Shown: piece after piece, positions 1 to 64,000 of the stretch
How positions within the stretch are numbered: the first letter of the stretch is position 1
Layout of the letters: every line of letters begins with the position of its first letter
From: Mariniphaga sp.
GTDB lineage: Bacteria > Bacteroidota > Bacteroidia > Bacteroidales > Prolixibacteraceae
Direction: 5' to 3'
Length of the DNA stretch: 64,000 bases
Assembly: GCA_024636975.1 (NCBI GenBank)
Contig: JAGXGA010000017.1
Coordinates: 186,001-250,000, forward strand
Notes under the pieces: model-generated
What the model was told of the DNA's origin: nothing
What the model saw: the letters and a program-made list of their open reading frames with translations, nothing else
Database searches by the model: none
Made by a program: the position numbers and the translations under genes

Positions 1-1092
1 CTTTTTCCTGCCAGGCATAATGATCAACCGGATTATGAGCCGGAAGTCTGCCTGTTTGTGACAGCCTTCAATGAAATTGATTTCGTAAAACAGAAAGTTG
101 AAAACTCCCGGCAGCTCGATTATCCGCATCAGAAGGTGCAGTACCTGTGGGTAACCGATGGTTCCGATGACGGTACTGAGGTCAGACTGCGCGAGTATCC
201 GCACAACGATGTTTATCACCTGCCGGAGCGGAATGGTAAAATGCACGCCATGAACCGGGGCATGAAATTCGTTAAAGCTCCCATTGTTATATTTTCCGAT
301 ACAAATACCATTTTGAACCGTAATGCCATTCGTGAAATTGCAGCATGTTTCAGTGATCCTTCAGTTGGATGCGTTGCAGGAGAAAAACGAATTATGGAAC
401 ATAAAGCCGATGTGGCATCAGTAGCAGGTGAGGGACTGTACTGGAAGTATGAATCGTGGGTGAAACGAATGGACGCAGAATTAAATACTGCCGTAGGAGC
501 GGTGGGTGAATTATTTGCATTGAGAAGAGAATTGTTTGAAGAGGTGGAACCGGACACCATCCTCGATGATTTTGTAATATCAATGCGTATTGCTCAGAAA
601 GGCTATAAGATTGCATACACTCCCAATGCCTATGCCGAGGAAACCGCTTCCATGAATGTTAAGGAGGAGTTGAAGCGAAAAATACGAATTGCAGCCGGAG
701 GCATTCAAAGCCTGCCCCGTTTAAAAAAGCTGCTGAACCCTTTCCGGTTTGGTGCACTTTCATGGCAGTTCTTTTCGCATAAGGTCATGCGCTGGACTCT
801 TGCACCGGTGTCCTTGTTTTTGTTGTTTTTAGTCAACGGGTTCATGGTTTTGACGGAAGAATTTCCTGGATATCCGGGTTTTTATACCTTCTTTTTTTAC
901 CTGCAGTTGGTTTGTTACCTGCTGGCACTCCTTGGATGGTTTTTGGAAAATCAAAAATTACGCCTGAAAATATTATTTGCACCATACTATTTTGTGTCAA
1001 TAAATTATGCATCTATTCTTGGAATCGTGAGGTATTTCAGAGGAAGGCAACCGGTGCAGTGGGAAAAATCAAAACGGGCAGGCGTGTTGTAG
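1..1092 (+). CDS. Glycosyltransferase family 2, membrane-bound (5' end cut)
   Basis: The reading frame is open from base 1, so the gene begins outside the window; the GTG at 58 is internal. About 363 residues are visible. The GT-A nucleotide-sugar motif DGSDDGT lies near visible residues 53-59, an SDTN motif replacing the usual DxD near 100, and an LDDF acidic motif near 189. Hydrophobic helices fill the last ~120 residues. This layout is that of processive or polyisoprenyl-dependent GT2 enzymes that make surface polysaccharide at the inner membrane. The sugar donor and acceptor cannot be read from the sequence. No partner genes follow; ribBA starts 131 bp downstream behind its own promoter-like box. 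Confidence 0.85.
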   Translation, partial: LFPARHNDQPDYEPEVCLFVTAFNEIDFVKQKVENSRQLDYPHQKVQYLWVTDGSDDGTEVRLREYPHNDVYHLPERNGKMHAMNRGMKFVKAPIVIFSDTNTILNRNAIREIAACFSDPSVGCVAGEKRIMEHKADVASVAGEGLYWKYESWVKRMDAELNTAVGAVGELFALRRELFEEVEPDTILDDFVISMRIAQKGYKIAYTPNAYAEETASMNVKEELKRKIRIAAGGIQSLPRLKKLLNPFRFGALSWQFFSHKVMRWTLAPVSLFLLFLVNGFMVLTEEFPGYPGFYTFFFYLQLVCYLLALLGWFLENQKLRLKILFAPYYFVSINYASILGIVRYFRGRQPVQWEKSKRAGVL

Positions 1093-1190
1093 TCCTGCTT
1101 ACATTTGAAATTAGGTTAGCCAAACACCACATAACATGCTCCAATAGGCTTTCATTGTAAAGAATCAATTTTATTATTAATTATTTATTG

Positions 1191-1198
1191 TAATTTTG
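1191..1198 (+). promoter_or_regulatory. Bacteroidetes -7 box (TAATTTTG) before ribBA
   Basis: TAATTTTG matches the TAnnTTTG -7 consensus of the Bacteroidetes primary sigma factor and sits 25 bp before the ribBA ATG. No clear TTTG -33 element is at the usual spacing. No FMN riboswitch-like structure was recognised in the 131-bp leader region. Confidence 0.5.
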
Positions 1199-1223
1199 CG
1201 GCTGATTAAAATGGAAGAGGACA

Positions 1224-2450
1224 ATGACAGAGATAAAGCTGAACACGATTCCTGAGGCAATTGCAGCAATAAAAAAGGGAGAACTGGTAATTGTTGTTGA
1301 CGATGAAGACAGGGAAAATGAGGGAGATTTTATCGTGGCTTCAGAATTGATTACTCCTGAAATCATAAATTTTATGACCATCCACGGGAGAGGTTTGATT
1401 TGTGTTGCACTTACTGAAAAGCGGTGCGGAGAGTTGAACCTTGATTTAATGGTTGGGCAGAATACTTCGCAGCACGAAACCCAGTTTACCGTTTCAGTTG
1501 ATGCTCTTGGTCCCAATGTTTCAACAGGTATTTCAGCCCACGACAGGGCAACAACAATAAAATTGCTTGTCGATAGTACCACTAAGCCGGAGCAACTTGC
1601 CCGGCCGGGACATATATTTCCGCTGATAGCCAAAAACCGTGGCGTGCTTCGCCGAAGCGGTCATACTGAAGCTGCAGTTGACCTGGCAAGACTTGCCGGA
1701 CTGTATCCCTCGGGAGTGCTTGTGGAAATTATGAACGACGACGGCACAATGGCCCGTTTACCCCAACTGGCAATACTGGCAAAGAAATTCGACCTTAAAC
1801 TTGTTTCAATCAAAGACCTGATCTCTTTCTTGTTTCAAAGCGAAAGTCTTATTGAACGTGGGGAGGAAGTAATTATTCCTACCCATTATGGCGAATTTAA
1901 AGTTGTTCCCTACAGGCAAAAGTCGAACGGTGCCGAGCATGTTGCCTTAATAAAAGGAGAATGGGATGTGAATGAACCCATACTTGCACGGGTGCATTCA
2001 TCATGCATGACTGGTGATATCTTTGGTTCGTTACGTTGTGAATGTGGCGATCAGCTGCACAAATCGATGTCCATGATAGAAAAGGCGGGAAAGGGAGTAA
2101 TTGTTTATATGATGCAGGAAGGACGTGGAATCGGGCTTCTGAATAAAATTGCAGCTTATAAGCTTCAGGACCAGGGACTCGATACCATTGAGGCCAATCT
2201 GCACCTGGGCTTCAAAGCCGATGAACGCGATTATGGTGTAGGCGCCCAGATATTACGCAGTCTGGGTGTTACCAAAATGCGACTGCTTACCAATAACCCA
2301 GTGAAAAGGGTAGGGCTTGAAGGTTTTGGTTTGAAAGTGGTGGAGATCCTCCCCATTGAAATAGAGCCTAACGTCCACAATCAGAAATACCTTAAAACCA
2401 AACGCGACAGGATGGGGCACCACCTGCGTAATTTCAACTACGATATCTGA
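1224..2450 (+). CDS. ribBA: Bifunctional 3,4-dihydroxy-2-butanone-4-phosphate synthase / GTP cyclohydrolase II
   Basis: Carries out both entry reactions of riboflavin synthesis in the cytosol: ribulose-5-phosphate to 3,4-dihydroxy-2-butanone 4-phosphate (N-terminal RibB, ~1-205) and GTP to a diaminopyrimidine product (C-terminal RibA, ~210-405). RibB shows the acidic loop [10 protein letters not shown] at 26-35. RibA shows the zinc ligands C261, C272 and C274 with HSSCMTGD, and GRGIGL near 300-305. The 408-residue length is normal for the fusion. The ATG follows a purine-rich GGAAGAGG stretch. It appears monocistronic and no other rib gene is nearby. Confidence 0.97.
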
Positions 2451-2458
2451 GTAGATTA

Positions 2459-2488
2459 CGAATTACACGGATTTAAGCGAATTACACG
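2459..2488 (+). repeat. Direct repeat of CGAATTACACG
   Basis: Two perfect 11-mers, CGAATTACACG, lie at 2459-2469 and 2478-2488, 19 bp apart, with partial copies around them, in the short gap after ribBA. The unit looks like the low-complexity intergenic repeats scattered through some Bacteroidetes genomes. Function unknown. Confidence 0.6.
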
Positions 2489-2504
2489 AATTAATCTTCC
2501 CAGA

Positions 2505-2535
2505 TTTCACTGTACTACTTATTTGTATAGATTTG
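2505..2535 (+). promoter_or_regulatory. Promoter-like pair before the PQQ-repeat gene
   Basis: TTTC at 2505-2508 and TAGATTTG at 2528-2535 are separated by 19 bp, the Bacteroidetes -33/-7 layout with one mismatch in the -33 box. Transcription would begin about 2540, which favours the ATG at 2553 over the upstream TTG at 2523 as the start of the next gene. Confidence 0.45.
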
Positions 2536-2552
2536 TGAAAAAACAAAAATCT

Positions 2553-3830
2553 ATGCGTAAATTTCTTTTAGCTGCAACTTCAGCATTGCTATTATTTTCT
2601 TCTCCTTCCGATGCACAGGACTGGCCCGACTGGCGGGGAATTAACCGGGATGGTGTGTGGAATGAAAACCTGGGAACCATTGAAACGCTTGAAACGGAAA
2701 AAGTGTGGGCACACCCTATAGGTTCAGGGTACTCCGGACCAACAGTTGCCGATGGGAAAGTTTTCATCACCGATTTGAAGGATGATCCACAAACGGAAGG
2801 CGTACTATGCTTTGATGAAAAAACCGGGGAAAAATTGTGGGAGTTCAGGTATGAATGTCAGTATGAAGGGGTAGGTTATCCGGCCGGACCGAGAGCATCA
2901 GTTGTTTATGATAAAGGCCTTGTCTGGTCATTAGGGACTATGGGGCATCTTTATTGTTTCGATGCAGGGACAGGAACTGTTAAATGGCAAAAGGATTTAA
3001 ACCGGGAGTATGCAATAAAAATGCCCATTTGGGGAATTGCAGCCACCCCGTTGATTCATGATGAAAAAATAATTCTGCAGATTGGCGGAGCCGATAACGC
3101 CTGCATTATCGCACTTGATAAAAACACCGGCACTGAATTGTGGCGAAACCTCAATGATTTGGCTTCCTATTCTGCGCCGGTAATAGTTGAAAGCAACGGG
3201 AAAAAAGTACTGGTTGTATGGACGGAAGACCAACTGGCTGGCATGAATCCTGATACAGGAAAGGTGTACTGGCAAATTCCCTGGAAACAAAAAATGGGTA
3301 TGGCCATTTCAACTCCGGTTCTGAGCAACGGTTATCTATTTGCCAGTAGTTTCTATAATGGTTCACTTTTACTTCAACTGGGCGATGATTTTACCACTGC
3401 AGAAAAAGTATGGCAGCGAAGTGGAGCGAATGAAAGGAATACTGATGCGCTGCATTGTGTGATGAATACCCCTGTTATTTTGGGTGAATATATTTATGGC
3501 ATCGACAGTTATGGCGAGTTGCGGTGCCTCGGTTTAAAAACAGGCGACCGCCTCTGGGAGGATGGTTCAGTGGTAAATAAAAATCGTTGGGCAAACGTAC
3601 ATTTTATTCAAAATGGTAATAAAACGTGGATGTTCAATGAGCATGGCGAACTGCTGATTACAGAACTTACCCCCTCAGGAGTTAAGGAAATAGCCAGGAA
3701 TAAAATCATCGAACCAACTACCAAACAACTTCCGCGTGGGGTTACCTGGGCTCATCCTGCCTTCGCAAACAAGCATGTCATCATTCGCAACGACCATGAA
3801 ATAATTTCATTACGAATAAACGTAAAATGA
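2553..3830 (+). CDS. Secreted PQQ-like beta-propeller protein
   Basis: A 425-residue exported protein. The ATG at 2553 gives a clean signal peptide (FLLAATSALLLFSS core, cleavage near SDA-Q); an in-frame TTG 30 bp upstream would spoil it and lies inside the predicted promoter. The mature protein opens with WPDWRGINRDGV and contains repeated blades of the form DxxTGxxxW (for example DAGTGTVKW, DKNTGTELW, NPDTGKVYW), the signature of PQQ-like eight-bladed propellers. Relatives are annotated as outer membrane assembly (BamB-like) or alcohol-dehydrogenase-like proteins. No catalytic residues for a dehydrogenase can be assigned, so its role is open. Periplasmic location is inferred. Confidence 0.85.
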   Translation: MRKFLLAATSALLLFSSPSDAQDWPDWRGINRDGVWNENLGTIETLETEKVWAHPIGSGYSGPTVADGKVFITDLKDDPQTEGVLCFDEKTGEKLWEFRYECQYEGVGYPAGPRASVVYDKGLVWSLGTMGHLYCFDAGTGTVKWQKDLNREYAIKMPIWGIAATPLIHDEKIILQIGGADNACIIALDKNTGTELWRNLNDLASYSAPVIVESNGKKVLVVWTEDQLAGMNPDTGKVYWQIPWKQKMGMAISTPVLSNGYLFASSFYNGSLLLQLGDDFTTAEKVWQRSGANERNTDALHCVMNTPVILGEYIYGIDSYGELRCLGLKTGDRLWEDGSVVNKNRWANVHFIQNGNKTWMFNEHGELLITELTPSGVKEIARNKIIEPTTKQLPRGVTWAHPAFANKHVIIRNDHEIISLRINVK

Positions 3831-3968
3831 TGTGAATTGATAAGAAATATAACGAAATCTACCTAAAGGGAAGGTTTTAATTTTTTGAAAGCAGGTTGAA
3901 AATTAGTTCTGATTCTTACTTATGTCGGATAAAATTCTTAATTTTATTTATCTGGAAAAATCAAAAAC

Positions 3969-4259
3969 ATGGATGACAAAACGAAAGCTGTAATAGCCCA
4001 TATAACCATCGTGGGCTGGATCATTGCCCTGGTTATAAATATTCAGGAAAAAGAAGAAATGACCAGTTATTACCTTCGCCAGTTACTTGGCTTATATCTG
4101 ACCGGACTGGTATTCTCTTTTATTCCTTATATAGGCTGGATTATATCTCTTATAGTATTTGTTTTTTGGATACTGAGCCTGGTAGGAGCCATACAGGGAG
4201 AAAAAAAGGAAAGTCCTGTGGTAGGGCCTTATTTTCAGGAATGGTTTAGCGGATTATAG
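3969..4259 (+). CDS. DUF4870 / Tic20-like small membrane protein
   Basis: A 96-residue protein with three hydrophobic segments (about 7-25, 39-56 and 57-75). The pattern TKAVIAHITIVGWIIALVIN at the start, SYYLRQLLGLYL in the middle and a C-terminal GEKKESPVVG tail fits the DUF4870 (Tic20-like) family of inner-membrane proteins of unknown role. The gene stands alone between a 138-bp gap and a hairpin shared with the convergent Spy-like gene. Confidence 0.75.
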   Translation: MDDKTKAVIAHITIVGWIIALVINIQEKEEMTSYYLRQLLGLYLTGLVFSFIPYIGWIISLIVFVFWILSLVGAIQGEKKESPVVGPYFQEWFSGL

Positions 4260-4268
4260 CAAAAAAAA

Positions 4269-4298
4269 GAGGTTGTCACGGTTTCCCGTAACAACCTC
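4269..4298 (-). terminator. Rho-independent terminator, probably bidirectional
   Basis: GAGGTTGT (4269-4276) pairs with ACAACCTC at 4291-4298 with a G/C-rich inner stem. The A8 run at 4261-4268 becomes a U tract on the minus strand, so it mainly serves the sigma/anti-sigma/Spy-like operon; its position between convergent genes suggests use in both directions. Confidence 0.75.
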
Positions 4299-4318
4299 AG
4301 TATTTAACATATTTAGTA

Positions 4319-4777
4319 CTAATCGTCGCCTCTTTTTTTATCTCTCCATTTTTTAATCATATACATTCTGAATTCATTTTCAGACTTATATAATTTGAGT
4401 ACCTTACGCGGAGGCAGTATTTCGAGGAACTTTTCATTATAGCTTGCAAGCATATCTGCCTCTTTTTTCATACTACCTGCAAAATCACGGGTAAGTTCCT
4501 TAATCTTTTGATCGGGCATCGTTTCTTCAGCTTCGAGTACTTTCTCCTCCATTTCCCTGCGCAGTTTCTGACTCTCCCAACGTTCTTTTTCAAGCTGGTT
4601 ATAAACCGGCCAGAAACGCTGTGCTTCAGCAGGAGTCAGCTCCAGGTTGGTAGTCAGGAAGGCAATCTTTTCAGAACGGTATTTTTCCCACCGGTCTGAA
4701 TGTTTTGAATCACGCGGCTGAGCAAAAGCTGCAACAATCAAAGCGAAAAACAAAGTAGATGCTATTATTTTTTTCAT
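4319..4777 (-). CDS. Spy/CpxP-like periplasmic protein of a sigma-factor operon
   Basis: A 152-residue protein with a signal peptide (first ~19 residues, ending AFA-Q) and a helical, charged mature part. The motif LTPAEAQRFWPVYNQ near residues 47-61 and the E/K-rich helices are typical of the Spy/CpxP-like (LTXXQ-type) periplasmic proteins often found last in Bacteroidetes ECF sigma operons. It is the third gene of a unit with the anti-sigma-like gene (6-bp gap) and the ECF sigma factor. A role in envelope stress sensing is inferred from this context. Confidence 0.75.
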   Translation of the reverse strand: MKKIIASTLFFALIVAAFAQPRDSKHSDRWEKYRSEKIAFLTTNLELTPAEAQRFWPVYNQLEKERWESQKLRREMEEKVLEAEETMPDQKIKELTRDFAGSMKKEADMLASYNEKFLEILPPRKVLKLYKSENEFRMYMIKKWRDKKRGDD

Positions 4778-4783
4778 TTTTAA

Positions 4784-5251
4784 TTAATTTTCGGTATGCA
4801 TATATAGTTCATAATCTGAAACATTGGCACTGAGATAATTTAAAAGCTCTTCATCATTAAGCTCTTCTCCGGTTTCTTCCGCTCCTGTAATTGTTTCCAT
4901 CATAAGGGTAAAAAATGAATTTTCGTCGATCCGTTCAAGTGAAGGCATGTAGGTATCCATTTCAATTTCCTGCTCAATAACTGTATTAGTCTCTGCCATA
5001 TAATCGGGCAGGAACGATTTTATCGGCCAGTATACCAGCATAAATATGAGGGCAAAGCTTGCTGCCATCCCTAAGGCCGGTTTTAAATATCTTATAATAC
5101 CTTTTTTCTCCTTAGGATAAATATTCGTTTCGGATTCCAGCTTTGCATGAAGCCTTCCGGAAAAATCACCGAAATAGTTTTCAGGAACGTTAAAGGGAGG
5201 TTCCTTTTTCATTTTCGATAATTCAGGTGTATTATTTTTTAATTCATCCAT
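4784..5251 (-). CDS. Putative membrane anti-sigma factor
   Basis: A 155-residue protein with a short polar N-terminal region (MDELKNNTPELSKMKKEPPF), one transmembrane segment near residues 52-73, and an acidic C-terminal region. It lies 55 bp after the ECF sigma gene and just before the Spy-like gene, the position of an anti-sigma factor. No zinc-finger (ZAS) cysteines are present, so the assignment rests on topology and context rather than on a recognised domain. Confidence 0.6.
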   Translation of the reverse strand: MDELKNNTPELSKMKKEPPFNVPENYFGDFSGRLHAKLESETNIYPKEKKGIIRYLKPALGMAASFALIFMLVYWPIKSFLPDYMAETNTVIEQEIEMDTYMPSLERIDENSFFTLMMETITGAEETGEELNDEELLNYLSANVSDYELYMHTEN

Positions 5252-5306
5252 TTCTTAACCATTTATTGTTTTGACTTGCCAACTTCCAAAAAGTTTAATC
5301 TGTTTG

Positions 5307-5855
5307 TCAATCACTTTTTTTAATATATTCTTCTACTTTTTTTGCAGCATGGTGGTATGAAGCCTTCAGGGCTCCGACTGAAGTATCGAGTATTTTCGAC
5401 ATCTCTTCGTATTTTATTTCATCAAAATACCGCATGTTAAAAACCAGTCGTTGTTTTTCAGGGAGCTGTAAAATGGCTTTCTGAAGTTTCAACTGTAATT
5501 CATCTCCATTGAAATAGGGATCGGAAGTGAGGTTTTCCATTAAATAATCACTAACATCATTTAAAGGCAGTAAACTCCTTCTTTTTCTCGAATTCAGAAA
5601 GGTTATGGCTTCATTTGTAGCAATACGGTAAAGCCATGTATAGAGTGACGATTCTTCACGAAAATTTTCAATGTTTTTCCAGATTTTTACAAAAGTGTTC
5701 TGAAGAACATCATCAGTATCGTCATGGTTTAATAATATTTTACGTATGTGCCAGTACAACCGCTCCTGATAGGTTTTTACCAGTTGATTAAAAGCACGAT
5801 CCCGTGTGTTTTCCTGCTTCAGACTGGTTATCAAATCGCGGTTGGTTTCATCCAT
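5307..5855 (-). CDS. ECF-type RNA polymerase sigma factor
   Basis: A 182-residue sigma-70 family protein. Region 2 (~18-90) includes DTDDVLQNTFVKIWKNI, the core-binding and -10-recognition helix, and the WLYRIATNEAITFLNSRKRR stretch. Region 4 (~125-178) includes LPEKQRLVFNMRYFDEIKYEEM and an HTH helix GALKASYHHAAKKV. Regions 1 and 3 are absent, as expected for ECF sigmas. It heads a three-gene operon with a membrane anti-sigma-like protein and a periplasmic Spy-like protein, suggesting a cell-envelope stress regulon. The signal it answers is unknown. Confidence 0.92.
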   Translation of the reverse strand: MDETNRDLITSLKQENTRDRAFNQLVKTYQERLYWHIRKILLNHDDTDDVLQNTFVKIWKNIENFREESSLYTWLYRIATNEAITFLNSRKRRSLLPLNDVSDYLMENLTSDPYFNGDELQLKLQKAILQLPEKQRLVFNMRYFDEIKYEEMSKILDTSVGALKASYHHAAKKVEEYIKKSD

Positions 5856-5905
5856 ACATTTCTTTTATTCAATATGACACCGCCAATATTGAAAAGTTTA
5901 ATTGG

Positions 5906-6652
5906 CTATATCCTGAAAGTTAATCCTTCCTCTATAAGATGGTTGTAAATATTCATATCGAATGAATACAGCCTGGCTGCCCTGTGGGCTACATTCTCCT
6001 GCTTTTCCCCGGTATCTATCAGTAGTCCCATTTTCATAATTTTTTTTCTGAAATTACGGGTATCCAGTTTTTTATTCAGAATTACTTCATATAATGTTTG
6101 CAACTGCGAAAGAGTGAATTTCTCGGGAAGCAAGTGAAAACCTACCGGGTAATACTGCACTTCTTCCCTCAGTTTTTTCAAAGCTTTATTAATAATTTCT
6201 TTTACATCGAAGATTACTTCTGGTAGATTATCTATCTCAAACCATTTTAGGGATTTAGCCAATGAAGAATGTTGAAGATCGTGATAATCGGGATTAATAA
6301 GGGCGTAATAAGCCACTGTAAGTACGCGGTAATGAGGAACCCGGTCGGGAGAGCCAAACGTCTTTACCTGTTTAAGGTAAATATTATCAAGCCCGGTGGC
6401 GGTACTTAAAATTTTCTTTGCAAAACAATCCAGATCATTTTCTGCGCAAAGATGTGAGCCTATCAGGCCCCAGAAATTATCCGACTTCAATGCGGGGTTC
6501 TCATCAAACAAAACCCTGATTTGTTCATAATCATCATCGGTGTTAAGAAATTTTCTGAGTAATTCAGGAACTGCCTGCCAAAGCAACACATTCAGTTTAT
6601 CGTTGTTGAAACCAAATATGACGCAGTCGACAGAGATATTTTTTAAGATCAT
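5906..6652 (-). CDS. NrtR-like regulator: degenerate Nudix domain plus winged helix
   Basis: A 248-residue cytosolic protein. Residues ~1-150 have a Nudix fold (IFGFNNDKLNVLLWQ, FWGLIGSHL), but the catalytic Nudix box is lost: the region GSHLCAENDLDCFAKKIL lacks the REUxEExGU glutamates. Residues ~165-248 match the NrtR-type winged helix (HLLPEKFTLSQLQTLYEV, RNFRKKIMKMGLL). NrtR family members are repressors that bind a nucleotide-sugar ligand through an inactive or weak Nudix domain. An extra ~28-residue segment (LLRKFLNTDDDYEQ onward) interrupts the early Nudix strands. No obvious sugar or NAD operon is adjacent, so its target is unknown. Confidence 0.8.
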   Translation of the reverse strand: MILKNISVDCVIFGFNNDKLNVLLWQAVPELLRKFLNTDDDYEQIRVLFDENPALKSDNFWGLIGSHLCAENDLDCFAKKILSTATGLDNIYLKQVKTFGSPDRVPHYRVLTVAYYALINPDYHDLQHSSLAKSLKWFEIDNLPEVIFDVKEIINKALKKLREEVQYYPVGFHLLPEKFTLSQLQTLYEVILNKKLDTRNFRKKIMKMGLLIDTGEKQENVAHRAARLYSFDMNIYNHLIEEGLTFRI

Positions 6653-6668
6653 AGTAAGTAAGTTTAAT

Positions 6669-6676
6669 CAAAATTA
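6669..6676 (-). promoter_or_regulatory. -7 box (TAATTTTG, minus strand) before the NrtR-like gene
   Basis: CAAAATTA on the plus strand reads TAATTTTG on the minus strand, 17 bp before the regulator's ATG. No -33 partner is evident. Confidence 0.4.
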
Positions 6677-6779
6677 ATCATTGCATTTATATTTTGAGCT
6701 ACGCGAAGTAAGAAAAATCCGGAAGTGGTGTTTTATCAACTTTTTAACGAAAAAAAGAACCCAAAAATCAATAAACCAT

Positions 6780-6787
6780 TACCTTTG
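6780..6787 (+). promoter_or_regulatory. -7 box (TACCTTTG) before ychF
   Basis: TACCTTTG is an exact TAnnTTTG match, 26 bp before the ychF ATG at 6814. The -33 region is A/T-rich without a TTTG. Confidence 0.55.
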
Positions 6788-6813
6788 CACGTCAAAAAAT
6801 TTAAATAATAAGA

Positions 6814-7914
6814 ATGGCGTTAAAGTGTGGAATTGTTGGATTGCCAAATGTTGGAAAATCAACGCTTTTTAATTGTTTGTCGAGTGCAAAGGCACAGTCG
6901 GCAAATTTTCCTTTTTGTACCATTGAGCCAAACATGGGGGTAATTACTGTGCCTGACGAACGGCTGGTAAAACTTACTGAAATAGATAAACCCAAACGTG
7001 TTGTACCCACAACGGTTGAAATTCTCGATATTGCAGGCCTTGTAAAAGGAGCCAGCAAAGGGGAGGGCCTTGGTAACCAATTTCTGGGTAACATACGCGA
7101 AACCGACGCCATCATTCACGTGTTGCGTTGTTTCGAAAATGAAAACATAACCCATGTCGATGGCTCAATTAATCCGGTACGCGATAAGGAAATAATCGAT
7201 ACCGAATTGCAGCTTAAAGATTTGGAAACCATAGAAAATCGCATCGATAAGCTGGAGAAACAAGCCCGTCACGGGAACGATCAGAAGGCAAAAAAAATGC
7301 TGGAGATTGCTTTGAGGTATAAGCAAGTTCTGGAGCAGGGAAAATCGGCCCGTACCCTCCAGTTGCAAGAAGAAGAGGCACGGCTTGCCCGCGACTTCTA
7401 CCTGCTGACCAACAAGCCTGTAATGTATGCCTGTAATGTGGACGAGGCTTCGGCAAAAACAGGTAATAAGTTTGTAGAGGCGGTTAAAGAAGCGGTTAAA
7501 GATGAAAATGCAGAGCTTATTGTTATTGCCGCTGCCACTGAGTCCGACATTGCTGAACTGGAAGATTACGATGAAAAACAACTTTTCCTGGAAGAACTGG
7601 GATTGACAGAGCCGGGAGTAAATAAGCTCATTCACTCCGCTTACAGGTTGCTGAAACTGAATACCTTCTTTACTACCGGTGCCGATGAATCGCGTGCCTG
7701 GACCTTTAAGGAAGGGACCAAAGCACCCCAGGCTGCAGGCATTATCCATACCGACTTTGAAAAAGGGTTTATCCGTGCTGAAGTGATTAAGTACGATAAC
7801 TATGTGCGGCTGGGTTCGGAACATGCCTGCCGCGAAGCCGGTAAAATTGCTGTTGAGGGAAGGGATTATGTGGTGAAGGACGGCGACATCATGCACTTTA
7901 GGTTTAATGTGTAA
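6814..7914 (+). CDS. ychF: Redox-regulated ATPase YchF (Obg-family)
   Basis: A 366-residue P-loop ATPase that binds ribosomes and is linked to stress responses. The Walker A/G1 motif GLPNVGKST is at 9-17 and the G3 motif DIAGLVKGASKGEGLGNQF at 72-90. A coiled-coil segment (~130-200) and a C-terminal TGS domain (~283-365, ending EGRDYVVKDGDIMHFRFNV) complete the usual architecture. The G4 position reads CNVDE instead of NKxD, which is why the family prefers ATP over GTP. Length is standard. It is transcribed alone and followed by a long repeat-rich gap. Confidence 0.97.
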   Translation: MALKCGIVGLPNVGKSTLFNCLSSAKAQSANFPFCTIEPNMGVITVPDERLVKLTEIDKPKRVVPTTVEILDIAGLVKGASKGEGLGNQFLGNIRETDAIIHVLRCFENENITHVDGSINPVRDKEIIDTELQLKDLETIENRIDKLEKQARHGNDQKAKKMLEIALRYKQVLEQGKSARTLQLQEEEARLARDFYLLTNKPVMYACNVDEASAKTGNKFVEAVKEAVKDENAELIVIAAATESDIAELEDYDEKQLFLEELGLTEPGVNKLIHSAYRLLKLNTFFTTGADESRAWTFKEGTKAPQAAGIIHTDFEKGFIRAEVIKYDNYVRLGSEHACREAGKIAVEGRDYVVKDGDIMHFRFNV

Positions 7915-7927
7915 AAAAAGTCAGTAG

Positions 7928-7950
7928 CCTGCCTGACCGGCAAGGCAGGC
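7928..7950. repeat. GC-rich palindrome GCCTGCCT...AGGCAGGC
   Basis: An 8-bp perfect inverted repeat with a short spacer just after ychF. It has no following T tract, so it is not a canonical terminator. A related, weaker sequence (GCCTG...CAGGC) is at 8401-8420. Confidence 0.6.
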
Positions 7951-7988
7951 GGCAGTTAGGATTACGTAGTCGGGGAAGGTGAAAAGGG

Positions 7989-8016
7989 AACAGTTAACAG
8001 TTAACAGTGAACAGTC
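7989..8016. repeat. Four tandem heptamers AACAGT(T/G/C)
   Basis: Exact units AACAGTT, AACAGTT, AACAGTG and AACAGTC run head to tail over 28 bp. It is a short microsatellite-like intergenic repeat. Confidence 0.85.
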
Positions 8017-8111
8017 CGCTGCATTGCTTTAGCTGAGGTTTATAAAAAATAACCTAAGTAACCCAGCAACCATAGAAACTGTAATATCATGGCTATCAGC
8101 TTTTTGCCAAT

Positions 8112-8293
8112 GATTCCTAAGGAATTAAAAGTGAATAGCAATGCAGCCTCAATCTACCACCTCGCGACGCAAATGCCGGAATTTTAGAAAGCTATCCCTT
8201 TGCACCGGCCATATTCCTGTCAACGATTCCGAAGGAATCAATTGTGTATAGCAATGCTGCCTCAATCTATCGCTTCGCGGAGCAACTGCTGGC
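8112..8293 (+). repeat. Two diverged ~70-bp direct repeats
   Basis: Copies begin at 8112 (GATTCCTAAGGAATT) and 8225 (GATTCCGAAGGAATC), 113 bp apart. Both contain a small GATTCC/GGAATC palindrome, then GTG(A/T)ATAGCAATGC, GCCTCAATCTA and a TCGCG core. They agree at roughly four of five positions over the first ~64 bp. The second copy leads directly into a module repeated again at 8497-8553. Confidence 0.75.
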
Positions 8294-8496
8294 GTGGGCT
8301 TGAAAATCATCCTTACCATGCGCCGCTGATGAAAAGGTTTTTTTACAAAAGTTTTTTAGTTTTATGATAGTGAACAATATACTCCTCTTACGGATTGAAG
8401 GCCTGCCCGTTCCGTCAGGCTGGCCCAACTTAATTCAGCCCGGTGACATTCCGTCGGTGGACGGACAGGCGCATCCCGGGTAAAATGCCAACAACT

Positions 8497-8553
8497 TTTT
8501 GCGGCGCAACTGACGGCCTGGATTTGAAAAATACCCTTATCATGCGCCGCAAT
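8497..8553. repeat. Short element with perfect 10-bp inverted ends
   Basis: Ends TTGCGGCGCA and TGCGCCGCAA are perfect inverted repeats around a ~36-bp interior (AACTGACGG...TTATCA). The interior and right end match 8274-8328 of the neighbouring repeat (CGCAACTG/AGCAACTG, TTGAAAA, CATGCGCCGC), so this is a third, shorter relative. The shape is that of a REP- or MITE-like palindromic element. Confidence 0.65.
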
Positions 8554-8616
8554 TCTCCGTCTTAATTTATTTGTAGTTATTTGATACTCCATACATCGTA
8601 TATACACGGGCCGTAC

Positions 8617-8728
8617 CAAATTCAATGTAAACTCAATAGAAACTCAGTGATAACTCAATGTAAATTCAACTATAATTGAATTTACATTGAGTTAATATTG
8701 AATTATAATTGAGTTAACATTGAGTTTG
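8617..8728. repeat. 112-nt hairpin made of tandem 11-mers (copy 1)
   Basis: From 8620 the sequence divides cleanly into 11-mers: four or five of the form A(C/T)TCAATGTAA, then four of the inverse-complement form ATTGAGTTAAC, plus a partial ninth. The centre is a perfect 18-bp inverted repeat, AACTCAATGTAAATTCAA at 8652-8669 and TTGAATTTACATTGAGTT at 8676-8693, with a 6-nt loop. Pairing continues outward to 8617/8728 with mismatches mostly at unit junctions. A second copy lies at 40161-40260. No protein-coding potential. Confidence 0.9.
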
Positions 8729-8831
8729 CACCGGAGAAGGTCAGGCGAGACTATGGTTTGAAATAACCGGTGAAGCTCTTGTTCAGGCATGTAGAAAGCA
8801 GAATATGCAGTCGCTAAGTGGCAATAAAAAA

Positions 8832-8853
8832 GCCGTTTCAATTATGAAACGGC
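8832..8853 (-). terminator. Rho-independent terminator of yajC
   Basis: GCCGTTTCA (8832-8840) and TGAAACGGC (8845-8853) form a perfect 9-bp stem with an ATTA loop. The A-rich run on the left gives a U tract on the minus strand, 28 bp after the yajC stop codon. Confidence 0.85.
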
Positions 8854-8881
8854 CTCTATACTATTTTAGAAGAAGTAGCAA

Positions 8882-9199
8882 TTATTTTTGCGGTGCTACA
8901 TCGGTCATATCTTTTACTATTCCGTTTTTATCAACTTTTATTTGAACATCCCTGGCAATTTCCAGGACAATGTAAGTTTCTTTAACTTCCACTATTCGGC
9001 CATAAATGCCACCTGTGGTTACAACTTTATCGCCTTTAGCCAGGCTTTCACGGAATTTGCGAACTTCTTTCTGGCGTTTCATCTGCGGCCGGATCATAAA
9101 GAAATAGAAAACAACCACAATTAACAGTAATGGGAGAAAACTCATCAGCGGATTGGCATCTTGTCCCTGGGGTTGCATCATCAACAGATTATACATCAT
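8882..9199 (-). CDS. yajC: Preprotein translocase subunit YajC
   Basis: A 105-residue inner-membrane protein that associates with SecDF-YidC. One transmembrane segment spans about residues 19-38, followed by the family hallmark FFMIRPQMKRQKE and a C-terminal soluble domain with KGDKVVTTGGIYGRIVEV. The start could be the first, second or a later methionine. It lies 92 bp downstream of nusB in the same direction, a common Bacteroidetes arrangement, so the two may be cotranscribed. Confidence 0.95.
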   Translation of the reverse strand: MMYNLLMMQPQGQDANPLMSFLPLLLIVVVFYFFMIRPQMKRQKEVRKFRESLAKGDKVVTTGGIYGRIVEVKETYIVLEIARDVQIKVDKNGIVKDMTDVAPQK

Positions 9200-9291
9200 T
9201 GCATCAGTTTTAAATATTAATATTTGCTTTTATTTTTTTTTGGTAAAAATAACCATTTGTTTTGATTTTGACCTAAAATATAGCTATTTTA

Positions 9292-10242
9292 CTATGCCTC
9301 ACCAATTAAACCACGCCCTGACTTGTTAATTTTATCGGTTTTCTTCAGGTCCTTAAGCGTTTTATCAAGTATACCGTTTATAAAGTTACGGCTTTTCTCA
9401 GTGCTGTAAAATTTTGAAATCTCAATGTATTCGTTCATCGATACTTTCGTAGGTATGGAAGGAAAGTATATGAATTCAGTCATTGCAAGCTGCATAATCA
9501 GAATATCCATAAAAGCTATCCGGTCCATGTCCCAGTTGCTTGAATGTTCTTTTATAAGTGTACGCAGTTCGTCGTGGTTAATTATAGTTTTGCGGAGCAG
9601 ATCTTTGGCAAATTCGCGGTCGTCTTCATCTTTAAACAAAGGCATCAGGCTTTGATCGGTATCGGAATGCGGGTGAAACTTTTTCAGGGTTTTGGAAATC
9701 ATGGATATAGTAAATTCCGCATCATCGTTCCAGTAAATACTTTGCTCTTCGAGCACTTCATGCAGTTCTTCAGTAAGCAGAATGATGTTATTGAAGACCT
9801 TATCGACAAATTTCCGGTCGTCGAGAAAAGAACGGTTTGGATCGGCCATATAAGCTTTGTAAAAATCAGCTTCGGTGAGAAACTGGTAAAGCTCTTTAAT
9901 CAGCCCCGGGTTGTTTACCCAGCTCAGCTTTGTTTGTTTCAGGTAGGCATTTAACTGCCGGTTTTGCCGCAGTTGCTGAATCACCTCGTTGCTGATGAAC
10001 TTTGTATTTGGATGCAGGTCGTCCTGGGTTGGCTGATGTTTGTTTCTTCTTATTTCTATTCGCTGTTCGGCATAATCGGCTAAATCAATAATGAGTGCCA
10101 GCAAATAATGGTAAAGGTCGTATGATTTCCGGATACAAAAGAACAACTCTTTTTCTGTGTTGTTCAGCGATTTATCGGTTGATGTATAATAGGCATACAA
10201 CATTTGCAATACCTTGGTTCGGATAATCCTTCTGCTAATCAT
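9292..10242 (-). CDS. nusB: Transcription antitermination protein NusB (long Bacteroidetes form)
   Basis: A 316-residue protein, about twice the length of E. coli NusB. It starts MISRRIIRTKVLQMLYAYY, the NusB N-terminal helix, and has the conserved C-terminal part FMDILIMQLAMTEF, TKVSMNEYIEISKFYS and FINGILDKTLKDL (~245-300). The middle ~150 residues are the extension typical of Bacteroidetes homologues. NusB with NusE binds boxA RNA and supports rRNA antitermination. Confidence 0.94.
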   Translation of the reverse strand: MISRRIIRTKVLQMLYAYYTSTDKSLNNTEKELFFCIRKSYDLYHYLLALIIDLADYAEQRIEIRRNKHQPTQDDLHPNTKFISNEVIQQLRQNRQLNAYLKQTKLSWVNNPGLIKELYQFLTEADFYKAYMADPNRSFLDDRKFVDKVFNNIILLTEELHEVLEEQSIYWNDDAEFTISMISKTLKKFHPHSDTDQSLMPLFKDEDDREFAKDLLRKTIINHDELRTLIKEHSSNWDMDRIAFMDILIMQLAMTEFIYFPSIPTKVSMNEYIEISKFYSTEKSRNFINGILDKTLKDLKKTDKINKSGRGLIGEA

Positions 10243-10270
10243 GCTTTAATGAACTTCTTATTTTGTGCCC

Positions 10271-10278
10271 CAAAAATA
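10271..10278 (-). promoter_or_regulatory. -7 box (TATTTTTG, minus strand) before nusB
   Basis: CAAAAATA on the plus strand reads TATTTTTG on the minus strand, 28 bp before the nusB ATG. No -33 match at normal spacing. Confidence 0.4.
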
Positions 10279-10336
10279 GTACTTTTTATTGAACCGATCA
10301 GAAATCCTGATATTTTAGGAGATATAAAACTGAACG

Positions 10337-11806
10337 TTAATTTTCCTGCATTTCGAGGCAGGTAAAAACTTCAGATAGCGAAGTTTTATCTTCAGAAAGA
10401 ACAAATAGCTGGTCGTGTGGTTCGAGCACGGTGGAACCCCCCGGAGTAATGTATTTCCCATTGCGTTTGATGAATGAAATGAGGGTATTTGGAGGTAACC
10501 CCAGCTGCACGATTTGCTTGCCTGCAACCTCACTATTTTCAGGAATAACAATTTCGGTAAGCAATGATTTTATTCCATCTGATAACTCCATATCTTTTTG
10601 GTTCCGCTTTTTTAGTTGTTCGGGTAAGATTACCTGGAACCATTTTGCCACAGTAGCAAGGGTTGTCCCCTGAACCAGTACAGAGGTTATGGAGACAAAA
10701 AATACCACATCGAATATTATATTAGCCTTTTCGGCTCCTGCCAGCAGGGGATAGGTGGCAAAAACAATAGGTACTGCACCTCGCAGCCCGACCCATGAAA
10801 AGAACCATTTGTTGCGGTTTTGCAGGCGGAATGGGGCCAGGCTTATGAATACACTCAGTGGACGCGCTATTAAAATCAGGAATGCGGAGATTAATAAACC
10901 GATTCCTATAACAGGGATTATCTGACTTGGAAAAACCAGCAGGCCCAGTGTCAAAAAGAGTATAATCTGCATGAGCCATGCAAAACTATCGAAGGCTTTC
11001 AGTATTTTCTTTTTATGGATGAGTTCTTTATTGCCCAATATTAGTGCTCCAACATATACGGCAAGAAATCCATTGCCCCCTATGAAACCTGTGAAAGAGA
11101 ATGTGAAAAACATAATGGCGATTACCAGCGCAATATATAACCCTTCAAAATCGAGATTAATTCTGTTAATGATCCATACTCCGGCATGGCCAAGGATAAG
11201 TCCCATCAGCCCTCCAAGGAACAGTTGCATGAAGAATAAGGAAGCAATGCTAAAAAAACCTGCATCCTGACTTACCACCAAACCTGTAAACAAAATAGTT
11301 AAAACATAGGCCATCGGATCGTTACTGCCGCTTTCCAGTTCAAGGGTAGGGCGGATGTTACCTTTTAATGCCAGGCTTTTTGAACGTAAAATAGAAAACA
11401 CAGCAGCCGAATCGGTAGAAGAAACGATTGATCCAAGCAGTAATCCTTCGAAAATGGTAAAATCGGTAATGGCCCATACAAATATGCCTACACTGAGGGC
11501 AGTTAGAATTACTCCCACAGTAGAAAGGGAGATTCCCTGCCAAAGTACCGGTTTTACCGATTGCCAGTCGGTATCGAGCCCTCCTGAAAATAAAATGAAA
11601 TTTAATGCTACTATACCAATGAATTGCGCAGTAGCCGGATTGTCGAAATATATACCGCCAAGTCCTTCCGAGCCGGCAAGCATTCCAACGGTTATAAAAA
11701 GAATCAGTACAGGCACTCCCAGCCGGTAAGAAGTTTTTCCGGCAAAAAGGGAAATAAATAACAGAACTGACCCGATCAGCAATATATTCTCAGATGTAAC
11801 AATCAT
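10337..11806 (-). CDS. Potassium/proton antiporter, CPA1 family with RCK_C domain
   Basis: A 489-residue inner-membrane cation/H+ antiporter. Residues ~1-385 carry about twelve hydrophobic segments with the CPA signatures NFILFSGGLDTDW and ESGSNDPMAYVLTILF. The C-terminal ~400-485 region (TEIVIPENSEVAGKQIVQLG, HDQLFVLSED) is a TrkA-C/RCK_C regulatory domain. This layout is that of NhaP2/CvrA-type K+/H+ antiporters, which export K+ or Na+ and help volume and pH control. The ion specificity is inferred from the family. Confidence 0.9.
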   Translation of the reverse strand: MIVTSENILLIGSVLLFISLFAGKTSYRLGVPVLILFITVGMLAGSEGLGGIYFDNPATAQFIGIVALNFILFSGGLDTDWQSVKPVLWQGISLSTVGVILTALSVGIFVWAITDFTIFEGLLLGSIVSSTDSAAVFSILRSKSLALKGNIRPTLELESGSNDPMAYVLTILFTGLVVSQDAGFFSIASLFFMQLFLGGLMGLILGHAGVWIINRINLDFEGLYIALVIAIMFFTFSFTGFIGGNGFLAVYVGALILGNKELIHKKKILKAFDSFAWLMQIILFLTLGLLVFPSQIIPVIGIGLLISAFLILIARPLSVFISLAPFRLQNRNKWFFSWVGLRGAVPIVFATYPLLAGAEKANIIFDVVFFVSITSVLVQGTTLATVAKWFQVILPEQLKKRNQKDMELSDGIKSLLTEIVIPENSEVAGKQIVQLGLPPNTLISFIKRNGKYITPGGSTVLEPHDQLFVLSEDKTSLSEVFTCLEMQEN

Positions 11807-11825
11807 CAGAATTTAACTCATTTTA

Positions 11826-11833
11826 CAAATTTA
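11826..11833 (-). promoter_or_regulatory. -7 box (TAAATTTG, minus strand) before the antiporter gene
   Basis: CAAATTTA on the plus strand reads TAAATTTG on the minus strand, 19 bp before the antiporter start codon. Confidence 0.4.
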
Positions 11834-11980
11834 TTTAAACAAACCTGGACATGATATAAAGTATGTCTTTTATGTTTTTGTTTTCTTTTATTTATCATTT
11901 GACAATCGCAGCCTGAATTCATAAACAAACTTTTTGTTTTAAAGTTGAAGTATGAACCCTTAACAAAAGTTCAGGGTAAT

Positions 11981-11998
11981 CGGTAAATCAAATTACCG
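11981..11998 (-). terminator. Possible terminator hairpin after the rhomboid gene
   Basis: CGGTAA (11981-11986) and TTACCG (11993-11998) form a 6-bp stem about 40 bp past the rhomboid stop. A second small stem, ACCCT/AGGGT, lies at 11956-11977. U tracts are weak, so confidence is modest. The rest of the 230-bp gap shows only AT-rich sequence. Confidence 0.35.
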
Positions 11999-12036
11999 GT
12001 TGTAATTTTATATATACTGTTTTTCTGGATAAGCTC

Positions 12037-12738
12037 TTAATCTCCTCCGGTTTCTTTCTCTTTTCCTTCGCCTGTGCCTTCGCCTTCATCTTCCTGTTCC
12101 TCCTCCTCCTCTTCCCAATCGAATTTATCACGCCTTACCTGGTACCGTCTGTAGTAGAAAGCCAGTACAATTCCCGAAACAGCGCCCCAAAGGTGTCCTT
12201 CCCATGAAATGGAAGGGTCGATAGGAAAAACTCCCCAAATGAGTCCTCCATATAAGAATACCACCACCACCGACAGGGTCAGCAGGCGGACATCGTTACG
12301 GATAAACCCGCTGACTAAATGAAACGAAGCCATTGCATAAACTACTCCACTGGCGCCGATGTGCCATGCTTCGCGGCCTGCCATCCATACGGTCAGGCCC
12401 GATAAAAAGTAGAGCAGAAAAAAAATACGGTATGAAATGCGCCGGTAAAAATAGATGAGTGCAAAGAAGAGGATAAAAAAAGGAATGGAGTTCGACATCA
12501 GGTGATTGAATCCTGAGTGTATAAAGGGTGAGAACAGTATGCCCGGCAGGCCTTTAAGGTGCAGGGGATACACTCCCAGGCGCACAAAGTCGAATGTTGT
12601 GGTTCGTTCAATAAGTTCTACCAGCCAGAAAGCCACTACAAAGGCACCCGGAAAAACCATGCTGTGAAAAAATATTCGCTTTTCAAGCTCCGGGTCCAGT
12701 TTTTTGGGATTACTGGGGTAATAATTGAACAACTTCAT
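12037..12738 (-). CDS. Rhomboid family intramembrane serine protease
   Basis: A 233-residue polytopic membrane protease. The catalytic dyad is visible: GASG with Ser130 at 128-131 and His182 in WEGHLWGAVSG. The HSGFNHLMSN motif near 74-83 supplies the oxyanion-stabilising His/Asn region of the family. About six transmembrane segments are predicted, and the C-terminus is a long acidic E/G-rich tail (~205-233). It follows the threonine aldolase gene by 45 bp and probably shares its transcript. Substrates are unknown. Confidence 0.92.
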   Translation of the reverse strand: MKLFNYYPSNPKKLDPELEKRIFFHSMVFPGAFVVAFWLVELIERTTTFDFVRLGVYPLHLKGLPGILFSPFIHSGFNHLMSNSIPFFILFFALIYFYRRISYRIFFLLYFLSGLTVWMAGREAWHIGASGVVYAMASFHLVSGFIRNDVRLLTLSVVVVFLYGGLIWGVFPIDPSISWEGHLWGAVSGIVLAFYYRRYQVRRDKFDWEEEEEEQEDEGEGTGEGKEKETGGD

Positions 12739-12783
12739 CCAATCATCATGCTGAGGTTATTTATATTAACTATTTAAGCTGTT

Positions 12784-13815
12784 TCAGTTGTTTTTAAGAA
12801 GTGTTTTAATCAGTAGCACAAATTCACGTATTTCAGTTTCGGTAGTATCGAATGTTGTCATCCAACGTACCTCCGACTCCTTTTCATTCCACACATAAAA
12901 GAAAAAATGTTCCTGCAGTGGCTCTATAATTTCTTTTGGAATGCGTGCAAAAACCCCGTTGGCTTCAACGGGGTGGGTAATTTCGATTTGCGGTATTTTC
13001 GAAACTTCTTCTTTCAGGTACTGCGCCATCTTGTTGGAGTGGGAAGCTGATTCCTTCCATAAGTCGTCTTCGAAATATGCCTGGAACTGGGCACCAATAA
13101 AACGCATTTTCGAGAAGAGCTGCATGCTTTGCTTGCGCAGGTATTTGGTGTGATTTGTAAGCTCTGGATTGAAAAACACTACGGCCTCGCCCATCATCAT
13201 GCCGTTTTTGGTTCCTCCAAACGAAAGGATGTCTACGCCACAGTCTTTTGTTATGGCCTTAAACCCCATATTCAGCGAAACGGCAGCGTTGGCTATACGT
13301 GCACCATCCATATGAAGGTACATGTTGTGGCTGTGGGCTAAATCGGCTAGAGCCCTTATTTCTTTTGGCTGGTATACGGTTCCCATTTCAGTAACCTGTG
13401 AAATTGAAATCACTTTAGGTTGTGAATGGTGTTCGAAATCGAATCCCTTTAAGTGATGTTCAACCAGTTCGGGAGTGAGCTTTCCCAGGACCGGTTTTAC
13501 CGGCAGCAGCTTGCACCCTGTGAATTTTTCAGGCGCACCGCATTCATCTTCTTCTATATGAGCGGTTTCAGCACAAATTACAGAGTTGAAGCTATGGGTA
13601 ACAGAAGAAAGGCCAAGGATATTGGCACCGGTTCCGTTAAACACAAAAAATACTTCGGTATCCGGGCCAAAGGTGTCTCTGAAAACAGCTATGGCTTTGC
13701 CTGTATACTGGTCATCGCCATATCCACGGACATGCCCCTGGTTGGCATTCGTCATTGCTTTGAAAATAGCAGGATGTACTCCTGAATTGTTGTCGCTGGC
13801 AAATCCTTTTCTCAT
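12784..13815 (-). CDS. ltaE: Low-specificity L-threonine aldolase
   Basis: A 343-residue PLP enzyme that cleaves threonine or allo-threonine to glycine and acetaldehyde. The N-terminal FASDNNSGVHPAI, the cofactor Asp in HMDGARIANA (D170) and the Schiff-base lysine K203 in SFGGTKNGMM are all in place. The first ~343 residues cover the full beta-eliminating-lyase fold. The gene is first of a probable two-gene unit with the rhomboid protease, and it is divergent from phrB. Confidence 0.93.
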   Translation of the reverse strand: MRKGFASDNNSGVHPAIFKAMTNANQGHVRGYGDDQYTGKAIAVFRDTFGPDTEVFFVFNGTGANILGLSSVTHSFNSVICAETAHIEEDECGAPEKFTGCKLLPVKPVLGKLTPELVEHHLKGFDFEHHSQPKVISISQVTEMGTVYQPKEIRALADLAHSHNMYLHMDGARIANAAVSLNMGFKAITKDCGVDILSFGGTKNGMMMGEAVVFFNPELTNHTKYLRKQSMQLFSKMRFIGAQFQAYFEDDLWKESASHSNKMAQYLKEEVSKIPQIEITHPVEANGVFARIPKEIIEPLQEHFFFYVWNEKESEVRWMTTFDTTETEIREFVLLIKTLLKNN

Positions 13816-13949
13816 ATTATTTAATGTGGTTTAATTTTTATATTTTCAAGTATAAAGAAAAAATGAATCAAATGTTTATAATTAAAGCAATTAATTCAGG
13901 TTCTTTTCTTAAAATATATATTCAGTTGACAATGCATCGCTTAAAATGT

Positions 13950-13982
13950 TTTGATAATAACCGGAAATTTCCTCTAATTTTG
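13950..13982 (+). promoter_or_regulatory. Complete -33/-7 promoter before phrB
   Basis: TTTG at 13950-13953 and TAATTTTG at 13975-13982 are separated by 21 bp, matching the Bacteroidetes consensus. Predicted transcription starts about 60 bp before the phrB ATG. The remainder of the 237-bp gap between ltaE and phrB shows no gene. Confidence 0.6.
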
Positions 13983-14052
13983 AAAGAACCCCACCACAGG
14001 TGTATTGTAAAAAGAAAATAGCATTACTGCCAATGAAGCAGTACAATTAAAA

Positions 14053-15354
14053 ATGAAACAAAAAACAGTCCTGTTCTGGTTCCGAAGAGATTTGCGGTTG
14101 CACGACAACCCGGGGCTTTACCATGCATTAAAACAGCAAGTGCCGGTTTTGCCCGTATTTATTTTTGATACTGAAATATTGGGTAAGCTGTCTTCAGGTT
14201 CCGATCCGCGGGTGACTTTTATTCACAGGCAGGTTATGAATTTAAAGATGGAACTGGAGAAAACAGGCAGTTCATTAAAGGTGTTTTATGGTTCTCCGGA
14301 ATCAGCTTTTACAGAGTTGTTAAATGAATTTGAAGTTACTGCTGTTTTTGCCAATAAAGATTATGAGCCTTATTCGCGGAACCGTGATCGCGAAATAAAG
14401 GAATTGCTTGGAACTAATGAGGCCGGCTTTTTCTCATTTAAGGACCATATTATTTTTGAGGAAGATGAGATACTGAACAACAGCGGACAACCGTATACGG
14501 TTTTCACGCCCTACAGCAGGAAGTGGAAAGCAAAATACAATGAAATTTCGATAAATACATTCCCATCAGAAAAGCTCAAAGACAGGTTTATAAAAACAAA
14601 TCCTTTTAATATGCCCTCACTTGAAGATATCGGTTTTAAGCCAGGTGATACCGAAGTTCCTTCATCTGAAATATCCGAAGAGGTCATCAGCAATTATGAA
14701 CATAAGCGTGATCTTCCTTATATCAAAGGCACTACGCGGCTAGGAATGCACCTTCGCTTTGGTACAATAAGCATCCGTGAACTAACTATTAAGGCAGCTG
14801 AATGGTCGGAGGTATTTTTGAATGAATTAATCTGGAGGAATTTCTTCACTACCATTTTATGGCATTTTCCTCATGTGGAAGAAAGAGCATTTAGGCCTCA
14901 ATACGACAGGATTCAGTGGCGCAACAATGAGCAGGAGTTTGAACGCTGGTGCAATGGTACCACGGGCTACCCGATGGTAGATGCCGGAATGTGTGAGTTG
15001 AACGCAACAGGTTTTATGCACAACAGGGTTCGCATGATAACTGCCGGCTTTTTAGTCAAGGATCTGCTCATCGACTGGCGCTGGGGGGAAGCTTATTTTG
15101 CAGAGAAACTGCTTGATTACGAACTGGCGTCAAACAACGGGAACTGGCAATGGGCTGCAGGCACAGGCTGTGATGCAGCGCCGTGGTTTCGGGTTTTTAA
15201 TCCTGAAACACAGCAGAAAAAATTTGATCCAAAGGGTGAATACATTAAAAAATGGATACCTGAATATGGAACTATAGCCTATCCACAACCGGTAGTTGAA
15301 CATAAATGGGCCCGGGAACGGGCATTAAAGGTTTATAAATCGGCGCTTGAATAA
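14053..15354 (+). CDS. phrB: Deoxyribodipyrimidine photolyase
   Basis: A 433-residue flavoprotein that repairs UV-induced pyrimidine dimers using blue light. The N-terminal antenna domain starts LFWFRRDLRLHDNPGL. The C-terminal FAD domain shows TTRLGMHLRFGTISIRE, ELIWRNFF, TGYPMVDAGM, MHNRVRMI and NNGNWQWAAGTGCDAAPWFR, the class I CPD photolyase signature. Length is normal. It ends 4 bp from the convergent glutathione peroxidase gene. Confidence 0.95.
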   Translation: MKQKTVLFWFRRDLRLHDNPGLYHALKQQVPVLPVFIFDTEILGKLSSGSDPRVTFIHRQVMNLKMELEKTGSSLKVFYGSPESAFTELLNEFEVTAVFANKDYEPYSRNRDREIKELLGTNEAGFFSFKDHIIFEEDEILNNSGQPYTVFTPYSRKWKAKYNEISINTFPSEKLKDRFIKTNPFNMPSLEDIGFKPGDTEVPSSEISEEVISNYEHKRDLPYIKGTTRLGMHLRFGTISIRELTIKAAEWSEVFLNELIWRNFFTTILWHFPHVEERAFRPQYDRIQWRNNEQEFERWCNGTTGYPMVDAGMCELNATGFMHNRVRMITAGFLVKDLLIDWRWGEAYFAEKLLDYELASNNGNWQWAAGTGCDAAPWFRVFNPETQQKKFDPKGEYIKKWIPEYGTIAYPQPVVEHKWARERALKVYKSALE

Positions 15355-15358
15355 AGGG

Positions 15359-15901
15359 TTATTCCTGAAGCCATTCCAGAATTCTATTGTTTTGCGGACC
15401 GGCAATGGGAGCCAGGAAGCCCTCAGGTTGCCCGTTTTCATCAATCAAAAACTTCTGAAAATTCCAGATGACCTTGCCGTCGAGTGTGCCGTTTTCTTCG
15501 CTGCTGGTAAGCCATTGGTAAATAGGGTGCATATTTTCCCCTTTTATTGAAATTTTTTCCATTAATAAAAAAGAAACGTTGTATTTTTCGGTACAGAAGG
15601 ATTTTATTTGTTCATTGTCGCCAGGCTCCTGGTTTCCAAAATCATTTGAAGGGAAGGCCACAATTTCAAAATCATCGCCTCCATATTCTTCATACAATTC
15701 CTGTAGCTTATTGAACTGCGGGGTTAACGAGCATTCAGTAGCCGTATTTACGATCAAGACCTTTTTGCCTTTCAAGGCTGAGAAATCAAATACTTCCCCA
15801 TCAATGGTGCGTGCAGTGAAATCGTGAAGGGTTTTATACTGACCCAAAGCAGGTAAGATCATTAAGCAAACAAGGTAAATTATAAGTATAAACTTATGCA
15901 T
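15359..15901 (-). CDS. Exported glutathione peroxidase-like thiol peroxidase
   Basis: A 180-residue GPx-family protein with a signal peptide (first ~20 residues, ending ALG-Q), so it probably acts in the periplasm. Active-site residues are present: Cys57 in NTATECSLTPQ, Gln91 in NDFGNQEPG and Trp146 in WNFQKFLID. The Cys replaces selenocysteine as in most bacteria; such enzymes usually draw electrons from thioredoxin. An extra Cys103 in SFCTEKYN could be the resolving cysteine. Convergent with phrB. Confidence 0.92.
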   Translation of the reverse strand: MHKFILIIYLVCLMILPALGQYKTLHDFTARTIDGEVFDFSALKGKKVLIVNTATECSLTPQFNKLQELYEEYGGDDFEIVAFPSNDFGNQEPGDNEQIKSFCTEKYNVSFLLMEKISIKGENMHPIYQWLTSSEENGTLDGKVIWNFQKFLIDENGQPEGFLAPIAGPQNNRILEWLQE

Positions 15902-15980
15902 AGCTTACTATAAAAGTGAGAGGTGAAATGTAATGAAAGTTTATTGTTTGTAAAAATAAAACAAGGGTGTGTTAATAAGT

Positions 15981-16015
15981 TTTGACGGGAAAAAATATAT
16001 AAATGTTTATCTTTG
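15981..16015 (+). promoter_or_regulatory. Promoter-like pair before dnaX
   Basis: TTTG at 15981-15984 and TATCTTTG at 16008-16015, 23 bp apart, slightly longer than the usual 19-21 bp. The dnaX ATG lies 28 bp after the -7 box and is preceded by AAAGGA. Confidence 0.5.
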
Positions 16016-16043
16016 ACCGATTGGAATTGAGACCACAAAAGGA

Positions 16044-17147
16044 ATGGAAAGTTTTATTGTTTCAGCACGAAAATACAGACCGGATTCATTTGATACGGTG
16101 GTGGCACAGGCTTCTATAACCACCACATTAAAGAATGCCATAAAAAACCTTCAACTGGCGCACGCCTATTTATTTTGCGGCCCCAGGGGAGTGGGTAAAA
16201 CAACCTGTGCCCGAATATTTGCTAAAACAATAAATTGTTCTAATCTCTCGGAAGAGGTGGAAGCCTGCAATGAATGCGAATCATGCAAGGCTTTTAATTC
16301 AAGCCGGTCATTCAATATTCACGAGCTGGATGCAGCTTCAAACAACTCGGTAGATGATATCCGTAACCTGATCGACCAGGTACGTATACCTCCCCAGATT
16401 GGCCGTTACAGCGTGTACATTATCGACGAGGTACATATGCTTTCTTCCCAGGCATTCAATGCATTTTTAAAAACATTGGAAGAGCCGCCTAAACATGCCA
16501 TTTTTATATTGGCAACAACCGAAAAGCATAAGATAATACCTACAATTTTATCGCGCTGTCAGATTTTTGATTTTAACCGGATAGGAATATCCGACATTGT
16601 TGCACATCTGGATTATGTGGCAAAAAGTGAGGGAGTAGTTGCTGAGCCTGAAGCATTGAATGTGGTTGCCCAGAAAGCTGATGGCGCCATGCGCGATGCC
16701 TTGTCTATTTTCGACCAGATCGTAAGTTTTACTGGTAAGGAAATTACCTATCAGGATGTAATTGCCAACCTTAATGTCCTTGACTACGATTACTATTTCC
16801 GGTTGGTGGATCATTTCCTTAAAAATGAAGTGGCTGATGCCCTGATTATATTCGATGAAATACTGAGTCATGGGTTCGACGGGCATCATTTTATAAATGG
16901 GTTGAGCGGTCATCTGCGCAACCTGCTTGTATGTAAAGATGCTGTAACAGTTCAGTTGCTTGAAGTGGGCGGTGAAATCAGGGAACGATATAAAGCACAG
17001 GCAGCCTCGGGTGATAGTGATTTTCTGCTCGATGCAATGCAGATCAGCAATGAGTGCGATATGCAGTATAAAATCAGTCAGAATAAACGTCTGCTGGTTG
17101 AACTTGCCCTTGTAAGGATAGCACAGCTAACCCAAAAAAAAAAATAG
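16044..17147 (+). CDS. dnaX: DNA polymerase III gamma (dnaX, clamp-loader ATPase; ends at A11 tract)
   Basis: A 367-residue reading frame covering domains I-III of the clamp-loader motor. It starts FIVSARKYRPDSFDTVV and has Walker A GPRGVGKT at 46-53, a zinc-binding cysteine set (C65/C75/C78/C81), Walker B IIDEVH at 126-131 and the SRC sensor at 170-172. Translation meets TAG directly after eleven A residues. The missing tau C-terminal part follows in the -1 frame. The stop falls just after the collar domain, where gamma products end in other bacteria, so a programmed frameshift or transcriptional slippage is likely; a homopolymer base-call error is the alternative. Confidence 0.93.
   Translation: MESFIVSARKYRPDSFDTVVAQASITTTLKNAIKNLQLAHAYLFCGPRGVGKTTCARIFAKTINCSNLSEEVEACNECESCKAFNSSRSFNIHELDAASNNSVDDIRNLIDQVRIPPQIGRYSVYIIDEVHMLSSQAFNAFLKTLEEPPKHAIFILATTEKHKIIPTILSRCQIFDFNRIGISDIVAHLDYVAKSEGVVAEPEALNVVAQKADGAMRDALSIFDQIVSFTGKEITYQDVIANLNVLDYDYYFRLVDHFLKNEVADALIIFDEILSHGFDGHHFINGLSGHLRNLLVCKDAVTVQLLEVGGEIRERYKAQAASGDSDFLLDAMQISNECDMQYKISQNKRLLVELALVRIAQLTQKKK
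17134..17144 (+). other. dnaX: A11 slippery tract in dnaX
   Basis: Eleven consecutive A residues read as CAA-AAA-AAA-AAA before TAG (17145-17147). Reading one base back, or inserting one A in the mRNA, joins the upstream frame to the open frame starting at 17144. AGGA at 17114-17117 could act as an internal ribosome-pausing site, but it lies farther upstream than in E. coli. A strong downstream stem was not evident; GCAGG/CCTGC at 17147-17151/17182-17186 is the best small candidate. Confidence 0.7.
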
Positions 17148-17758
17148 CAGGCCCGGAGTCGGAAGATGAACCTGATGATGTCCTGCAGCCCATCTTTACC
17201 GATGATATGCAGCTTTCTGACAATACAACTGTTGCTCCGAAACCGGTTGCTGTTGCTAAACCTGTAGAAAGGAAACCACCGAAAAGGGTTGCTGAACATA
17301 TGAGGAGTCCTTCAATAAAAGACGCCCTTTCAGGTAAATCGGAAAAAGATAAAATTTCGGCAGTAGCCCGGCATGAGGCTTATACACAGGTAAGCGAAGT
17401 CAAGGAATTTACAGTTGAAGCCTTAGCCCAAAAGTGGAACGATTTTCTGCAAAAGATCGAGGACCGCCCAAATCTACAGTCTACGCTCTCGAAAGTACCC
17501 CGATTGGAAGCAGATTACAAATTGATATTGGAAATCGACAATTCGGTTCAGGACGATTTAATTGGATCGATAAAACCTGAGCTGGTTACCTGGTTAAGAA
17601 AGGAATTGCGAAATTCAAATATCCAACTTGTAACCCTAATAACAGAAACAGAAAAAGAAAAGATTATTTATTCCGATTCGGAAAGATATCTTGAGATGCT
17701 TAAGCAGAATCCAAGCCTTGAATTACTAAAGCAAAGGTTCAAACTTGATTTTGAATAA
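17144..17758 (+). CDS. dnaX: DNA polymerase III tau C-terminal region (dnaX, -1 frame)
   Basis: The -1 frame is open from the A11 tract for about 204 codons. It begins with an acidic linker (IAGPESEDEPDDV), passes through a basic Pro/Lys-rich linker (KPVERKPPKRVAEH), and ends in a folded helical domain (~110-200: EALAQKWNDFLQKI onward, ending LKQRFKLDF) like the tau C-terminal domain of Bacteroidetes DnaX that contacts the polymerase. Joined to the upstream frame it gives ~570 residues, near the normal full length for the phylum. It has no start region of its own; the ATG at 17207 is internal. Confidence 0.85.
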   Translation: MAGPESEDEPDDVLQPIFTDDMQLSDNTTVAPKPVAVAKPVERKPPKRVAEHMRSPSIKDALSGKSEKDKISAVARHEAYTQVSEVKEFTVEALAQKWNDFLQKIEDRPNLQSTLSKVPRLEADYKLILEIDNSVQDDLIGSIKPELVTWLRKELRNSNIQLVTLITETEKEKIIYSDSERYLEMLKQNPSLELLKQRFKLDFE

Positions 17759-17761
17759 TTT

Positions 17762-18397
17762 TTATGGTGAAAGTCTTTTGATATTCCAGCCATCTGCAGT
17801 TTTTTCATAAATTATCCGGTCGTGCAGGCGACTTATTCTTCCCTGCCAGAATTCAAAATTTTGTGGCACTATACGGTAGCCTCCCCAATAAGGAGGAAGC
17901 GGAACAGGCTGATTTTCAAATTTTTTACTGAATTCTTCATAGCGTTTTTCAAGGTATTCACGGGAGGGAATTTCTTCGCTTTGGTTTGAGGCCCAGGCGC
18001 TTATCTGACTTTCTATAGGTCGTGTCTGAAAATATTTTTCTGATTGCTCACGATTGATTTTTTCGGCATATCCAAGTATTTTTACCTGGCGTTCAAGTTT
18101 TGACCAGAAAAAATGAAGCCCTGTTGCATTGTTTAATGCAATGGCTTTTCCTTTTTCTCCATTGTAATTCGTAAAGAAAATAAATCCTTCCTTATCGATA
18201 AACTTCAGCAAAACAATCCGTGAGTGAGGAAAACCATCTGTTCCGATAGTAGATAGTGTCATGGCTGTAGGCTCCTTCTCACCTGAATCAATCACTTCTT
18301 TCATCCATTGGTTGAATTGATCGAAAGGATTGGCTGCAACATTTTTACGCGTTATCCCTGAGTAGGTGTATTCATTTCTTAAGGAATCCAGCTTCAT
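17762..18397 (-). CDS. pdxH: Pyridoxamine 5'-phosphate oxidase
   Basis: A 211-residue FMN enzyme that oxidises pyridoxine/pyridoxamine 5'-phosphate to pyridoxal 5'-phosphate. FMN-binding motifs SRIVLLKFI and FFTNYNGEKGKAI are present, as are ESQISAWAS and the substrate-binding C-terminus (NFEFWQGRISRLHDRIIY). The ATG at 18397 gives the standard N-terminus MKLDSLRNEYT; an in-frame TTG at 18424 would add nine residues and seems less likely. It converges on dnaX with a 3-bp gap and no clear terminator. Confidence 0.95.
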   Translation of the reverse strand: MKLDSLRNEYTYSGITRKNVAANPFDQFNQWMKEVIDSGEKEPTAMTLSTIGTDGFPHSRIVLLKFIDKEGFIFFTNYNGEKGKAIALNNATGLHFFWSKLERQVKILGYAEKINREQSEKYFQTRPIESQISAWASNQSEEIPSREYLEKRYEEFSKKFENQPVPLPPYWGGYRIVPQNFEFWQGRISRLHDRIIYEKTADGWNIKRLSP

Positions 18398-18512
18398 TTT
18401 TTTGTTTAACCATTTAATAATCAAAATTATTGATGCTTTTGATAAATGAACATTTTACTATTGCAAATGTTTTAAAAAAAAGAGTTAATGGTATTTATTT
18501 AAACATTCTAAA

Positions 18513-19124
18513 ATGAAAGCTATGAAAAGATTGCTTATTATATTGTTGGTTATCGCAACTGTTCCGGCAATAGCAAGTAAAGGAACAACGGGTATTGGAG
18601 ATAAGGCTACACTTACTGATATTAAAATGCTGGATGTTTCAGGAGAAAAAGTATCCCTGGCTGATGTAACAAAAGAGAATGGACTTCTGGTTCTTTTTTC
18701 TTCCAACACATGTCCGTTTGTAATGCAATGGCAGGATCGTTATCCTGAGATTAAGAATTGGGCCGACCAGCACAAGGTGGGAATGATAGTTCTGAATTCG
18801 AATTATGGAAATCGTGATGGGGTGGATTCATACGATGCGATGAAGAAACTTGCTCGTGAGAACAACTACAACTTCCACTATGTAGTAGATGAAGATAGCA
18901 AGATTGCAAATGAGTTTGGAGGTCAGACAACTCCTCATGCTTTTCTTTTTGACAGCGACCAGAAACTGGTTTATAAAGGGGCACTTGACGACAATTATAA
19001 AAGTGCAGATGGTGTAAAAAAGGCATATGTGAAAGATGCTATAGAAAGCCTTTCAAATGACAACGAAATAGCTGTAGCAGAAACAAAACCTGTCGGCTGC
19101 AGTATTAAACGTAAAACGAATTAG
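18513..19124 (+). CDS. Exported thioredoxin-like/peroxiredoxin-like protein
   Basis: A 203-residue protein with a signal peptide (first ~21 residues) and a thioredoxin-fold AhpC/TSA-like domain. The active-site region is SSNTCPFVMQW with a single Cys67, followed by the cis-Pro motif GGQTTPHAFLFD. A second cysteine, C196 in the C-terminal GCSIK motif, is shared with a known subfamily of redoxin-domain proteins and may be the resolving cysteine. Either of two nearby ATGs (codons 1 and 4) could be used. Probable role is periplasmic thiol-redox chemistry; substrate unknown. Confidence 0.85.
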   Translation: MKAMKRLLIILLVIATVPAIASKGTTGIGDKATLTDIKMLDVSGEKVSLADVTKENGLLVLFSSNTCPFVMQWQDRYPEIKNWADQHKVGMIVLNSNYGNRDGVDSYDAMKKLARENNYNFHYVVDEDSKIANEFGGQTTPHAFLFDSDQKLVYKGALDDNYKSADGVKKAYVKDAIESLSNDNEIAVAETKPVGCSIKRKTN

Positions 19125-19146
19125 TCTGTTGTATAAACTATAAAGG

Positions 19147-19179
19147 ACCTTGTCTGGCTTTGCCGGGCAAGGTTTTTTT
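19147..19179 (+). terminator. Rho-independent terminator
   Basis: ACCTTGTCTGGC and GCCGGGCAAGGT form a 12-bp stem (two G-U pairs) around TTT, followed by seven T residues. It ends the thioredoxin-like gene and touches the stop codon of the convergent rsmD. Confidence 0.9.
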
Positions 19180-19711
19180 ATGCAGTAAAAAAGCTGAAGT
19201 GTACTTTGCCGTATTTTCGGAGTTCTGTGAATTGGGGAAATTTGGAAAAGTCATGACTTTTTGAATGTTCCAGTATAAGTAAGCCATTCTCTTTTAAAAC
19301 GCCTGTTCCGAAGACGGATGTTGGAATTTCTTTTATGTAAGAGAATTCATAGGGAGGATCGGCAAAAATTATATCGAAGCTGAAGGGACAGTTTTTCAGG
19401 AAACGAAATGTATCGTCCTGAATAACCCGGGCATTTTCCGCACCTAGTTGCTCTATCGTTTTCCGTATGAAGCGAATGTGGTGATGATCTTTGTCGACAA
19501 GTGTTACTTCGCCGGCTCCTCTGCTGAGAAATTCATAGCCTATGCTTCCGGTTCCTGAGAAGAGATCGAGAACTCTCATATCGGTAAAATCAATTCGGTT
19601 GGCCAGTATATTAAACAGGCTTTCCTTTGCCAGATCGGTGGTTGGCCTGGCGGTAAATCGTTTATCCGGATTAAATACCCTTCCTTTATATATTCCTCCA
19701 ACTATACGCAT
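19178..19711 (-). CDS. rsmD: 16S rRNA (guanine(966)-N2)-methyltransferase RsmD
   Basis: A 177-residue SAM-dependent methyltransferase that modifies G966 of 16S rRNA. The N-terminal MRIVGGIYKGR and ARPTTDLAKESLFNIL, the SAM loop FSGTGSIG at 51-58 and the catalytic DPPY at 118-121 are all present. It follows the DUF3822 gene by 3 bp; this pair is conserved in Bacteroidetes. The stop codon lies in the T run of the opposing terminator. Confidence 0.95.
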   Translation of the reverse strand: MRIVGGIYKGRVFNPDKRFTARPTTDLAKESLFNILANRIDFTDMRVLDLFSGTGSIGYEFLSRGAGEVTLVDKDHHHIRFIRKTIEQLGAENARVIQDDTFRFLKNCPFSFDIIFADPPYEFSYIKEIPTSVFGTGVLKENGLLILEHSKSHDFSKFPQFTELRKYGKVHFSFFTA

Positions 19712-19714
19712 AGG

Positions 19715-20533
19715 TCAGAACAAAACAAAAAACCGGTGCAATGGTTCTTTAAATATTTCAGAATTATAATGGATATCGGGAGTAAGGAACACATCTCTGC
19801 TGAAAAATTTCTTTAAACTTCCATGGATTTCTCCCTTTGGGATAATTTCACCAGCCATAAAAATAGCAGTTTTTTCAGGTACAAGGTTTAATTTCTTCAC
19901 CGCAGCCAGAGCATAATAGATTACGTCACTTGAATTGGCATAATTGTAACTATTTATAACCTTCAGACTATCATTGGAGAGAAGAATTAATGAAAAGTTC
20001 TTTTTACTGAAATAAATTGCCATTGAACTTTTCTTTAAATCCGTTAGCTTTTGCAATTCGTTATCTAATAGGACTATCGGGTGTAAGGGCTTAGTTCCTG
20101 GAAACAACTGCTCCAACTCCTCAGAGAGATTCAGGGAAACTGGAAAAATCAGATTTCCGGATGCGTTTGGCAGGTAATTTTCTGCAAATATACTTCCCTC
20201 TGAATTTCCAAGAACAAGATTACCAGTAGTCTCCAGATTTCCGGAATCATAGTATTCAGATGGAATAAAGGTGAAATTTTCAGAATGAAAGATAATCCTT
20301 ACGTCTCTGTATTTTTTTTGGAGAATTTCGTTGCTAAGAACCCATTCCTTAAAACGGCGTCCAAGAAATCTGTTTGAGCTCAATTCAATGGGAGAGCTGG
20401 CTAAAGCAAGAAGTTTCTTCTGATTTGCATTTATAATAGAAAAAGAAAATCCATCCAGGCTTACCTGGATGGATAATTTATATTCTTCTATGCGATTAAT
20501 ATCGAATCCTGGATCTGTAATCAGGCCAGTCAT
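19715..20533 (-). CDS. DUF3822 family protein
   Basis: A 272-residue cytosolic-looking protein with the DUF3822 start pattern LSIQVSLDGFSFSIINANQK and a C-terminal GEIHGSLKKFFSRDV region. Members have an actin/Hsp70-like fold signature in published domain models, but no ATP-binding residues can be confirmed here. The gene sits between a pseudopilin-like gene (3-bp gap upstream) and rsmD (3-bp gap downstream), a typical Bacteroidetes arrangement. Function unknown. Confidence 0.85.
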   Translation of the reverse strand: MTGLITDPGFDINRIEEYKLSIQVSLDGFSFSIINANQKKLLALASSPIELSSNRFLGRRFKEWVLSNEILQKKYRDVRIIFHSENFTFIPSEYYDSGNLETTGNLVLGNSEGSIFAENYLPNASGNLIFPVSLNLSEELEQLFPGTKPLHPIVLLDNELQKLTDLKKSSMAIYFSKKNFSLILLSNDSLKVINSYNYANSSDVIYYALAAVKKLNLVPEKTAIFMAGEIIPKGEIHGSLKKFFSRDVFLTPDIHYNSEIFKEPLHRFFVLF

Positions 20534-20536
20534 TAT

Positions 20537-21169
20537 TTATTCCCAGTTTCCGGCGTTATTCACAGTTTCAGTTAAAGAACCAACTTTTAGTCCCGGATAT
20601 TTTTCATTCAACCTGCGTTGCTCATTCATATTTATTACAAACTGACGGTCGAGTCCTCTTAAAATGATGTTATTGTGTGCTTTTGCTTCAAAAACAGGGA
20701 CTTGAATACCTGAACCGGTAGTTACAATATTCTGGCCCAGCATAAATTCGGCAGTAGTATCAGGAATAGGAATGAACTTCAACTCATCGGGATTGAAATT
20801 TGGTGTAAAAAGAGCTTCTTTTACACTTACCCTCATCGTATCACGGATGATCAGGCCCATTTCGACAGCTTTTCTTTCAGTAATTTTTGCTTCAATCATG
20901 CTGTCGGAAAGTTCACCAATCTTCCTTACGTTTCTTACTGAATCATATTTAATGAAGTCAATAAGAGTATCCCAGCTCCCGGTAAAGCGGCCATAGATAT
21001 CTCTGTAGGCCAGCTGAGCTTTTCTAATGTCTTTAAGCTTTTCAATGGTTGCCTCGTAGCGGTCATCTTTAGCTTTTTCAAAATCAATTGGCTTCTGGAT
21101 ACCTGCATAGATAAAATAAGTCAAGCCAATTGCTACAACAATAAGTGAAATTTGAATAACGGTCCTCAT
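20537..21169 (-). CDS. Conserved membrane-anchored protein with pseudopilin-like N-terminus
   Basis: A 210-residue protein not assigned to a named family. It has one transmembrane helix at about 5-22, followed by an amphipathic helix with IRKAQLAYRDIYGRFTGSWD (~48-67), which resembles the N-terminal part of type IV pilins and pseudopilins that helps read short chains (alignable xxAYRDxxGRFxxxW). No prepilin peptidase cleavage site (G/FTLxE) is seen. The remainder is beta-rich and extracytoplasmic by topology. It heads the unit with DUF3822 and rsmD, so it is likely housekeeping rather than a pilus part. Confidence 0.6.
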   Translation of the reverse strand: MRTVIQISLIVVAIGLTYFIYAGIQKPIDFEKAKDDRYEATIEKLKDIRKAQLAYRDIYGRFTGSWDTLIDFIKYDSVRNVRKIGELSDSMIEAKITERKAVEMGLIIRDTMRVSVKEALFTPNFNPDELKFIPIPDTTAEFMLGQNIVTTGSGIQVPVFEAKAHNNIILRGLDRQFVINMNEQRRLNEKYPGLKVGSLTETVNNAGNWE

Positions 21170-21205
21170 CTTTATAGTTTTAATAAGATTATAATCGAAT
21201 CAGTG

Positions 21206-21213
21206 CAAAATTA
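21206..21213 (-). promoter_or_regulatory. -7 box (TAATTTTG, minus strand) for the pseudopilin-like/DUF3822/rsmD unit
   Basis: CAAAATTA on the plus strand reads TAATTTTG on the minus strand, 36 bp before the start codon of the first gene of the unit. Confidence 0.4.
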
Positions 21214-21261
21214 TAAAAAAAAATAAATTACCTTCCTCTGTAGTTTGTTATTTTAGCGGTT

Positions 21262-22692
21262 ATGATAAAAAATCATGTAAAGTCGTTACTCGAACAAAAT
21301 TTACCCTTTATTCCTACCCATTGTCAGAATGAACTAATAAATGGATTATCGGAATATATTACATCTGATCAGCAGGATATTATTCTGTTGATGAAAGGCT
21401 TTGCGGGAACAGGAAAAACAAGTATGATTAATGTTCTGACCCGGACACTGGCATCTTTAAAAATTAAAGCTGTTTTACTTGCACCAACCGGCAGGGCTGC
21501 CAAAGTAATGGCTGGTTATACCTCCATGCCAGCTTTTACAATTCATAAAAAGATATACCGGCAACAATCGTCGGCTGATGGAGCCGGTCGCTTTGTTCTT
21601 GATAAAAACCTTCATAAGGATACCTGGTTCATTGTTGACGAAGCTTCTATGATTACGAATGCAAGTAATGAAAACTCATTGTTTGGCAGTGGAAATCTTC
21701 TGGACGACTTGCTTGAATATGTTTATTCAGGAGCAAACTGCCGATTGTTACTGGCAGGCGATACTGCCCAGCTTCCTCCGGTTGGTCTTAGTATTAGCCC
21801 TGCACTGGAAGCATACAGGTTGAAAGAACATGGTTTCGAAGTAAAAGAATACATTTTGACAGAGGTGGTAAGGCAAAGTTCTGATTCGGGCATCCTTTCC
21901 TGTGCAACCCAATTAAGGAATCATATCGAAGAAAATGATTCAAATGGTTTTTTAACTCTTCATCAGGAATTATTTGCCGACGTCATCAGACTTTCGGGGG
22001 AAGAATTAATTGAGCAAATTTCTGCATGTTACGAAAGATATGGCCTGTATGAAACGACTATTGTAACCCGGTCAAATAAGAGAGCCAATCTATACAATAA
22101 AGGTATCAGGGGGTCCATTCTTTACAGGGAGAATGAGATTGAGCGTGGTGATTTGCTCATGGTGGTCAAAAACAATTATTATTGGGTAAATGAGGACAGC
22201 GGAATGGACTTTATAGCCAACGGGGAAATGGCAGAGGTGGTTTCTATTTATGGCTATGAAGAGCTGTATGGTTTTCGGTATGCCGATGTCAGCCTAAGGT
22301 TTGTTGACTACAATGATGTTGAAATAGACTGCAAAATATTTCTGGATGTTTTGTCAATAGAAACTGCTTCCTTTTCCCAGGAACAAAACAGGCAGCTTTT
22401 TGAATCGGTTGCAGAAGATTATACAGATATTGGAAACAAGAAGGAGCGCTGGAAAAAGATAAGAGAGAATCCATATTTCAATGCACTTCAGGTAAAGTAT
22501 GCCTATGCTCTGACTTGCCATAAAGCACAGGGAGGGCAGTGGAAAGCTGTATTTGTAGACCATGGGTACCTCGTGGAGGAGATGCTTGATCAGGATTATT
22601 ACCGCTGGTTGTATACTGCGTTTACAAGGCCGGTAGAAAAACTGTTCCTGGTGAATTTTAACAAGAAATTCTTTGAGCCTGCCGAAAATTAA
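21262..22692 (+). CDS. RecD-like ATP-dependent DNA helicase
   Basis: A 476-residue superfamily 1 helicase-like ATPase. Walker A is KGFAGTGKTS at 45-54, Walker B VDEAS at 125-129, and the UvrD-like C-terminal motif ALTCHKAQGGQW with YTAFTRPVEKLFLV near the end. The form lacks RecBC-type partners and long RecD N-terminal regions, like stand-alone RecD2-type helicases of Bacteroidetes. It is likely to act in DNA repair or fork processing. Its stop codon overlaps the stop of convergent rnz by 4 bp. Confidence 0.88.
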   Translation: MIKNHVKSLLEQNLPFIPTHCQNELINGLSEYITSDQQDIILLMKGFAGTGKTSMINVLTRTLASLKIKAVLLAPTGRAAKVMAGYTSMPAFTIHKKIYRQQSSADGAGRFVLDKNLHKDTWFIVDEASMITNASNENSLFGSGNLLDDLLEYVYSGANCRLLLAGDTAQLPPVGLSISPALEAYRLKEHGFEVKEYILTEVVRQSSDSGILSCATQLRNHIEENDSNGFLTLHQELFADVIRLSGEELIEQISACYERYGLYETTIVTRSNKRANLYNKGIRGSILYRENEIERGDLLMVVKNNYYWVNEDSGMDFIANGEMAEVVSIYGYEELYGFRYADVSLRFVDYNDVEIDCKIFLDVLSIETASFSQEQNRQLFESVAEDYTDIGNKKERWKKIRENPYFNALQVKYAYALTCHKAQGGQWKAVFVDHGYLVEEMLDQDYYRWLYTAFTRPVEKLFLVNFNKKFFEPAEN

Positions 22693-23621
22693 TGATGCCG
22701 CTGCTTTTGGCTTACCGAATATTTATTACCCTCAACAGCAATTTCGGTATTGGGAAAAATGGATCTGGCTTCGTTTGCAAATGGCTCATCATTGTCGTAT
22801 CGCGATGAAAAGTGACCGATAATCAATTTACCTACCTCAGCCATTTGGGCCATCTTAGCTGCATCCTTTGCCGTTGAATGGTATGTTTTATCTGCCCAGT
22901 CGCGCAGTTCTTCAGTAAAGGTAGCTTCGTGATATAACAAATCGACTCCTTTTATGATCTCAGCTATCGGAGGATGAAATGCCGTATCGGCAGAAAAGGC
23001 ATAGGAGCGGGGATGGGGTGGAGGAGTAGTAAGTTCGCTGTTTGGGATGGTATCCCCACTGGCAGTAACAAAATCGGCTCCTTTTTTAATGTTTTTTATC
23101 TGCTCAATTGGAATCTGATACCTGGCAATGCTTTCCTTGTTAATGTTGGCTTCCCTTTGTTTTTCGCGAAATAAAAATCCACTACAGTTGATACTATGCT
23201 TTACAGGAAATGAAAATACTTCCACCTTTTTATCTTCATATATTCTTTCCGCTTTTTTAAAGTTTAGCGGATGAAAGATGACATCGAACTGCATGTCTCC
23301 TTTTAAAAAATCAAGCTGGGGTTGAATTACATCTTTAAGTTGAGACGGGGAATAAATGTGAATATTGTTTTTTAACCCTAGCAGGTTGAAGGTGGAAATC
23401 AACCCAATTAAACCATAAAAGTGGTCGCCATGCAGATGCGATATGAATATGTGCTTTATTTTACCAAATCCTATCTTTTGTTTTCTTAGCTGGATTTGGG
23501 TTCCTTCACCACAGTCGATTAAAAAAAACCGCTCAAGTACATTAAGTACCTGAGCGGTTGGATATTTTTCAGAAGTTGGTATTGCTGAACTGCTTCCTAA
23601 TATGGTTAACTCAAAAGTCAT
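22689..23621 (-). CDS. rnz: Ribonuclease Z
   Basis: A 310-residue metallo-beta-lactamase endonuclease that trims tRNA 3' trailers. The zinc motif HLHGDH is at 62-67 within IFISHLHGDHFYGLIGL, with IGHFSSRYD near 270 providing a further His. The exosite region and N-terminal ILGSSSAIPTSEKYPT are standard. It lies 5 bp downstream of the STAS-domain gene, forming a two-gene unit. Confidence 0.95.
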   Translation of the reverse strand: MTFELTILGSSSAIPTSEKYPTAQVLNVLERFFLIDCGEGTQIQLRKQKIGFGKIKHIFISHLHGDHFYGLIGLISTFNLLGLKNNIHIYSPSQLKDVIQPQLDFLKGDMQFDVIFHPLNFKKAERIYEDKKVEVFSFPVKHSINCSGFLFREKQREANINKESIARYQIPIEQIKNIKKGADFVTASGDTIPNSELTTPPPHPRSYAFSADTAFHPPIAEIIKGVDLLYHEATFTEELRDWADKTYHSTAKDAAKMAQMAEVGKLIIGHFSSRYDNDEPFANEARSIFPNTEIAVEGNKYSVSQKQRHH

Positions 23622-23626
23622 ACCAT

Positions 23627-23980
23627 CTAGAGTTCCTTTTTTCTGCTTAGCAAATCTACAGCTTCTTCAACTGATTTGGTTATTAGCAGAACTGTATGGA
23701 GCATTGATATTCTTATCAAATATTCCACATCGGGCTGCAGCCCGCAAAGGATGAAAGTGCCAATGTTGTTTTCGCACAATCTGTTACCAACAAGGATAGC
23801 CCGCAATCCCGATGAGTCACAATAACTGCAGTTACTCAAATCGAGTATTATGTTGCTTTCCCCGTTATTGGTCAGCTTTACAAACTCTGTTTTTAAATCC
23901 GGTGCATTGTTTGCATCAAGCCTTTCGGAATCCAGATTTACAAGCGTAAATTCTTCTTTCTTTAATATCTCAGTTGACAT
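23627..23980 (-). CDS. STAS-domain protein (anti-sigma factor antagonist-like)
   Basis: A 117-residue protein covering one STAS domain. The phosphorylation loop CDSSGLRAIL has two serines, S56 and S57, one at the usual SpoIIAA position, suggesting control by serine phosphorylation. No partner kinase or sigma is beside it; it lies between rpsA upstream and rnz downstream, as in several Bacteroidetes, so it may have a housekeeping regulatory role. Confidence 0.88.
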   Translation of the reverse strand: MSTEILKKEEFTLVNLDSERLDANNAPDLKTEFVKLTNNGESNIILDLSNCSYCDSSGLRAILVGNRLCENNIGTFILCGLQPDVEYLIRISMLHTVLLITKSVEEAVDLLSRKKEL

Positions 23981-24028
23981 GAATACAATTTACAAAAAAC
24001 CGGTTATTAAAAACAACCATTAAAGGAT

Positions 24029-26110
24029 TTATTTTTTATCATCCTCTTTTTTCTCTTTTTTCTCATCCTTTTCCATCTGACTTTTCAAAGCAGCCAAATC
24101 AGAAATATCACCAAGAGTTGTTTTCTCCATGTTATCGTTTACAGACTTAACAGCTTTTTTTGCAGAACGCCCTTGCGCTTTACGTTTTGTTGTATCCTCT
24201 GCACGTTTTTCATCTTCAAAAACCCTTGAGTGAGAAACTATAATTCTCTTGGCTGATTTATTGAATTCAATTACCTTGAAATCAAGTTTCTCATCCTGTT
24301 TCGCCTGAATACCATCTTCTTTTACAAGATGACGTGGAGTAGCAAAACCTTCAACTCCATAGGGCAATGCAACAACTGCACCTTTATCCATCAGGTCTAC
24401 AACAGTTCCTTCGTGAATGGAATCGGTAGTGAAAATTGTTTCGAATACATCCCATGGATTTTCTTCCAGTTGTTTGTGGCCAAGGCTCAAACGACGGTTT
24501 TCTGTATCAATATCAAGTACTACAACTTCAATTTCCTCTCCTATAGAAGTGAACTCCGACGGGTGTTTGATTTTTTTCGTCCAGCTCAAATCTGAGATGT
24601 GAATCAAACCGTCTACTCCTTCAGTAATTTCTACGAAAACGCCAAAATTGGTGAAATTGCGTACCACTGAAGTGTGTTTTGTTCCCACACCATAGTTTTC
24701 TTCAATTTTTTCCCAAGGATCATTTTTCAATTGTTTCATTCCCAGTGACATCTTGCGTTCTTCACGATCGAGCGTAAGAATTACTGCTTCCACTTCTTCC
24801 CCAACTTTCAAGAAGTCCTGTGCACTGCGCAAATGTTGGCTCCATGACATTTCTGAAACATGGATAAGGCCTTCAACTCCGGGAGCAATTTCTACAAATG
24901 CACCGTAATCGGCGAGGACTACTACTTTACCTTTTACTTTATCACCCAATTTGAGGTTTTCATCAAGTTTATCCCAAGGATGAGGGGTAAGCTGTTTCAA
25001 GCCAAGAGCGATTCGTTTTTTGTCGTCATCAAAATCGAGAATAACCACGTTTAATTTCTGGTCAAGTTCCACGATTTCAGTGGGGTGAGATATGCGTCCC
25101 CATGAAAGGTCTGTAATATGGATAAGGCCATCAACTCCGCCAAGGTCCATAAATACACCGTAGGAAGTAATGTTTTTAACAGTTCCTTCCAATACCTGTC
25201 CTTTCTCCAGTTTAGCAATGATCTCTTTTTTCTGTTGTTCCAGTTCGGCTTCAATGAGTGCTTTATGAGAAACCACAACATTCCTGTATTCATGGTTAAT
25301 CTTAACTACCTTGAATTCCATGCTTTTACCAACGAATACATCGTAATCCCGAATCGGTTTAACATCAATTTGTGAACCTGGTAAGAAAGCCTCGATTCCA
25401 AATACGTCTACAATCATACCACCTTTTGTGCGGCATTTAATGTATCCTTTAATGATCTCATTTTTGTCAAGAGCTTCATTTACACGGTCCCATGAACGGG
25501 TAGCGCGTGCTTTTTTATGCGACAGAATCATCTGTCCTTTTTTATCTTCAAGGCTCTCGATGTAAACTTCCACTTTATCGCCAACCTTCAGTTCGGGATT
25601 GTATCGGAATTCATTCACACTAACAATACCGTCTGATTTGTAGCCGATATCAACTACAACTTCACGTTTGTTTAATGCAATAACAGTACCATCCAGCACC
25701 TCTTTTTCGGTAACTGTGTTTAAGGTATTGTCATACATTTGTTCAAGATTTTCCCTTTGTGACCTGGAGTAAGTGTCAAGACCAGTTTCAAGACTGCTCC
25801 AGTCAAAGTCGTCATTTTCTTCTTCTGCTTTTTCTTCAGCAGGTGTTTCTTCAGTTTTTTGTGCTGATGGTTCCGTTGCTTCTTCAGATTCAGTTTCTTC
25901 AATAGCCTCAGCGCTGGTCTCAGGTAATTCTACCTGTTGTTCTAATTCAGTTTTTTCTTCCTGGGCTTCAATAACTTCCTCGTCCTTTTCCTCTGTGCTG
26001 TTTAGTTCTGTAGGATTTTTACTAACTTCGGGGGATGCACCATTCTGAACCGGATTCTCAGATACATTCTGTTCTTCCTGTTCTACTTTTTCATTTTTCT
26101 TTTCTGTCAT
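24029..26110 (-). CDS. rpsA: 30S ribosomal protein S1
   Basis: A 693-residue protein, longer than the 557-residue E. coli S1. The first ~110 residues are a low-complexity acidic E/Q/T-rich extension. Six S1 (OB-fold) repeats follow, each with patterns such as GYKSDGIVSVNEF, GVDGLIHITDLSW, GVEGLIHVSEMSW and GVDGLIHISDLSW. The C-terminal end is K/E-rich. S1 helps mRNA binding on the 30S subunit, which matters in Bacteroidetes, where Shine-Dalgarno use is rare. A strong consensus promoter precedes it. Confidence 0.95.
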   Translation of the reverse strand: MTEKKNEKVEQEEQNVSENPVQNGASPEVSKNPTELNSTEEKDEEVIEAQEEKTELEQQVELPETSAEAIEETESEEATEPSAQKTEETPAEEKAEEENDDFDWSSLETGLDTYSRSQRENLEQMYDNTLNTVTEKEVLDGTVIALNKREVVVDIGYKSDGIVSVNEFRYNPELKVGDKVEVYIESLEDKKGQMILSHKKARATRSWDRVNEALDKNEIIKGYIKCRTKGGMIVDVFGIEAFLPGSQIDVKPIRDYDVFVGKSMEFKVVKINHEYRNVVVSHKALIEAELEQQKKEIIAKLEKGQVLEGTVKNITSYGVFMDLGGVDGLIHITDLSWGRISHPTEIVELDQKLNVVILDFDDDKKRIALGLKQLTPHPWDKLDENLKLGDKVKGKVVVLADYGAFVEIAPGVEGLIHVSEMSWSQHLRSAQDFLKVGEEVEAVILTLDREERKMSLGMKQLKNDPWEKIEENYGVGTKHTSVVRNFTNFGVFVEITEGVDGLIHISDLSWTKKIKHPSEFTSIGEEIEVVVLDIDTENRRLSLGHKQLEENPWDVFETIFTTDSIHEGTVVDLMDKGAVVALPYGVEGFATPRHLVKEDGIQAKQDEKLDFKVIEFNKSAKRIIVSHSRVFEDEKRAEDTTKRKAQGRSAKKAVKSVNDNMEKTTLGDISDLAALKSQMEKDEKKEKKEDDKK

Positions 26111-26163
26111 GTAATTTTTACTAAATTAATAAGTTAGACATTATTATTATTATAAATCGCGCG

Positions 26164-26194
26164 CAAAAGTATAACTTAATTCACTTATATCAAA
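26164..26194 (-). promoter_or_regulatory. Consensus promoter of rpsA
   Basis: On the minus strand, TTTG (26194-26191) is followed after 19 bp by TACTTTTG (26171-26164). Both boxes and the spacing match the Bacteroidetes sigma-ABfr consensus. Transcription would begin about 45-50 bp before the rpsA ATG. This is the best promoter in the window. Confidence 0.75.
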
Positions 26195-26309
26195 GGTTCT
26201 CCGGGATTTTATTTACCTCATTAAACTAATTAGCTGAAATTGCTTAAGAACACAGTCAGCTTTAAGCTGTTTAATTAAGTTGGAATTATGACGGACAGCT
26301 TTATTTTAT

Positions 26310-26317
26310 TAATTTTG
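26310..26317 (+). promoter_or_regulatory. -7 box (TAATTTTG) before rfbA
   Basis: TAATTTTG lies 29 bp before the rfbA ATG. No TTTG -33 box is at the expected distance. Confidence 0.45.
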
Positions 26318-26346
26318 GCTTCATTTTTAAAATTAAACCTGATAAC

Positions 26347-27228
26347 ATGAAGGGAATCATACTTGCTGGTGGTGCCGGAACCAGGCTCTATCCTATAACA
26401 AGGTCAATTTCAAAACAAATAATTCCGGTATACGATAAGCCAATGATTTATTATCCCTTATCGGTGCTTATGCTGGCAGGAATCCGGGATATTCTTATAA
26501 TTTCAACTCCTGCCGATATTAGTTTATACGAAGAACTTTTTGGCGACGGACATCAACTGGGGCTTAACGTATCTTATAAAATTCAGCCTTCTCCCGATGG
26601 CTTGGCCCAGGCGTTTCTGTTAGGAGAAGAGTTTATTGGTGACGATAACGTGTGCCTCATTTTGGGTGATAACATCTTTTACGGCTACAACTTCAGGGCC
26701 ATACTTGAAGAGGCGGCCCAACTAGAAAACGGCGCCATTGTTTTTGGATATTACGTAAACGATCCGGATAGATATGGAGTGGTGGAGTTTGGAGCAGATA
26801 AAAAAGTAATTTCCCTTGAAGAAAAACCACAACACCCAAAATCGAATTATGCTGTTACAGGATTGTATTTCTACTCAAATGACGTGGTTAAAAAAGCCAA
26901 AACGTTAAAACCTTCAGCACGGGGTGAACTTGAAATTACCGACTTAAACCGGCTTTATCTGGAAGAGGGCCGGTTAAACGTGAAATTGCTTGGACGTGGT
27001 TTTGCCTGGCTCGATACTGGAACGCATGATAGTTTGCTGCAGGCATCAAATTTTATTGCTACAATTGAGCAAAGGCAGGGACTTAAAGTATCGTGTATTG
27101 AAGAAATTGCTTTTAAAAAAGGGTTTATCTCACGTGAGCAATTGGTTGAACTTGCCAAACCACTTAGCAAAAATCAATACGGAGAATACCTGCTGCGTAT
27201 AGCCGACAAACAAATTTCATCTTTCTAA
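26347..27228 (+). CDS. rfbA: Glucose-1-phosphate thymidylyltransferase
   Basis: A 293-residue enzyme (RmlA) that makes dTDP-glucose from dTTP and glucose-1-phosphate, the first step of dTDP-L-rhamnose synthesis. The nucleotide-binding loop [11 protein letters not shown] is at 8-18, with [28 protein letters not shown] and the [19 protein letters not shown] region. First of a four-gene run with rfbC, rfbD and a phosphohexomutase. The dehydratase rfbB is not in the window. Confidence 0.97.
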
Positions 27229-27253
27229 CAGTTCATATAATATTTATACAGGA

Positions 27254-27814
27254 ATGAAAATTAGTGAAACTTCAATTCCCGGCTTACTCGTAATAGAGCC
27301 TCATGTAATTTCCGATTTGAGAGGTTATTTTTTTGAATCGTGGCAGGAAGAAAGATATCAGTCCGCCGGAATAGAAGCCAAATTTATACAGGATAACGAA
27401 TCAAAATCCGTACAGGGGGTTATCAGGGGGTTGCATTACCAGCTTGCCCCCTGGGGTCAGGCAAAACTGGTGCGCGTGGTGCATGGTCGGGTTTATGATG
27501 TTGCAGTCGACTTAAGGACAGGCTCCCCAACGTTCGGTAAATGGTATGGCCTTGAGCTGGATGACATCTCTAAAAGACAGTTGTTTATACCTGAAGGGTT
27601 TGCCCATGGCTTCTCAGTTTTAAGTGAAACCGCAGTTTTCTCATACAAATGCGACAACAGCTATAACCGGGAGGCAGAACGATCAATAAATATTATTGAT
27701 CCTGCCCTGGATATCAACTGGATGCTCAATGAAATTGTTCCAATTGTTTCAGAGAAGGATAAAAATGCACCACTTTTTAGTGAGGCAGAAATGAATTTTA
27801 AATTCAACAGGTAA
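27254..27814 (+). CDS. rfbC: dTDP-4-dehydrorhamnose 3,5-epimerase
   Basis: A 186-residue cupin-fold epimerase (RmlC) acting on dTDP-4-keto-6-deoxyglucose. RGLHYQ holds the catalytic-region His, followed by KLVRVVHGRVYDVAVDLR and IPEGFAHGFSVLSE. The stop codon TAA overlaps the rfbD ATG by one base (TAATG), supporting translational coupling. Confidence 0.96.
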   Translation: MKISETSIPGLLVIEPHVISDLRGYFFESWQEERYQSAGIEAKFIQDNESKSVQGVIRGLHYQLAPWGQAKLVRVVHGRVYDVAVDLRTGSPTFGKWYGLELDDISKRQLFIPEGFAHGFSVLSETAVFSYKCDNSYNREAERSINIIDPALDINWMLNEIVPIVSEKDKNAPLFSEAEMNFKFNR

Positions 27815-28686
27815 TGAAGGTATTGGTTACAGGTAGCTACGGGCAATTGGGAAGCGAACTTAAAGACCTTTCGGTAAACTATCCGGAATGGGAATTTTTG
27901 TTTACCGATGCTGATTCGCTCGATATTACGGATGAACATGCTGCTGATGTTTATTTTAAAAGGCATAATCCATCTCTTCTGATTAACTGTGCAGCATATA
28001 CTGCGGTTGATAAAGCTGAAACGGAAACGAATGCCGCCCACCAGATAAATGCAATTGCTCCGGGTATTTTGGCGAAGCTTTCAAAAAAGTATAAGTCGGG
28101 ATTTATTCATATCTCTACCGATTACGTTTTTGACGGACAGTCGTATAAACCTTATTTAGAATACGATGCTGTTAATCCTGCAGGAGTATACGGGAAAACC
28201 AAACTGGCTGGTGAACGTTCAATCCGTTCAGCCAATCCCGCAGCCATTATAGTGCGTACGTCCTGGCTATACTCAGCATACGGCAACAATTTTGTAAAAA
28301 CTATGCTTCGATTGGGGAAAGAGCGTGATTTACTTAAGGTGGTTTTCGATCAGGTAGGAACACCCACCTATGCTGCCGACCTTGCCCAGGCTCTACTTGC
28401 AATTGCAGAAGCCTACAGTAAAAATCCGGCAGATGCAGTTCCCGGGATATACCACTATTCAAATGAAGGTGTTTCCAGTTGGTACGATTTTACTAAAAGC
28501 ATTTTTGAAATTGCAGGAATCCAATGCCAGGTGATGCCGGTACCGTCTGAAGAATATCCTACTCCTGCAAAACGGCCACATTATTCTGTATTGAATAAAT
28601 CCAAAATAAAAGCTACATTTAATATTACAATTCCGTATTGGAAAGAGAGCCTGAGGATTTGTATCGATAAAATTCAAAATAAATAA
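27814..28686 (+). CDS. rfbD: dTDP-4-dehydrorhamnose reductase
   Basis: A 290-residue NAD(P)H-dependent short-chain reductase (RmlD), which completes dTDP-L-rhamnose. The dinucleotide loop GSYGQLGSEL is at 7-16, and the SDR active site includes STDYVFDG and YGKTKLAGE. The C-terminal SVLNKSKIKATFNI stretch is typical. Rhamnose would feed surface polysaccharide or O-antigen synthesis, in keeping with the glycosyltransferase at the window start. Confidence 0.96.
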   Translation: MKVLVTGSYGQLGSELKDLSVNYPEWEFLFTDADSLDITDEHAADVYFKRHNPSLLINCAAYTAVDKAETETNAAHQINAIAPGILAKLSKKYKSGFIHISTDYVFDGQSYKPYLEYDAVNPAGVYGKTKLAGERSIRSANPAAIIVRTSWLYSAYGNNFVKTMLRLGKERDLLKVVFDQVGTPTYAADLAQALLAIAEAYSKNPADAVPGIYHYSNEGVSSWYDFTKSIFEIAGIQCQVMPVPSEEYPTPAKRPHYSVLNKSKIKATFNITIPYWKESLRICIDKIQNK

Positions 28687-28690
28687 TACA

Positions 28691-30436
28691 ATGGATAATC
28701 AAGAATTACTAAAACAAGTACGTGAAAAAGCCCAGGGATGGCTATCGGAAACATATGATGAAGAAACAAGAAATGAGGTCAGGCGGATGCTTGATGCTGA
28801 AGATTCTGCTGAGTTAATCGATTCATTTTATAAGAACCTGGAATTTGGTACAGGTGGTTTGCGTGGCATTATGGGTGCAGGAACCAACCGTATTAACAAG
28901 TACACCATAGGTGCAGCAAACCAGGGGTTATCGAACTACCTGAAAAAGGAGTTTGCTGACATCGAACAGATAAAAGTGGCTATTGGTCACGACTGCCGTA
29001 ACAACAGCCGTAAATTTGCTGAAAGTAGCGCCCAGGTTTTTGCTGCCAACGGAATTAAGGCCTATCTGTTTGAAGATTTACGGCCCACGCCTGAACTTTC
29101 CTTTGCTATCAGGGAACTGGGTTGCCAGAGTGGCATTATTCTTACTGCCTCGCATAACCCAAAAGAATATAATGGCTACAAAGCATATTGGGATGATGGT
29201 TCGCAGATTGTTGCTCCCCATGATGTGAATATTGTAAAAGAGGTGTTGAAGGTTAATCCGGAAGATATTAAGTTCGATGGGCCTGAGGATCTTATCGAAA
29301 TAATGGGAAGCGATATGGATGAAAAATTCCTTGAAAAAGTCAAGACTGTTTCTATTTCACCTGATGTGGTAAAAAAACACCATGATATAAAAATCGTGTA
29401 TACTCCCATCCATGGTACTGGAGTAAAGCTTGTCCCGGCTGCCCTGCGTGCTTTTGGTTTTACCAATATCCATAATGTTCCTGAACAGGATGTCGTAAGT
29501 GGTGATTTTCCTACTGTAGTTTCTCCAAACCCCGAAGAGGAAGCAGCAATGGAGATGGCTATTAAAAAAGCTAATGAAATTGATGCCGATGTTGTAATGG
29601 CCACTGATCCGGATGCCGATCGGATCGGAGTAGCAGTAAAAGATGATAAGGGTAAATACATAATTGTAAATGGAAACCAGACAGCCCTGTTGTTCATTTA
29701 TTACATTATTACAAAAATGAAGGAGTCGGGCACCCTGAAAGGCAATGAGTATGTAGTAAAAACAATTGTTTCAACAGAACTGATTGCTGAGATTGCCGAA
29801 AAAAACAACATCGAATGCTACGATGTTTATACAGGCTTCAAGTTTATTGCAGAAGTAATACGTGAGCAGGAAGGAAAGAAAAAGTACATTGGGGGAGGCG
29901 AGGAAAGCTTTGGGTTTATGCCGGCTGATTTTGTACGCGATAAGGATGCTGTTTCATCTTGCGCACTTATGGCCGAGATTACTGCATGGGCAATCGACCA
30001 GGGTAAAACGTTATATGAACTCCTGCAGGATATATACCTTGAATATGGCTACTCAAAAGAAAAAATGAAATATGTGGTGCGTCCCGGAAAAACAGGAGCC
30101 GATGAAATTCAGAAGATGATGAGCAATTTCCGGAACCAGCCGCCTAATGAATTGGGAGGCTCTCAAATGGAATGGGTAAAAGATTATTCTACGCTCGTTG
30201 CAAAAAATCTGAGAACAGGGGAAGAGAAAAAAATTGACCAGAAAGTGACCTCCAATGTACTTCAGTTCTTTACTAAGGATGGGACTAAAATTTCGGTACG
30301 GCCATCGGGTACTGAACCTAAGATAAAATTTTATATCGAAGTAAAAGGAGAACTTAAATCACGTCAGCAATACGATGAAGTGGAGAAAAAAGCCGATGAA
30401 AAAGTTGAGGCAATTATGACAGAATTGAAACTCTGA
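28691..30436 (+). CDS. Phosphoglucomutase/phosphomannomutase family protein
   Basis: A 581-residue alpha-D-phosphohexomutase. The phosphoserine loop is TASHNPKEYNGYKAYW with Ser154, the Mg2+ loop is DPDADRIG near 305, the sugar loop is GGGEESFG, and the phosphate loop RPSGTEPKIKFY is near the end. The long form matches PgcA-type phosphoglucomutases. It starts 4 bp after rfbD and likely supplies glucose-1-phosphate to RfbA in the same unit. Confidence 0.94.
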   Translation: MDNQELLKQVREKAQGWLSETYDEETRNEVRRMLDAEDSAELIDSFYKNLEFGTGGLRGIMGAGTNRINKYTIGAANQGLSNYLKKEFADIEQIKVAIGHDCRNNSRKFAESSAQVFAANGIKAYLFEDLRPTPELSFAIRELGCQSGIILTASHNPKEYNGYKAYWDDGSQIVAPHDVNIVKEVLKVNPEDIKFDGPEDLIEIMGSDMDEKFLEKVKTVSISPDVVKKHHDIKIVYTPIHGTGVKLVPAALRAFGFTNIHNVPEQDVVSGDFPTVVSPNPEEEAAMEMAIKKANEIDADVVMATDPDADRIGVAVKDDKGKYIIVNGNQTALLFIYYIITKMKESGTLKGNEYVVKTIVSTELIAEIAEKNNIECYDVYTGFKFIAEVIREQEGKKKYIGGGEESFGFMPADFVRDKDAVSSCALMAEITAWAIDQGKTLYELLQDIYLEYGYSKEKMKYVVRPGKTGADEIQKMMSNFRNQPPNELGGSQMEWVKDYSTLVAKNLRTGEEKKIDQKVTSNVLQFFTKDGTKISVRPSGTEPKIKFYIEVKGELKSRQQYDEVEKKADEKVEAIMTELKL

Positions 30437-30450
30437 CAGGACATTTTTAC

Positions 30451-30458
30451 TATTTTTG
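30451..30458 (+). promoter_or_regulatory. -7 box (TATTTTTG) before the DUF1080 gene
   Basis: TATTTTTG matches TAnnTTTG, 70 bp before the ATG of the secreted DUF1080 protein, separating it from the preceding sugar-nucleotide unit. Confidence 0.4.
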
Positions 30459-30527
30459 AACTTCTTAGAAAGATTATTAAAAAAATAAAACCGGAAAATT
30501 CTGGTATCAACTAAATTAAAGATCGTA

Positions 30528-31289
30528 ATGAGAAAATTTGGAATTCTATTTGGTGTACTGCTTTTTTCAGCAGCATCAGGGCTACTTGCCCAAACTGACG
30601 GGCCTATGCCCATGAAACCTGAGATGACTGAAATCTGGGACCCTGAGGTACGGATTATCGCGCCCGGAGCTACTCCCATGGATGCTCCTTCTGATGCCAT
30701 AGTGCTGTTTGATGGAGAAAACCTGGAGAATGAATGGACCAATGGCAAAGGTGAAAAGCCAGGATGGAAAGTGGAAAATGGTTATTTCACTGTTGAAAAA
30801 GGTACAGGAGTCATTAAAACCAAACGGGTGTTCGATGATTTTCAGCTTCATATCGAATGGCGTTCTCCTGAAGAAGTTGTTGGCACCAGCCAGGGACGTG
30901 GTAACAGCGGAGTATTCCTGCAGGGAATATATGAAGTTCAGATACTTGACAATCATAACAACCGCACCTACCGTAACGGACAGGCAGGCAGTATTTACAA
31001 GCAGCATGCCCCACTGGTGAATGCAAGCAAAGGACCAGGCCAGTGGCAAGTTTACGATATCATTTACACTGCTCCACGTTTTAATGAAGACGACACCTAT
31101 TTTACTCCTCCAAAAGTTACTGTTCTGCACAACGGTGTACTGGTTCAGAATAATGCAGAAATCCGTGGCCCGACAGAATATATTGGTGTGCCGGAATACA
31201 GCATTAAAGAACATGGTCCCGGCAGCATCATACTTCAGGATCATGGTAACCCGGTAAGCTTCCGGAATATCTGGATCAGAGAACTGTAG
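30528..31289 (+). CDS. Secreted DUF1080 (3-keto-disaccharide hydrolase-like) protein
   Basis: A 253-residue exported protein with a signal peptide (MRKFGILFGVLLFSAASG, cleaved near LLA-Q). The mature part is a concanavalin-like jellyroll DUF1080 domain: IVLFDGENLENEW, FHxEWR-like FQLHIEWRSPEE, GNSGVFLQGIYEVQILDN and GSIYKQHAPLVNASK. Family members have been linked to hydrolysis of 3-keto-glycosides. It stands alone behind a promoter-like box, with a structured terminator-like element after it. Confidence 0.88.
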   Translation: MRKFGILFGVLLFSAASGLLAQTDGPMPMKPEMTEIWDPEVRIIAPGATPMDAPSDAIVLFDGENLENEWTNGKGEKPGWKVENGYFTVEKGTGVIKTKRVFDDFQLHIEWRSPEEVVGTSQGRGNSGVFLQGIYEVQILDNHNNRTYRNGQAGSIYKQHAPLVNASKGPGQWQVYDIIYTAPRFNEDDTYFTPPKVTVLHNGVLVQNNAEIRGPTEYIGVPEYSIKEHGPGSIILQDHGNPVSFRNIWIREL

Positions 31290-31309
31290 AAAGCTTCTGC
31301 AAATTAATT

Positions 31310-31439
31310 AAAAGAGGCTGTCTTTGAAGTCTGTAAACCCGATATTCTGAAGTAATTCAGAATGTATGCCGGGGAAGATCCTGAAATTGATACCTTTCAT
31401 TCAGGATGAATTTAACGGACTTGAAAGATTGCCTCTTTT
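31310..31439 (+). ncRNA. Structured three-way-junction terminator/leader element
   Basis: A long outer stem pairs AAAAGAGGC-TG-TCTTT-G-AAGTC (31310-31331) with the 3' arm at 31418-31439 (two small internal mismatches). Inside are two hairpins: ATTCTGAA-GTAA-TTCAGAAT (31344-31363, GNRA-type loop, extended by CCCG/CGGG at 31338-31341/31370-31373) and ATCCTGAA...TTCAGGAT (31378-31407). A T-rich run follows. It may be an unusual bidirectional terminator of the DUF1080 gene or a leader RNA for the CotH gene. Confidence 0.5.
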
Positions 31440-31446
31440 ATTTTTG
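31439..31446 (+). promoter_or_regulatory. -7 box (TATTTTTG) before the CotH gene
   Basis: TATTTTTG abuts the end of the structured element, 20 bp before the GTG start of the CotH gene. If used, the structured element is upstream of this transcript and acts on the DUF1080 transcript. Confidence 0.35.
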
Positions 31447-31466
31447 AAAAACAAATAACAGTAAAA

Positions 31467-33071
31467 GTGTTCAGGAAAATAATTTTTACCTCCGGATTAG
31501 TTTTTTTTATTCTTTTCAGCTTCGCACAAGACAGACAATTTTCAACACCTCTGCCTCTGGTGTTTATTGATACCGATGGTAAGCCTGTACCTGATAACCC
31601 TAAAATTACAGCCCAGATGGGCATAATATGGGATGGAGAAGGTAGTTTGAACAATACCCGCGATACATTTAATCACTATAATGGTATGATTTCCATTGAA
31701 GTCAGGGGATCATCCTCCCAATCATTTCCAAAAAAATCATATGGGTTCGAAACGAAGGATAGTACCGGTGAAGATATGGATTTTCCTTTATTAGGCTTAC
31801 CTGCAGAAGAAGACTGGATTTTCTATGGCCCATACTCCGATAAGTCACTTATCAGGAATGCACAAGCTTTTACATTAGCCCGGTCATTGGGGCATTATTC
31901 TTCGCGTATTCGTTTTATTGAAATGTTTTTAAACAATAAATATCAGGGAGTATACCTGTTGATGGAAAAGATTAAACGCGATTCTGTCCGGGTTGATATA
32001 GCCAATTTAAAACCTGATGAAATAAATGGTACGGATTTAACCGGTGGTTATATAATTAAAATTGATAAAGCTACCGGCAGTGGAGGCAGTGGTTGGCGTT
32101 CGCCATTTACAAACACGAATGGTAATTCCACTTATTACCAGTATGAGGTGCCGGCTGAGGATGAAATTGTTCCCGAACAGAAGGATTATATTCAAAATTA
32201 TATTAAGGCTTTTGAAGATGCCGTATATCATAAAAAATTCACTGGTGAAGGGAGTTACCATAATTACATTGATGTACCTTCCTTTATCGATTATATACTG
32301 ATAAGCGAGCTGACAAAAAATGTTGATGCATACCGTTTAAGCACTTTTTTGCACAAAGATAAAGAGGGAAAATTAATAGCAGGGCCAATATGGGATTTTA
32401 ACCTGGCATATGGAAATGCCGATTATTATAATGGTTGGTTAACAACCGGATTCCAGATTGATGCCCCTTTGGATGGTGACCAATGGGTAAATCCTTTTTG
32501 GTGGAAAGGTCTTTGGAAAGATACAGCCTTTGTTAATGACATGAAGTGCAGGTGGAAATCATTGCGGGAGGCAACCTGGTCGACAGAACAAATCTTGTCG
32601 AAAGCTGATAGCCTCTTGGCTATTCTTGATGATGCGGCAGTAAGGAATTTTGAACGCTGGCCGGTAATGGGGCAATATGTATGGCCAAATTATTATGTGG
32701 CTTCCACGCATGGCGATGAAATATACTGGATGAAAAACTGGATTCGAAACCGGCTTTCATGGCTCGATTCCAATTTGCCGGGAACCTGCGGAGGTTATTT
32801 GCCTCCAAACCCATTTAACCTGGAAGTTATCCTGTTTCCAAATCCGGTATATTCAGAAATCAACTTGCAAATTAATTCCTCCACAAACCTGATTCTGCAT
32901 TTTAAACTGTACAATATTAATGGTGCACTTGTAACGGAAAAACAATTAAGCGCTGCCGGTGGGGAACAAACGTTAAAAATTGATGCAGGAGACCTGCCTA
33001 AAGGTATTTATCTTTACCACCTTTATAAAGGACCTGATCTGTTTCAGAAGGGTAAACTCGTGAAATTCTAG
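31467..33071 (+). CDS. CotH-family protein kinase-like protein with T9SS C-terminal domain
   Basis: A 534-residue exported protein starting at GTG with a signal peptide (FIIFTSGLVFF-type core, cleaved near SFA-Q). The CotH kinase fold shows RGSSSQSFPKKSYGFE, SLIRNAQAFTLARSLG, YQGVYLLMEKIKRD and the catalytic-loop-like GPIWDFNLAYGNADY. The last ~85 residues (VILFPNPVYSEINLQIN, LYNINGALV, LPKGIYLYHLYKG, KGKLVKF) form a type A type IX secretion signal, so the protein is exported across the outer membrane and likely attached to the surface. Substrate unknown. Confidence 0.9.
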   Translation: MFRKIIFTSGLVFFILFSFAQDRQFSTPLPLVFIDTDGKPVPDNPKITAQMGIIWDGEGSLNNTRDTFNHYNGMISIEVRGSSSQSFPKKSYGFETKDSTGEDMDFPLLGLPAEEDWIFYGPYSDKSLIRNAQAFTLARSLGHYSSRIRFIEMFLNNKYQGVYLLMEKIKRDSVRVDIANLKPDEINGTDLTGGYIIKIDKATGSGGSGWRSPFTNTNGNSTYYQYEVPAEDEIVPEQKDYIQNYIKAFEDAVYHKKFTGEGSYHNYIDVPSFIDYILISELTKNVDAYRLSTFLHKDKEGKLIAGPIWDFNLAYGNADYYNGWLTTGFQIDAPLDGDQWVNPFWWKGLWKDTAFVNDMKCRWKSLREATWSTEQILSKADSLLAILDDAAVRNFERWPVMGQYVWPNYYVASTHGDEIYWMKNWIRNRLSWLDSNLPGTCGGYLPPNPFNLEVILFPNPVYSEINLQINSSTNLILHFKLYNINGALVTEKQLSAAGGEQTLKIDAGDLPKGIYLYHLYKGPDLFQKGKLVKF

Positions 33072-33078
33072 ACTTGTT

Positions 33079-33477
33079 TTATTTAATAACTGTTCCTTTG
33101 GCGCCCCAGCAGTAAAAGGCTTCCATTTTAAGGCGCCCCGACTGAACTGCCGGATCTTTACTTTCCAGCTCCAGTGCTTCTTCAACAGTCTCAACATCGA
33201 ATATAAGCAGCCCCCGGTGTTCTCCTCCATCCTGAAACGGACCGGCAACTATTAGTTTCCCCGTTGTGGCCATTGAATCAAGATGAGCCAGGTGTAATTC
33301 CTGAATTTTCATTGCCTCAATGGAATCCTGGCTTCGCTTCTCGCCACTGTTAAGAAGCATAAAAACATATCGTTTCATGGTATAAACCGAATCATCCTGA
33401 GTATACGTAAATTCCCGTTGGGAAAATCCTGATATGTTAAAAACCAGGACTGCCATAATAGTAAGCAGTGTTTTCAC
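33079..33477 (-). CDS. Exported YCII-related domain protein
   Basis: A 132-residue protein with a signal peptide (first ~19 residues, ending GFS-Q) and a YCII-like ferredoxin-fold domain: KRYVFMLLNSGEKR, LAHLDSMATTGKLIVAGPFQDGGEHRG and EALELESKDPAVQSGRL. The H-D pair in HLDSM matches the proposed catalytic residues of the family. It overlaps the upstream msrA stop by one base, so it is translated after MsrA on the same mRNA. Function unknown. Confidence 0.8.
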   Translation of the reverse strand: MKTLLTIMAVLVFNISGFSQREFTYTQDDSVYTMKRYVFMLLNSGEKRSQDSIEAMKIQELHLAHLDSMATTGKLIVAGPFQDGGEHRGLLIFDVETVEEALELESKDPAVQSGRLKMEAFYCWGAKGTVIK

Positions 33478-34079
33478 TATTGTGAGCTTTTTAGTTTTTC
33501 CTTAAAAACCTTTTTAAATTTCTCGACCTTGGGCGCTACAACAAACTGGCAATAGGGCTGGTTTTTATTGCGGGCAAAATAATTATGATGGTAATCTTCT
33601 GCCAGATAAAAGACATCAAACGGTGTTACCTCAGTAACAATTGGATCATCATAGACATTTTCCTTTTCAAACAGTTCGATTACTTTTTCAGCCGTTTGTT
33701 TCTGATCTTCATTGTGATAAAAGACAGCCGAACGGTATTGCGTTCCAACATCATTACCCTGCCTGTTGAGGGTTGTAGGATCATGTGTCATAAAAAATAC
33801 TTCCAGGATATCGGAAAAACTTGCCACCTGCGGGTCGAATGTGATTTGCACCACTTCAGCATGGCCTGTGCGGCCGGTGGTAACTTCACGGTAAGCAGGA
33901 TTTTTAATGTGTCCGCCACTGTAACCCGGAACCACTTTCACAACTCCCTTCATCTCCTTGTAAACGGCCTCGGTACACCAGAAGCATCCGCCTCCGAGTG
34001 TTGCCGTTTCATACGTGTTCTCTTTTCCCTGATTTGTATTCATTGCAATTGTCGCTATTATCAATATTAATATTTTCAT
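33477..34079 (-). CDS. msrA: Peptide-methionine (S)-S-oxide reductase
   Basis: A 200-residue MsrA, which repairs oxidised methionine. The active site [10 protein letters not shown] holds the catalytic Cys32 with Cys35 next to it; [26 protein letters not shown] and [10 protein letters not shown] are standard. The short hydrophobic N-terminus ([11 protein letters not shown]) could be a signal peptide or anchor, pointing to a periplasmic role. It overlaps the DUF6787-like gene before it by 4 bp. Confidence 0.95.
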
Positions 34080-34369
34080 CTTCTAATTTTTAATCGCTTT
34101 AAAAATCGTTTCTCAAATTCCCAGGCAAATCTGAATTGTCCAAAAAGTGTTCCAATTACAAGGAAAAGGATCTGGTAAGCAGGAATAATTATAAGCACAT
34201 AAAGGGGGAATTTGATCCACAGACTCGTTTCGGCAGTGATACCAATCCATTCAAATACAACCTTTCTGACAATAAGTGATGCACTTCCGGTAATAGAGAA
34301 AATAATAATAATGAGCAGCAACTGAAAGTTGCTCTTAATATTCCATTTAGCTTTAAGTTTTTTTAGCAT
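34076..34369 (-). CDS. DUF6787-like small membrane protein
   Basis: A 97-residue protein with two transmembrane segments (about 16-37 and 51-75) and basic ends ([15 protein letters not shown]). The pattern [13 protein letters not shown]...[16 protein letters not shown] and [13 protein letters not shown] resembles the Bacteroidetes family DUF6787. It overlaps msrA by 4 bp and so belongs to the same unit. Function unknown. Confidence 0.7.
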
Positions 34370-34417
34370 TAAATTCCTTTAATCAAATAAACACCGGGAA
34401 GGAAAGCTTGTTTAAAA

Positions 34418-34993
34418 TCAGATCTGGTGGGTTTGAAAAATTATGTAACCATACACTGCAAAACGTATGATCCGGAAAATGGCGTACCTGAGAAATCGTC
34501 CTGACGGATAGCCTGCTGAGCCTACCAAAAGGCAAATTGCCGACCAGGGCAGAGGGGTTAATGCAGCTACAATGATTAAAAAAATACCATATTTTTTAAG
34601 CTGGGGCCACGACTTCTTTAAAAACCGAATTCTTATGTAACGAAATGATACCCGCTTATATAAAAATCTTCCAATAAGAAAAGTTACATAGCCCAGGAAA
34701 TAGGATACCAGCGCAAAAAATGCCAGGTTCATGAAATAATGAGAAACATTTGCCTTATTAATTGCCCAAATCATAAATAGTTCAGGGGGAATAATGCCAA
34801 AAAAGAATTCTGAACCAATATAAATAAGGTAGATCATTATCGGACGGGCATAGAATGTTTCCATCCACATATCGGGGTCCTTTGAAATTACAATTTTTTC
34901 AAAAAAGAAATAAGCAATCATAAGAATAGCCAGCCAGGCTAATCCTCTTAATCCGTTTTTAATAAGAAACCGCATTCTCGAAGTGAGCTTCAT
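34418..34993 (-). CDS. VTT/DedA-like membrane protein
   Basis: A 191-residue protein with five or six hydrophobic segments. The segments IIPPELFMIWA, YFLGYVTFLIGRFLYKR and IVAALTPLPWSAICLLVGSAGYP resemble the VTT (SNARE-associated Golgi/DedA) core, which functions in lipid flipping or membrane homeostasis. No close DedA motif is complete, so the assignment is by resemblance. It probably leads the small unit with the DUF6787-like gene, msrA and the YCII gene. Confidence 0.65.
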   Translation of the reverse strand: MKLTSRMRFLIKNGLRGLAWLAILMIAYFFFEKIVISKDPDMWMETFYARPIMIYLIYIGSEFFFGIIPPELFMIWAINKANVSHYFMNLAFFALVSYFLGYVTFLIGRFLYKRVSFRYIRIRFLKKSWPQLKKYGIFLIIVAALTPLPWSAICLLVGSAGYPSGRFLRYAIFRIIRFAVYGYIIFQTHQI

Positions 34994-35189
34994 GGCTATA
35001 TTTCAGGAATTTTAAATTGGGACGTAAAATATAAAAAAAAATATTATTAAGGGTTTGATTAGCTGAATTTATAACAGGAACGGATGCAGGCTTAATAAAA
35101 GTATGTAAGCAACCTCTTCATATACTGTTAAGTGATTTTTATCCGCGGATAGGGAACCCTGATTTGTTCCTGTCTAAAACTTTTCTGTT

Positions 35190-36524
35190 TCAATCATTCC
35201 ATTGTTCCTGCAAAAGATATTTAGAGACTTCCGTTAACTGTTGGTCGGATAAATGCGGAAACCCTGTCATTGCCGGATAATCTAAACGCTTACGGCCTGG
35301 TTCTTTAATCCATTTCTTTAAGCCCTCCAGGTTATCCTTGTAAATTTGTGCTACTTCTGCCATAGCCGGACCCACCAGTCGTGTGTTTGCTGCATGACAT
35401 ACAGCACAATTGGTTTGAAACAGGTTCTGGCCAGGTACAGCGATTGCTACATCACCATCAACTGGCGGAAGCAAAAGGTTTTCATGGGCTAGCCTTACTG
35501 CTTCCCAATGGGCTGCAGTACGTTCAGCCATCATTTCCTTATGTGTCTGCAATGTGCTTTCACGATATAAATGCCTTCCGGTACCCATAAATGCGACTAG
35601 CAGTACGAACATTCCTGCTACAATAAAGAAACGTTTTCCTAACAGGTGGCCTTCATCATTCAGCAGTTTCCATAACTGAACCATCACTATAATGGCAATG
35701 GTCACACCACCCATAATCACCCAGAACAGTGTCCAGGTAATCCCTTGTGAGGGTAGTGTAAGGAACAGCAACGGACCAAAAATAAATTGCATTCCTGTAG
35801 CAATAAGGGCAAGATTCAGCATTTGTTTTCGTATCCAGTTTTTTGAAAGGTTGTTGAACACACCCTCCGTTTTAAATTGTTTCCTTCCAAACCACCAGGC
35901 GAGAAAAAAGCCTGTAATGGCCATACTGGCAGTAATAAAATGGAAATAGCGCGGAAATACATTCGGCAGGGTCATTGCTTCAAAAAAACCGTTGATTTCT
36001 CCCCATTTTTCAGGAAAAAGCATCAGGTTGATGTTAGTAAGAAAAATAAAGGGAATAAAAAGAAAACTTAAGATTCCTACTCCCAAAATGCTCAGGTGTA
36101 GCGGCTTGTTGTCGGACAGCCTGTCCCATGAATATTTATGGAGATAGAAAAGTAAAAAGGAAACCGCAACCCAGGGAACAATCGAGATCCATATATTTCC
36201 TGTCAATGCATTTGCTGAGTAAAAATAAAGGGTGTAAAGCACATTTATTGAAAGCAGTGGAGCTACCCCAAAAACCACCGCAAGGCTTTTATTTACAGTT
36301 ATGGTAGCTGCAATTTCACGTGCCAGCCTGTCAAAGTCATTATTCTTTTTTCCCCTAATTTCATACCAGAAGGTCAATATGCTGCTACCAATCATTAAAT
36401 TAATAAACAGTATATGAACCAGGAATGAAAACACAAGCACTACAATAAGCACCCATTCGGGCATAGGCAGCGGGAGAGGAATATCTTTGGGAACCGGGAT
36501 TTGATTAATAAATGCACTTATCAT
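35190..36524 (-). CDS. CydA-like membrane subunit with C-terminal cytochrome c domain
   Basis: A 444-residue protein with about eight transmembrane helices followed by a cytochrome c domain. The first helices carry VHILFINLMIG (H37), aligning with the CydA heme-ligand helix (HxLFxxLxxG), and FPRYFHFITAS (H195) aligns with the second CydA heme ligand helix. The C-terminus has CAVCH at 373-377 and a distal Met region (YPAMTGFPHLSDQQL). The gene starts inside the stop of its partner (ATGA overlap). No CydB is present. It is likely a quinol- or cytochrome-linked oxidoreductase subunit; the exact reaction is unknown. Confidence 0.75.
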   Translation of the reverse strand: MISAFINQIPVPKDIPLPLPMPEWVLIVVLVFSFLVHILFINLMIGSSILTFWYEIRGKKNNDFDRLAREIAATITVNKSLAVVFGVAPLLSINVLYTLYFYSANALTGNIWISIVPWVAVSFLLFYLHKYSWDRLSDNKPLHLSILGVGILSFLFIPFIFLTNINLMLFPEKWGEINGFFEAMTLPNVFPRYFHFITASMAITGFFLAWWFGRKQFKTEGVFNNLSKNWIRKQMLNLALIATGMQFIFGPLLFLTLPSQGITWTLFWVIMGGVTIAIIVMVQLWKLLNDEGHLLGKRFFIVAGMFVLLVAFMGTGRHLYRESTLQTHKEMMAERTAAHWEAVRLAHENLLLPPVDGDVAIAVPGQNLFQTNCAVCHAANTRLVGPAMAEVAQIYKDNLEGLKKWIKEPGRKRLDYPAMTGFPHLSDQQLTEVSKYLLQEQWND

Positions 36525-37957
36525 TTGTCTGTTTTATTTATTTCGTACACTATTTCTTTTACGTCAACACCTTTCACCTGCGGACCATCAAGTTTTCTTG
36601 GTCTTTTTTGCTGATGGGCAACGAATTCCGCCAGAGCATCGAGTTCAGCATCATTCCCCGGGAAAGGAGGCATATAATGTCTAACATTGTGCATGCTTTT
36701 AATATATGTTTTCATTGCTTCGGCATTCAGTGGCTCTTTACTGGCATACATTCGTTCGAATTTCCTGACTACTGAACTTATTCCATGTGTTGTGTGGCAG
36801 CGTGAGCAGGCAATTGTAAATACAGCTTCCCCGGCAGCAACCTTATTCTCTTCAGTTATTTCAGTTATGGCAGAGTAGGGGGTATGCATTAAAATACCCG
36901 TCTGCTGATAAAGAGGATATTCTTCCACCAATATACCATTGGCATACATATATTCCCCAATCACATAAGGCTTACGGATAAACTCACGCAACCGCTCGAA
37001 TGTCCCCAGGAAAAGGAATGAAGCAATTACCGGAATTATCAGCAAATGTTTTGGCAGGCGGCGCGGGGCAATAGTTCCAAGAATGCCTATGGTAAATCCG
37101 ATGGCAACAACAACTATGGCAACAATTACCAGCGAACCATACCAATCCTGGAATTGCTGTGTACCTAGTGCCACAGGAAGATTGCCGATCATAGCCCGTG
37201 GAATATGCCAGTAATAAAGGAAGGCTCCTGCAGCCGCTACCGGCATCCAAAGCAAAATCCAGAAAGAGATGTACCGCAGTATTTCATTTCTCCATTTATT
37301 GTTTTTCTTCAGAACATAAGCTGAAATCATTAGCCCTACAGTACCTGCCATCATCATAGCTACAGGTGTACGGAACAAGAGTTGCGGTATATAAAGTGGA
37401 TTGAGAACCCCGGTGAATAACGACTTCTTTTCTACCCAACTTCCCGGGTCCATCATGAATCCAAGAATTGCAACTATGATTGCCATGGTTAGCCATGAAA
37501 AAATGCTTAGCCAAAGGCCAAACAAAATGTGCTTCTTTTTATTCAGGGACGATTCCCCTGATTTTTTCCAGGTAAGGAAATAAATCATAATGAAAACCAC
37601 TTCAAGAACAAATATTATCCACTCGGTAAACCAGGCAAAATAAAACACCCGGATCAGGCTGCCAAGAGATGCCGGATTGGCCAGCGATGCAGCAAACCAT
37701 ATGCCTACACCAGTAAGCGCACCGGCAGTGGTTGTAACTATAAATGCAATGAACAGCAGTTTACGCGCCATTTCATCCCACGCCTTGCCTTCTTCAGGGT
37801 TTGTTTTATGTTTCAGGTAGCCCCGGAATTCAAGTAGAGTAACCAAAGGAGCAAATCCTACAGCAAGTGCATGGTTAATTATTACATGGGTTATTGCGAT
37901 TACGGCAACGAGCATACGGTTGCCCATAAAGTCGAGATGAAACAATGGAAAATCCAT
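36521..37957 (-). CDS. Cytochrome bd-type oxidase subunit I-like protein with C-terminal cytochrome c domain
   Basis: A 478-residue protein, first of a two-gene operon. CydA-like features are the helix with AITHVIINHALAVG (H24/H29), acidic residues in FTEWIIFVLEV (E112, E119) and REFIRKPYVIGE (~324-335), matching the C-terminal ExGRQPWxI motif of CydA. The second heme-ligand His helix of classical CydA reads FRTPVAMMMAG here, without His. A C-terminal heme c site is CSRCH at 384-388. This resembles the cytochrome-c-containing branch of the bd oxidase superfamily. Electron donor and acceptor are inferred, not seen. Confidence 0.78.
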   Translation of the reverse strand: MDFPLFHLDFMGNRMLVAVIAITHVIINHALAVGFAPLVTLLEFRGYLKHKTNPEEGKAWDEMARKLLFIAFIVTTTAGALTGVGIWFAASLANPASLGSLIRVFYFAWFTEWIIFVLEVVFIMIYFLTWKKSGESSLNKKKHILFGLWLSIFSWLTMAIIVAILGFMMDPGSWVEKKSLFTGVLNPLYIPQLLFRTPVAMMMAGTVGLMISAYVLKKNNKWRNEILRYISFWILLWMPVAAAGAFLYYWHIPRAMIGNLPVALGTQQFQDWYGSLVIVAIVVVAIGFTIGILGTIAPRRLPKHLLIIPVIASFLFLGTFERLREFIRKPYVIGEYMYANGILVEEYPLYQQTGILMHTPYSAITEITEENKVAAGEAVFTIACSRCHTTHGISSVVRKFERMYASKEPLNAEAMKTYIKSMHNVRHYMPPFPGNDAELDALAEFVAHQQKRPRKLDGPQVKGVDVKEIVYEINKTDK

Positions 37958-38185
37958 AGATTCGTGGTTTTTTTATTTTTTCGAAAATATAGTAATTATT
38001 TCCAAATGAAAACATGAATCTTTATGGAAATCCTTTACAGAATGACAAATTTTTTATTTTATTAAAAATTCTTTATTACCTACTGTCGATAGGCAATACT
38101 GAAAAAATACTATGAGTTATACAAGAATGAAATTTTATTATATGGAAGTTGTTATAAACGGGTTCACATGCCAATAATATATAAT

Positions 38186-38225
38186 AATCCCAGTATAAGG
38201 TTGTAAAACAACCCTAACCGGGATT
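38186..38225 (-). terminator. Terminator-like nested hairpin after the DUF1328 gene
   Basis: GGTTGT-AAA-ACAACC (38199-38213) forms an inner stem, enclosed by AATCCC/GGGATT (38186-38191/38220-38225). On the minus strand it follows the DUF1328 stop by 25 bp and is followed by AU-rich sequence. The rest of the 292-bp gap up to the CydA-like operon shows only a weak palindrome (38085-38107). Confidence 0.5.
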
Positions 38226-38249
38226 TTCTGTGTAGTATGTCGGGGAATT

Positions 38250-38417
38250 CTATTTGAAACCTCTGACGCCTCCTGCAATGAGTGAAAGCAAGAGCAACAC
38301 GATAAATATGTAAAAAATAATTTTTGCAATCTCTGCAGCGCCTTCTGCGATTCCTCCAAATCCAAACAGGGCTGCAATAAGGGCAATAACCAAAAAGATG
38401 ATAATTAATCTGATCAT
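38250..38417 (-). CDS. DUF1328 family small membrane protein (55 aa)
   Basis: A 55-residue protein that is almost entirely membrane: two hydrophobic helices separated by the conserved [18 protein letters not shown] segment, with the basic end VRGFK. This is the DUF1328 (YtjA-like) family. The ATG at 38415-38417 gives the canonical start [11 protein letters not shown]1328 genes are often stress-induced and lie near other small membrane proteins, as here. Function unknown. Confidence 0.9.
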
Positions 38418-38437
38418 GACATTATAATTTTAAAAGG

Positions 38438-39067
38438 TTAAAAAAGAATTCCCGCATATATTTGTATAACTGTATTTTTTGATTTATCACCTAATAATTC
38501 ACCAGGGAGTGTATCTTCTGCTACATTCATTAATCCCAGGTTATATTTAAAACCCAGTAGAATTGGATCAAGCTGGAATTCAAGCCCTGCAGTGACCCCG
38601 AAATCAAACGACTTAAAATTATCGCGGTCGATATCGCTGTCGGTGTCAAAATCAAACAAATTAAGCAGTTCATTATTTGTCTCTACATTGGCAGTCAGAA
38701 GATAACTCACATATGGACCAAACTGAAATGAAAAGTCCTCTGCAAGATGATAAACTACATTTATTGGAATTTCAAGGTAATTCAGGTTAAAATCAACTTC
38801 ACCTTCTGCTACTGCAACGTCATAATTATTTGTAAATCCTTTGGTGGTATAGAGAAGTTCGGGTTGAATAGAAAAGAATTCCGAAATCCCCATTCTGGTA
38901 AAAACCCCGGCATGAAAGCCTGTTCTTAAATTTCTGTCGTTTGATCCATCAATAGTCATATTCGATAAATTCAAACCTGCTTTTGCCCCGAATTGTGACA
39001 TCTGGGCATGAGCACTTGCGGAAATTAAAAATAATGCTGTTAAAAAAATACTGATTTTATATTTCAT
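38438..39067 (-). CDS. Outer membrane beta-barrel protein (porin family)
   Basis: A 209-residue outer-membrane protein. The ATG at 39067 gives a clean signal peptide (MKYKISIFLTALFLISAS, cut near AHA-Q); a longer frame would add 13 unlikely residues. The mature protein begins FGAKAGLNLSNM, the pattern of OMP_b-brl_2/PorT-like barrels, and shows alternating strands ending in a terminal Phe (YAGILF). It follows the OmpA-like gene by 19 bp, in the same direction. Confidence 0.85.
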   Translation of the reverse strand: MKYKISIFLTALFLISASAHAQMSQFGAKAGLNLSNMTIDGSNDRNLRTGFHAGVFTRMGISEFFSIQPELLYTTKGFTNNYDVAVAEGEVDFNLNYLEIPINVVYHLAEDFSFQFGPYVSYLLTANVETNNELLNLFDFDTDSDIDRDNFKSFDFGVTAGLEFQLDPILLGFKYNLGLMNVAEDTLPGELLGDKSKNTVIQIYAGILF

Positions 39068-39086
39068 GGTTACTGTATTTAGAGTT

Positions 39087-39776
39087 TTACTGAATATCAA
39101 TGTCACCTTCTTCTGCTGCTTCTTTCAGTTCATCATTAGCGAAAATGGCCACTTCAACCCTTCGGTTCTGCTGGCGGCCCTGGTCAGTAGAATTATCTGC
39201 CACAGGCTGGTTCTCACCATACCCGATTTCCTTTATACGAATATTTCTGATGCCCAGGTCTGTTAAAGACTGAGCAACCGATTCAGCTCTTTCTTCTGAA
39301 AGATTCTGGTTGTATTTGTCACTACCCTTGCTGTCGGTATGCCCTTCAATGAGTATGTTGGTATCTTCATACTTTTCAAGCGTGTTGGCAAGATTTTCAA
39401 TGTTCTCAGTTGCCGTTGGCGTTAATTCTGCAGAATCGAAATTAAAAAGTATACCTGAATCGAAAGTTACTTTGATTCCTTCACCCACGCGTTCAACTTC
39501 AGCTCCTTCCAGGTCTTCTTCCAGCTCTTCTGCCTGCCTGTCCATATACTTTCCGATTAATGCACCGGCAGTGCCACCAATAGCGGCTCCAATTATAGCT
39601 CCTGTGGCTGTGTTATCCGATTGTGACCCAATTACACCTCCTACTGCTCCTCCGGCGCCTGCCCCAATAGCTCCTCCTTTGAATACTTTAGAAGTATTGC
39701 AACTAAAAGGAATAATTAGTGCAATGAGAACGATAAACATTCTTACCTTTTTTATGTGTGTATTGAAAGTTTTCAT
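39087..39776 (-). CDS. OmpA-family lipoprotein with glycine zipper
   Basis: A 229-residue protein. It has a signal peptide with lipobox (IIPFSCN, Cys27), a glycine-zipper domain (AIGAGAGGAVGGVIGS and AIIGAAIGGTAGALIG, ~35-75), a short acidic linker, and an OmpA peptidoglycan-binding domain (~105-215: NFDSAELTP, IEGHTDSKGS, NLSEERAESVA, GYGENQPV). Such proteins link outer membrane and peptidoglycan and are often induced by envelope stress. The C-terminal tail is acidic. Confidence 0.93.
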   Translation of the reverse strand: MKTFNTHIKKVRMFIVLIALIIPFSCNTSKVFKGGAIGAGAGGAVGGVIGSQSDNTATGAIIGAAIGGTAGALIGKYMDRQAEELEEDLEGAEVERVGEGIKVTFDSGILFNFDSAELTPTATENIENLANTLEKYEDTNILIEGHTDSKGSDKYNQNLSEERAESVAQSLTDLGIRNIRIKEIGYGENQPVADNSTDQGRQQNRRVEVAIFANDELKEAAEEGDIDIQ

Positions 39777-39937
39777 AATTATTAAATTATTTGTTAAGCC
39801 TTATAATTATAATTACTGTGCCATATTAAAAATAAATGGTTAAGTATCTTAGCGTTAATTGATTATGTTTGCTTTTGTAATAAGTCGATTAGTAACTTAT
39901 GGTATTTATTATCCACAAAATGGGGACGATTATCTAC

Positions 39938-40042
39938 AATATCAAGTATCAAGATAAATAGTATCAGGTATCAAGACAATGATTATCAAGACAGGGAAAA
40001 AAAACTAGGTGTCAAGTATCAGGGATAAGAGTAACAAGACTG
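39938..40042. repeat. Imperfect TATCAAG-type repeats
   Basis: Irregular copies of TATCAAG(A/T) and TATCAGG occur about seven times (for example ATCAAGTATCAAGAT and TATCAGGTATCAAGAC). The repeats lie upstream of the OmpA-family gene in a 562-bp gap that also holds the second 11-mer hairpin. No gene is seen in this stretch. Confidence 0.6.
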
Positions 40043-40160
40043 GGAATATATCTTTCAATTTTGGAAAAGAATCCTGTCCTGCTACTTGTGTCTAAAAGTC
40101 TTGTGTCTAAAATCATGAGCGGGTTTAATATGTATCAAAGCTATATCTTCTCCTGACTTA

Positions 40161-40260
40161 ACTCAATGTTAATTCAGTATTAACTCAATATAAACTCAAT
40201 GTAAATTCGATTATAATTGAATTTACATTGAGTTTACACTGAGTTTATATTGAATTGATA
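40161..40260. repeat. Hairpin of tandem 11-mers (copy 2)
   Basis: Nine contiguous 11-mers: ACTCAATGTTA, ATTCAGTATTA, ACTCAATATAA, ACTCAATGTAA and ATTCGATTATA, then ATTGAATTTAC, ATTGAGTTTAC, ACTGAGTTTAT and ATTGAATTGAT. They form a hairpin of ~46-bp arms (40167-40260) with a TA centre; most mismatches are spaced at unit intervals. It shares AATTGAATTTACATTGAGTT with copy 1 at 8.6 kb, and both copies are followed within two or three bases by ACCGGA. Confidence 0.9.
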
Positions 40261-40338
40261 CCGGACATGGTAGGGATAAAGTAGTAACTATAGCTGCCAA
40301 AATTTTAATTAATGAAGCTTACAACTAATTGTTTGTTA

Positions 40339-40521
40339 CTATCCCATCTTTTTCATCCCTTTTACTATGAGCCATATAATCAGTGCCACAACAAGCACAG
40401 CTATGACAATTCCAACCCAAAAGCCGGCAGAAAAAATATCAACAATCAAGTCGCATCCTTGCAAAAAGAATATCGAAAACAGGATTGTACTATAAATTAA
40501 AAACCTGCTATAATTTTTCAT
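40339..40521 (-). CDS. Small lipoprotein with a second membrane helix (60 aa)
   Basis: A 60-residue protein with a signal peptide ending in a lipobox (FFLQGCDL, Cys23) and a second hydrophobic helix (VGIVIAVLVVALIIWLIV) before the basic end KGMKKMG. Small proteins of this kind are common in Bacteroidetes near stress genes; similar ones are often unnamed. A -7 box sits 14 bp upstream of its ATG. Function unknown; inner-membrane or outer-membrane placement is uncertain. Confidence 0.65.
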   Translation of the reverse strand: MKNYSRFLIYSTILFSIFFLQGCDLIVDIFSAGFWVGIVIAVLVVALIIWLIVKGMKKMG

Positions 40522-40534
40522 AATCTGTAATTCT

Positions 40535-40542
40535 CAAATTTA
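40535..40542 (-). promoter_or_regulatory. -7 box (TAAATTTG, minus strand) before the small lipoprotein gene
   Basis: CAAATTTA on the plus strand reads TAAATTTG on the minus strand, 14 bp before the ATG. It supports this small gene as a real transcription unit. Confidence 0.45.
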
Positions 40543-40665
40543 TTTTTCTTTTCATTCTCCTGTAAAACAGGATCTATCAGTTTTTATCTCAATTTTAATT
40601 TTGTGGGTTGAGTACTGTAAAAACTAATCGTTCATTTAAATTTTATTATAAGGTAGCTGCAAAAC

Positions 40666-40929
40666 TTACATTATCTTATCGAGTTGAATTTTTGTGCCCC
40701 TTTTTATTACGAGTTTAAGTATACCGGCCAGAGCTCCTGTAAAAGCGGCCCAACCGATGGCTTCAATCCAGCTAATATCTGACTGTTCATCAGGTTTTTT
40801 AGGTGCCATTTTATGGAACACCGATTCCAGTAAAAGTTCTGTAGCCCGTTTAAGAATATAGGCACTGAGTATGGCGCTTCCATTTGTTACAAAAACCTTT
40901 AACTCCTCATTGTATTTATCTTTTTTCAT
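40666..40929 (-). CDS. DUF4235 family membrane protein
   Basis: An 87-residue protein with two hydrophobic stretches (~15-35 and ~56-72). The pattern GSAILSAYILKRATELLLESVFHKMAPKKP followed by WIEAIGWAAFTGALAGILKLVIKRG fits DUF4235. It follows the DUF1622 gene by 24 bp on the minus strand, so the two are likely cotranscribed. Function unknown. Confidence 0.75.
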   Translation of the reverse strand: MKKDKYNEELKVFVTNGSAILSAYILKRATELLLESVFHKMAPKKPDEQSDISWIEAIGWAAFTGALAGILKLVIKRGTKIQLDKIM

Positions 40930-40953
40930 AATTGATGTTTTTATTATAAATTT

Positions 40954-41325
40954 TTAGTTGTGCATTTCTATTTCTTTCTCTCTTTTATTTGCCTGCCATG
41001 GGAATCTACCGTGAAGTTCGACCTCAAGGGCGAAGCTCAGGAATGTGCGAATTGCCACAATTACTGCTAAAATAAGCACACTGTTCATTGTTGGTTCAGT
41101 GGATACGGTTGCAACAATATCGGCTGCAACAAGTACTTCAAGTCCAAGTAAAATAGCATTTCCAAGCTCCCGTCTGAGTTTGGCAAACGATTTTAATTTG
41201 CTCTTTACAAGATAAAAAAAGAGGTAACGGAGGATAAAAAAGAAGCTTCCTGCGGCAATGATTATTACCCCCAGCGATTCAATAAGCCGGGCAACCAGTT
41301 CAATATAATGTTTGAAATTTTCCAT
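40954..41325 (-). CDS. DUF1622 family membrane protein
   Basis: A 123-residue protein with three hydrophobic segments. ELGNAILLGLEVLVAADIVATV (~52-73) and the later AVIVAIRTFLSFALEVELHGRFPW are the conserved DUF1622 core. It leads a two-gene unit with the DUF4235 gene, within a run of small membrane proteins. Function unknown. Confidence 0.85.
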   Translation of the reverse strand: MENFKHYIELVARLIESLGVIIIAAGSFFFILRYLFFYLVKSKLKSFAKLRRELGNAILLGLEVLVAADIVATVSTEPTMNSVLILAVIVAIRTFLSFALEVELHGRFPWQANKREKEIEMHN

Positions 41326-41395
41326 TTCTTGTTAAAGGATTTCTTTTTGTATCGTATATACTTTTTGCCGAATACTAATTATGGAGTTAAATATC

Positions 41396-41519
41396 CTGCC
41401 AAACAATTGCCGTTTATAATTAAAAAATTGTAATTAAGTGTTTTAAGTTGTATTTGGCAGATGCAATAATTTTAAAATTGGGGAATTTTGTTCACTATTG
41501 GGGTGGTCAATTCCCCAAT
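41396..41519 (-). terminator. Nested hairpins between the TVP38-like and DUF1622 genes
   Basis: CTGCCAAA/TTTGGCAG (41396-41403 and 41453-41460) enclose ACAATT/AATTGT (41403-41408/41426-41431). A separate ATTGGGGAATT/AATTCCCCAAT stem (41477-41487/41509-41519) lies 6 bp after the TVP38-like stop codon and is the likely terminator of that gene. The first pair may be a leader structure for the DUF1622 gene. Confidence 0.5.
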
Positions 41520-41524
41520 AACTA

Positions 41525-42238
41525 TTACTTTTTATTAGCCGGATTCTTTTTTCGGTCGATGATGATGTAGGCTACTAATATTACGAGGCTGACAACTGAT
41601 GTCCAGATAAGTCCGCTTCTTAGACGGTCGTTGTTTTCGCCAAACCAGGCGATAAGCACAACCAGCGGGGTAATTCCGGCAATAGTGGCAGCTATGAACT
41701 TCCAGTAACTCATGCGCAGGATACCCGAAACAAAACTGATGGCATCGTTTGAAAGAAGAGGAGTCATGCGGGTTATTACTACTGCCCACACACCATATCG
41801 ATCGACATAAAAGGATAACTGTTTCTCTTTTTTGTCTCCAATCATTTTGGTGATAAATGCCTCTCCAATGTATTTCCCAATAAAATACCCAATTGTTGAG
41901 GCAATAATTATTGCCAATATAGCAAGTAAAGAGCCCCAAACGGGTCCGAATGCCAGAACTGAAATAATAATCAGGAGCGGGGAGGGAATTACAAGCAAAA
42001 ACATCTGAAGGGACATGGCAAGAATCACAAACAGAGGCCCCCATATTCCAAGGTTGTCGACCCAGGTTGAAATCCTTTCTTCATCCTGGCTGGTAAGCAC
42101 ATTGTATGCCTCTGTCATAAACCGGTTGACCTCGGGTATAACGAAATAGGACAATACAGCTGCTGCGATAATAAATCCGCTGATAATAATAGGCCACTTA
42201 CTCTGGCCACTGTTACTGTCTTCAGAGTTGTTATTCAT
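41525..42238 (-). CDS. TVP38/TMEM64 family (VTT domain) membrane protein
   Basis: A 237-residue membrane protein with about six hydrophobic segments. The core MFLLVIPSPLLIIISVLAFG, GSLLAILAIIIASTIGYFIGKYIG and RMTPLLSNDAISFVSGILRMSYWKF follow the VTT-domain pattern (F/YxxR with G[F/Y]xxG motifs). VTT proteins act in membrane lipid or solute handling. It is transcribed alone or with a tiny upstream frame at 42271-42420. Confidence 0.85.
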   Translation of the reverse strand: MNNNSEDSNSGQSKWPIIISGFIIAAAVLSYFVIPEVNRFMTEAYNVLTSQDEERISTWVDNLGIWGPLFVILAMSLQMFLLVIPSPLLIIISVLAFGPVWGSLLAILAIIIASTIGYFIGKYIGEAFITKMIGDKKEKQLSFYVDRYGVWAVVITRMTPLLSNDAISFVSGILRMSYWKFIAATIAGITPLVVLIAWFGENNDRLRSGLIWTSVVSLVILVAYIIIDRKKNPANKK

Positions 42239-42270
42239 ATGGTGAGCAGGGATATGTAATTAACGATTTT

Positions 42271-42420
42271 CTATACAAACCTTTTGTGTATTCTGTTTGA
42301 GATTAAAATGTTTTTAGCATCAAAAAGTTCATGGAAATTTTTTATTTCAACTTCCGGCAAAACATAATCCGCACTTTTGGGATTACAGTTTTTATTATAA
42401 TAATAGCAATTTTCATCCAT
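42271..42420 (-). CDS. Candidate small ORF (49 aa) before the TVP38-like gene
   Basis: A 49-codon frame starting at ATG (42418-42420) and ending TAG, 32 bp before the TVP38-like start. It is polar and cysteine-bearing at its start (MDENCYYYNKNCNPKSADY). No family is recognised and no promoter box is visible. It could be a leader ORF or chance. The remaining sequence of this 364-bp gap contains only the leuB terminator. Confidence 0.3.
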   Translation of the reverse strand: MDENCYYYNKNCNPKSADYVLPEVEIKNFHELFDAKNILISNRIHKRFV

Positions 42421-42553
42421 CAGTGACCCGGATAAAGAGCTCTTGCGAAAACAGATACACCCGATTTCATGATTGCCACTGCATTTGTTACGTCGTTTGC
42501 AAAAATGACATAAAATTTAAATGTAGCCTATCAGAAGCCAGATTAAAACAAAA

Positions 42554-42579
42554 GATGCAGGAGAGAATTCCCCTGCATC
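42554..42579 (-). terminator. Rho-independent terminator of the leu operon
   Basis: GATGCAGG (42554-42561) and CCTGCATC (42572-42579) form a perfect 8-bp stem. The A run to the left gives a U tract on the minus strand, about 24 bp after the leuB stop codon. Confidence 0.8.
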
Positions 42580-42602
42580 CGATTATCGTATTTATTAATT
42601 TA

Positions 42603-43667
42603 TTAGTTTTCCTCAATCCATGCAGCAATCCAGTCGCCTACTTCCGAAGTTTTATAAGGCTTTTCTTTAGAAATGTCTTCAGTTACAATTCCTTTTTCAA
42701 GGGAAGCATTCACTGCATTGCGGATGATTTTTCCCTCAAGTGGCAGGTTAAATGCATATTCAAACATCATAGCGGCGGAAAGAATTGTTGCCACCGGGTT
42801 GGCAATATTTTTTCCGGCTGCCTGCGGATAGGAGCCATGTATAGGTTCGAACACCGAGGTATGGATACCTATTGAAGCAGAAGGCAATAATCCCAGTGAA
42901 CCTGTGATGACGCTGGCCTCGTCGGTTAAAATGTCTCCGAACATATTTTCAGTTACCATCACGTCAAAGTTTTTGGGCCACTGTATAATTTGCATGGCTG
43001 CATTGTCAACAAACATATACTCCGTTTGGATGTCAGGGTAATTCGGTGCCATTTCCTGTGCAATCTCCCTCCATAACCTCGAAGTCTCAAGCACGTTGGC
43101 CTTATCAACCACGGTAAGTTTTTTCCGGCGCTGAGCTGCAAACTCGTAGGCCAGTTTAAGGATACGTTCAATTTCTGCACGGGTGTAGGTGTTTGTATCG
43201 AAAGCAGTATTGCCGTTATCTTTTCGTCCCTTTTCTCCAAAATAGATTCCCCCGGTAAGTTCACGGATGCACACAAAATTCGCTCCTTCTACAAGTTCGC
43301 GGCGCAGTGGTGATTTATGCAGCAGCGATTCAAACGTCTCTACCGGTCTGATATTGGCATAAAGCCCCAGCTTTTTCCGCATGGCCAGCAAGCCCTGCTC
43401 AGGACGTACCGTTGCCTTGGGATTATTATCGAACTTCGGGTCACCAATAGCGCCAAACAGAACAGCGTCTGAATTCATGCACAGCTGGTGGGTTTCTTCC
43501 GGATAAGGCTCCCCAACCTTGTCGATAGCAGTCGCACCAGTCAGGGCATAGTCATATTCCAGCTGGTGATTATATTTTTTTGCTACGGCTTGTACGGTTT
43601 TCATGGCCTGTTCGATTATTTCAGGACCTATCCCGTCGCCGGGAAGAATGGCAATTTTAAGATTCAT
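42603..43667 (-). CDS. leuB: 3-isopropylmalate dehydrogenase
   Basis: A 354-residue NAD+-dependent decarboxylating dehydrogenase, third step of leucine synthesis; related enzymes in such operons may also accept 3-methylmalate for isoleucine. Key features are [25 protein letters not shown] and [17 protein letters not shown]. The ATG at 43667 begins MNLKIAIL; an in-frame TTG at 43685 would add six residues and is less likely. It is the last gene of the leu operon, followed by a terminator. Confidence 0.95.
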
Positions 43668-43800
43668 ATTTTTTATCGATTTCAAATATTAGTTTAAACT
43701 GAGAATTCAATTTTGATTTACAGGTTCAATACCAGCCTTTTTGCTTTGGCTTCAATTAACCCAAATTATTTCTATTTAATCTCTGTATCCGGCAGCAGCC

Positions 43801-45384
43801 TTATGATATTCCGCTAAGAATTTTATCCATCAGTCCGGGTTTAAATTCATTTTCAATAATGTTCAGCATTCTTATTGTTGCTTTTATGGCTGCAGCATTC
43901 TGGTCGGGATCGAGACCTTTGGTTTTGAACTCGCGGCTGTTCTTCCAGGTAATAACAGTCTCCACCAATGCATCGGTTTTTCCGCCAGGTGGAATGGTTA
44001 CAACATAGTCAATCAATTTAGGAAATGATTTGCCCATCCCTTTGTATATTTTGCGCAGGGCTTTCATGAATGCATCGTATTGTCCGTCGCCGTCGCTGAA
44101 TTCCTCATGAATTGTGCCTTCGATTTCAAGACTTACACTGGCTACAGGCCGGAGCCCCATTGTATGGCTGACAGAAAAATTGACTACCCTGATTTTCTGC
44201 TCCATGATGTCGTTTTCCAACACATCGGCAACAATGTAGGGAAGTTCGTCGGAGGTAACTGTCTCCTTTTTATCACCCAGTTCAATGATTCGCTGGGTCA
44301 CTTTTTTCAATGATTCGGCATCGAGTTCAATGCCCAGATCCTCAAGGTTCTTTTTAATGTTGGCCTTGCCTGATGTTTTTCCAAGTGCATATTGTCTGAT
44401 CCGGCCAAACCGTTCAGGCAGCAGGTCGTTGAAGTACAGATTGTTTTTATTATCGCCATCAGCGTGGATGCCGCTGCACTGGGTAAATACGAATTCCCCG
44501 ATGAGTGGTTTATTGGTAGGAATACGGATTCCTGAAAATGATTCCACCAGTTTCGACACCTTGTTCAACTGGGATTCGTTGACATTGGTTTTCATCTTCA
44601 GGTGATCCTTTATGGTAGCAACCACACTCGACAGAGGTGCATTGCCAGCCCGTTCGCCCAGCCCGTTTACGGTTGTATGGACACACCTCATGCCGGCCTT
44701 TATGGCATGAAATACATTGGCAATTGCAAGGTCGTAATCGTTGTGCGCATGGTAATCGAATTCCACTTCCGGGTAGGCTTCAATCATTTCCCTGCAAAAA
44801 TCATACGTTTCATCCGGATCAAGTATTCCCAGCGTATCGGGCAGCATAATGCGGTCAACCTTTTCCTTGCTCAGGTTCTTTATCATGAAATGGACATACT
44901 CCCTTGAATTGCGCATTCCGTTCGACCAGTCTTCAAGATAAACATTTACCCTGATTCCCATTTGTTGGGCAGTATCAATAACCTTTTTAATATCAGCCAG
45001 GTGCTCGGAGGGTGTTTTCCGCAACTGCTCAGAAACATGTTTCAAAGACCCCTTGCAAAGCAGGTTCACAACTTTACCTCCTGCATCGGCGATCCATTTA
45101 AGCGAAATGTTGCCGTCGACAAAGCCCAAAACTTCAACTTTTTCGAGGTGCCCTTTCTCTGCTGCCCAGCGAAATACACGCTGTGCTCCTTTGAATTCAC
45201 CTTCCGATACCCGTGCTGATGCAATTTCGATACGGTCGACACGTACATCTTCAAGCAATACTTTGGCTACACTTAGCTTTTCGCCTTCACTGAATGAAAC
45301 ACCTGTGGTCTGTTCCCCGTCACGAAGGGTAGTATCCATTATGGTGAGTCTTTTTCCTTCTATTTCAACTAGCTTACCTGTCAT
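43801..45384 (-). CDS. cimA: Citramalate synthase-like (alpha-isopropylmalate synthase family)
   Basis: A 527-residue HMGL-like acyltransferase with a C-terminal LeuA-dimer regulatory domain. The catalytic domain shows [45 protein letters not shown] and a CSGIHADG metal/His region. It differs from the LeuA in the same operon (for example THCHNDLG there versus YHAHNDYD here). In Bacteroidetes the second enzyme of this type is taken to be (R)-citramalate synthase, making 2-ketobutyrate precursors for isoleucine from pyruvate and acetyl-CoA. The symbol is inferred from this context. Confidence 0.75.
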   Translation of the reverse strand: MTGKLVEIEGKRLTIMDTTLRDGEQTTGVSFSEGEKLSVAKVLLEDVRVDRIEIASARVSEGEFKGAQRVFRWAAEKGHLEKVEVLGFVDGNISLKWIADAGGKVVNLLCKGSLKHVSEQLRKTPSEHLADIKKVIDTAQQMGIRVNVYLEDWSNGMRNSREYVHFMIKNLSKEKVDRIMLPDTLGILDPDETYDFCREMIEAYPEVEFDYHAHNDYDLAIANVFHAIKAGMRCVHTTVNGLGERAGNAPLSSVVATIKDHLKMKTNVNESQLNKVSKLVESFSGIRIPTNKPLIGEFVFTQCSGIHADGDNKNNLYFNDLLPERFGRIRQYALGKTSGKANIKKNLEDLGIELDAESLKKVTQRIIELGDKKETVTSDELPYIVADVLENDIMEQKIRVVNFSVSHTMGLRPVASVSLEIEGTIHEEFSDGDGQYDAFMKALRKIYKGMGKSFPKLIDYVVTIPPGGKTDALVETVITWKNSREFKTKGLDPDQNAAAIKATIRMLNIIENEFKPGLMDKILSGIS

Positions 45385-45466
45385 TTTATCTGTTTTTGCG
45401 TTGGCATCCCAAATCTGTTATTCACCTTCAGCCAACAAAATGCATTTGAATTTATTATCAATACGA

Positions 45467-46057
45467 TTACTTTCCTTCTTCAAAGGCGGTAATTTCCTCC
45501 TTCAAGGCTACCAGGTAATCGATGTCGTCGAGCCCGTTTTTAAGGCAATGCTTTTTATACGGATTGATTTCGAATGTTTCCGATTCACCGGTTTTTAAAA
45601 TGGTGAAGGTTTGATTTTCAAGGTTTGCTTCAAATTGTGCTGCAGGATTTTTTTCAATTTCCTGAAAAATCTTTTCCAAAAATTCAGGAGAAACAATTAC
45701 AGGCAGCAATCCGTTGTTCAGGGCATTGTTCCTGAAAATATCGGCAAAAAAGCTTGAAACCACTACACGGAAGCCATAATCGTAAAGCGCCCAAATGGCA
45801 TGTTCGCGGCTGGACCCGCTTCCGAAGTTTTTTCCTGCCACCAGAACTTTTCCTGAATAGGAAGAGTTGTTCAGCGGAAAGTCGGTTTTTGGCGTTCCGT
45901 CTTTATTGTAACGCCAGTCGCGAAACAAATTATCACCAAAGCCTTTTCGTTCAACAGCCTTTAAATAACGGGCCGGTATTATCTGATCGGTATCAACATT
46001 TTCTACCGGCAGGGGTACTGCCGGAGAGGTAATTTTTGAAAATTTATCGTATGCCAT
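45467..46057 (-). CDS. leuD: 3-isopropylmalate dehydratase small subunit
   Basis: A 196-residue subunit of isopropylmalate isomerase (with LeuC). [35 protein letters not shown] and [18 protein letters not shown] are the family hallmarks; the SSREH loop contacts substrate. It lies between leuC (30 bp upstream) and the citramalate synthase-like gene. Confidence 0.97.
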
Positions 46058-46087
46058 TTTAATTTCAATTGTTTGTAAATAAGAAAA

Positions 46088-47488
46088 CTACATCATATCC
46101 CTGGGGTCAGTAATAGTCCCGGTAATGGCTGCAGCCGCAGCAGTGAGAGGGCTTGCCAGCATAGTTCTGGCGCCGGGGCCCTGCCGTCCTTCAAAATTCC
46201 TGTTGGAAGTAGAAACAGCATATTTACCATCCGGAATCTTATCTTCATTCATAGCCAGGCAGGCAGAACATCCGGGCTGCCGGAGCTGAAATCCTGCAGC
46301 TTCAAGGATTTTATCAAGGCCTTCATTTCTGATTTGCTTTTCAACCTTCTGAGACCCGGGTACGAGCCAGGCAGTAACGCCGGGCGCTTTTTCCTTTCCT
46401 TTTACAAAACCTGCAAATGCCCTGAAATCTTCTATCCGGCCATTGGTACAGCTGCCAACAAATACATAATCAACCTGTTTACCTATCATGGAATCTCCTT
46501 CGGTGTATCCCATGTATTGGAGCGATTTCAAAAAGGTACTTTTGTCGCTTCCACTCATACCGTTTACCTTAGGTATATTTTGTGTAATTCCAATTCCCAT
46601 TCCCGGGTTAGTACCATAGGTAATCATCGGTTCGATATCAGCAGCATCAAATGTATATTCCGTATCGAAAACCGCTTCTTCATCACTTTTGAGTTCTTTC
46701 CACGCTGAAACGGCTTTTTCCCAGTCGGCACCTTTTGGAGCATACTGACGGCCTTTAACATAGTTGATTGTAGTTTCATCGGGAGCAATCATTCCACCCC
46801 GGGCTCCGCTTTCAATGCTCAGGTTACACAGAGTCATCCTGCCTTCCATGCTCAGGCTTGTAATTGCCTGCCCAGCATATTCAATAAAATGACCCGTGCC
46901 GCCACTTGTTGAAATTTGAGAAATAATATAAAGGGCAATGTCTTTGGCTGTCACACCCTTTTTCAATTCGCCGTTGACGGTTATACGCATTTTTTTGGGC
47001 TTGGGCTGCATAATGCACTGACTTGCCAGTACCATTTCCACCTCGCTTGTACCTATACCGAATGCAATGGCGCCAAAAGCTCCGTGGGTGGAGGTATGGC
47101 TGTCGCCACAAACAATTGTCAGCCCCGGCTGGGTCAGTCCAAGTTCCGGCCCTATAATATGCACAATTCCGTGTCCATCCGACTGAAGATCATGGTATTT
47201 TATGTTGTGCTCTTCACAATTTCGCTTCAGCATGTCCACCTGGTGCCGCGAGAGCTCATCCATAATGGTTAGGTGCTGGTTTTCGGTAGGAACGTTATGA
47301 TCGGGAGTGGCAGTAGTCTGGTCCGGCCTGAAAACTTTTAACCCGCGGGTTTTAAGACCCAGGAAAGCAACAGGACTTGTTACTTCATGTATCAGGTGGC
47401 GGTCGATGTACAAAACTGCAGGGCCGCCCTCGACCTGCTTCACCGCATGGGCATCCCAAATTTTATCAAACAATGTATTTGCTTCCAT
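46088..47488 (-). CDS. leuC: 3-isopropylmalate dehydratase large subunit
   Basis: A 466-residue aconitase-family protein binding a [4Fe-4S] cluster. The cluster cysteines are in VGSCTNGR (~346) and [10 protein letters not shown] (~408-411). Other hallmarks are [15 protein letters not shown] and the C-terminal [21 protein letters not shown]. It converts 2-isopropylmalate to 3-isopropylmalate with LeuD; in organisms with citramalate synthase the same isomerase also acts on citramalate. Confidence 0.97.
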
Positions 47489-47550
47489 ATATAATAAACT
47501 CTATTGTTAATTTATTCTGCTTTTATTTGCTTCAATTATTATGCAGGGCT

Positions 47551-49053
47551 TCAACCCACCGGCAATTTATTTACTGAGTCGAGGAAAGCTTCCACCGATG
47601 CAGTTACAATGTCGGTATGCGCACCAAATCCGTGATAGATTGAATCGTTGTATTCAATCTGCATATGAACTTTCCCAATGTCATCGCTTCCGCGTGTAAT
47701 GGCCTGTACCAGGAATTCTTCAATGGTAACCTGGCGATGAATGATTTGTTTAACAGCTTTAATTGCGGCATCTACAGGGCCATTGCCTGATGAGGTGGCA
47801 TCAAATTTTTCTCCTGCAATATCAAGCCTCACAATTGCCATAGGGGTCAGGCCTTTTCCTGTAACCACCTGCAGGAAGTCAAGTTTTATCCTTCGCTCCT
47901 GACGTGTAGCATCGCCAACCAAAAGAGCGATATCGTCATCGCGTATGTCTTTTTTCTTATCGGCAAGTTTCAGGAATTCCTCATATACTTCATCCAGCTT
48001 TTCCTTGTTGAGTTCGAATCCCATAAGCTCCATTCTGTGCTTCAATGCTGCGCGTCCGCTACGGGCAGTAAGCAGAATAGCCGATTCATTAATACCCACA
48101 TCGGTTGGATCCATGATTTCATAATTTTCCCGGTTTTTCAGCACACCATCCTGGTGTATTCCGGAAGAATGCGCAAAGGCATTACGACCCACAACCGCTT
48201 TATTTGGCTGGACAGGCATATTCATCAGTCGTGAGACCAACCTGCTGGTATTGTATATGTTTTTTGTATTGATTCCGGTTTCAATTCCCAGCGCCTGGTA
48301 CCTGCTTTTAAGGGTCATTACTACCTCCTCAAGCGAGGTATTGCCGGCACGTTCACCTATACCATTTATGGTAACTTCTGCTTGCCGGGCGCCATTCATA
48401 ATTCCCGAAATGGTATTGGCTGTAGCCATTCCCAAGTCGTTGTGACAGTGTGTGGCAATGGTGGCTTTATGAATTCCATTTACATTTTCGACAAGGTATT
48501 TGATTTTTTCTCCGAATTCATTCGGGAGACAGTACCCGGTGGTATCGGGAATATTAACCACAGTGGCTCCGGCTTTAATAACGGCCTCGATCACTTTGGC
48601 AAGGTATTCATTTTCGGTACGCCCGGCATCTTCAGCATAAAACTCTACATCCTCAACATATTTCTTTGCATATTTCACAGCTTCAACCGCCCGTTCAATA
48701 ATAGCATCGGGATTTGAATTCAGCTTGTAGTGAATGTGGAAATAAGAAGTACCGATTCCGGTATGAATCCGGCCTTTCTTTGCATATTTTAGTGACTCAG
48801 CAGCTACATCTATATCTTTTTGAACTGCCCGTGTCAGGGCACAAATGGTTGGCCATGAAACAGCTTTTGAAATTTCAACTACCGATTCGAAATCACCGGG
48901 GCTGGAAATGGGAAATCCTGCCTCGATAACATCCACACCTAGTTCCTGCAACGCTTTGGCTACTTCAATTTTTTCAACTGTGTTCAACTGGCATCCCGGA
49001 ACCTGTTCGCCATCGCGGAGGGTGGTGTCGAAAATGTAAAGTTTATCACTCAT
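47551..49053 (-). CDS. leuA: 2-isopropylmalate synthase
   Basis: A 500-residue enzyme condensing acetyl-CoA with 2-ketoisovalerate, the committed step of leucine synthesis. The HMGL catalytic domain shows [29 protein letters not shown] and [14 protein letters not shown]. The C-terminal ~380-500 region is the LeuA dimer domain for leucine feedback. First structural gene of the operon, 64 bp after an attenuator terminator. Confidence 0.97.
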
Positions 49054-49117
49054 TGTTATTTGCTTATTATTGTTTTTAAAATCCTATTAAACTTCCGTTC
49101 CTATCATTCTGTTCATG

Positions 49118-49149
49118 AAAAAAGCCATTCTCTTTTATGAGAATGGCTT
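49118..49149 (-). terminator. Attenuator terminator upstream of leuA
   Basis: On the minus strand AAGCCATTCTC pairs with GAGAATGGCTT (49149-49139 and 49132-49122, 11 bp, perfect) with a six-base loop, followed by a T run. It lies ~60 bp before leuA and cannot be the end of an upstream gene, since the only thing before it is the leader peptide. It is an intrinsic terminator placed for attenuation. Confidence 0.85.
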
Positions 49150-49179
49150 AAAATTTATTCTTGTATTATTAACAACAAA

Positions 49180-49187
49180 CCATTCTC
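49180..49187 (-). promoter_or_regulatory. Antiterminator arm overlapping the leader stop codon
   Basis: The minus-strand sequence GAGAATGGTTT (49187-49177) can pair with AAGCCATTCTC of the terminator's 5' arm (11 bp with one G-U pair). It overlaps the UGA of the leader peptide (49188-49186), so a ribosome finishing the leader would cover it and let the terminator form. Confidence 0.7.
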
Positions 49188-49257
49188 ATTTCTTCTGAAT
49201 TAGAAGAATAATGCCAATAATAAGGCTAAGAATAGATGTGTTGTTTAAATTATTCAT
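49186..49257 (-). CDS. Leucine/isoleucine operon leader peptide (23 aa)
   Basis: An ATG-initiated frame of 23 codons plus TGA, too short for routine gene calling. It encodes five leucines (TTA, three CTT, CTA) and six isoleucines (all ATT), concentrated in codons 9-20. The stop codon overlaps the antiterminator arm and lies ~37 nt before the terminator hairpin. Such a layout is a ribosome-mediated attenuator: starvation for Leu or Ile stalls the ribosome on these codons, exposes the antiterminator and permits leuA transcription. The presence of isoleucine codons suits an operon that also holds a citramalate synthase-like gene. Confidence 0.75.
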   Translation of the reverse strand: MNNLNNTSILSLIIGIILLIQKK

Positions 49258-49279
49258 TTGCTATGCTTACGATTTGCTG

Positions 49280-49314
49280 CAAATATTACACATTTTTTTT
49301 AAAATGAGAACAAA
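49280..49314 (-). promoter_or_regulatory. Candidate promoter of the leu operon leader
   Basis: On the minus strand TTTG (49314-49311) is followed after 23 bp by AATATTTG (49287-49280), one mismatch from TAnnTTTG. Transcription would start about 15 bp before the leader peptide ATG. The spacing equals that of the dnaX promoter candidate. Confidence 0.4.
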
Positions 49315-49406
49315 AAACTGCTTTTTATTAATAAAACTTAATAAACAGATTAAATTGTCTGATAATATTAGAGTAATTACCTTTTTATTATGAAAAAAGA
49401 GAGGAA

Positions 49407-50978
49407 TTATTGCCTTCCTGCCGGTAATGTGAAAGCAGCATCAGGGAGCGGTGGCTCAGGTTTGGGTTGTGGGGCAGCATCCTTAATTCGGAAAACGTCG
49501 TATTTTGAAAGGGGCCGCTGGTCGATTTTCCAGTCGAAATTACTAAGTTTTTTTTCTTCTTCCGTAAGGCTGAACAGTGGTTTCAGCAACCCTTCCGGTG
49601 CCTGCAAAAAGGAGATTCTAAAAATGTCTCCATCTTTGAAACGAATTGAAATCTTGCTGCTTTCAACCCGGTTTAAACCTATGATATCCTCGTCCTGCCT
49701 TGCATAATAAAGGGTCTGTCCGTTACCATTAACATCTATCTTATTCAGTTCATTATTCACGACGTACCCCACCATTTCTTTACCTTTTATCTGATCAAAC
49801 CGTCCGGAATCGAGTTTGGATATAATAAACCCGTTATTGGTCAGGTGCAGTTCATCGGGAGCATCGGTTTTTTGTTTCATCTCAATGTGATCGGCTGTTA
49901 GCTGATGATTATCGGACCAGATTACAGGATTGTTAAACAGTTGCACTACTGAGTCTTTAGTGAAATATATCAAAGAGTCGCACATTCCCTGCATGTCGGA
50001 TCTAAAGAAACGTGTTCCATAATATGCCATAATAAGTTTCTCATCGGGGATGGTATCGGGAATTGTACGCAGGGTATCGGCATGCAGAAACAAAGTGTCT
50101 TTTTCAGAATAGATCATGAGCAAAGCCGAGTCGGTTACTGTTGCAATTTCCATCTGATCGTTATAGTTGGCAGTATTTCCCATAACGATCATTTTGTTTT
50201 CAATATCTTCCATTCTTACATTGTCCAACGCTCTTCCCTGTCCATCGGCTTCGTTGTATTTAATGTAATTGGCTTTAAGGTGCTGAGTTTTATTGTAAAC
50301 TGAAGGATTTTTAATGAGTTCGGCTTCCCCCGATTCAGTTTCGTACCAGCCTTCTTCAGCATACAGGGTATTCAATGAATCTTTTATAGTAGTGGGCCCA
50401 ACAATAAATACGCGACCTGTGTTGGTGTTGTACATCAGGGTGTCACTGTTCAGTGTAAAATTTTCATTGAATGCTTCCACATCGCCGTAAAAATGGATGA
50501 TGTCGGTTTCAGTATAATATCGACCTTCCCTGCTGGTCAGGGTGTTTAAACTGTCTACTATTTTTCCACCGTGCTCATAATAGCCAACTTTGGTATTCAA
50601 GTCATAATCAAGTGTATCGGTATACAGTGTGGTGGTTTTATTAATCAGCCTTACATTTTGAAATGCATTCGCACGGTTTATATCGCCGTTGTACAATACT
50701 TTTCGGGCATAAAGGTCAAGGGTGTCGCCCTGATTTATACGTACATTGCCAAAAGCATCCACGCGGTTATTACCCGTATAGGTATATGCACTGTCGGCCC
50801 ACATCAATACCTCTTCATGCCGTATGCGCACATCTCCTATGAGGCGTTGTGCTCCGGGTGCAATTTTTTCATCGGATTCCCAGTATTCGGCCTGTTCAAT
50901 AACGATCCGCTTTCTTTGCTGAGAATAACCGGTTATTGAAAAGAATACCAGCAGGCTCAGCAACATTAAACGAAACAT
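49407..50978 (-). CDS. OstA-like protein (LptA/LptD N-terminal type)
   Basis: A 523-residue exported protein. The ATG at 50978 gives a signal peptide (MFRLMLLSLLVFFSITGYSQ); the longer frame begins at TTG and lacks one. The mature part is made of beta-jellyroll OstA repeats (RLIGDVRIRHEEVLMWADSA, NRVDAFGNVRI, IIHFYGDVEAFNENFTLNSDT, GRVFIVGPTTIKDS), as in LptA. In Bacteroidetes this OstA-like protein is inferred to carry lipopolysaccharide across the periplasm. It lies in a cluster of outer-membrane biogenesis genes. Confidence 0.85.
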   Translation of the reverse strand: MFRLMLLSLLVFFSITGYSQQRKRIVIEQAEYWESDEKIAPGAQRLIGDVRIRHEEVLMWADSAYTYTGNNRVDAFGNVRINQGDTLDLYARKVLYNGDINRANAFQNVRLINKTTTLYTDTLDYDLNTKVGYYEHGGKIVDSLNTLTSREGRYYTETDIIHFYGDVEAFNENFTLNSDTLMYNTNTGRVFIVGPTTIKDSLNTLYAEEGWYETESGEAELIKNPSVYNKTQHLKANYIKYNEADGQGRALDNVRMEDIENKMIVMGNTANYNDQMEIATVTDSALLMIYSEKDTLFLHADTLRTIPDTIPDEKLIMAYYGTRFFRSDMQGMCDSLIYFTKDSVVQLFNNPVIWSDNHQLTADHIEMKQKTDAPDELHLTNNGFIISKLDSGRFDQIKGKEMVGYVVNNELNKIDVNGNGQTLYYARQDEDIIGLNRVESSKISIRFKDGDIFRISFLQAPEGLLKPLFSLTEEEKKLSNFDWKIDQRPLSKYDVFRIKDAAPQPKPEPPLPDAAFTLPAGRQ

Positions 50979-51137
50979 ACGGGCATTGAATTGTACCAGC
51001 CGGAACAGTTGAAACAACCATCCGGAAGCATTGCAGTAAATGATATGTTCCCTGTGTATCCTCAATCTTCAATTTAATTTTGAAAATTCCAATAAAATTC
51101 GTAGTTCTGGTATAGGGTAGTTTATGCAGAAGCTTAA

Positions 51138-52127
51138 TTAAATAAGTTCTTTAATAATATCCATAACTGATATATTTTCAGCTTCAGCCTTATAGTTTTT
51201 AATGATCCTGTGCTGTAAAATGGAATGCGCTACTGCGGTTACATCCTCTATGTCGGGGGAATACTTACCATGCATAGCGGCATGCGTTTTTGCCCCAATA
51301 ACAAGGTATTGTGAAGCTCTTGGTCCTGCACCCCATTTAAGGTACTGGTTTGTTATTGCTGCTCCTTTTCCGTTGCCCGGCCTGGTTTTGGCAGCAAGGG
51401 AAACAGCATAATTCAGTACATTATCGTTAATGGGGATTTTACGGATTAAATCCTGGTAAAAAACGATTTCTTTTCCTGTAATGACAGGTTGCAGGTCGAA
51501 CTGAAGGTTGGATGTTGTGTTTTTTACAATTGTTATTTCATCCTCATATTTTGGATAATCGAGCCATACTGAAAACATAAAGCGGTCGAGCTGAGCCTCG
51601 GGCAGGGGATAGGTTCCTTCCTGTTCAATGGGATTTTGTGTGGCAAGAACAAAAAAAGGGTTTTCCAGTTCGAACCTCTGCCCGGCAGCGGTAATTGCCC
51701 TCTCCTGCATTGCTTCAAGCAGTGCTGACTGCGTTTTAGGAGGAGTACGGTTAATCTCGTCAGCTAAAATAATATTTGCAAACAGAGGCCCTTTAATGAA
51801 CTTGAACTGGCGGTCCTGGTCCAGTATTTCTGTCCCGATAATATCAGATGGCATTAAATCGGGAGTGAACTGTATACGGTTGTACTTAAGGTCGAGGATT
51901 TTTGCAATTGTGGTAACCATCAGGGTTTTTGCAAGGCCTGGCACCCCAATGAGCAAAACATGTCCACGGCTGAACAATGATACCAGAACCTGCGTAATAA
52001 CTTCATCCTGTCCATATATTACTTTGGTAATTTCATTTTTTAGCTCTTCGAATTTCCTGCGCAATCCATCCAGCGCTTCCACATCATTTTTAAACTCCAT
52101 TGAATGTTCTTTTAATGGTTTAACCAT
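51138..52127 (-). CDS. MoxR-family AAA+ ATPase
   Basis: A 329-residue AAA+ protein with Walker A GVPGLAKTLMV (~57-67), Walker B ILADEINRTPPKTQSALLEAM, sensor LATQNPIEQEGTYPLPEAQLDRFMF and a C-terminal lid. MoxR ATPases act as chaperones for maturing protein complexes, often with VWA-domain partners; none are in this window. Its start directly abuts the stop of the upstream SurA-like gene, suggesting cotranscription with the PPIase genes. Confidence 0.92.
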   Translation of the reverse strand: MVKPLKEHSMEFKNDVEALDGLRRKFEELKNEITKVIYGQDEVITQVLVSLFSRGHVLLIGVPGLAKTLMVTTIAKILDLKYNRIQFTPDLMPSDIIGTEILDQDRQFKFIKGPLFANIILADEINRTPPKTQSALLEAMQERAITAAGQRFELENPFFVLATQNPIEQEGTYPLPEAQLDRFMFSVWLDYPKYEDEITIVKNTTSNLQFDLQPVITGKEIVFYQDLIRKIPINDNVLNYAVSLAAKTRPGNGKGAAITNQYLKWGAGPRASQYLVIGAKTHAAMHGKYSPDIEDVTAVAHSILQHRIIKNYKAEAENISVMDIIKELI

Positions 52128-53483
52128 TTATTTCCTCCAGTTATCAAATTCGAAGTTGCAGTTGGCATAGGTATCATCAATCCGTATATATGTTTCCTGT
52201 TGCCTTTTGTCGATCCATTCTTCCAGCTCTTGTTCGCGTTTCTTTTGCAGAAACAGATCGGACAGTTGCTGGTAGTCATTTTGCAGGTTGGCCTTATGCG
52301 TTTCTATCTTGTCGATCAGCTTAACTACGGCAAAAACCTGTTGCCTGCTGTCGGGATCAGTCATCACAAACGGATCGGAGATTTCGCCGATATTTAAACC
52401 GGAAAGAACTTTACTGACGTTTCCATCGAGTTCTTCTGCAGCAAACTTTGAAGTAAGGTTGTTTGGGTTAATTACCAAACCACCGTTATTTCGGGTATTT
52501 TTATCGGAAGAAAATCGTCCGGCAGCTTCCTGAAAAGTGATTTTTTCTTTTCGGATTAGTGTTGCAAGGCTGTCTAAACGTTCCTGTGCCTGCTCCCTTG
52601 CTTCGGGTGAAACTTTAGGAGTCATAAGTATATGGCGGGTATTTACTTTATCACCTCTGCGGTCGACGAGCTGAATGATGTGGTAACCAAATTCACTCTT
52701 TACAACATTTGAAATTCTGTCTCCTTTCAGGTTGAATGCAGCAGCAGCATATTCCTGGTCAAGTTGTGCACGCCCAAGGTATCCAATTTCACCCCCAACA
52801 TTTGCGGAAGGACCTTCAGAATACATTACAGCCATGGCCGCAAAGCTGGAACCCCCTTCTATTTTATTTTTCAGTTCCCTCAGTTCTGCTTTTACCCTGT
52901 TTTCCTCCTCCAGTATAATCTCAGGGCGAAGGGTTATCTGGGCATATTCATATTGTGTAGGTATAACCGGGACTTCATCTTCCGGAAGTGTACGGTAATG
53001 TTGACGCACCTCGGATGGAGTTGCTGTAACATCCTGAATAATTTTGTTTCTCATTTGTGAACTCATTAACTGATCTCTTACAACCAGTCTCATTTCAGCG
53101 CGTATATCTGCGATTGGTTTTTTAAAGAAATTTTCCACAGCCCGTTCAGAACCAAAGTGAGCTACGTATGCCTGCAACTGGCCATCCATTTGCTGGTTTA
53201 CCTGGCTGTCGGTAACATTAATCAGCGTATCCAGTTCAGCCTCAGCAACCAATAGTTTATCGATCAGAAAATTTTCAAGGATTTCACATTTCATATCCCC
53301 ATCTGAAGAAACACCTTGGGCCAGTTGGTCCATGTACATTTTTTCAATATCCGATTTCAATACAATGTTGCCACCTACTATAGCTACAATCTGATCAATA
53401 ACCTTATCCTGGGCAATACTGGTCCCTGCGAATAAAATTAACAGTGCAAAAATTGTTATCTGTACCAATTTATTACGTTTCAT
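52128..53483 (-). CDS. SurA-like periplasmic peptidyl-prolyl isomerase
   Basis: A 451-residue exported chaperone. Signal peptide (~24 residues, ending SIA-Q), a SurA N-terminal domain (DKVIDQIVAIVGGNIVLKSDIE, ~27-150), and two parvulin domains (~180-270 with GGEIGYLGRAQLDQEYAAAA and EFGYHIIQLVDRR; ~285-385 with NTRHILMTPKVSPE and SSDKNTRNNGGL). SurA delivers outer-membrane proteins to the BAM complex. Its start overlaps the end of the preceding lipoprotein gene. Confidence 0.93.
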   Translation of the reverse strand: MKRNKLVQITIFALLILFAGTSIAQDKVIDQIVAIVGGNIVLKSDIEKMYMDQLAQGVSSDGDMKCEILENFLIDKLLVAEAELDTLINVTDSQVNQQMDGQLQAYVAHFGSERAVENFFKKPIADIRAEMRLVVRDQLMSSQMRNKIIQDVTATPSEVRQHYRTLPEDEVPVIPTQYEYAQITLRPEIILEEENRVKAELRELKNKIEGGSSFAAMAVMYSEGPSANVGGEIGYLGRAQLDQEYAAAAFNLKGDRISNVVKSEFGYHIIQLVDRRGDKVNTRHILMTPKVSPEAREQAQERLDSLATLIRKEKITFQEAAGRFSSDKNTRNNGGLVINPNNLTSKFAAEELDGNVSKVLSGLNIGEISDPFVMTDPDSRQQVFAVVKLIDKIETHKANLQNDYQQLSDLFLQKKREQELEEWIDKRQQETYIRIDDTYANCNFEFDNWRK

Positions 53484-54348
53484 TTGTTTCTGAATTATAT
53501 ATTTTAAATCTGTTTCTGTTTACTCCCTCCTGAAAAATATTATTTTCCAGTTCTCTCAAAAATTCAATTTTCCTGCGGTTTAAAATTAAGCTTTTAATAT
53601 CTTCCCTGATATATTCTTCAGGAGCCTGTTCATTACGGAGCATATAATCGTGAATGGTCACCAGGTAATAGTAACTTGAATCATTATATTCAATGAACTG
53701 GTTTTTCTTCAGATACTGCTCAGGTTCATCTATAGTTGTAGGTATGGTATTCATAACCCTTTCCAGGTCAACCCACCGGTCAGTAAAAATATCAAAGCTT
53801 CTGGCATATTGCAGGCAATAATCACGGAGTTCATTAATGCCCTCCTCTTCCGAGATGCTGCTCATTTCCTTCAGCAAGTCGGGATTGGCAAATTCGGCCG
53901 GGATCTTTAAAAAAACTGCCTTTACAATATTTCTGTTTAATTTGAAATTATCAGTATGTTCCAAATAGTATTCCAGAATTTCACTGTTACTCACAGTAGT
54001 GTCCATCCGCTGAGCCATTAACTCATTTTTATATCTGAAAATGATCAGCGAATTCCGGTATTCTTCCAGCTCTCGGGTTACATTTTTCAGATCTATAGAA
54101 AGGTTTTCTTCTGCTTTCTGAAGTACAAGTTCCTGTCTTATCCACTTTCTCACATACTCATCGGCCATTACCGTACTGTCTTCCGATTCCAGGTTGTTGG
54201 GGATAACAGCAGTAACTTCGGATAGGAATAACTTCCGGTTGCTAACTTCTGCTACAAGTTTATCCCCGTTTTGAGTCGTTTGCCGGCATCCGGAAAAACC
54301 GGTTGCAGCGAACAGGAATAAGCCATATATCAGAAGCTGTTTATACAT
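53473..54348 (-). CDS. SurA-N-like lipoprotein chaperone without clear PPIase domain
   Basis: A 291-residue lipoprotein: signal peptide with lipobox FSGC (Cys21), then ISLFLSEV-type SurA-N helices (LVAEVSNRKLFLSEVTAVIPN, RKWIRQELVLQKAEENL). A parvulin core is not recognisable; the middle (ILEYYLEHTDNFKLNRNIVKAVFLKIP) is the usual link toward one. It overlaps the downstream SurA-like gene by 11 bp and the upstream PpiD-like gene by 8 bp, so the three are translationally coupled. Chaperone role is inferred from context. Confidence 0.75.
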   Translation of the reverse strand: MYKQLLIYGLFLFAATGFSGCRQTTQNGDKLVAEVSNRKLFLSEVTAVIPNNLESEDSTVMADEYVRKWIRQELVLQKAEENLSIDLKNVTRELEEYRNSLIIFRYKNELMAQRMDTTVSNSEILEYYLEHTDNFKLNRNIVKAVFLKIPAEFANPDLLKEMSSISEEEGINELRDYCLQYARSFDIFTDRWVDLERVMNTIPTTIDEPEQYLKKNQFIEYNDSSYYYLVTIHDYMLRNEQAPEEYIREDIKSLILNRRKIEFLRELENNIFQEGVNRNRFKIYNSETNET

Positions 54349-56230
54349 TCGGTACTGATTTCAATAGTTTTTTATTTACTTTAATTTTATGTTTTTTCCT
54401 TAAGTTTTCCAGCCATTTCTTTTCGAGGTAGTCCTGATAAGCAGAAATATACAATCCCTTTGCTTCCTCAAGTGTTTTTGGAGCAGGGTCAATTCGTTCT
54501 CCCCTAATAAATGACAGTTCCGGGTTGAAGCTTGCAACAGATTGGCCATCCCATACATAGTAATCAACAATCGGGTTATCACCTTTCTCCCATGCTCCAT
54601 TTTTTATCTCGATTAATTTATCCTCCTGGTTCAGTAAATCTTCTATTTCTTCAACGGATAAACTGGCTTCAAAGTATTTTTCGGCTTCTTCACGGGTCTC
54701 TTCATTTTCACAGGTTATTATCAAGCCTTTAAAACGTTCTTCCCATAAAAATTTGTCCTTGTTGTCAGCATAGAATTCCTCAAGGCCTGTGCTGTCTTCG
54801 GCAGCAAATTTCCAGATTTTTTCTTCCATTATATTGAAAAAAAGCAATCCGTCGTGATACTCCTTCATGAGGTATTTGAAATCGGGATATTTTTCTTCAA
54901 GTTGAGAGTCCTCCAGTGCGATTATTTCATTTTCTGTCCAGGCATCATAATGATCTGAAAGCAATCCACTGTTTATGTTTTCCCTTTGAAGAAAGTTCTC
55001 AAAGTCTTTTGCAAAGAATTCTTTCCCGTCAATGGAAAAAAGAAGCAGGTTATCCTCAATATCAGTTCCGGATTCCATGGCTTTTATTTTGTTAAGGTTA
55101 ACTTCTGACTCATTAAAGCCGTATTCTTTTTTAAGCTTTTCAACAAATACTTTAAGTGTACTGCTGCTCCGTTCCGGATCCTTTTTTATGCGTGCTTCAA
55201 TATCAGCACGAGCTTCCTCGAATGATGGAACCGGACGTTGGTCTAATTTTTTAATTATGTGGTATCCGAAAGGCGTTTCAACTGGAGGTGTTATGTCCCC
55301 AATGTTTTCCAATGCGAATGCAGGGCCCGAGAACTCAGAAATCATCCGGTTCGCAGCAAACCAGGGCATTTCACCATTCTCAGCTACCGAACGTTTATCA
55401 TCGGAATGCTGTTTTACCAACTCTTCAAATGATTCACCCTGCAACAGCTTGTTATATACCAAATCGATTTCTGCCTTGAGGGCTGCCTTATCGAATTCTC
55501 CTTCACGCGGAAACATTTTCATAATGTGGGCTACCTTTATCTCGCCCTGGTTTTCACGCACATCGTGTACTTTAATTAAATGGTACCCGAACGAAGTGCG
55601 AACCGGCTCTGATACCTGCTCAATACGGGTGTTAAAAGCCTGGTTTTCGAAAGGAGTGACCATTTGAAATGCAGAAAAATAACCAAGGTTCCCTTTATTT
55701 GTTTTAGCTGAAGGGTCCTGGCTGTATTCAAATGCTGCCTCATTAAAATCTTTTCCATCAAGTATTTCCTTCCTTACCTGCAGCGCTTTTTGCAGGGTAG
55801 CCTGTTCCTGTTCATGACCGGCCCCAGCATTAATTCTGAACAGAATATGGCTGGCATTGATTTCCTTTTTCATGCGCTCGTACAACTCGTTTACCATAGC
55901 CTGGTCGTACTGCATGTCGGTAAGGTAAGGTGCTGCCAATTCTGTACGGTAGCCGGCAAGTTCGTCAATAAAAGGTTTTGCCGTATCCATTTTCAGCCTC
56001 ATGGCTTCGATCACCTTCAACTTAAAATCGATGTACATATCGATGTACTCTTTTGGTGACTTGATTCCCGATTCATCAGCCAGCGTCTGGTTGTTCTTTT
56101 TATAGATACGTTCAAATTCCGCTTTACTGATTTCATACCCGCTAATGTCAATCAGTACATCGTTCTTTTGAGCAATAAGAGTTCCTGAGAACAGGAACAT
56201 AAGGATAAAAAGAAATATAGGCGTTTTCAT
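54341..56230 (-). CDS. PpiD/SurA-like peptidyl-prolyl isomerase (two parvulin domains)
   Basis: A 629-residue exported protein with a signal peptide (~21 residues, ending LIA-Q). It has an N-terminal helical domain (DISGYEISKAEFERIYKKNN), two parvulin domains (~115-215: ASHILFRINAG, GNLGYFSAFQMVTPFE, FGYHLIKVHDVR; ~220-320: KVAHIMKMFPREGE, GEMPWFAANRMISEF, FGYHIIKKLDQRP), and a long C-terminal helical domain. It heads the three-gene periplasmic chaperone unit, 9 bp after guaB. Confidence 0.92.
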   Translation of the reverse strand: MKTPIFLFILMFLFSGTLIAQKNDVLIDISGYEISKAEFERIYKKNNQTLADESGIKSPKEYIDMYIDFKLKVIEAMRLKMDTAKPFIDELAGYRTELAAPYLTDMQYDQAMVNELYERMKKEINASHILFRINAGAGHEQEQATLQKALQVRKEILDGKDFNEAAFEYSQDPSAKTNKGNLGYFSAFQMVTPFENQAFNTRIEQVSEPVRTSFGYHLIKVHDVRENQGEIKVAHIMKMFPREGEFDKAALKAEIDLVYNKLLQGESFEELVKQHSDDKRSVAENGEMPWFAANRMISEFSGPAFALENIGDITPPVETPFGYHIIKKLDQRPVPSFEEARADIEARIKKDPERSSSTLKVFVEKLKKEYGFNESEVNLNKIKAMESGTDIEDNLLLFSIDGKEFFAKDFENFLQRENINSGLLSDHYDAWTENEIIALEDSQLEEKYPDFKYLMKEYHDGLLFFNIMEEKIWKFAAEDSTGLEEFYADNKDKFLWEERFKGLIITCENEETREEAEKYFEASLSVEEIEDLLNQEDKLIEIKNGAWEKGDNPIVDYYVWDGQSVASFNPELSFIRGERIDPAPKTLEEAKGLYISAYQDYLEKKWLENLRKKHKIKVNKKLLKSVPNV

Positions 56231-56239
56231 ATTTAACTA

Positions 56240-57712
56240 TTAACGGCTGCTGTAATTTGGTGCTTCCCGTGTTATAGAAACATCGTGTGGATGGCTTTCC
56301 TGCACTCCTGCATTAGTTATTTTTGTAAACATAGCCTGTTGCAGCATTTCAATGTTTTTGGCTCCACAGTATCCCATTCCTGCACGCAATCCACCAATAA
56401 GCTGATAAAGTACTTCATACAACGATCCTTTGAAAGGTACACGAGCTGCAATGCCCTCGGGAACAAGTTTTTTAATGTCTTCCTCCATATCCTGGAAGTA
56501 CCGGTCTTTTGAGCCTTTTTGCATGGCTTCAATGGAACCCATTCCGCGGTATGATTTAAACTTCCGGCCCTGATAGAGAATCGTTTCACCTGGTGACTCT
56601 TCAACACCGGCAAACAAACCACCTGCCATAACTGAATTTGCACCGGCAGCAATTGCTTTTACAATGTCGCCAGAGTACCGGATGCCTCCATCGGCAATTA
56701 CGGGAACTCCGCTACCCCGGATGGCTTTTGATACGCTGTAAACGGCTGATAACTGAGGAATACCTACACCAGCAATAACACGGGTAGTACAAATGGAGCC
56801 AGGCCCTATACCCACCTTAACAGCATCGGCCCCTGCTTTAACCAGTGCAAGAGCTCCTTCTGCCGTGCCAATATTTCCGGCTACTATTTCTTTTTCAGGA
56901 TATTTGGCCTTGATCTTTTTAAGCATTTCCAATACACCTCTTGAATGGCCGTGAGCTGTATCAATAACCAAAGCATCTACCTGCGCTTTAATTAACTCAT
57001 CAACACGGTCCATGGTGTCGTAAGCAATGCCAATGCCTGCAGCAACACGAAGACGTCCTTTCTCATCCTTGCATGCCAGCGGCTTGTCCTTGGCTTTTGT
57101 AATGTCTTTATAGGTAACCAGGCCAATGAGTTTATTGTTTTTATCAATAACCGGCAATTTTTCTATTTTATAATCCTGTAGTATCTCTGCAGCCCTTTCA
57201 AGGTCGGTCGATTCTGTTGTAGTCACCAGGTTTTCGCTTGTCATTACCTGGCTAATTGGGCGGGCCATATTTTTTTCAAACCGCAGGTCACGATTGGTCA
57301 CAATGCCTAGAAGGTAACCTTTCTTATCGACCACCGGAATGCCTCCGATCTTATACTTTGCCATTATTTCCAATGCATCGGCAACCTTCTTTTCCTGGGT
57401 AATGGTAATGGGATCGTATATCATGCCGTTTTCAGCCCGCTTCACCGTAGTGACCTGGTGTGCCTGATCCTCAATATCCATGTTTTTATGTATAACACCA
57501 ATTCCACCTTCACGTGCAATGGCAATGGCCATCTTATTTTCCGTAACAGTATCCATTGCTGCACTGACTATCGGAGCATTAATAACGATGTTGCGTGAGA
57601 AACGGGAAGTCAGTACTACTTCGCCTGGCAAAACTTCTGAGTACGAGGGAATCAGAAGGACATCATCAAAAGTTAATCCTTCGTATTTTATTTTATCGGC
57701 AAGAAATGACAT
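56240..57712 (-). CDS. guaB: IMP dehydrogenase
   Basis: A 490-residue enzyme converting IMP to XMP in guanine nucleotide synthesis. A TIM barrel ([19 protein letters not shown] start) is split by two CBS domains (~95-210). The catalytic loop [20 protein letters not shown] (Cys near 303) and the flap region REAPNYSSR end are present. It is the first gene of a run ending in outer-membrane chaperones; the 9-bp gap to the PpiD-like gene suggests cotranscription. Confidence 0.97.
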
Positions 57713-57744
57713 GGGCTTATGATTTTAATATTTAATACAAACCG

Positions 57745-57752
57745 CAAAACTA
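57745..57752 (-). promoter_or_regulatory. -7 box (TAGTTTTG, minus strand) before guaB
   Basis: CAAAACTA on the plus strand reads TAGTTTTG on the minus strand, 32 bp before the guaB ATG, in the divergent guaB-recQ gap. Confidence 0.4.
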
Positions 57753-57889
57753 AAAAAAATAAACTTATTGCCGTTTATTTGCTGAAGAATGGCATTATTC
57801 TGAACAATAAAAATTGTTAAACTTAATTCTCAGAAGTAAATATTAAATTTACAGTCAACAACAATATGCTTATGCACTATTTCTGACAA

Positions 57890-59806
57890 ATGGCAGATTT
57901 TAATCAGATTCTTACACGTTACTGGAGCTTTAAAGAGTTCAGATCGCTGCAGCTTGAAATTATCCAATCGGTTGCTGATGGAAAGGACACGCTTGGGCTT
58001 ATGCCCACAGGTGGCGGTAAATCAATAACCTTCCAGGTGTATTCACTTTCTCGCGATGGCATCTGCATTGTTGTTACTCCTCTCATTGCGCTGATGAAAG
58101 ACCAGGTTGAAAACCTGCAGCGGATGGGAATAAAGGCTCTAAAGGTTCACAGCGGAATGTCGTGGATGGAGATTAAGCTGACGCTCGATAATGCAGTCTG
58201 GGGTGATTATAAATTCCTTTATATTTCGCCTGAACGCATTAACTCGGAGCATTTTCAGGAACGTCTTGCCAAAATGAATGTGAACCTGATAGCAGTTGAT
58301 GAAGCACACTGCATATCACAATGGGGGTATGATTTCAGACCCAGCTATCTGAACATAATCCAATTGCGCAGCTTTTTTCCCGATGTGCCCTTCCTGGCTC
58401 TTACAGCTACAGCTACTCCCGAAGTTGTAAAAGACATACAGGATAAGCTGGGGTTTAAAAAGCCAAATGTCCTGAGCAAATCTTTTCAGCGCGATAACCT
58501 GAGTTACCTGGTGCGCATAAAGGAAGATAAAATGGGATACCTGGTTGAAACACTTAATAAGGTAAAGGGATCGGGAATAGTATATGTGCGCAGCCGCAAA
58601 GGCACCCGTGAGATTGTTGCTGAATTGAAGAAAAGGGGAATACCGGCCGATTTTTACCATGCAGGATTAAGTAACCCGGTTCGCAGCATGAAACAGGATA
58701 GCTGGCTGTCGGGAAAAACGCGGGTAATTGTTGCCACAAATGCATTCGGCATGGGAATCGATAAGCCGGATGTGCGTTTTGTAGTTCATATTGATCCGCC
58801 CGACTCATTGGAGGCTTATTTCCAGGAAGCGGGCAGGGCAGGTCGCGATGAAAAAAAAGCCGCTGCTGTGTTGCTGTTTAATAATGCCGATAAAACCCGG
58901 CTAAAGAAAATGGTTTCGGTTGTTTTTCCCGAAATTGATTCAATTAAACGGGTGTACCAGGCTTTGTGCAATTACTTACAGGTAGCCGAAGGATTCGGGA
59001 AAGGACATATGTTTGGCTTTAGTTTACAGGATTTTGCGCAAGTCTATAAATTTCAGCAGTCTATGGTTTATAGCAGCCTGAAACTTTTACAGCGTGAAGG
59101 ATACCTTGAATTTACAGAAGAAGTAGATAGTCCATCACGCATTTATTTTTCCATATCCCGCGATGATTTATACAGGTTTCAGGTGGCGAATGCTGACTTC
59201 GATGGTTTTGTAAAATTGGTTCTTCGCTCCTATACCGGCTTGTTTACAGGTTATGTAAACATCGATGAAGAAGTACTTGCCAAACGGGCCGGTACTGATA
59301 AAGAAACAGTCTATAATTATTTAAAGCATTTACGAAAGGCTAAAATAATTGATTATATTCCACGGAATCGTACTCCGTTCATCTATTTCACCAAGGAAAG
59401 ATTAAGCATGAACCGGTTGAAGATTTCAAAGGAAAATTATGATTTCAGAAAAAAAGATTATTTGAAAAGAATAGAATCGGTAATCCATTATGCAACTTCC
59501 ACCACATCCTGCCGCAGCCAACTGCTTCTTAATTATTTTGGAGAAACCGATGCTCCCATATGTGGGATCTGTGATGTGTGCCGCTCAATGCAAAATAAAG
59601 GTCTTAGTTCATTTGAATTTAAAGAAATCAGTAAGCAGGTGAAACATATATTGGAGGAACCCTGTGCCTATGAATCATTAGTGTTAAAGCTTACAGGCAA
59701 TAGGGAAAAAGTAATGGAAGTGGTTAAATGGCTAATCGACAACGAAAATATTGTACTGCGGGTAGACAGAAAGCTGGAGTGGAATGACAAAAAACAAATT
59801 GAATGA
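57890..59806 (+). CDS. recQ: ATP-dependent DNA helicase RecQ
   Basis: A 638-residue superfamily 2 3'-5' helicase for recombination and fork repair. Walker A LMPTGGGKSITF (~37-48), DEAH-type box VDEAHCISQWGYDFRP (~139-154), motif VI QEAGRAGRD, and RecQ-C zinc cysteines (CRSQLLLNYFGE, CGICDVC, ~540-563). The C-terminal region is a winged helix without a recognisable HRDC domain. The size suits the shorter Bacteroidetes RecQ paralogue. Confidence 0.95.
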   Translation: MADFNQILTRYWSFKEFRSLQLEIIQSVADGKDTLGLMPTGGGKSITFQVYSLSRDGICIVVTPLIALMKDQVENLQRMGIKALKVHSGMSWMEIKLTLDNAVWGDYKFLYISPERINSEHFQERLAKMNVNLIAVDEAHCISQWGYDFRPSYLNIIQLRSFFPDVPFLALTATATPEVVKDIQDKLGFKKPNVLSKSFQRDNLSYLVRIKEDKMGYLVETLNKVKGSGIVYVRSRKGTREIVAELKKRGIPADFYHAGLSNPVRSMKQDSWLSGKTRVIVATNAFGMGIDKPDVRFVVHIDPPDSLEAYFQEAGRAGRDEKKAAAVLLFNNADKTRLKKMVSVVFPEIDSIKRVYQALCNYLQVAEGFGKGHMFGFSLQDFAQVYKFQQSMVYSSLKLLQREGYLEFTEEVDSPSRIYFSISRDDLYRFQVANADFDGFVKLVLRSYTGLFTGYVNIDEEVLAKRAGTDKETVYNYLKHLRKAKIIDYIPRNRTPFIYFTKERLSMNRLKISKENYDFRKKDYLKRIESVIHYATSTTSCRSQLLLNYFGETDAPICGICDVCRSMQNKGLSSFEFKEISKQVKHILEEPCAYESLVLKLTGNREKVMEVVKWLIDNENIVLRVDRKLEWNDKKQIE

Positions 59807-59816
59807 AATCCATAAA

Positions 59817-59854
59817 AAAACTCTCTTCTTTTCCCGGGGAAAGAAGAGAGTTTT
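59817..59854 (+). terminator. Strong bidirectional terminator after recQ
   Basis: AAAACTCTCTTCTTT and AAAGAAGAGAGTTTT form a perfect 15-bp stem with a CCCGGG-containing loop. A/T runs flank both sides, so it can end both recQ and the convergent small gene at 59892. Confidence 0.92.
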
Positions 59855-59891
59855 ATAAATTGTGTGTTATATATATAGTGTGAGAATGTCT

Positions 59892-60158
59892 TTAACTCAT
59901 GCTTGAATGATTAACATTCTGCATAGTTCTTCCATGGATATAAGAATTCATTCGTTGATGAGTTACACCGACCTTGCTGGTTCCAAATACTTCATTAAGT
60001 ACATCGGGATGCATATCGCTGTATTTATCGTAACAGTATTTAACTAACTCTGCAATTTCTTCTTCATCCGACCAAGCTATTATTTTTTCCAGCTCTTTTT
60101 TGAAAAGGACTTCCCAAAAACTAACTCCCCATAAAATAACCTTCGCATATTCAATCAT
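59892..60158 (-). CDS. Small protein of unknown function (88 aa)
   Basis: An 88-residue soluble-looking protein. Its first ~60 residues (MIEYAKVILWGVSFWEVLFKK, IAWSDEEEIAELVKYCYDKYSDMHPDVLNEVFG) resemble a Bacteroidetes family of short proteins with an SF(W/S)xxLFxKEL motif and a C-terminal PDVLNEVF. The remaining residues are polar. The ATG at 60156-60158 is the best start. No named domain; function unknown. Confidence 0.65.
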   Translation of the reverse strand: MIEYAKVILWGVSFWEVLFKKELEKIIAWSDEEEIAELVKYCYDKYSDMHPDVLNEVFGTSKVGVTHQRMNSYIHGRTMQNVNHSSMS

Positions 60159-60478
60159 ATCTCAATTTTTTTAAAGGTTTCTGTATCTGTTCTTAAAATG
60201 CCAAGTTGTATGCCAACTATGGGATAAGCATCATGCAATTGAATAAAGATTTCAATATGAATCCATTGAAAAATAATTGTGGAATTATCACTGTTTTTTA
60301 TGGGGAAGTAATACTACATATTTGTAGTTTATATTCTACAAAACTACCCAAAAAAATCTGGCGTGTCCTTGATTTCAGAGTATATAGCCGACCAGAATTA
60401 ATAAAGAAAAACAATCGGTTGTATTAGATATAACTGATTGTATAAAAGATGTTTATGATGTAATGGATGTTGTTTCTG
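60159..60478. other. Intergenic gap, no gene seen
   Basis: A 320-bp AT-rich stretch between the 88-aa gene and the mechanosensitive channel gene. One plus-strand frame (60206-60427) is open but shows no family or coding-like composition. No tRNA, hairpin array or repeat was recognised here. Confidence 0.5.
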
Positions 60479-61789
60479 TCAGGGTTGTTTTTCCTGAACA
60501 CCTACCATATTAGCGCTTTCCGATAACCTGAAATTTTCTGCCAGACGGGCAATGTCATCACCTGAGGGATTTTGGAATACCTTAAGCCCGAACTGAGGTA
60601 TTATTGCCAGAATGTGATCGAAAATATCAGCCTGCACTGCCTCAAAATATGCCCATCGTTTATCTTTGCAAAATACATATATCTCAACAGGTAATCCTTT
60701 TTCTGTTGGCTGCAGGTGTCGTACCAGAAAGGTCATGTTGTTATTTATTTCCCGGTGGCGTTTCAGATATTCTTCAACATATTTCCTGAAAGTACCTATA
60801 TTGGTAAGCCTGCGGCCGTTTACCGGCATTGTATTGTCAATATCATTTTCCCGGTTGTACAATTCAATTTCAAGTTCTCTTTTTTCGATGTAATCCTTAA
60901 TGATTTTAATTTTTTTTAAGCTTTCTATTTCAGTTTTATCTAAAAAGTGAATGCTTCGGATGTCTATGGAAACGGAACGTTTTATGCGCCGTCCACCCGA
61001 TTCTTCCATACCGCGCCAGTTGGTAAACGATTCTGAAACCAGTGCATAGGTTGGAATGGTGCTTATGGTCTGGTCCCAGTTTTGCACCTTAACAGTATTT
61101 AATGAAATATCAATCACGGTTCCATCTGCACTTCGGCTGTCCATTTGAATCCAGTCGCCCAAACGTACCATATCATTGGCTGAAAGCTGCACTCCCGCTA
61201 CAAGTCCCAGTATAGTGTCCTTAAATATAAGCAGTATGACAGCTGCCATTGCTCCCAATCCGGCAAAAAAGGTGATTAAGTCTCTTTGAAGTATGACTGA
61301 AAATACAATTCCTGCACCAAGTACATAAATAAATATTTTTATTACCTGCACATAACCCTTAATGGTACGATTCTTCGAAATCGACAGGGTGTTATAAATC
61401 TGGTGCAGGCTGTTAATTAAAGCATCAAGTACCAGTATTCCGGCGATAATCATATACACATAGGTGGCAGAACGAATAATTTTCACAGCCTCCGGATAAG
61501 GCTGTAAGGCGACTGCAACTCCAAAATAGATTATTACGGCCGGTACCAAATGCGATAGCCTTCGAAATACACCATTCTCAAAAAGTATGTTGTCCCAGTT
61601 AGAACTGGTTTTTGCGGCTATTTTTTTTAAGCTGTAGATAACAACACGGTTTATGATCTGGTAAACAATCCATGCAATAATAAGTACCAGAGTAAATGCC
61701 AATAATGTTGCAGTCAGTGTATGGTATTTATCGGACAGGCCTGTTAAGCCAAGCCATTCAGTGAATTTACTTAAAACAGAGAACTCCAT
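60479..61789 (-). CDS. Mechanosensitive channel, MscS family (YbdG/MscM-like)
   Basis: A 436-residue membrane protein. Five hydrophobic segments occupy ~22-175. The pore-lining helix is ITFFAGLGAMAAVILLIFKDTILGLVAGVQL (~169-198), followed by the MscS beta domain (VRLGDWIQM, ADGTVIDISLNTVKVQNWDQTISTIPTY) and a C-terminal extension of ~150 residues. The long N-terminal and C-terminal parts match YbdG-type channels. It releases solutes on osmotic downshift. A -7 box lies 17 bp upstream of the start. Confidence 0.93.
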   Translation of the reverse strand: MEFSVLSKFTEWLGLTGLSDKYHTLTATLLAFTLVLIIAWIVYQIINRVVIYSLKKIAAKTSSNWDNILFENGVFRRLSHLVPAVIIYFGVAVALQPYPEAVKIIRSATYVYMIIAGILVLDALINSLHQIYNTLSISKNRTIKGYVQVIKIFIYVLGAGIVFSVILQRDLITFFAGLGAMAAVILLIFKDTILGLVAGVQLSANDMVRLGDWIQMDSRSADGTVIDISLNTVKVQNWDQTISTIPTYALVSESFTNWRGMEESGGRRIKRSVSIDIRSIHFLDKTEIESLKKIKIIKDYIEKRELEIELYNRENDIDNTMPVNGRRLTNIGTFRKYVEEYLKRHREINNNMTFLVRHLQPTEKGLPVEIYVFCKDKRWAYFEAVQADIFDHILAIIPQFGLKVFQNPSGDDIARLAENFRLSESANMVGVQEKQP

Positions 61790-61805
61790 TTCGGATATTT
61801 TTTTG

Positions 61806-61813
61806 CAAAACTA
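61806..61813 (-). promoter_or_regulatory. -7 box (TAGTTTTG, minus strand) before the mechanosensitive channel gene
   Basis: CAAAACTA on the plus strand reads TAGTTTTG on the minus strand, 17 bp before the start codon. GAAA at the -33 site is one mismatch from the expected complement. Confidence 0.4.
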
Positions 61814-61916
61814 TAAAAAATATTGGGTAGCGGAAAGTCTTCTGCATGTGCTTAAAGTTTGGTTTTCCTTGTATGTAACAAGCAAAGACAATTCAAAAGA
61901 GTTAAATAAAGTTATT

Positions 61917-64000
61917 TTAATTCTTTTTTTCTGAGGATAAAGCTGTAGAGGTTTTTTCTTCCTCCTGTTCAATTACCTTTTTCTTCCGGGCAAAAATGGC
62001 TTTCATCTTTTCAAATAAATGATTGAGGCTGTTGAATTCTTCTGTAAATGAAAAACCAACTCCCTGGGTATATGGGGCTGTTTCATAAATCAGGTTGTTG
62101 TTCGACCGGTTGTAGGCTTTTAACTGAAGCTTTCCACTTGGTATAAGTTTAACATTAACATCAAAATCTCCAACCAGCTGGCTGTTGGTGGTTGTATTTG
62201 GATTATTGTTGTTGCCAATGTTTCCGTTAAGGGTAACCCGGTCATTGAAAATCTGGGTACTCATTGCCAGTTCAATCTCATCATTGGTAAGCTGGTTGCC
62301 CGGACGGTAGTTCAGGCCAATATCCACATTGTTGCTTATCTGCGAGAGCCAGTTGCTTAACTGGTTTGAAAATAATTCACTTGCTGTGGTGCCAATAAGG
62401 TTAGGATTCTGAGCCTCATAGGTACCTCTGATATATTCCGGAGTATAGAATTTGCCCAATACTACAAGAGAAAGTATTTGTTTGTTAAGCTCTTCCTGGG
62501 TACTGAAATATTGTTTAAGTTCTTCTACCAGCCGGTCTTCGACAGTCGGAAAGTTAATCGCAAAATTAATGTTCGGATTTGAAAGCTCGTCGGTTAGCAA
62601 TATCTTACTTTCAACCTGTATGCGCTGATTCTGGTATACATTGTTGTAGCTATCAACAAAAAGATCGTAGAGCGAAGCTTTTACCCGGTAAACAGCGCTA
62701 ATATTTATAAGTGCATTGTAGGGGCTGCCCGACCATTGAATTGTACCACCTCTTTCAATCGTAAAACGTTTATTAATTACATTTTGCAGGGTAAACAGGT
62801 AATCGCCCCTTTCAACGGTATAGTCACCCGAAAGCGTTATGTTTCCTTCCTTATCCATGCCAAACCGCAGCAGTCCTGAGCCCTGGGCTTTAATAACATC
62901 ACCTATTTGCGAGTTATAAATAAGCTGGGCACGTGCTTCAGGTGTTGCCCTGATGGTAAGATTCAGGCTAAAATCGCCGTCATCTCTCCTGGAAAGCAGA
63001 AAATCCTGCCTGTCGGTGTTCTCAGTTGAGATAAACTGAATGAAGTCATACCGTTCCAGCACACTTTCATCTTCAAGCGAGATTTTGACATCCGTACCCA
63101 AAAGGGTAGTAGCCGAGCCGGAAAGGTTCACATTTCTTCCGCGACCGGTAATTTCGAACCGTCCGTTTGCCATAACCTGACCAAAAAACTGGGAATTATC
63201 GCTTGCTGAAGTGTTAAGCGCCTGCAATCTTTGGGAGTTGACGGAAAGGTTGTATTGCATGTCGAGAAAATTTTTATGAACAAGCGTGCCGTTAAATACC
63301 CCCCTGTTGCCCATTGGATCACGAAATGGAATCTGATCGAATAATATAGTGTCGCCTTTAAAGTAGATGGAGTCGGTAAAAGTGTAGCTTACCTTGGTGT
63401 AATCCACCGTCAGCCCGGCATTTTTTCCTGCAAGAACACCGTCCAGTAATATTTTATCGGTTGTGCCATGAATCTTTATCTTTCCAGTACCATGTCCTTT
63501 GAAGTCTGATATATTACTTCGGATAAATGTTTCAAGCGCTACAAGTGAAAGCTCATCAAAGTAGGCAAAATAAAGAAGCTCTTTTGTTTTTGGAATGTAA
63601 TTCCCTTCCACAAGTAATTTTTGTCCCTGTTGGGTTGAAATTTCCAGTGCCGATTGAAGCAACGACCGGTCATTGTCCCACTGATTCAACAATGCCAAAT
63701 TCCCGATTTCCTGGTCACGGAATAAAAATTTTCTGATTTTTAAATCAGAAAATATCAGACGTTGACCGTAATAATCCTGTATTGCTGCCATGCCATTGAG
63801 ATTCCCTTCCATAGGAAGATCTTTTTCAGCATATTTTCCTAACCTGGCAAGGTCCAGGTTTTCAATCATTATCGACATCATACTGGTGTCGTTTTCAGCA
63901 ACTTCTCCATCAACCGAAATGACCTGGTTCCCGCTTTGTATAGAAAAGTTCCCGATTCTGATGGTACTGCTGTCAATGGTGGCAGTAAACGGATCAATCT
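61917..64000 (-). CDS. tamB: TamB-family translocation/assembly protein (5' end cut)
   Basis: The frame stays open to the window edge, so the start and much of the N-terminal part are missing; about 690 residues are visible and the ATG at 63881 is internal. The visible part is the TamB C-terminal (DUF490) region: long beta-helix-like repeats, then VQLKLIPSGKLQLKAYNRSNNNLIYETAPYTQG-type and GVGFSFTEEFNSL segments near the end. TamB spans the periplasm and helps with outer-membrane protein assembly and lipid transport. It is consistent with the surrounding outer-membrane biogenesis genes. Confidence 0.9.
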   Translation of the reverse strand, partial: IDPFTATIDSSTIRIGNFSIQSGNQVISVDGEVAENDTSMMSIMIENLDLARLGKYAEKDLPMEGNLNGMAAIQDYYGQRLIFSDLKIRKFLFRDQEIGNLALLNQWDNDRSLLQSALEISTQQGQKLLVEGNYIPKTKELLYFAYFDELSLVALETFIRSNISDFKGHGTGKIKIHGTTDKILLDGVLAGKNAGLTVDYTKVSYTFTDSIYFKGDTILFDQIPFRDPMGNRGVFNGTLVHKNFLDMQYNLSVNSQRLQALNTSASDNSQFFGQVMANGRFEITGRGRNVNLSGSATTLLGTDVKISLEDESVLERYDFIQFISTENTDRQDFLLSRRDDGDFSLNLTIRATPEARAQLIYNSQIGDVIKAQGSGLLRFGMDKEGNITLSGDYTVERGDYLFTLQNVINKRFTIERGGTIQWSGSPYNALINISAVYRVKASLYDLFVDSYNNVYQNQRIQVESKILLTDELSNPNINFAINFPTVEDRLVEELKQYFSTQEELNKQILSLVVLGKFYTPEYIRGTYEAQNPNLIGTTASELFSNQLSNWLSQISNNVDIGLNYRPGNQLTNDEIELAMSTQIFNDRVTLNGNIGNNNNPNTTTNSQLVGDFDVNVKLIPSGKLQLKAYNRSNNNLIYETAPYTQGVGFSFTEEFNSLNHLFEKMKAIFARKKKVIEQEEEKTSTALSSEKKN

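Follow-up and report, generated by a model that had tools for sequence, protein, structure and literature searches.

What controls the leuA gene cluster of this Mariniphaga genome, and to which amino acids would that control respond? The window—the whole 64,000-nucleotide stretch of DNA that was analyzed—contains, by sequence and fold, a Leu/Ile-rich leader open reading frame (ORF), a terminator before leuA, an antiterminator that excludes this terminator, and the control-codon placement of an attenuator. We consider it very likely that these elements form a ribosome-mediated transcription attenuator of the classical kind, which would act on the presumed leuA-leuC-leuD-cimA-leuB operon and sense whether leucine tRNAs and isoleucine tRNAs are charged.

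The leu genes and their leader region

All genes and elements described here are on the minus strand. The first gene, leuA (47551..49053), encodes 2-isopropylmalate synthase (NF002086, 743 bits; TIGR00973, 685 bits; both above cut-off), and is followed by leuC (46088..47488; TIGR00170, 659 bits, above cut-off) and leuD (45467..46057; TIGR00171, 197 bits, above cut-off). Next is a cimA-like gene (43801..45384) whose 527-aa product is a probable (R)-citramalate synthase by family and structure similarity. Its best family is the Leptospira citramalate synthase NF042433, at 677 bits and below that family's cut-off of 950, with LeuA models reaching at most 343 bits; its nearest solved structure is likewise a Leptospira citramalate synthase (3BLE, 417 bits, versus 156 for the best isopropylmalate synthase). 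The gene thus probably encodes the citramalate synthase of the pyruvate route to isoleucine. The last gene of the presumed single operon is a leuB-like ORF (42603..43685), presumably a 3-isopropylmalate dehydrogenase by its context, which served as the leuB query. Threonine ammonia-lyase, IlvA, is also encoded in the genome (TIGR02079, 626 bits); citramalate therefore need not be the sole source of isoleucine, and the idea that it is the only route here was dropped.

Read 5' to 3', the region upstream of leuA comprises a promoter-like box, a 23-codon ORF, arm 2, the terminator, and then leuA itself at 49053. The −7-like box TAATATTTG (49280..49288), with its TTTG starting 26 nt before the leader ATG, is one base longer than the Bacteroidota promoter consensus, TAnnTTTG. 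A scan for sigma-70-type promoters returned one minus-strand site, at 49433-49406, and none beside the leader. The leader ORF MNNLNNTSILSLIIGIILLIQKK (49186..49257) runs from an ATG at 49257 to a TGA ending at 49186, and 11 of its 23 codons specify leucine (codons 4, 10, 12, 18, and 19) or isoleucine (codons 9, 13, 14, 16, 17, and 20); valine is absent. The first two bases of the antiterminator arm, arm 2 (GAGAATGGTTT, 49177..49187), are shared with the leader stop codon. Arm 3 (AAGCCATTCTC, 49139..49149) is common to the antiterminator and to the intrinsic terminator (49118..49149), which consists of arm 3, a 6-nt loop, arm 4 (GAGAATGGCTT, 49132-49122), and the T-run TTTT. None of the 4227 families of Rfam 15 reached its gathering score anywhere in the window, the best sub-threshold scores at this region being 32.2 bits for PyrR (cut-off 54) and 23.9 bits for Phe_leader (cut-off 55).

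Competing secondary structures

Arms 2 and 3 can form an 11-bp helix that includes one G-U pair and can be lengthened to 14 bp, and a 66-nt stretch containing both arms and ending before arm 4 is predicted to fold as 2:3 at −15.4 kcal/mol. The terminator stem is perfect over its 11 bp (−16.8 kcal/mol, z −5.3, equaled by 0 of 200 shuffles). A third pairing is suggested by the minimum-energy fold of the 88-nt leader, in which codons 8–10 pair with arm 2 (−24 kcal/mol, z −4.9, 0 of 200 shuffles). These codons contain the protector core of segment 1 (CTATTCTT, 49228..49235), which is nearly a copy of the arm 3 core CCATTCTC, so that both would compete for arm 2; in this sequence the pairing is lengthened by AACAACA (49245-49239) with TGTTGTT (49177-49171). 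The 1:2 helix would thereby likely complete the classical 1:2 / 2:3 / 3:4 set.

A preliminary description of the region had reported the 23-codon leader with its five leucine and six isoleucine codons, the overlap of its stop codon with an arm able to pair over 11 bp with one wobble, and the perfect 11-bp intrinsic terminator before leuA. On re-reading, all of these proved exact; what it had overlooked were the likely 1:2 pairing, the promoter-like box, and a sister attenuator before ilvD in the same genome.

Recurrence among relatives

The architecture was sought by a scan that made no use of sequence identity and required a terminator, an arm upstream of it that could compete by pairing over at least 7 bp, and an ATG-initiated ORF (from at least 9 to about 45 codons) stopping near that arm. 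The scan was widened once, to stops up to 6 nt past the arm, after the ilvD leader of this same genome proved to have been missed. Within the 64-kb window, on both strands, its one match was the leuA leader. Among 197 deduplicated leuA loci (of 222 with a LeuA match; 2.35 Mb per strand), it found 119 matches on the leuA strand versus 7 on the opposite strand, and 102 versus 1 when at least 38% of residues were Leu, Ile, or Val. The leuA leader switch is not peculiar to this genome: the leader, the overlap of stop codon and arm, and both pairings recur before leuA in relatives, which is where the preliminary description had proposed to look for them.

Recurrence varies with relatedness. Under a first, stricter rule, and among loci lacking upstream ilv genes, a leader preceded leuA in 54 of 61 loci with LeuA at least 78% identical, in 20 of 61 at 72–78%, and in 3 of 31 at 60–72%; where ilv genes lay upstream and the sequence reached at least 6 kb in that direction, a distal leader was found in 8/8, 4/8, and 4/10 loci of these same classes. 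The automatic rules miss leaders, in that five of seven leaderless loci inspected (L150, L154, L231, L232, L119, L130, and L122, among ten order-level loci picked by hand) show an ORF that resembles a leader and is at least 30% Leu+Ile+Val. A match with at least 38% Leu+Ile+Val occurs in 5 of 53 loci from outside the order (L233–L235, L249, and L278), and the trait is therefore mainly the order's, as far as the scan sees. Many LeuA proteins from outside the order (many of L242–L285) match the query over residues 1 to about 380 only. These proteins appear to lack the C-terminal part, and attenuators were mostly not found by the scan at such loci.

Fifty-two leaders were aligned, all belonging to loci whose LeuA is at least 78% identical. 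The 2:3 helix is paired in 466 of 467 cells (35–56% when the arms are slid) and the 3:4 helix in 515 of 520 (41–60% when slid), percentages that, like the overlap of stop and arm, are partly built in, since rows were chosen by a scan demanding a terminator, an arm, and a nearby stop. The pattern of change is not built in by the scan: arms 2 and 4 vary almost solely from A to G, keeping their pairing with U, and arm 3 carries CCATTCTC in 51 of the 52 rows. The exception, L090, has CCATTCTT there, and its arm 2 has AAGAGTGG, which makes this a double change. Any change in arm 3 needs an answer in two places, and its near-fixity therefore fits two mutually exclusive helices that share it. The same near-fixity leaves a covariation test with little power, and compensatory change in 2:3 is scant—one double change, reached in 6 of 500 shuffles—so that compensatory change was rejected as proof of the antiterminator. 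Of the covariation that the preliminary description had proposed to test, the kept pairing of 2:3 and 3:4 is present, and compensatory substitution amounts to this one double change. The 1:2 helix is paired in 338 of 403 cells across the 52 rows (84%, versus 46–58% when slid by 1–3 columns), and one of its pairs is held in 26 of 51; its covariation in these rows is no better than in column shuffles (79/500), which makes it likely rather than proven. A second alignment, A2, which was read by eye, comprised 25 of 26 more distant leaders, L190 being left out.

Further observations concern the sequence around the arms. In three loci (L016, L067, and L075), the attenuator is separated from leuA by C-rich sequence that looks like a repeat (CCCCCTCTAAATCTCCCCC...), and the terminator is at about −180 to −250; in two others (L066 and L073), the terminator is likewise distant and C-rich sequence comes after it. 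Arms 2 and 3 of both leu and ilv leaders return to GAGAA(A/T)GG and CC(A/T)TTCTC in different operons; CCTTTCT matches the 3' tail of Bacteroidota 16S rRNA. This recurrence may reflect common ancestry, the constraint imposed by pairing twice, or another cause.

Leader composition and operon content

The 82 unique peptides directly before leuA average 5.2 Leu, 5.1 Ile, and 0.29 Val, with valine absent from 64 and present at least once in 18. The 21 unique leaders that precede combined ilv-leu operons, at more than 3.5 kb from leuA, average 4.05 Leu, 4.8 Ile, and 2.4 Val, and valine is absent from 2 of them. Two or more valines occur in 17 of the 21 ilv-leu leaders versus 5 of the 82 leuA-proximal ones (Fisher 1e-11, kinship not corrected). 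The genome under study has both kinds, as its ilvD operon is preceded by a separate leader, MKLFATYIILVVLVVISSITGEG (3 Leu, 4 Ile, 4 Val), and terminator (L223:1284-1410). Arm 3 of this sister attenuator, CCTTTCCC, resembles arm 3 of the leu attenuator, CCATTCTC; given this likeness, the leu and ilv attenuators may be paralogs retuned by codon content. Two leader–attenuator units in tandem were also observed in each of four loci (L112, L217, L218, and L220), about 5.3–6.0 kb upstream of leuA and before ilvD; every unit has a peptide of its own that contains Leu, Ile, and Val, as well as a separate competing arm and terminator.

The role of isoleucine was addressed with leaders picked by leucine content alone, to avoid circularity. 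The final Ile-blind rule required at least 18% Leu and a gap of 10–100 nt, the wider gap having been set after L323 was seen by eye to be missed, and loci of families f9 and f26 were added. Loci with ilvD or ilvB less than 6.5 kb upstream, with less than 200 nt of upstream sequence, or with cimA status unknown were left out; for f9 and f26, cimA status was typed by hand from match lists, and cases with cimA on another contig or unclear were likewise left out. Among 119 loci with cimA in the operon, a leader was found in 68 (51 had none by the automatic rule), giving 66 unique peptides that average 5.05 Ile, and all 66 have at least two. Among 84 loci without cimA in the operon, a leader was found in 13, giving 9 unique peptides that average 1.22 Ile, of which 7 have at most one. 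These counts are of genomes rather than independent events, with kinship uncorrected. Leucine content does not differ significantly between the two sets (66 vs 9 leaders; p 0.10). An earlier Ile-blind rule (Leu at least 15%, gap 10–75 nt) had placed leaders with at most one Ile at 0 of 71 unique leaders with cimA versus 4 of 7 without; within family f26 alone, an earlier count (5 vs 1 leaders) was underpowered and not significant (p 0.23).

On a LeuA tree of the 75 leaders, the cimA-less label needs six changes, at least five of them forced. The cimA-less leaders that are isoleucine-poor come from L132, L323, four f9 rows, and L172, and those that keep isoleucine come from L204 and L190. The L172 genome has a cimA-like match elsewhere, so that "without cimA" is to be understood as not in the operon. 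On the same tree, L132, with no Ile and no cimA, stands next to its sister L315, with four Ile and cimA. Arm 2 was detected at the stop codon in 6 of the 9 leaders without cimA (4 of 6 Ile-poor) and in 53 of the 66 with it.

It could be argued that the attenuator senses leucine alone, its isoleucine codons being neutral filler that persists for its AT-richness or hydrophobicity. Leucine is indeed common to leaders with and without cimA (in part because the rule asks for it), L204 and L190 keep isoleucine in the absence of cimA, and leuL of E. coli senses leucine alone. This reading would leave unexplained why all 66 leaders with cimA have at least two isoleucines and 7 of 9 without it have none or one, a difference that extends to the neighbors L132 and L315. 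Nor would neutral filler account for the substitution pattern: Leu and Ile are interchanged at control positions, where V, F, and M substitute much more rarely, and among 30 aligned 23-codon leaders, 28 to 30 have Ile or Leu at codons 13, 14, 16, and 17, the exceptions being a single F, V, and G. We therefore regard sensing of leucine alone as unlikely. Sensing of both amino acids, as the preliminary description had proposed, finds support in sequence: isoleucine tracks cimA, in keeping with the correspondence suggested there between the isoleucine codons and the citramalate synthase-like gene; Leu and Ile interchange; and valine is common mainly where ilv genes follow.

Codon geometry, codon choice, and upstream signals

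Leu and Ile codons are not spread evenly along the leader. For 78 unique leuA-proximal leaders, with distance taken from a codon's first base to arm 2, the share of Leu/Ile codons is 0.07 at 0–5 nt and 0.10 at 6–11 nt, rises to 0.72 at 12–17 nt and 0.91 at 18–23 nt, stays at 0.60–0.80 over 24–47 nt, and is down to 0.02 at 66–71 nt. The scan set the end of the ORF and not the positions of Leu and Ile codons; codon spacing is accordingly an independent result, and nearness of the stop a scan condition. The leading edge of a ribosome is expected about 12 nt ahead of the codon in its A site. The 12-nt step is thus about where expected, and fits a stalled ribosome that would leave arm 2 free. Leucine codon choice also differs from that in leuA of the same loci, with CTA making up 31% of 404 leader Leu codons versus 3% in leuA, and TTG 2% versus 27%.

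These features bear on a second alternative, namely that the ORF encodes a small functional hydrophobic peptide, membrane-embedded or toxin-like, beside which the hairpins are incidental. A 20-residue peptide rich in Leu and Ile does look like a membrane segment. Yet other residues suited to that role are scarce, with means per leader of cimA-bearing operons of 0.28 Val, 0.54 Phe, and 0.46 Ala, and composition follows the pathway of the operon; a peptide selected for hydrophobicity would likewise have little reason to keep its Leu/Ile codons away from arm 2, or to spell leucine with the rare CTA. A functional peptide is, on this evidence, highly improbable.

Upstream of the leader ATG, the motif ATTTGC or TAnnTTTG occurs at 11–55 nt in 71 of 78 unique leaders, versus 3.0 (maximum 7) in mononucleotide shuffles; an SD-like core occurs in 10 of 78. 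That the hairpin is merely an ordinary, non-regulatory terminator of the upstream gene at 49407-51065, which shares its orientation and stops 258 nt short of it, is scarcely credible, as a promoter-like box and a leader lie in between and recur in relatives, and an ordinary terminator needs no competing arm.

Proposed mechanism and implications

The mechanism that best fits these observations is classical attenuation responding to both leucine and isoleucine. A ribosome that finishes the leader would sit on its stop codon and cover arm 2, allowing the 3:4 terminator to form. A ribosome stalled at Leu or Ile codons 9–20 would break segment 1 and leave arm 2 free to form the 2:3 antiterminator, and the operon would be read. 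If the leader is not translated, 1:2 would form, followed by the terminator. Isoleucine is a plausible second signal because the operon carries cimA, so that LeuCD and LeuB would work in the leucine and isoleucine pathways alike. What was observed directly is that the sequence elements exist and recur in relatives, that the control codons are spaced as described, and that leader codons correlate with operon content; an active promoter, translation of the leader, stalling, termination, and transcription as one operon are steps that we infer from sequence.

More broadly, it seems probable that the Bacteroidales possess one widespread family of branched-chain attenuators, with codons tuned to the genes of the operon: leucine alone before leuA without cimA, leucine and isoleucine with cimA, and leucine, isoleucine, and valine with ilv genes, sometimes in tandem. 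The leader in the window would then be the dual Leu+Ile sensor for steps common to two pathways. This series ties the signal to operon content, such that a leader would predict the amino acids sensed. The Bacteroidales include major gut bacteria, and the leuA leader offers a concrete, testable form of control over their branched-chain synthesis. Genes of the Bacteroidota mostly lack Shine–Dalgarno sites; if the leader is an attenuator, then transcription and translation in a phylum poor in such sites would have to be linked closely enough to permit attenuation.

Comparison with known systems

Peptide attenuators, including those for several branched-chain amino acids, are textbook knowledge. 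In E. coli, the leaders of ilvGMEDA (ilvL) and ilvBN (ivbL) each respond to several branched-chain amino acids through one leader. Their counterparts here are the ilvD-type leaders, with Leu, Ile, and Val; the leuA leader of the window lacks valine and stands in a leu-cimA operon. Attenuation of ilvB by several amino acids is referenced in the accessible text of PMC10272879. That text and the accessible part of PMC11109978 describe the ilvB-II uORF motif of Corynebacterium, with an Ile/Leu/Val-rich leader, a terminator, and an antiterminator; this is the same kind of arrangement, differing in phylum and gene. In Staphylococcus aureus, a Leu-rich attenuator peptide governs branched-chain synthesis; its Leu-rich leader is alike, whereas isoleucine there acts via CodY (both per the available portion of PMC5794164). 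Closer in phylogeny, Bacteroides thetaiotaomicron, likewise of the Bacteroidales, has short ORFs in long 5' UTRs reminiscent of attenuation leader peptides, for example at BT_4401 (PMC7366714); the main text of that article, as available, gives no mechanism for them and does not contain the word leuA. Neither Bacteroid nor leuA occurs as a term in the available main text of Naville and Gautheret 2010.

Among the literature matches listed, no Bacteroidota leuA/cimA leader is described, which agrees with the preliminary view that a Leu/Ile version in Bacteroidetes is little described. These matches do not cover Lopatovskaya 2010, a comparative study that may extend to the phylum. The attenuation mechanism itself is known; its Leu+Ile specificity without valine and its distribution in the Bacteroidales are little described in the literature searched.

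A close parallel is leuL of E. coli and Salmonella, in which a leader peptide before leuA, with rare CUA leucine codons, is followed by 1:2 / 2:3 / 3:4 folding and a terminator before leuA. The window shares the leader before leuA, the 2:3 and 3:4 pairings with a likely 1:2 pairing, and the terminator, and the leaders of its kind share CTA-rich leucine codons. Compared by description, leuL senses leucine alone, whereas the leader described here has leucine and isoleucine in near-equal number, tied to the presence of cimA in the operon.
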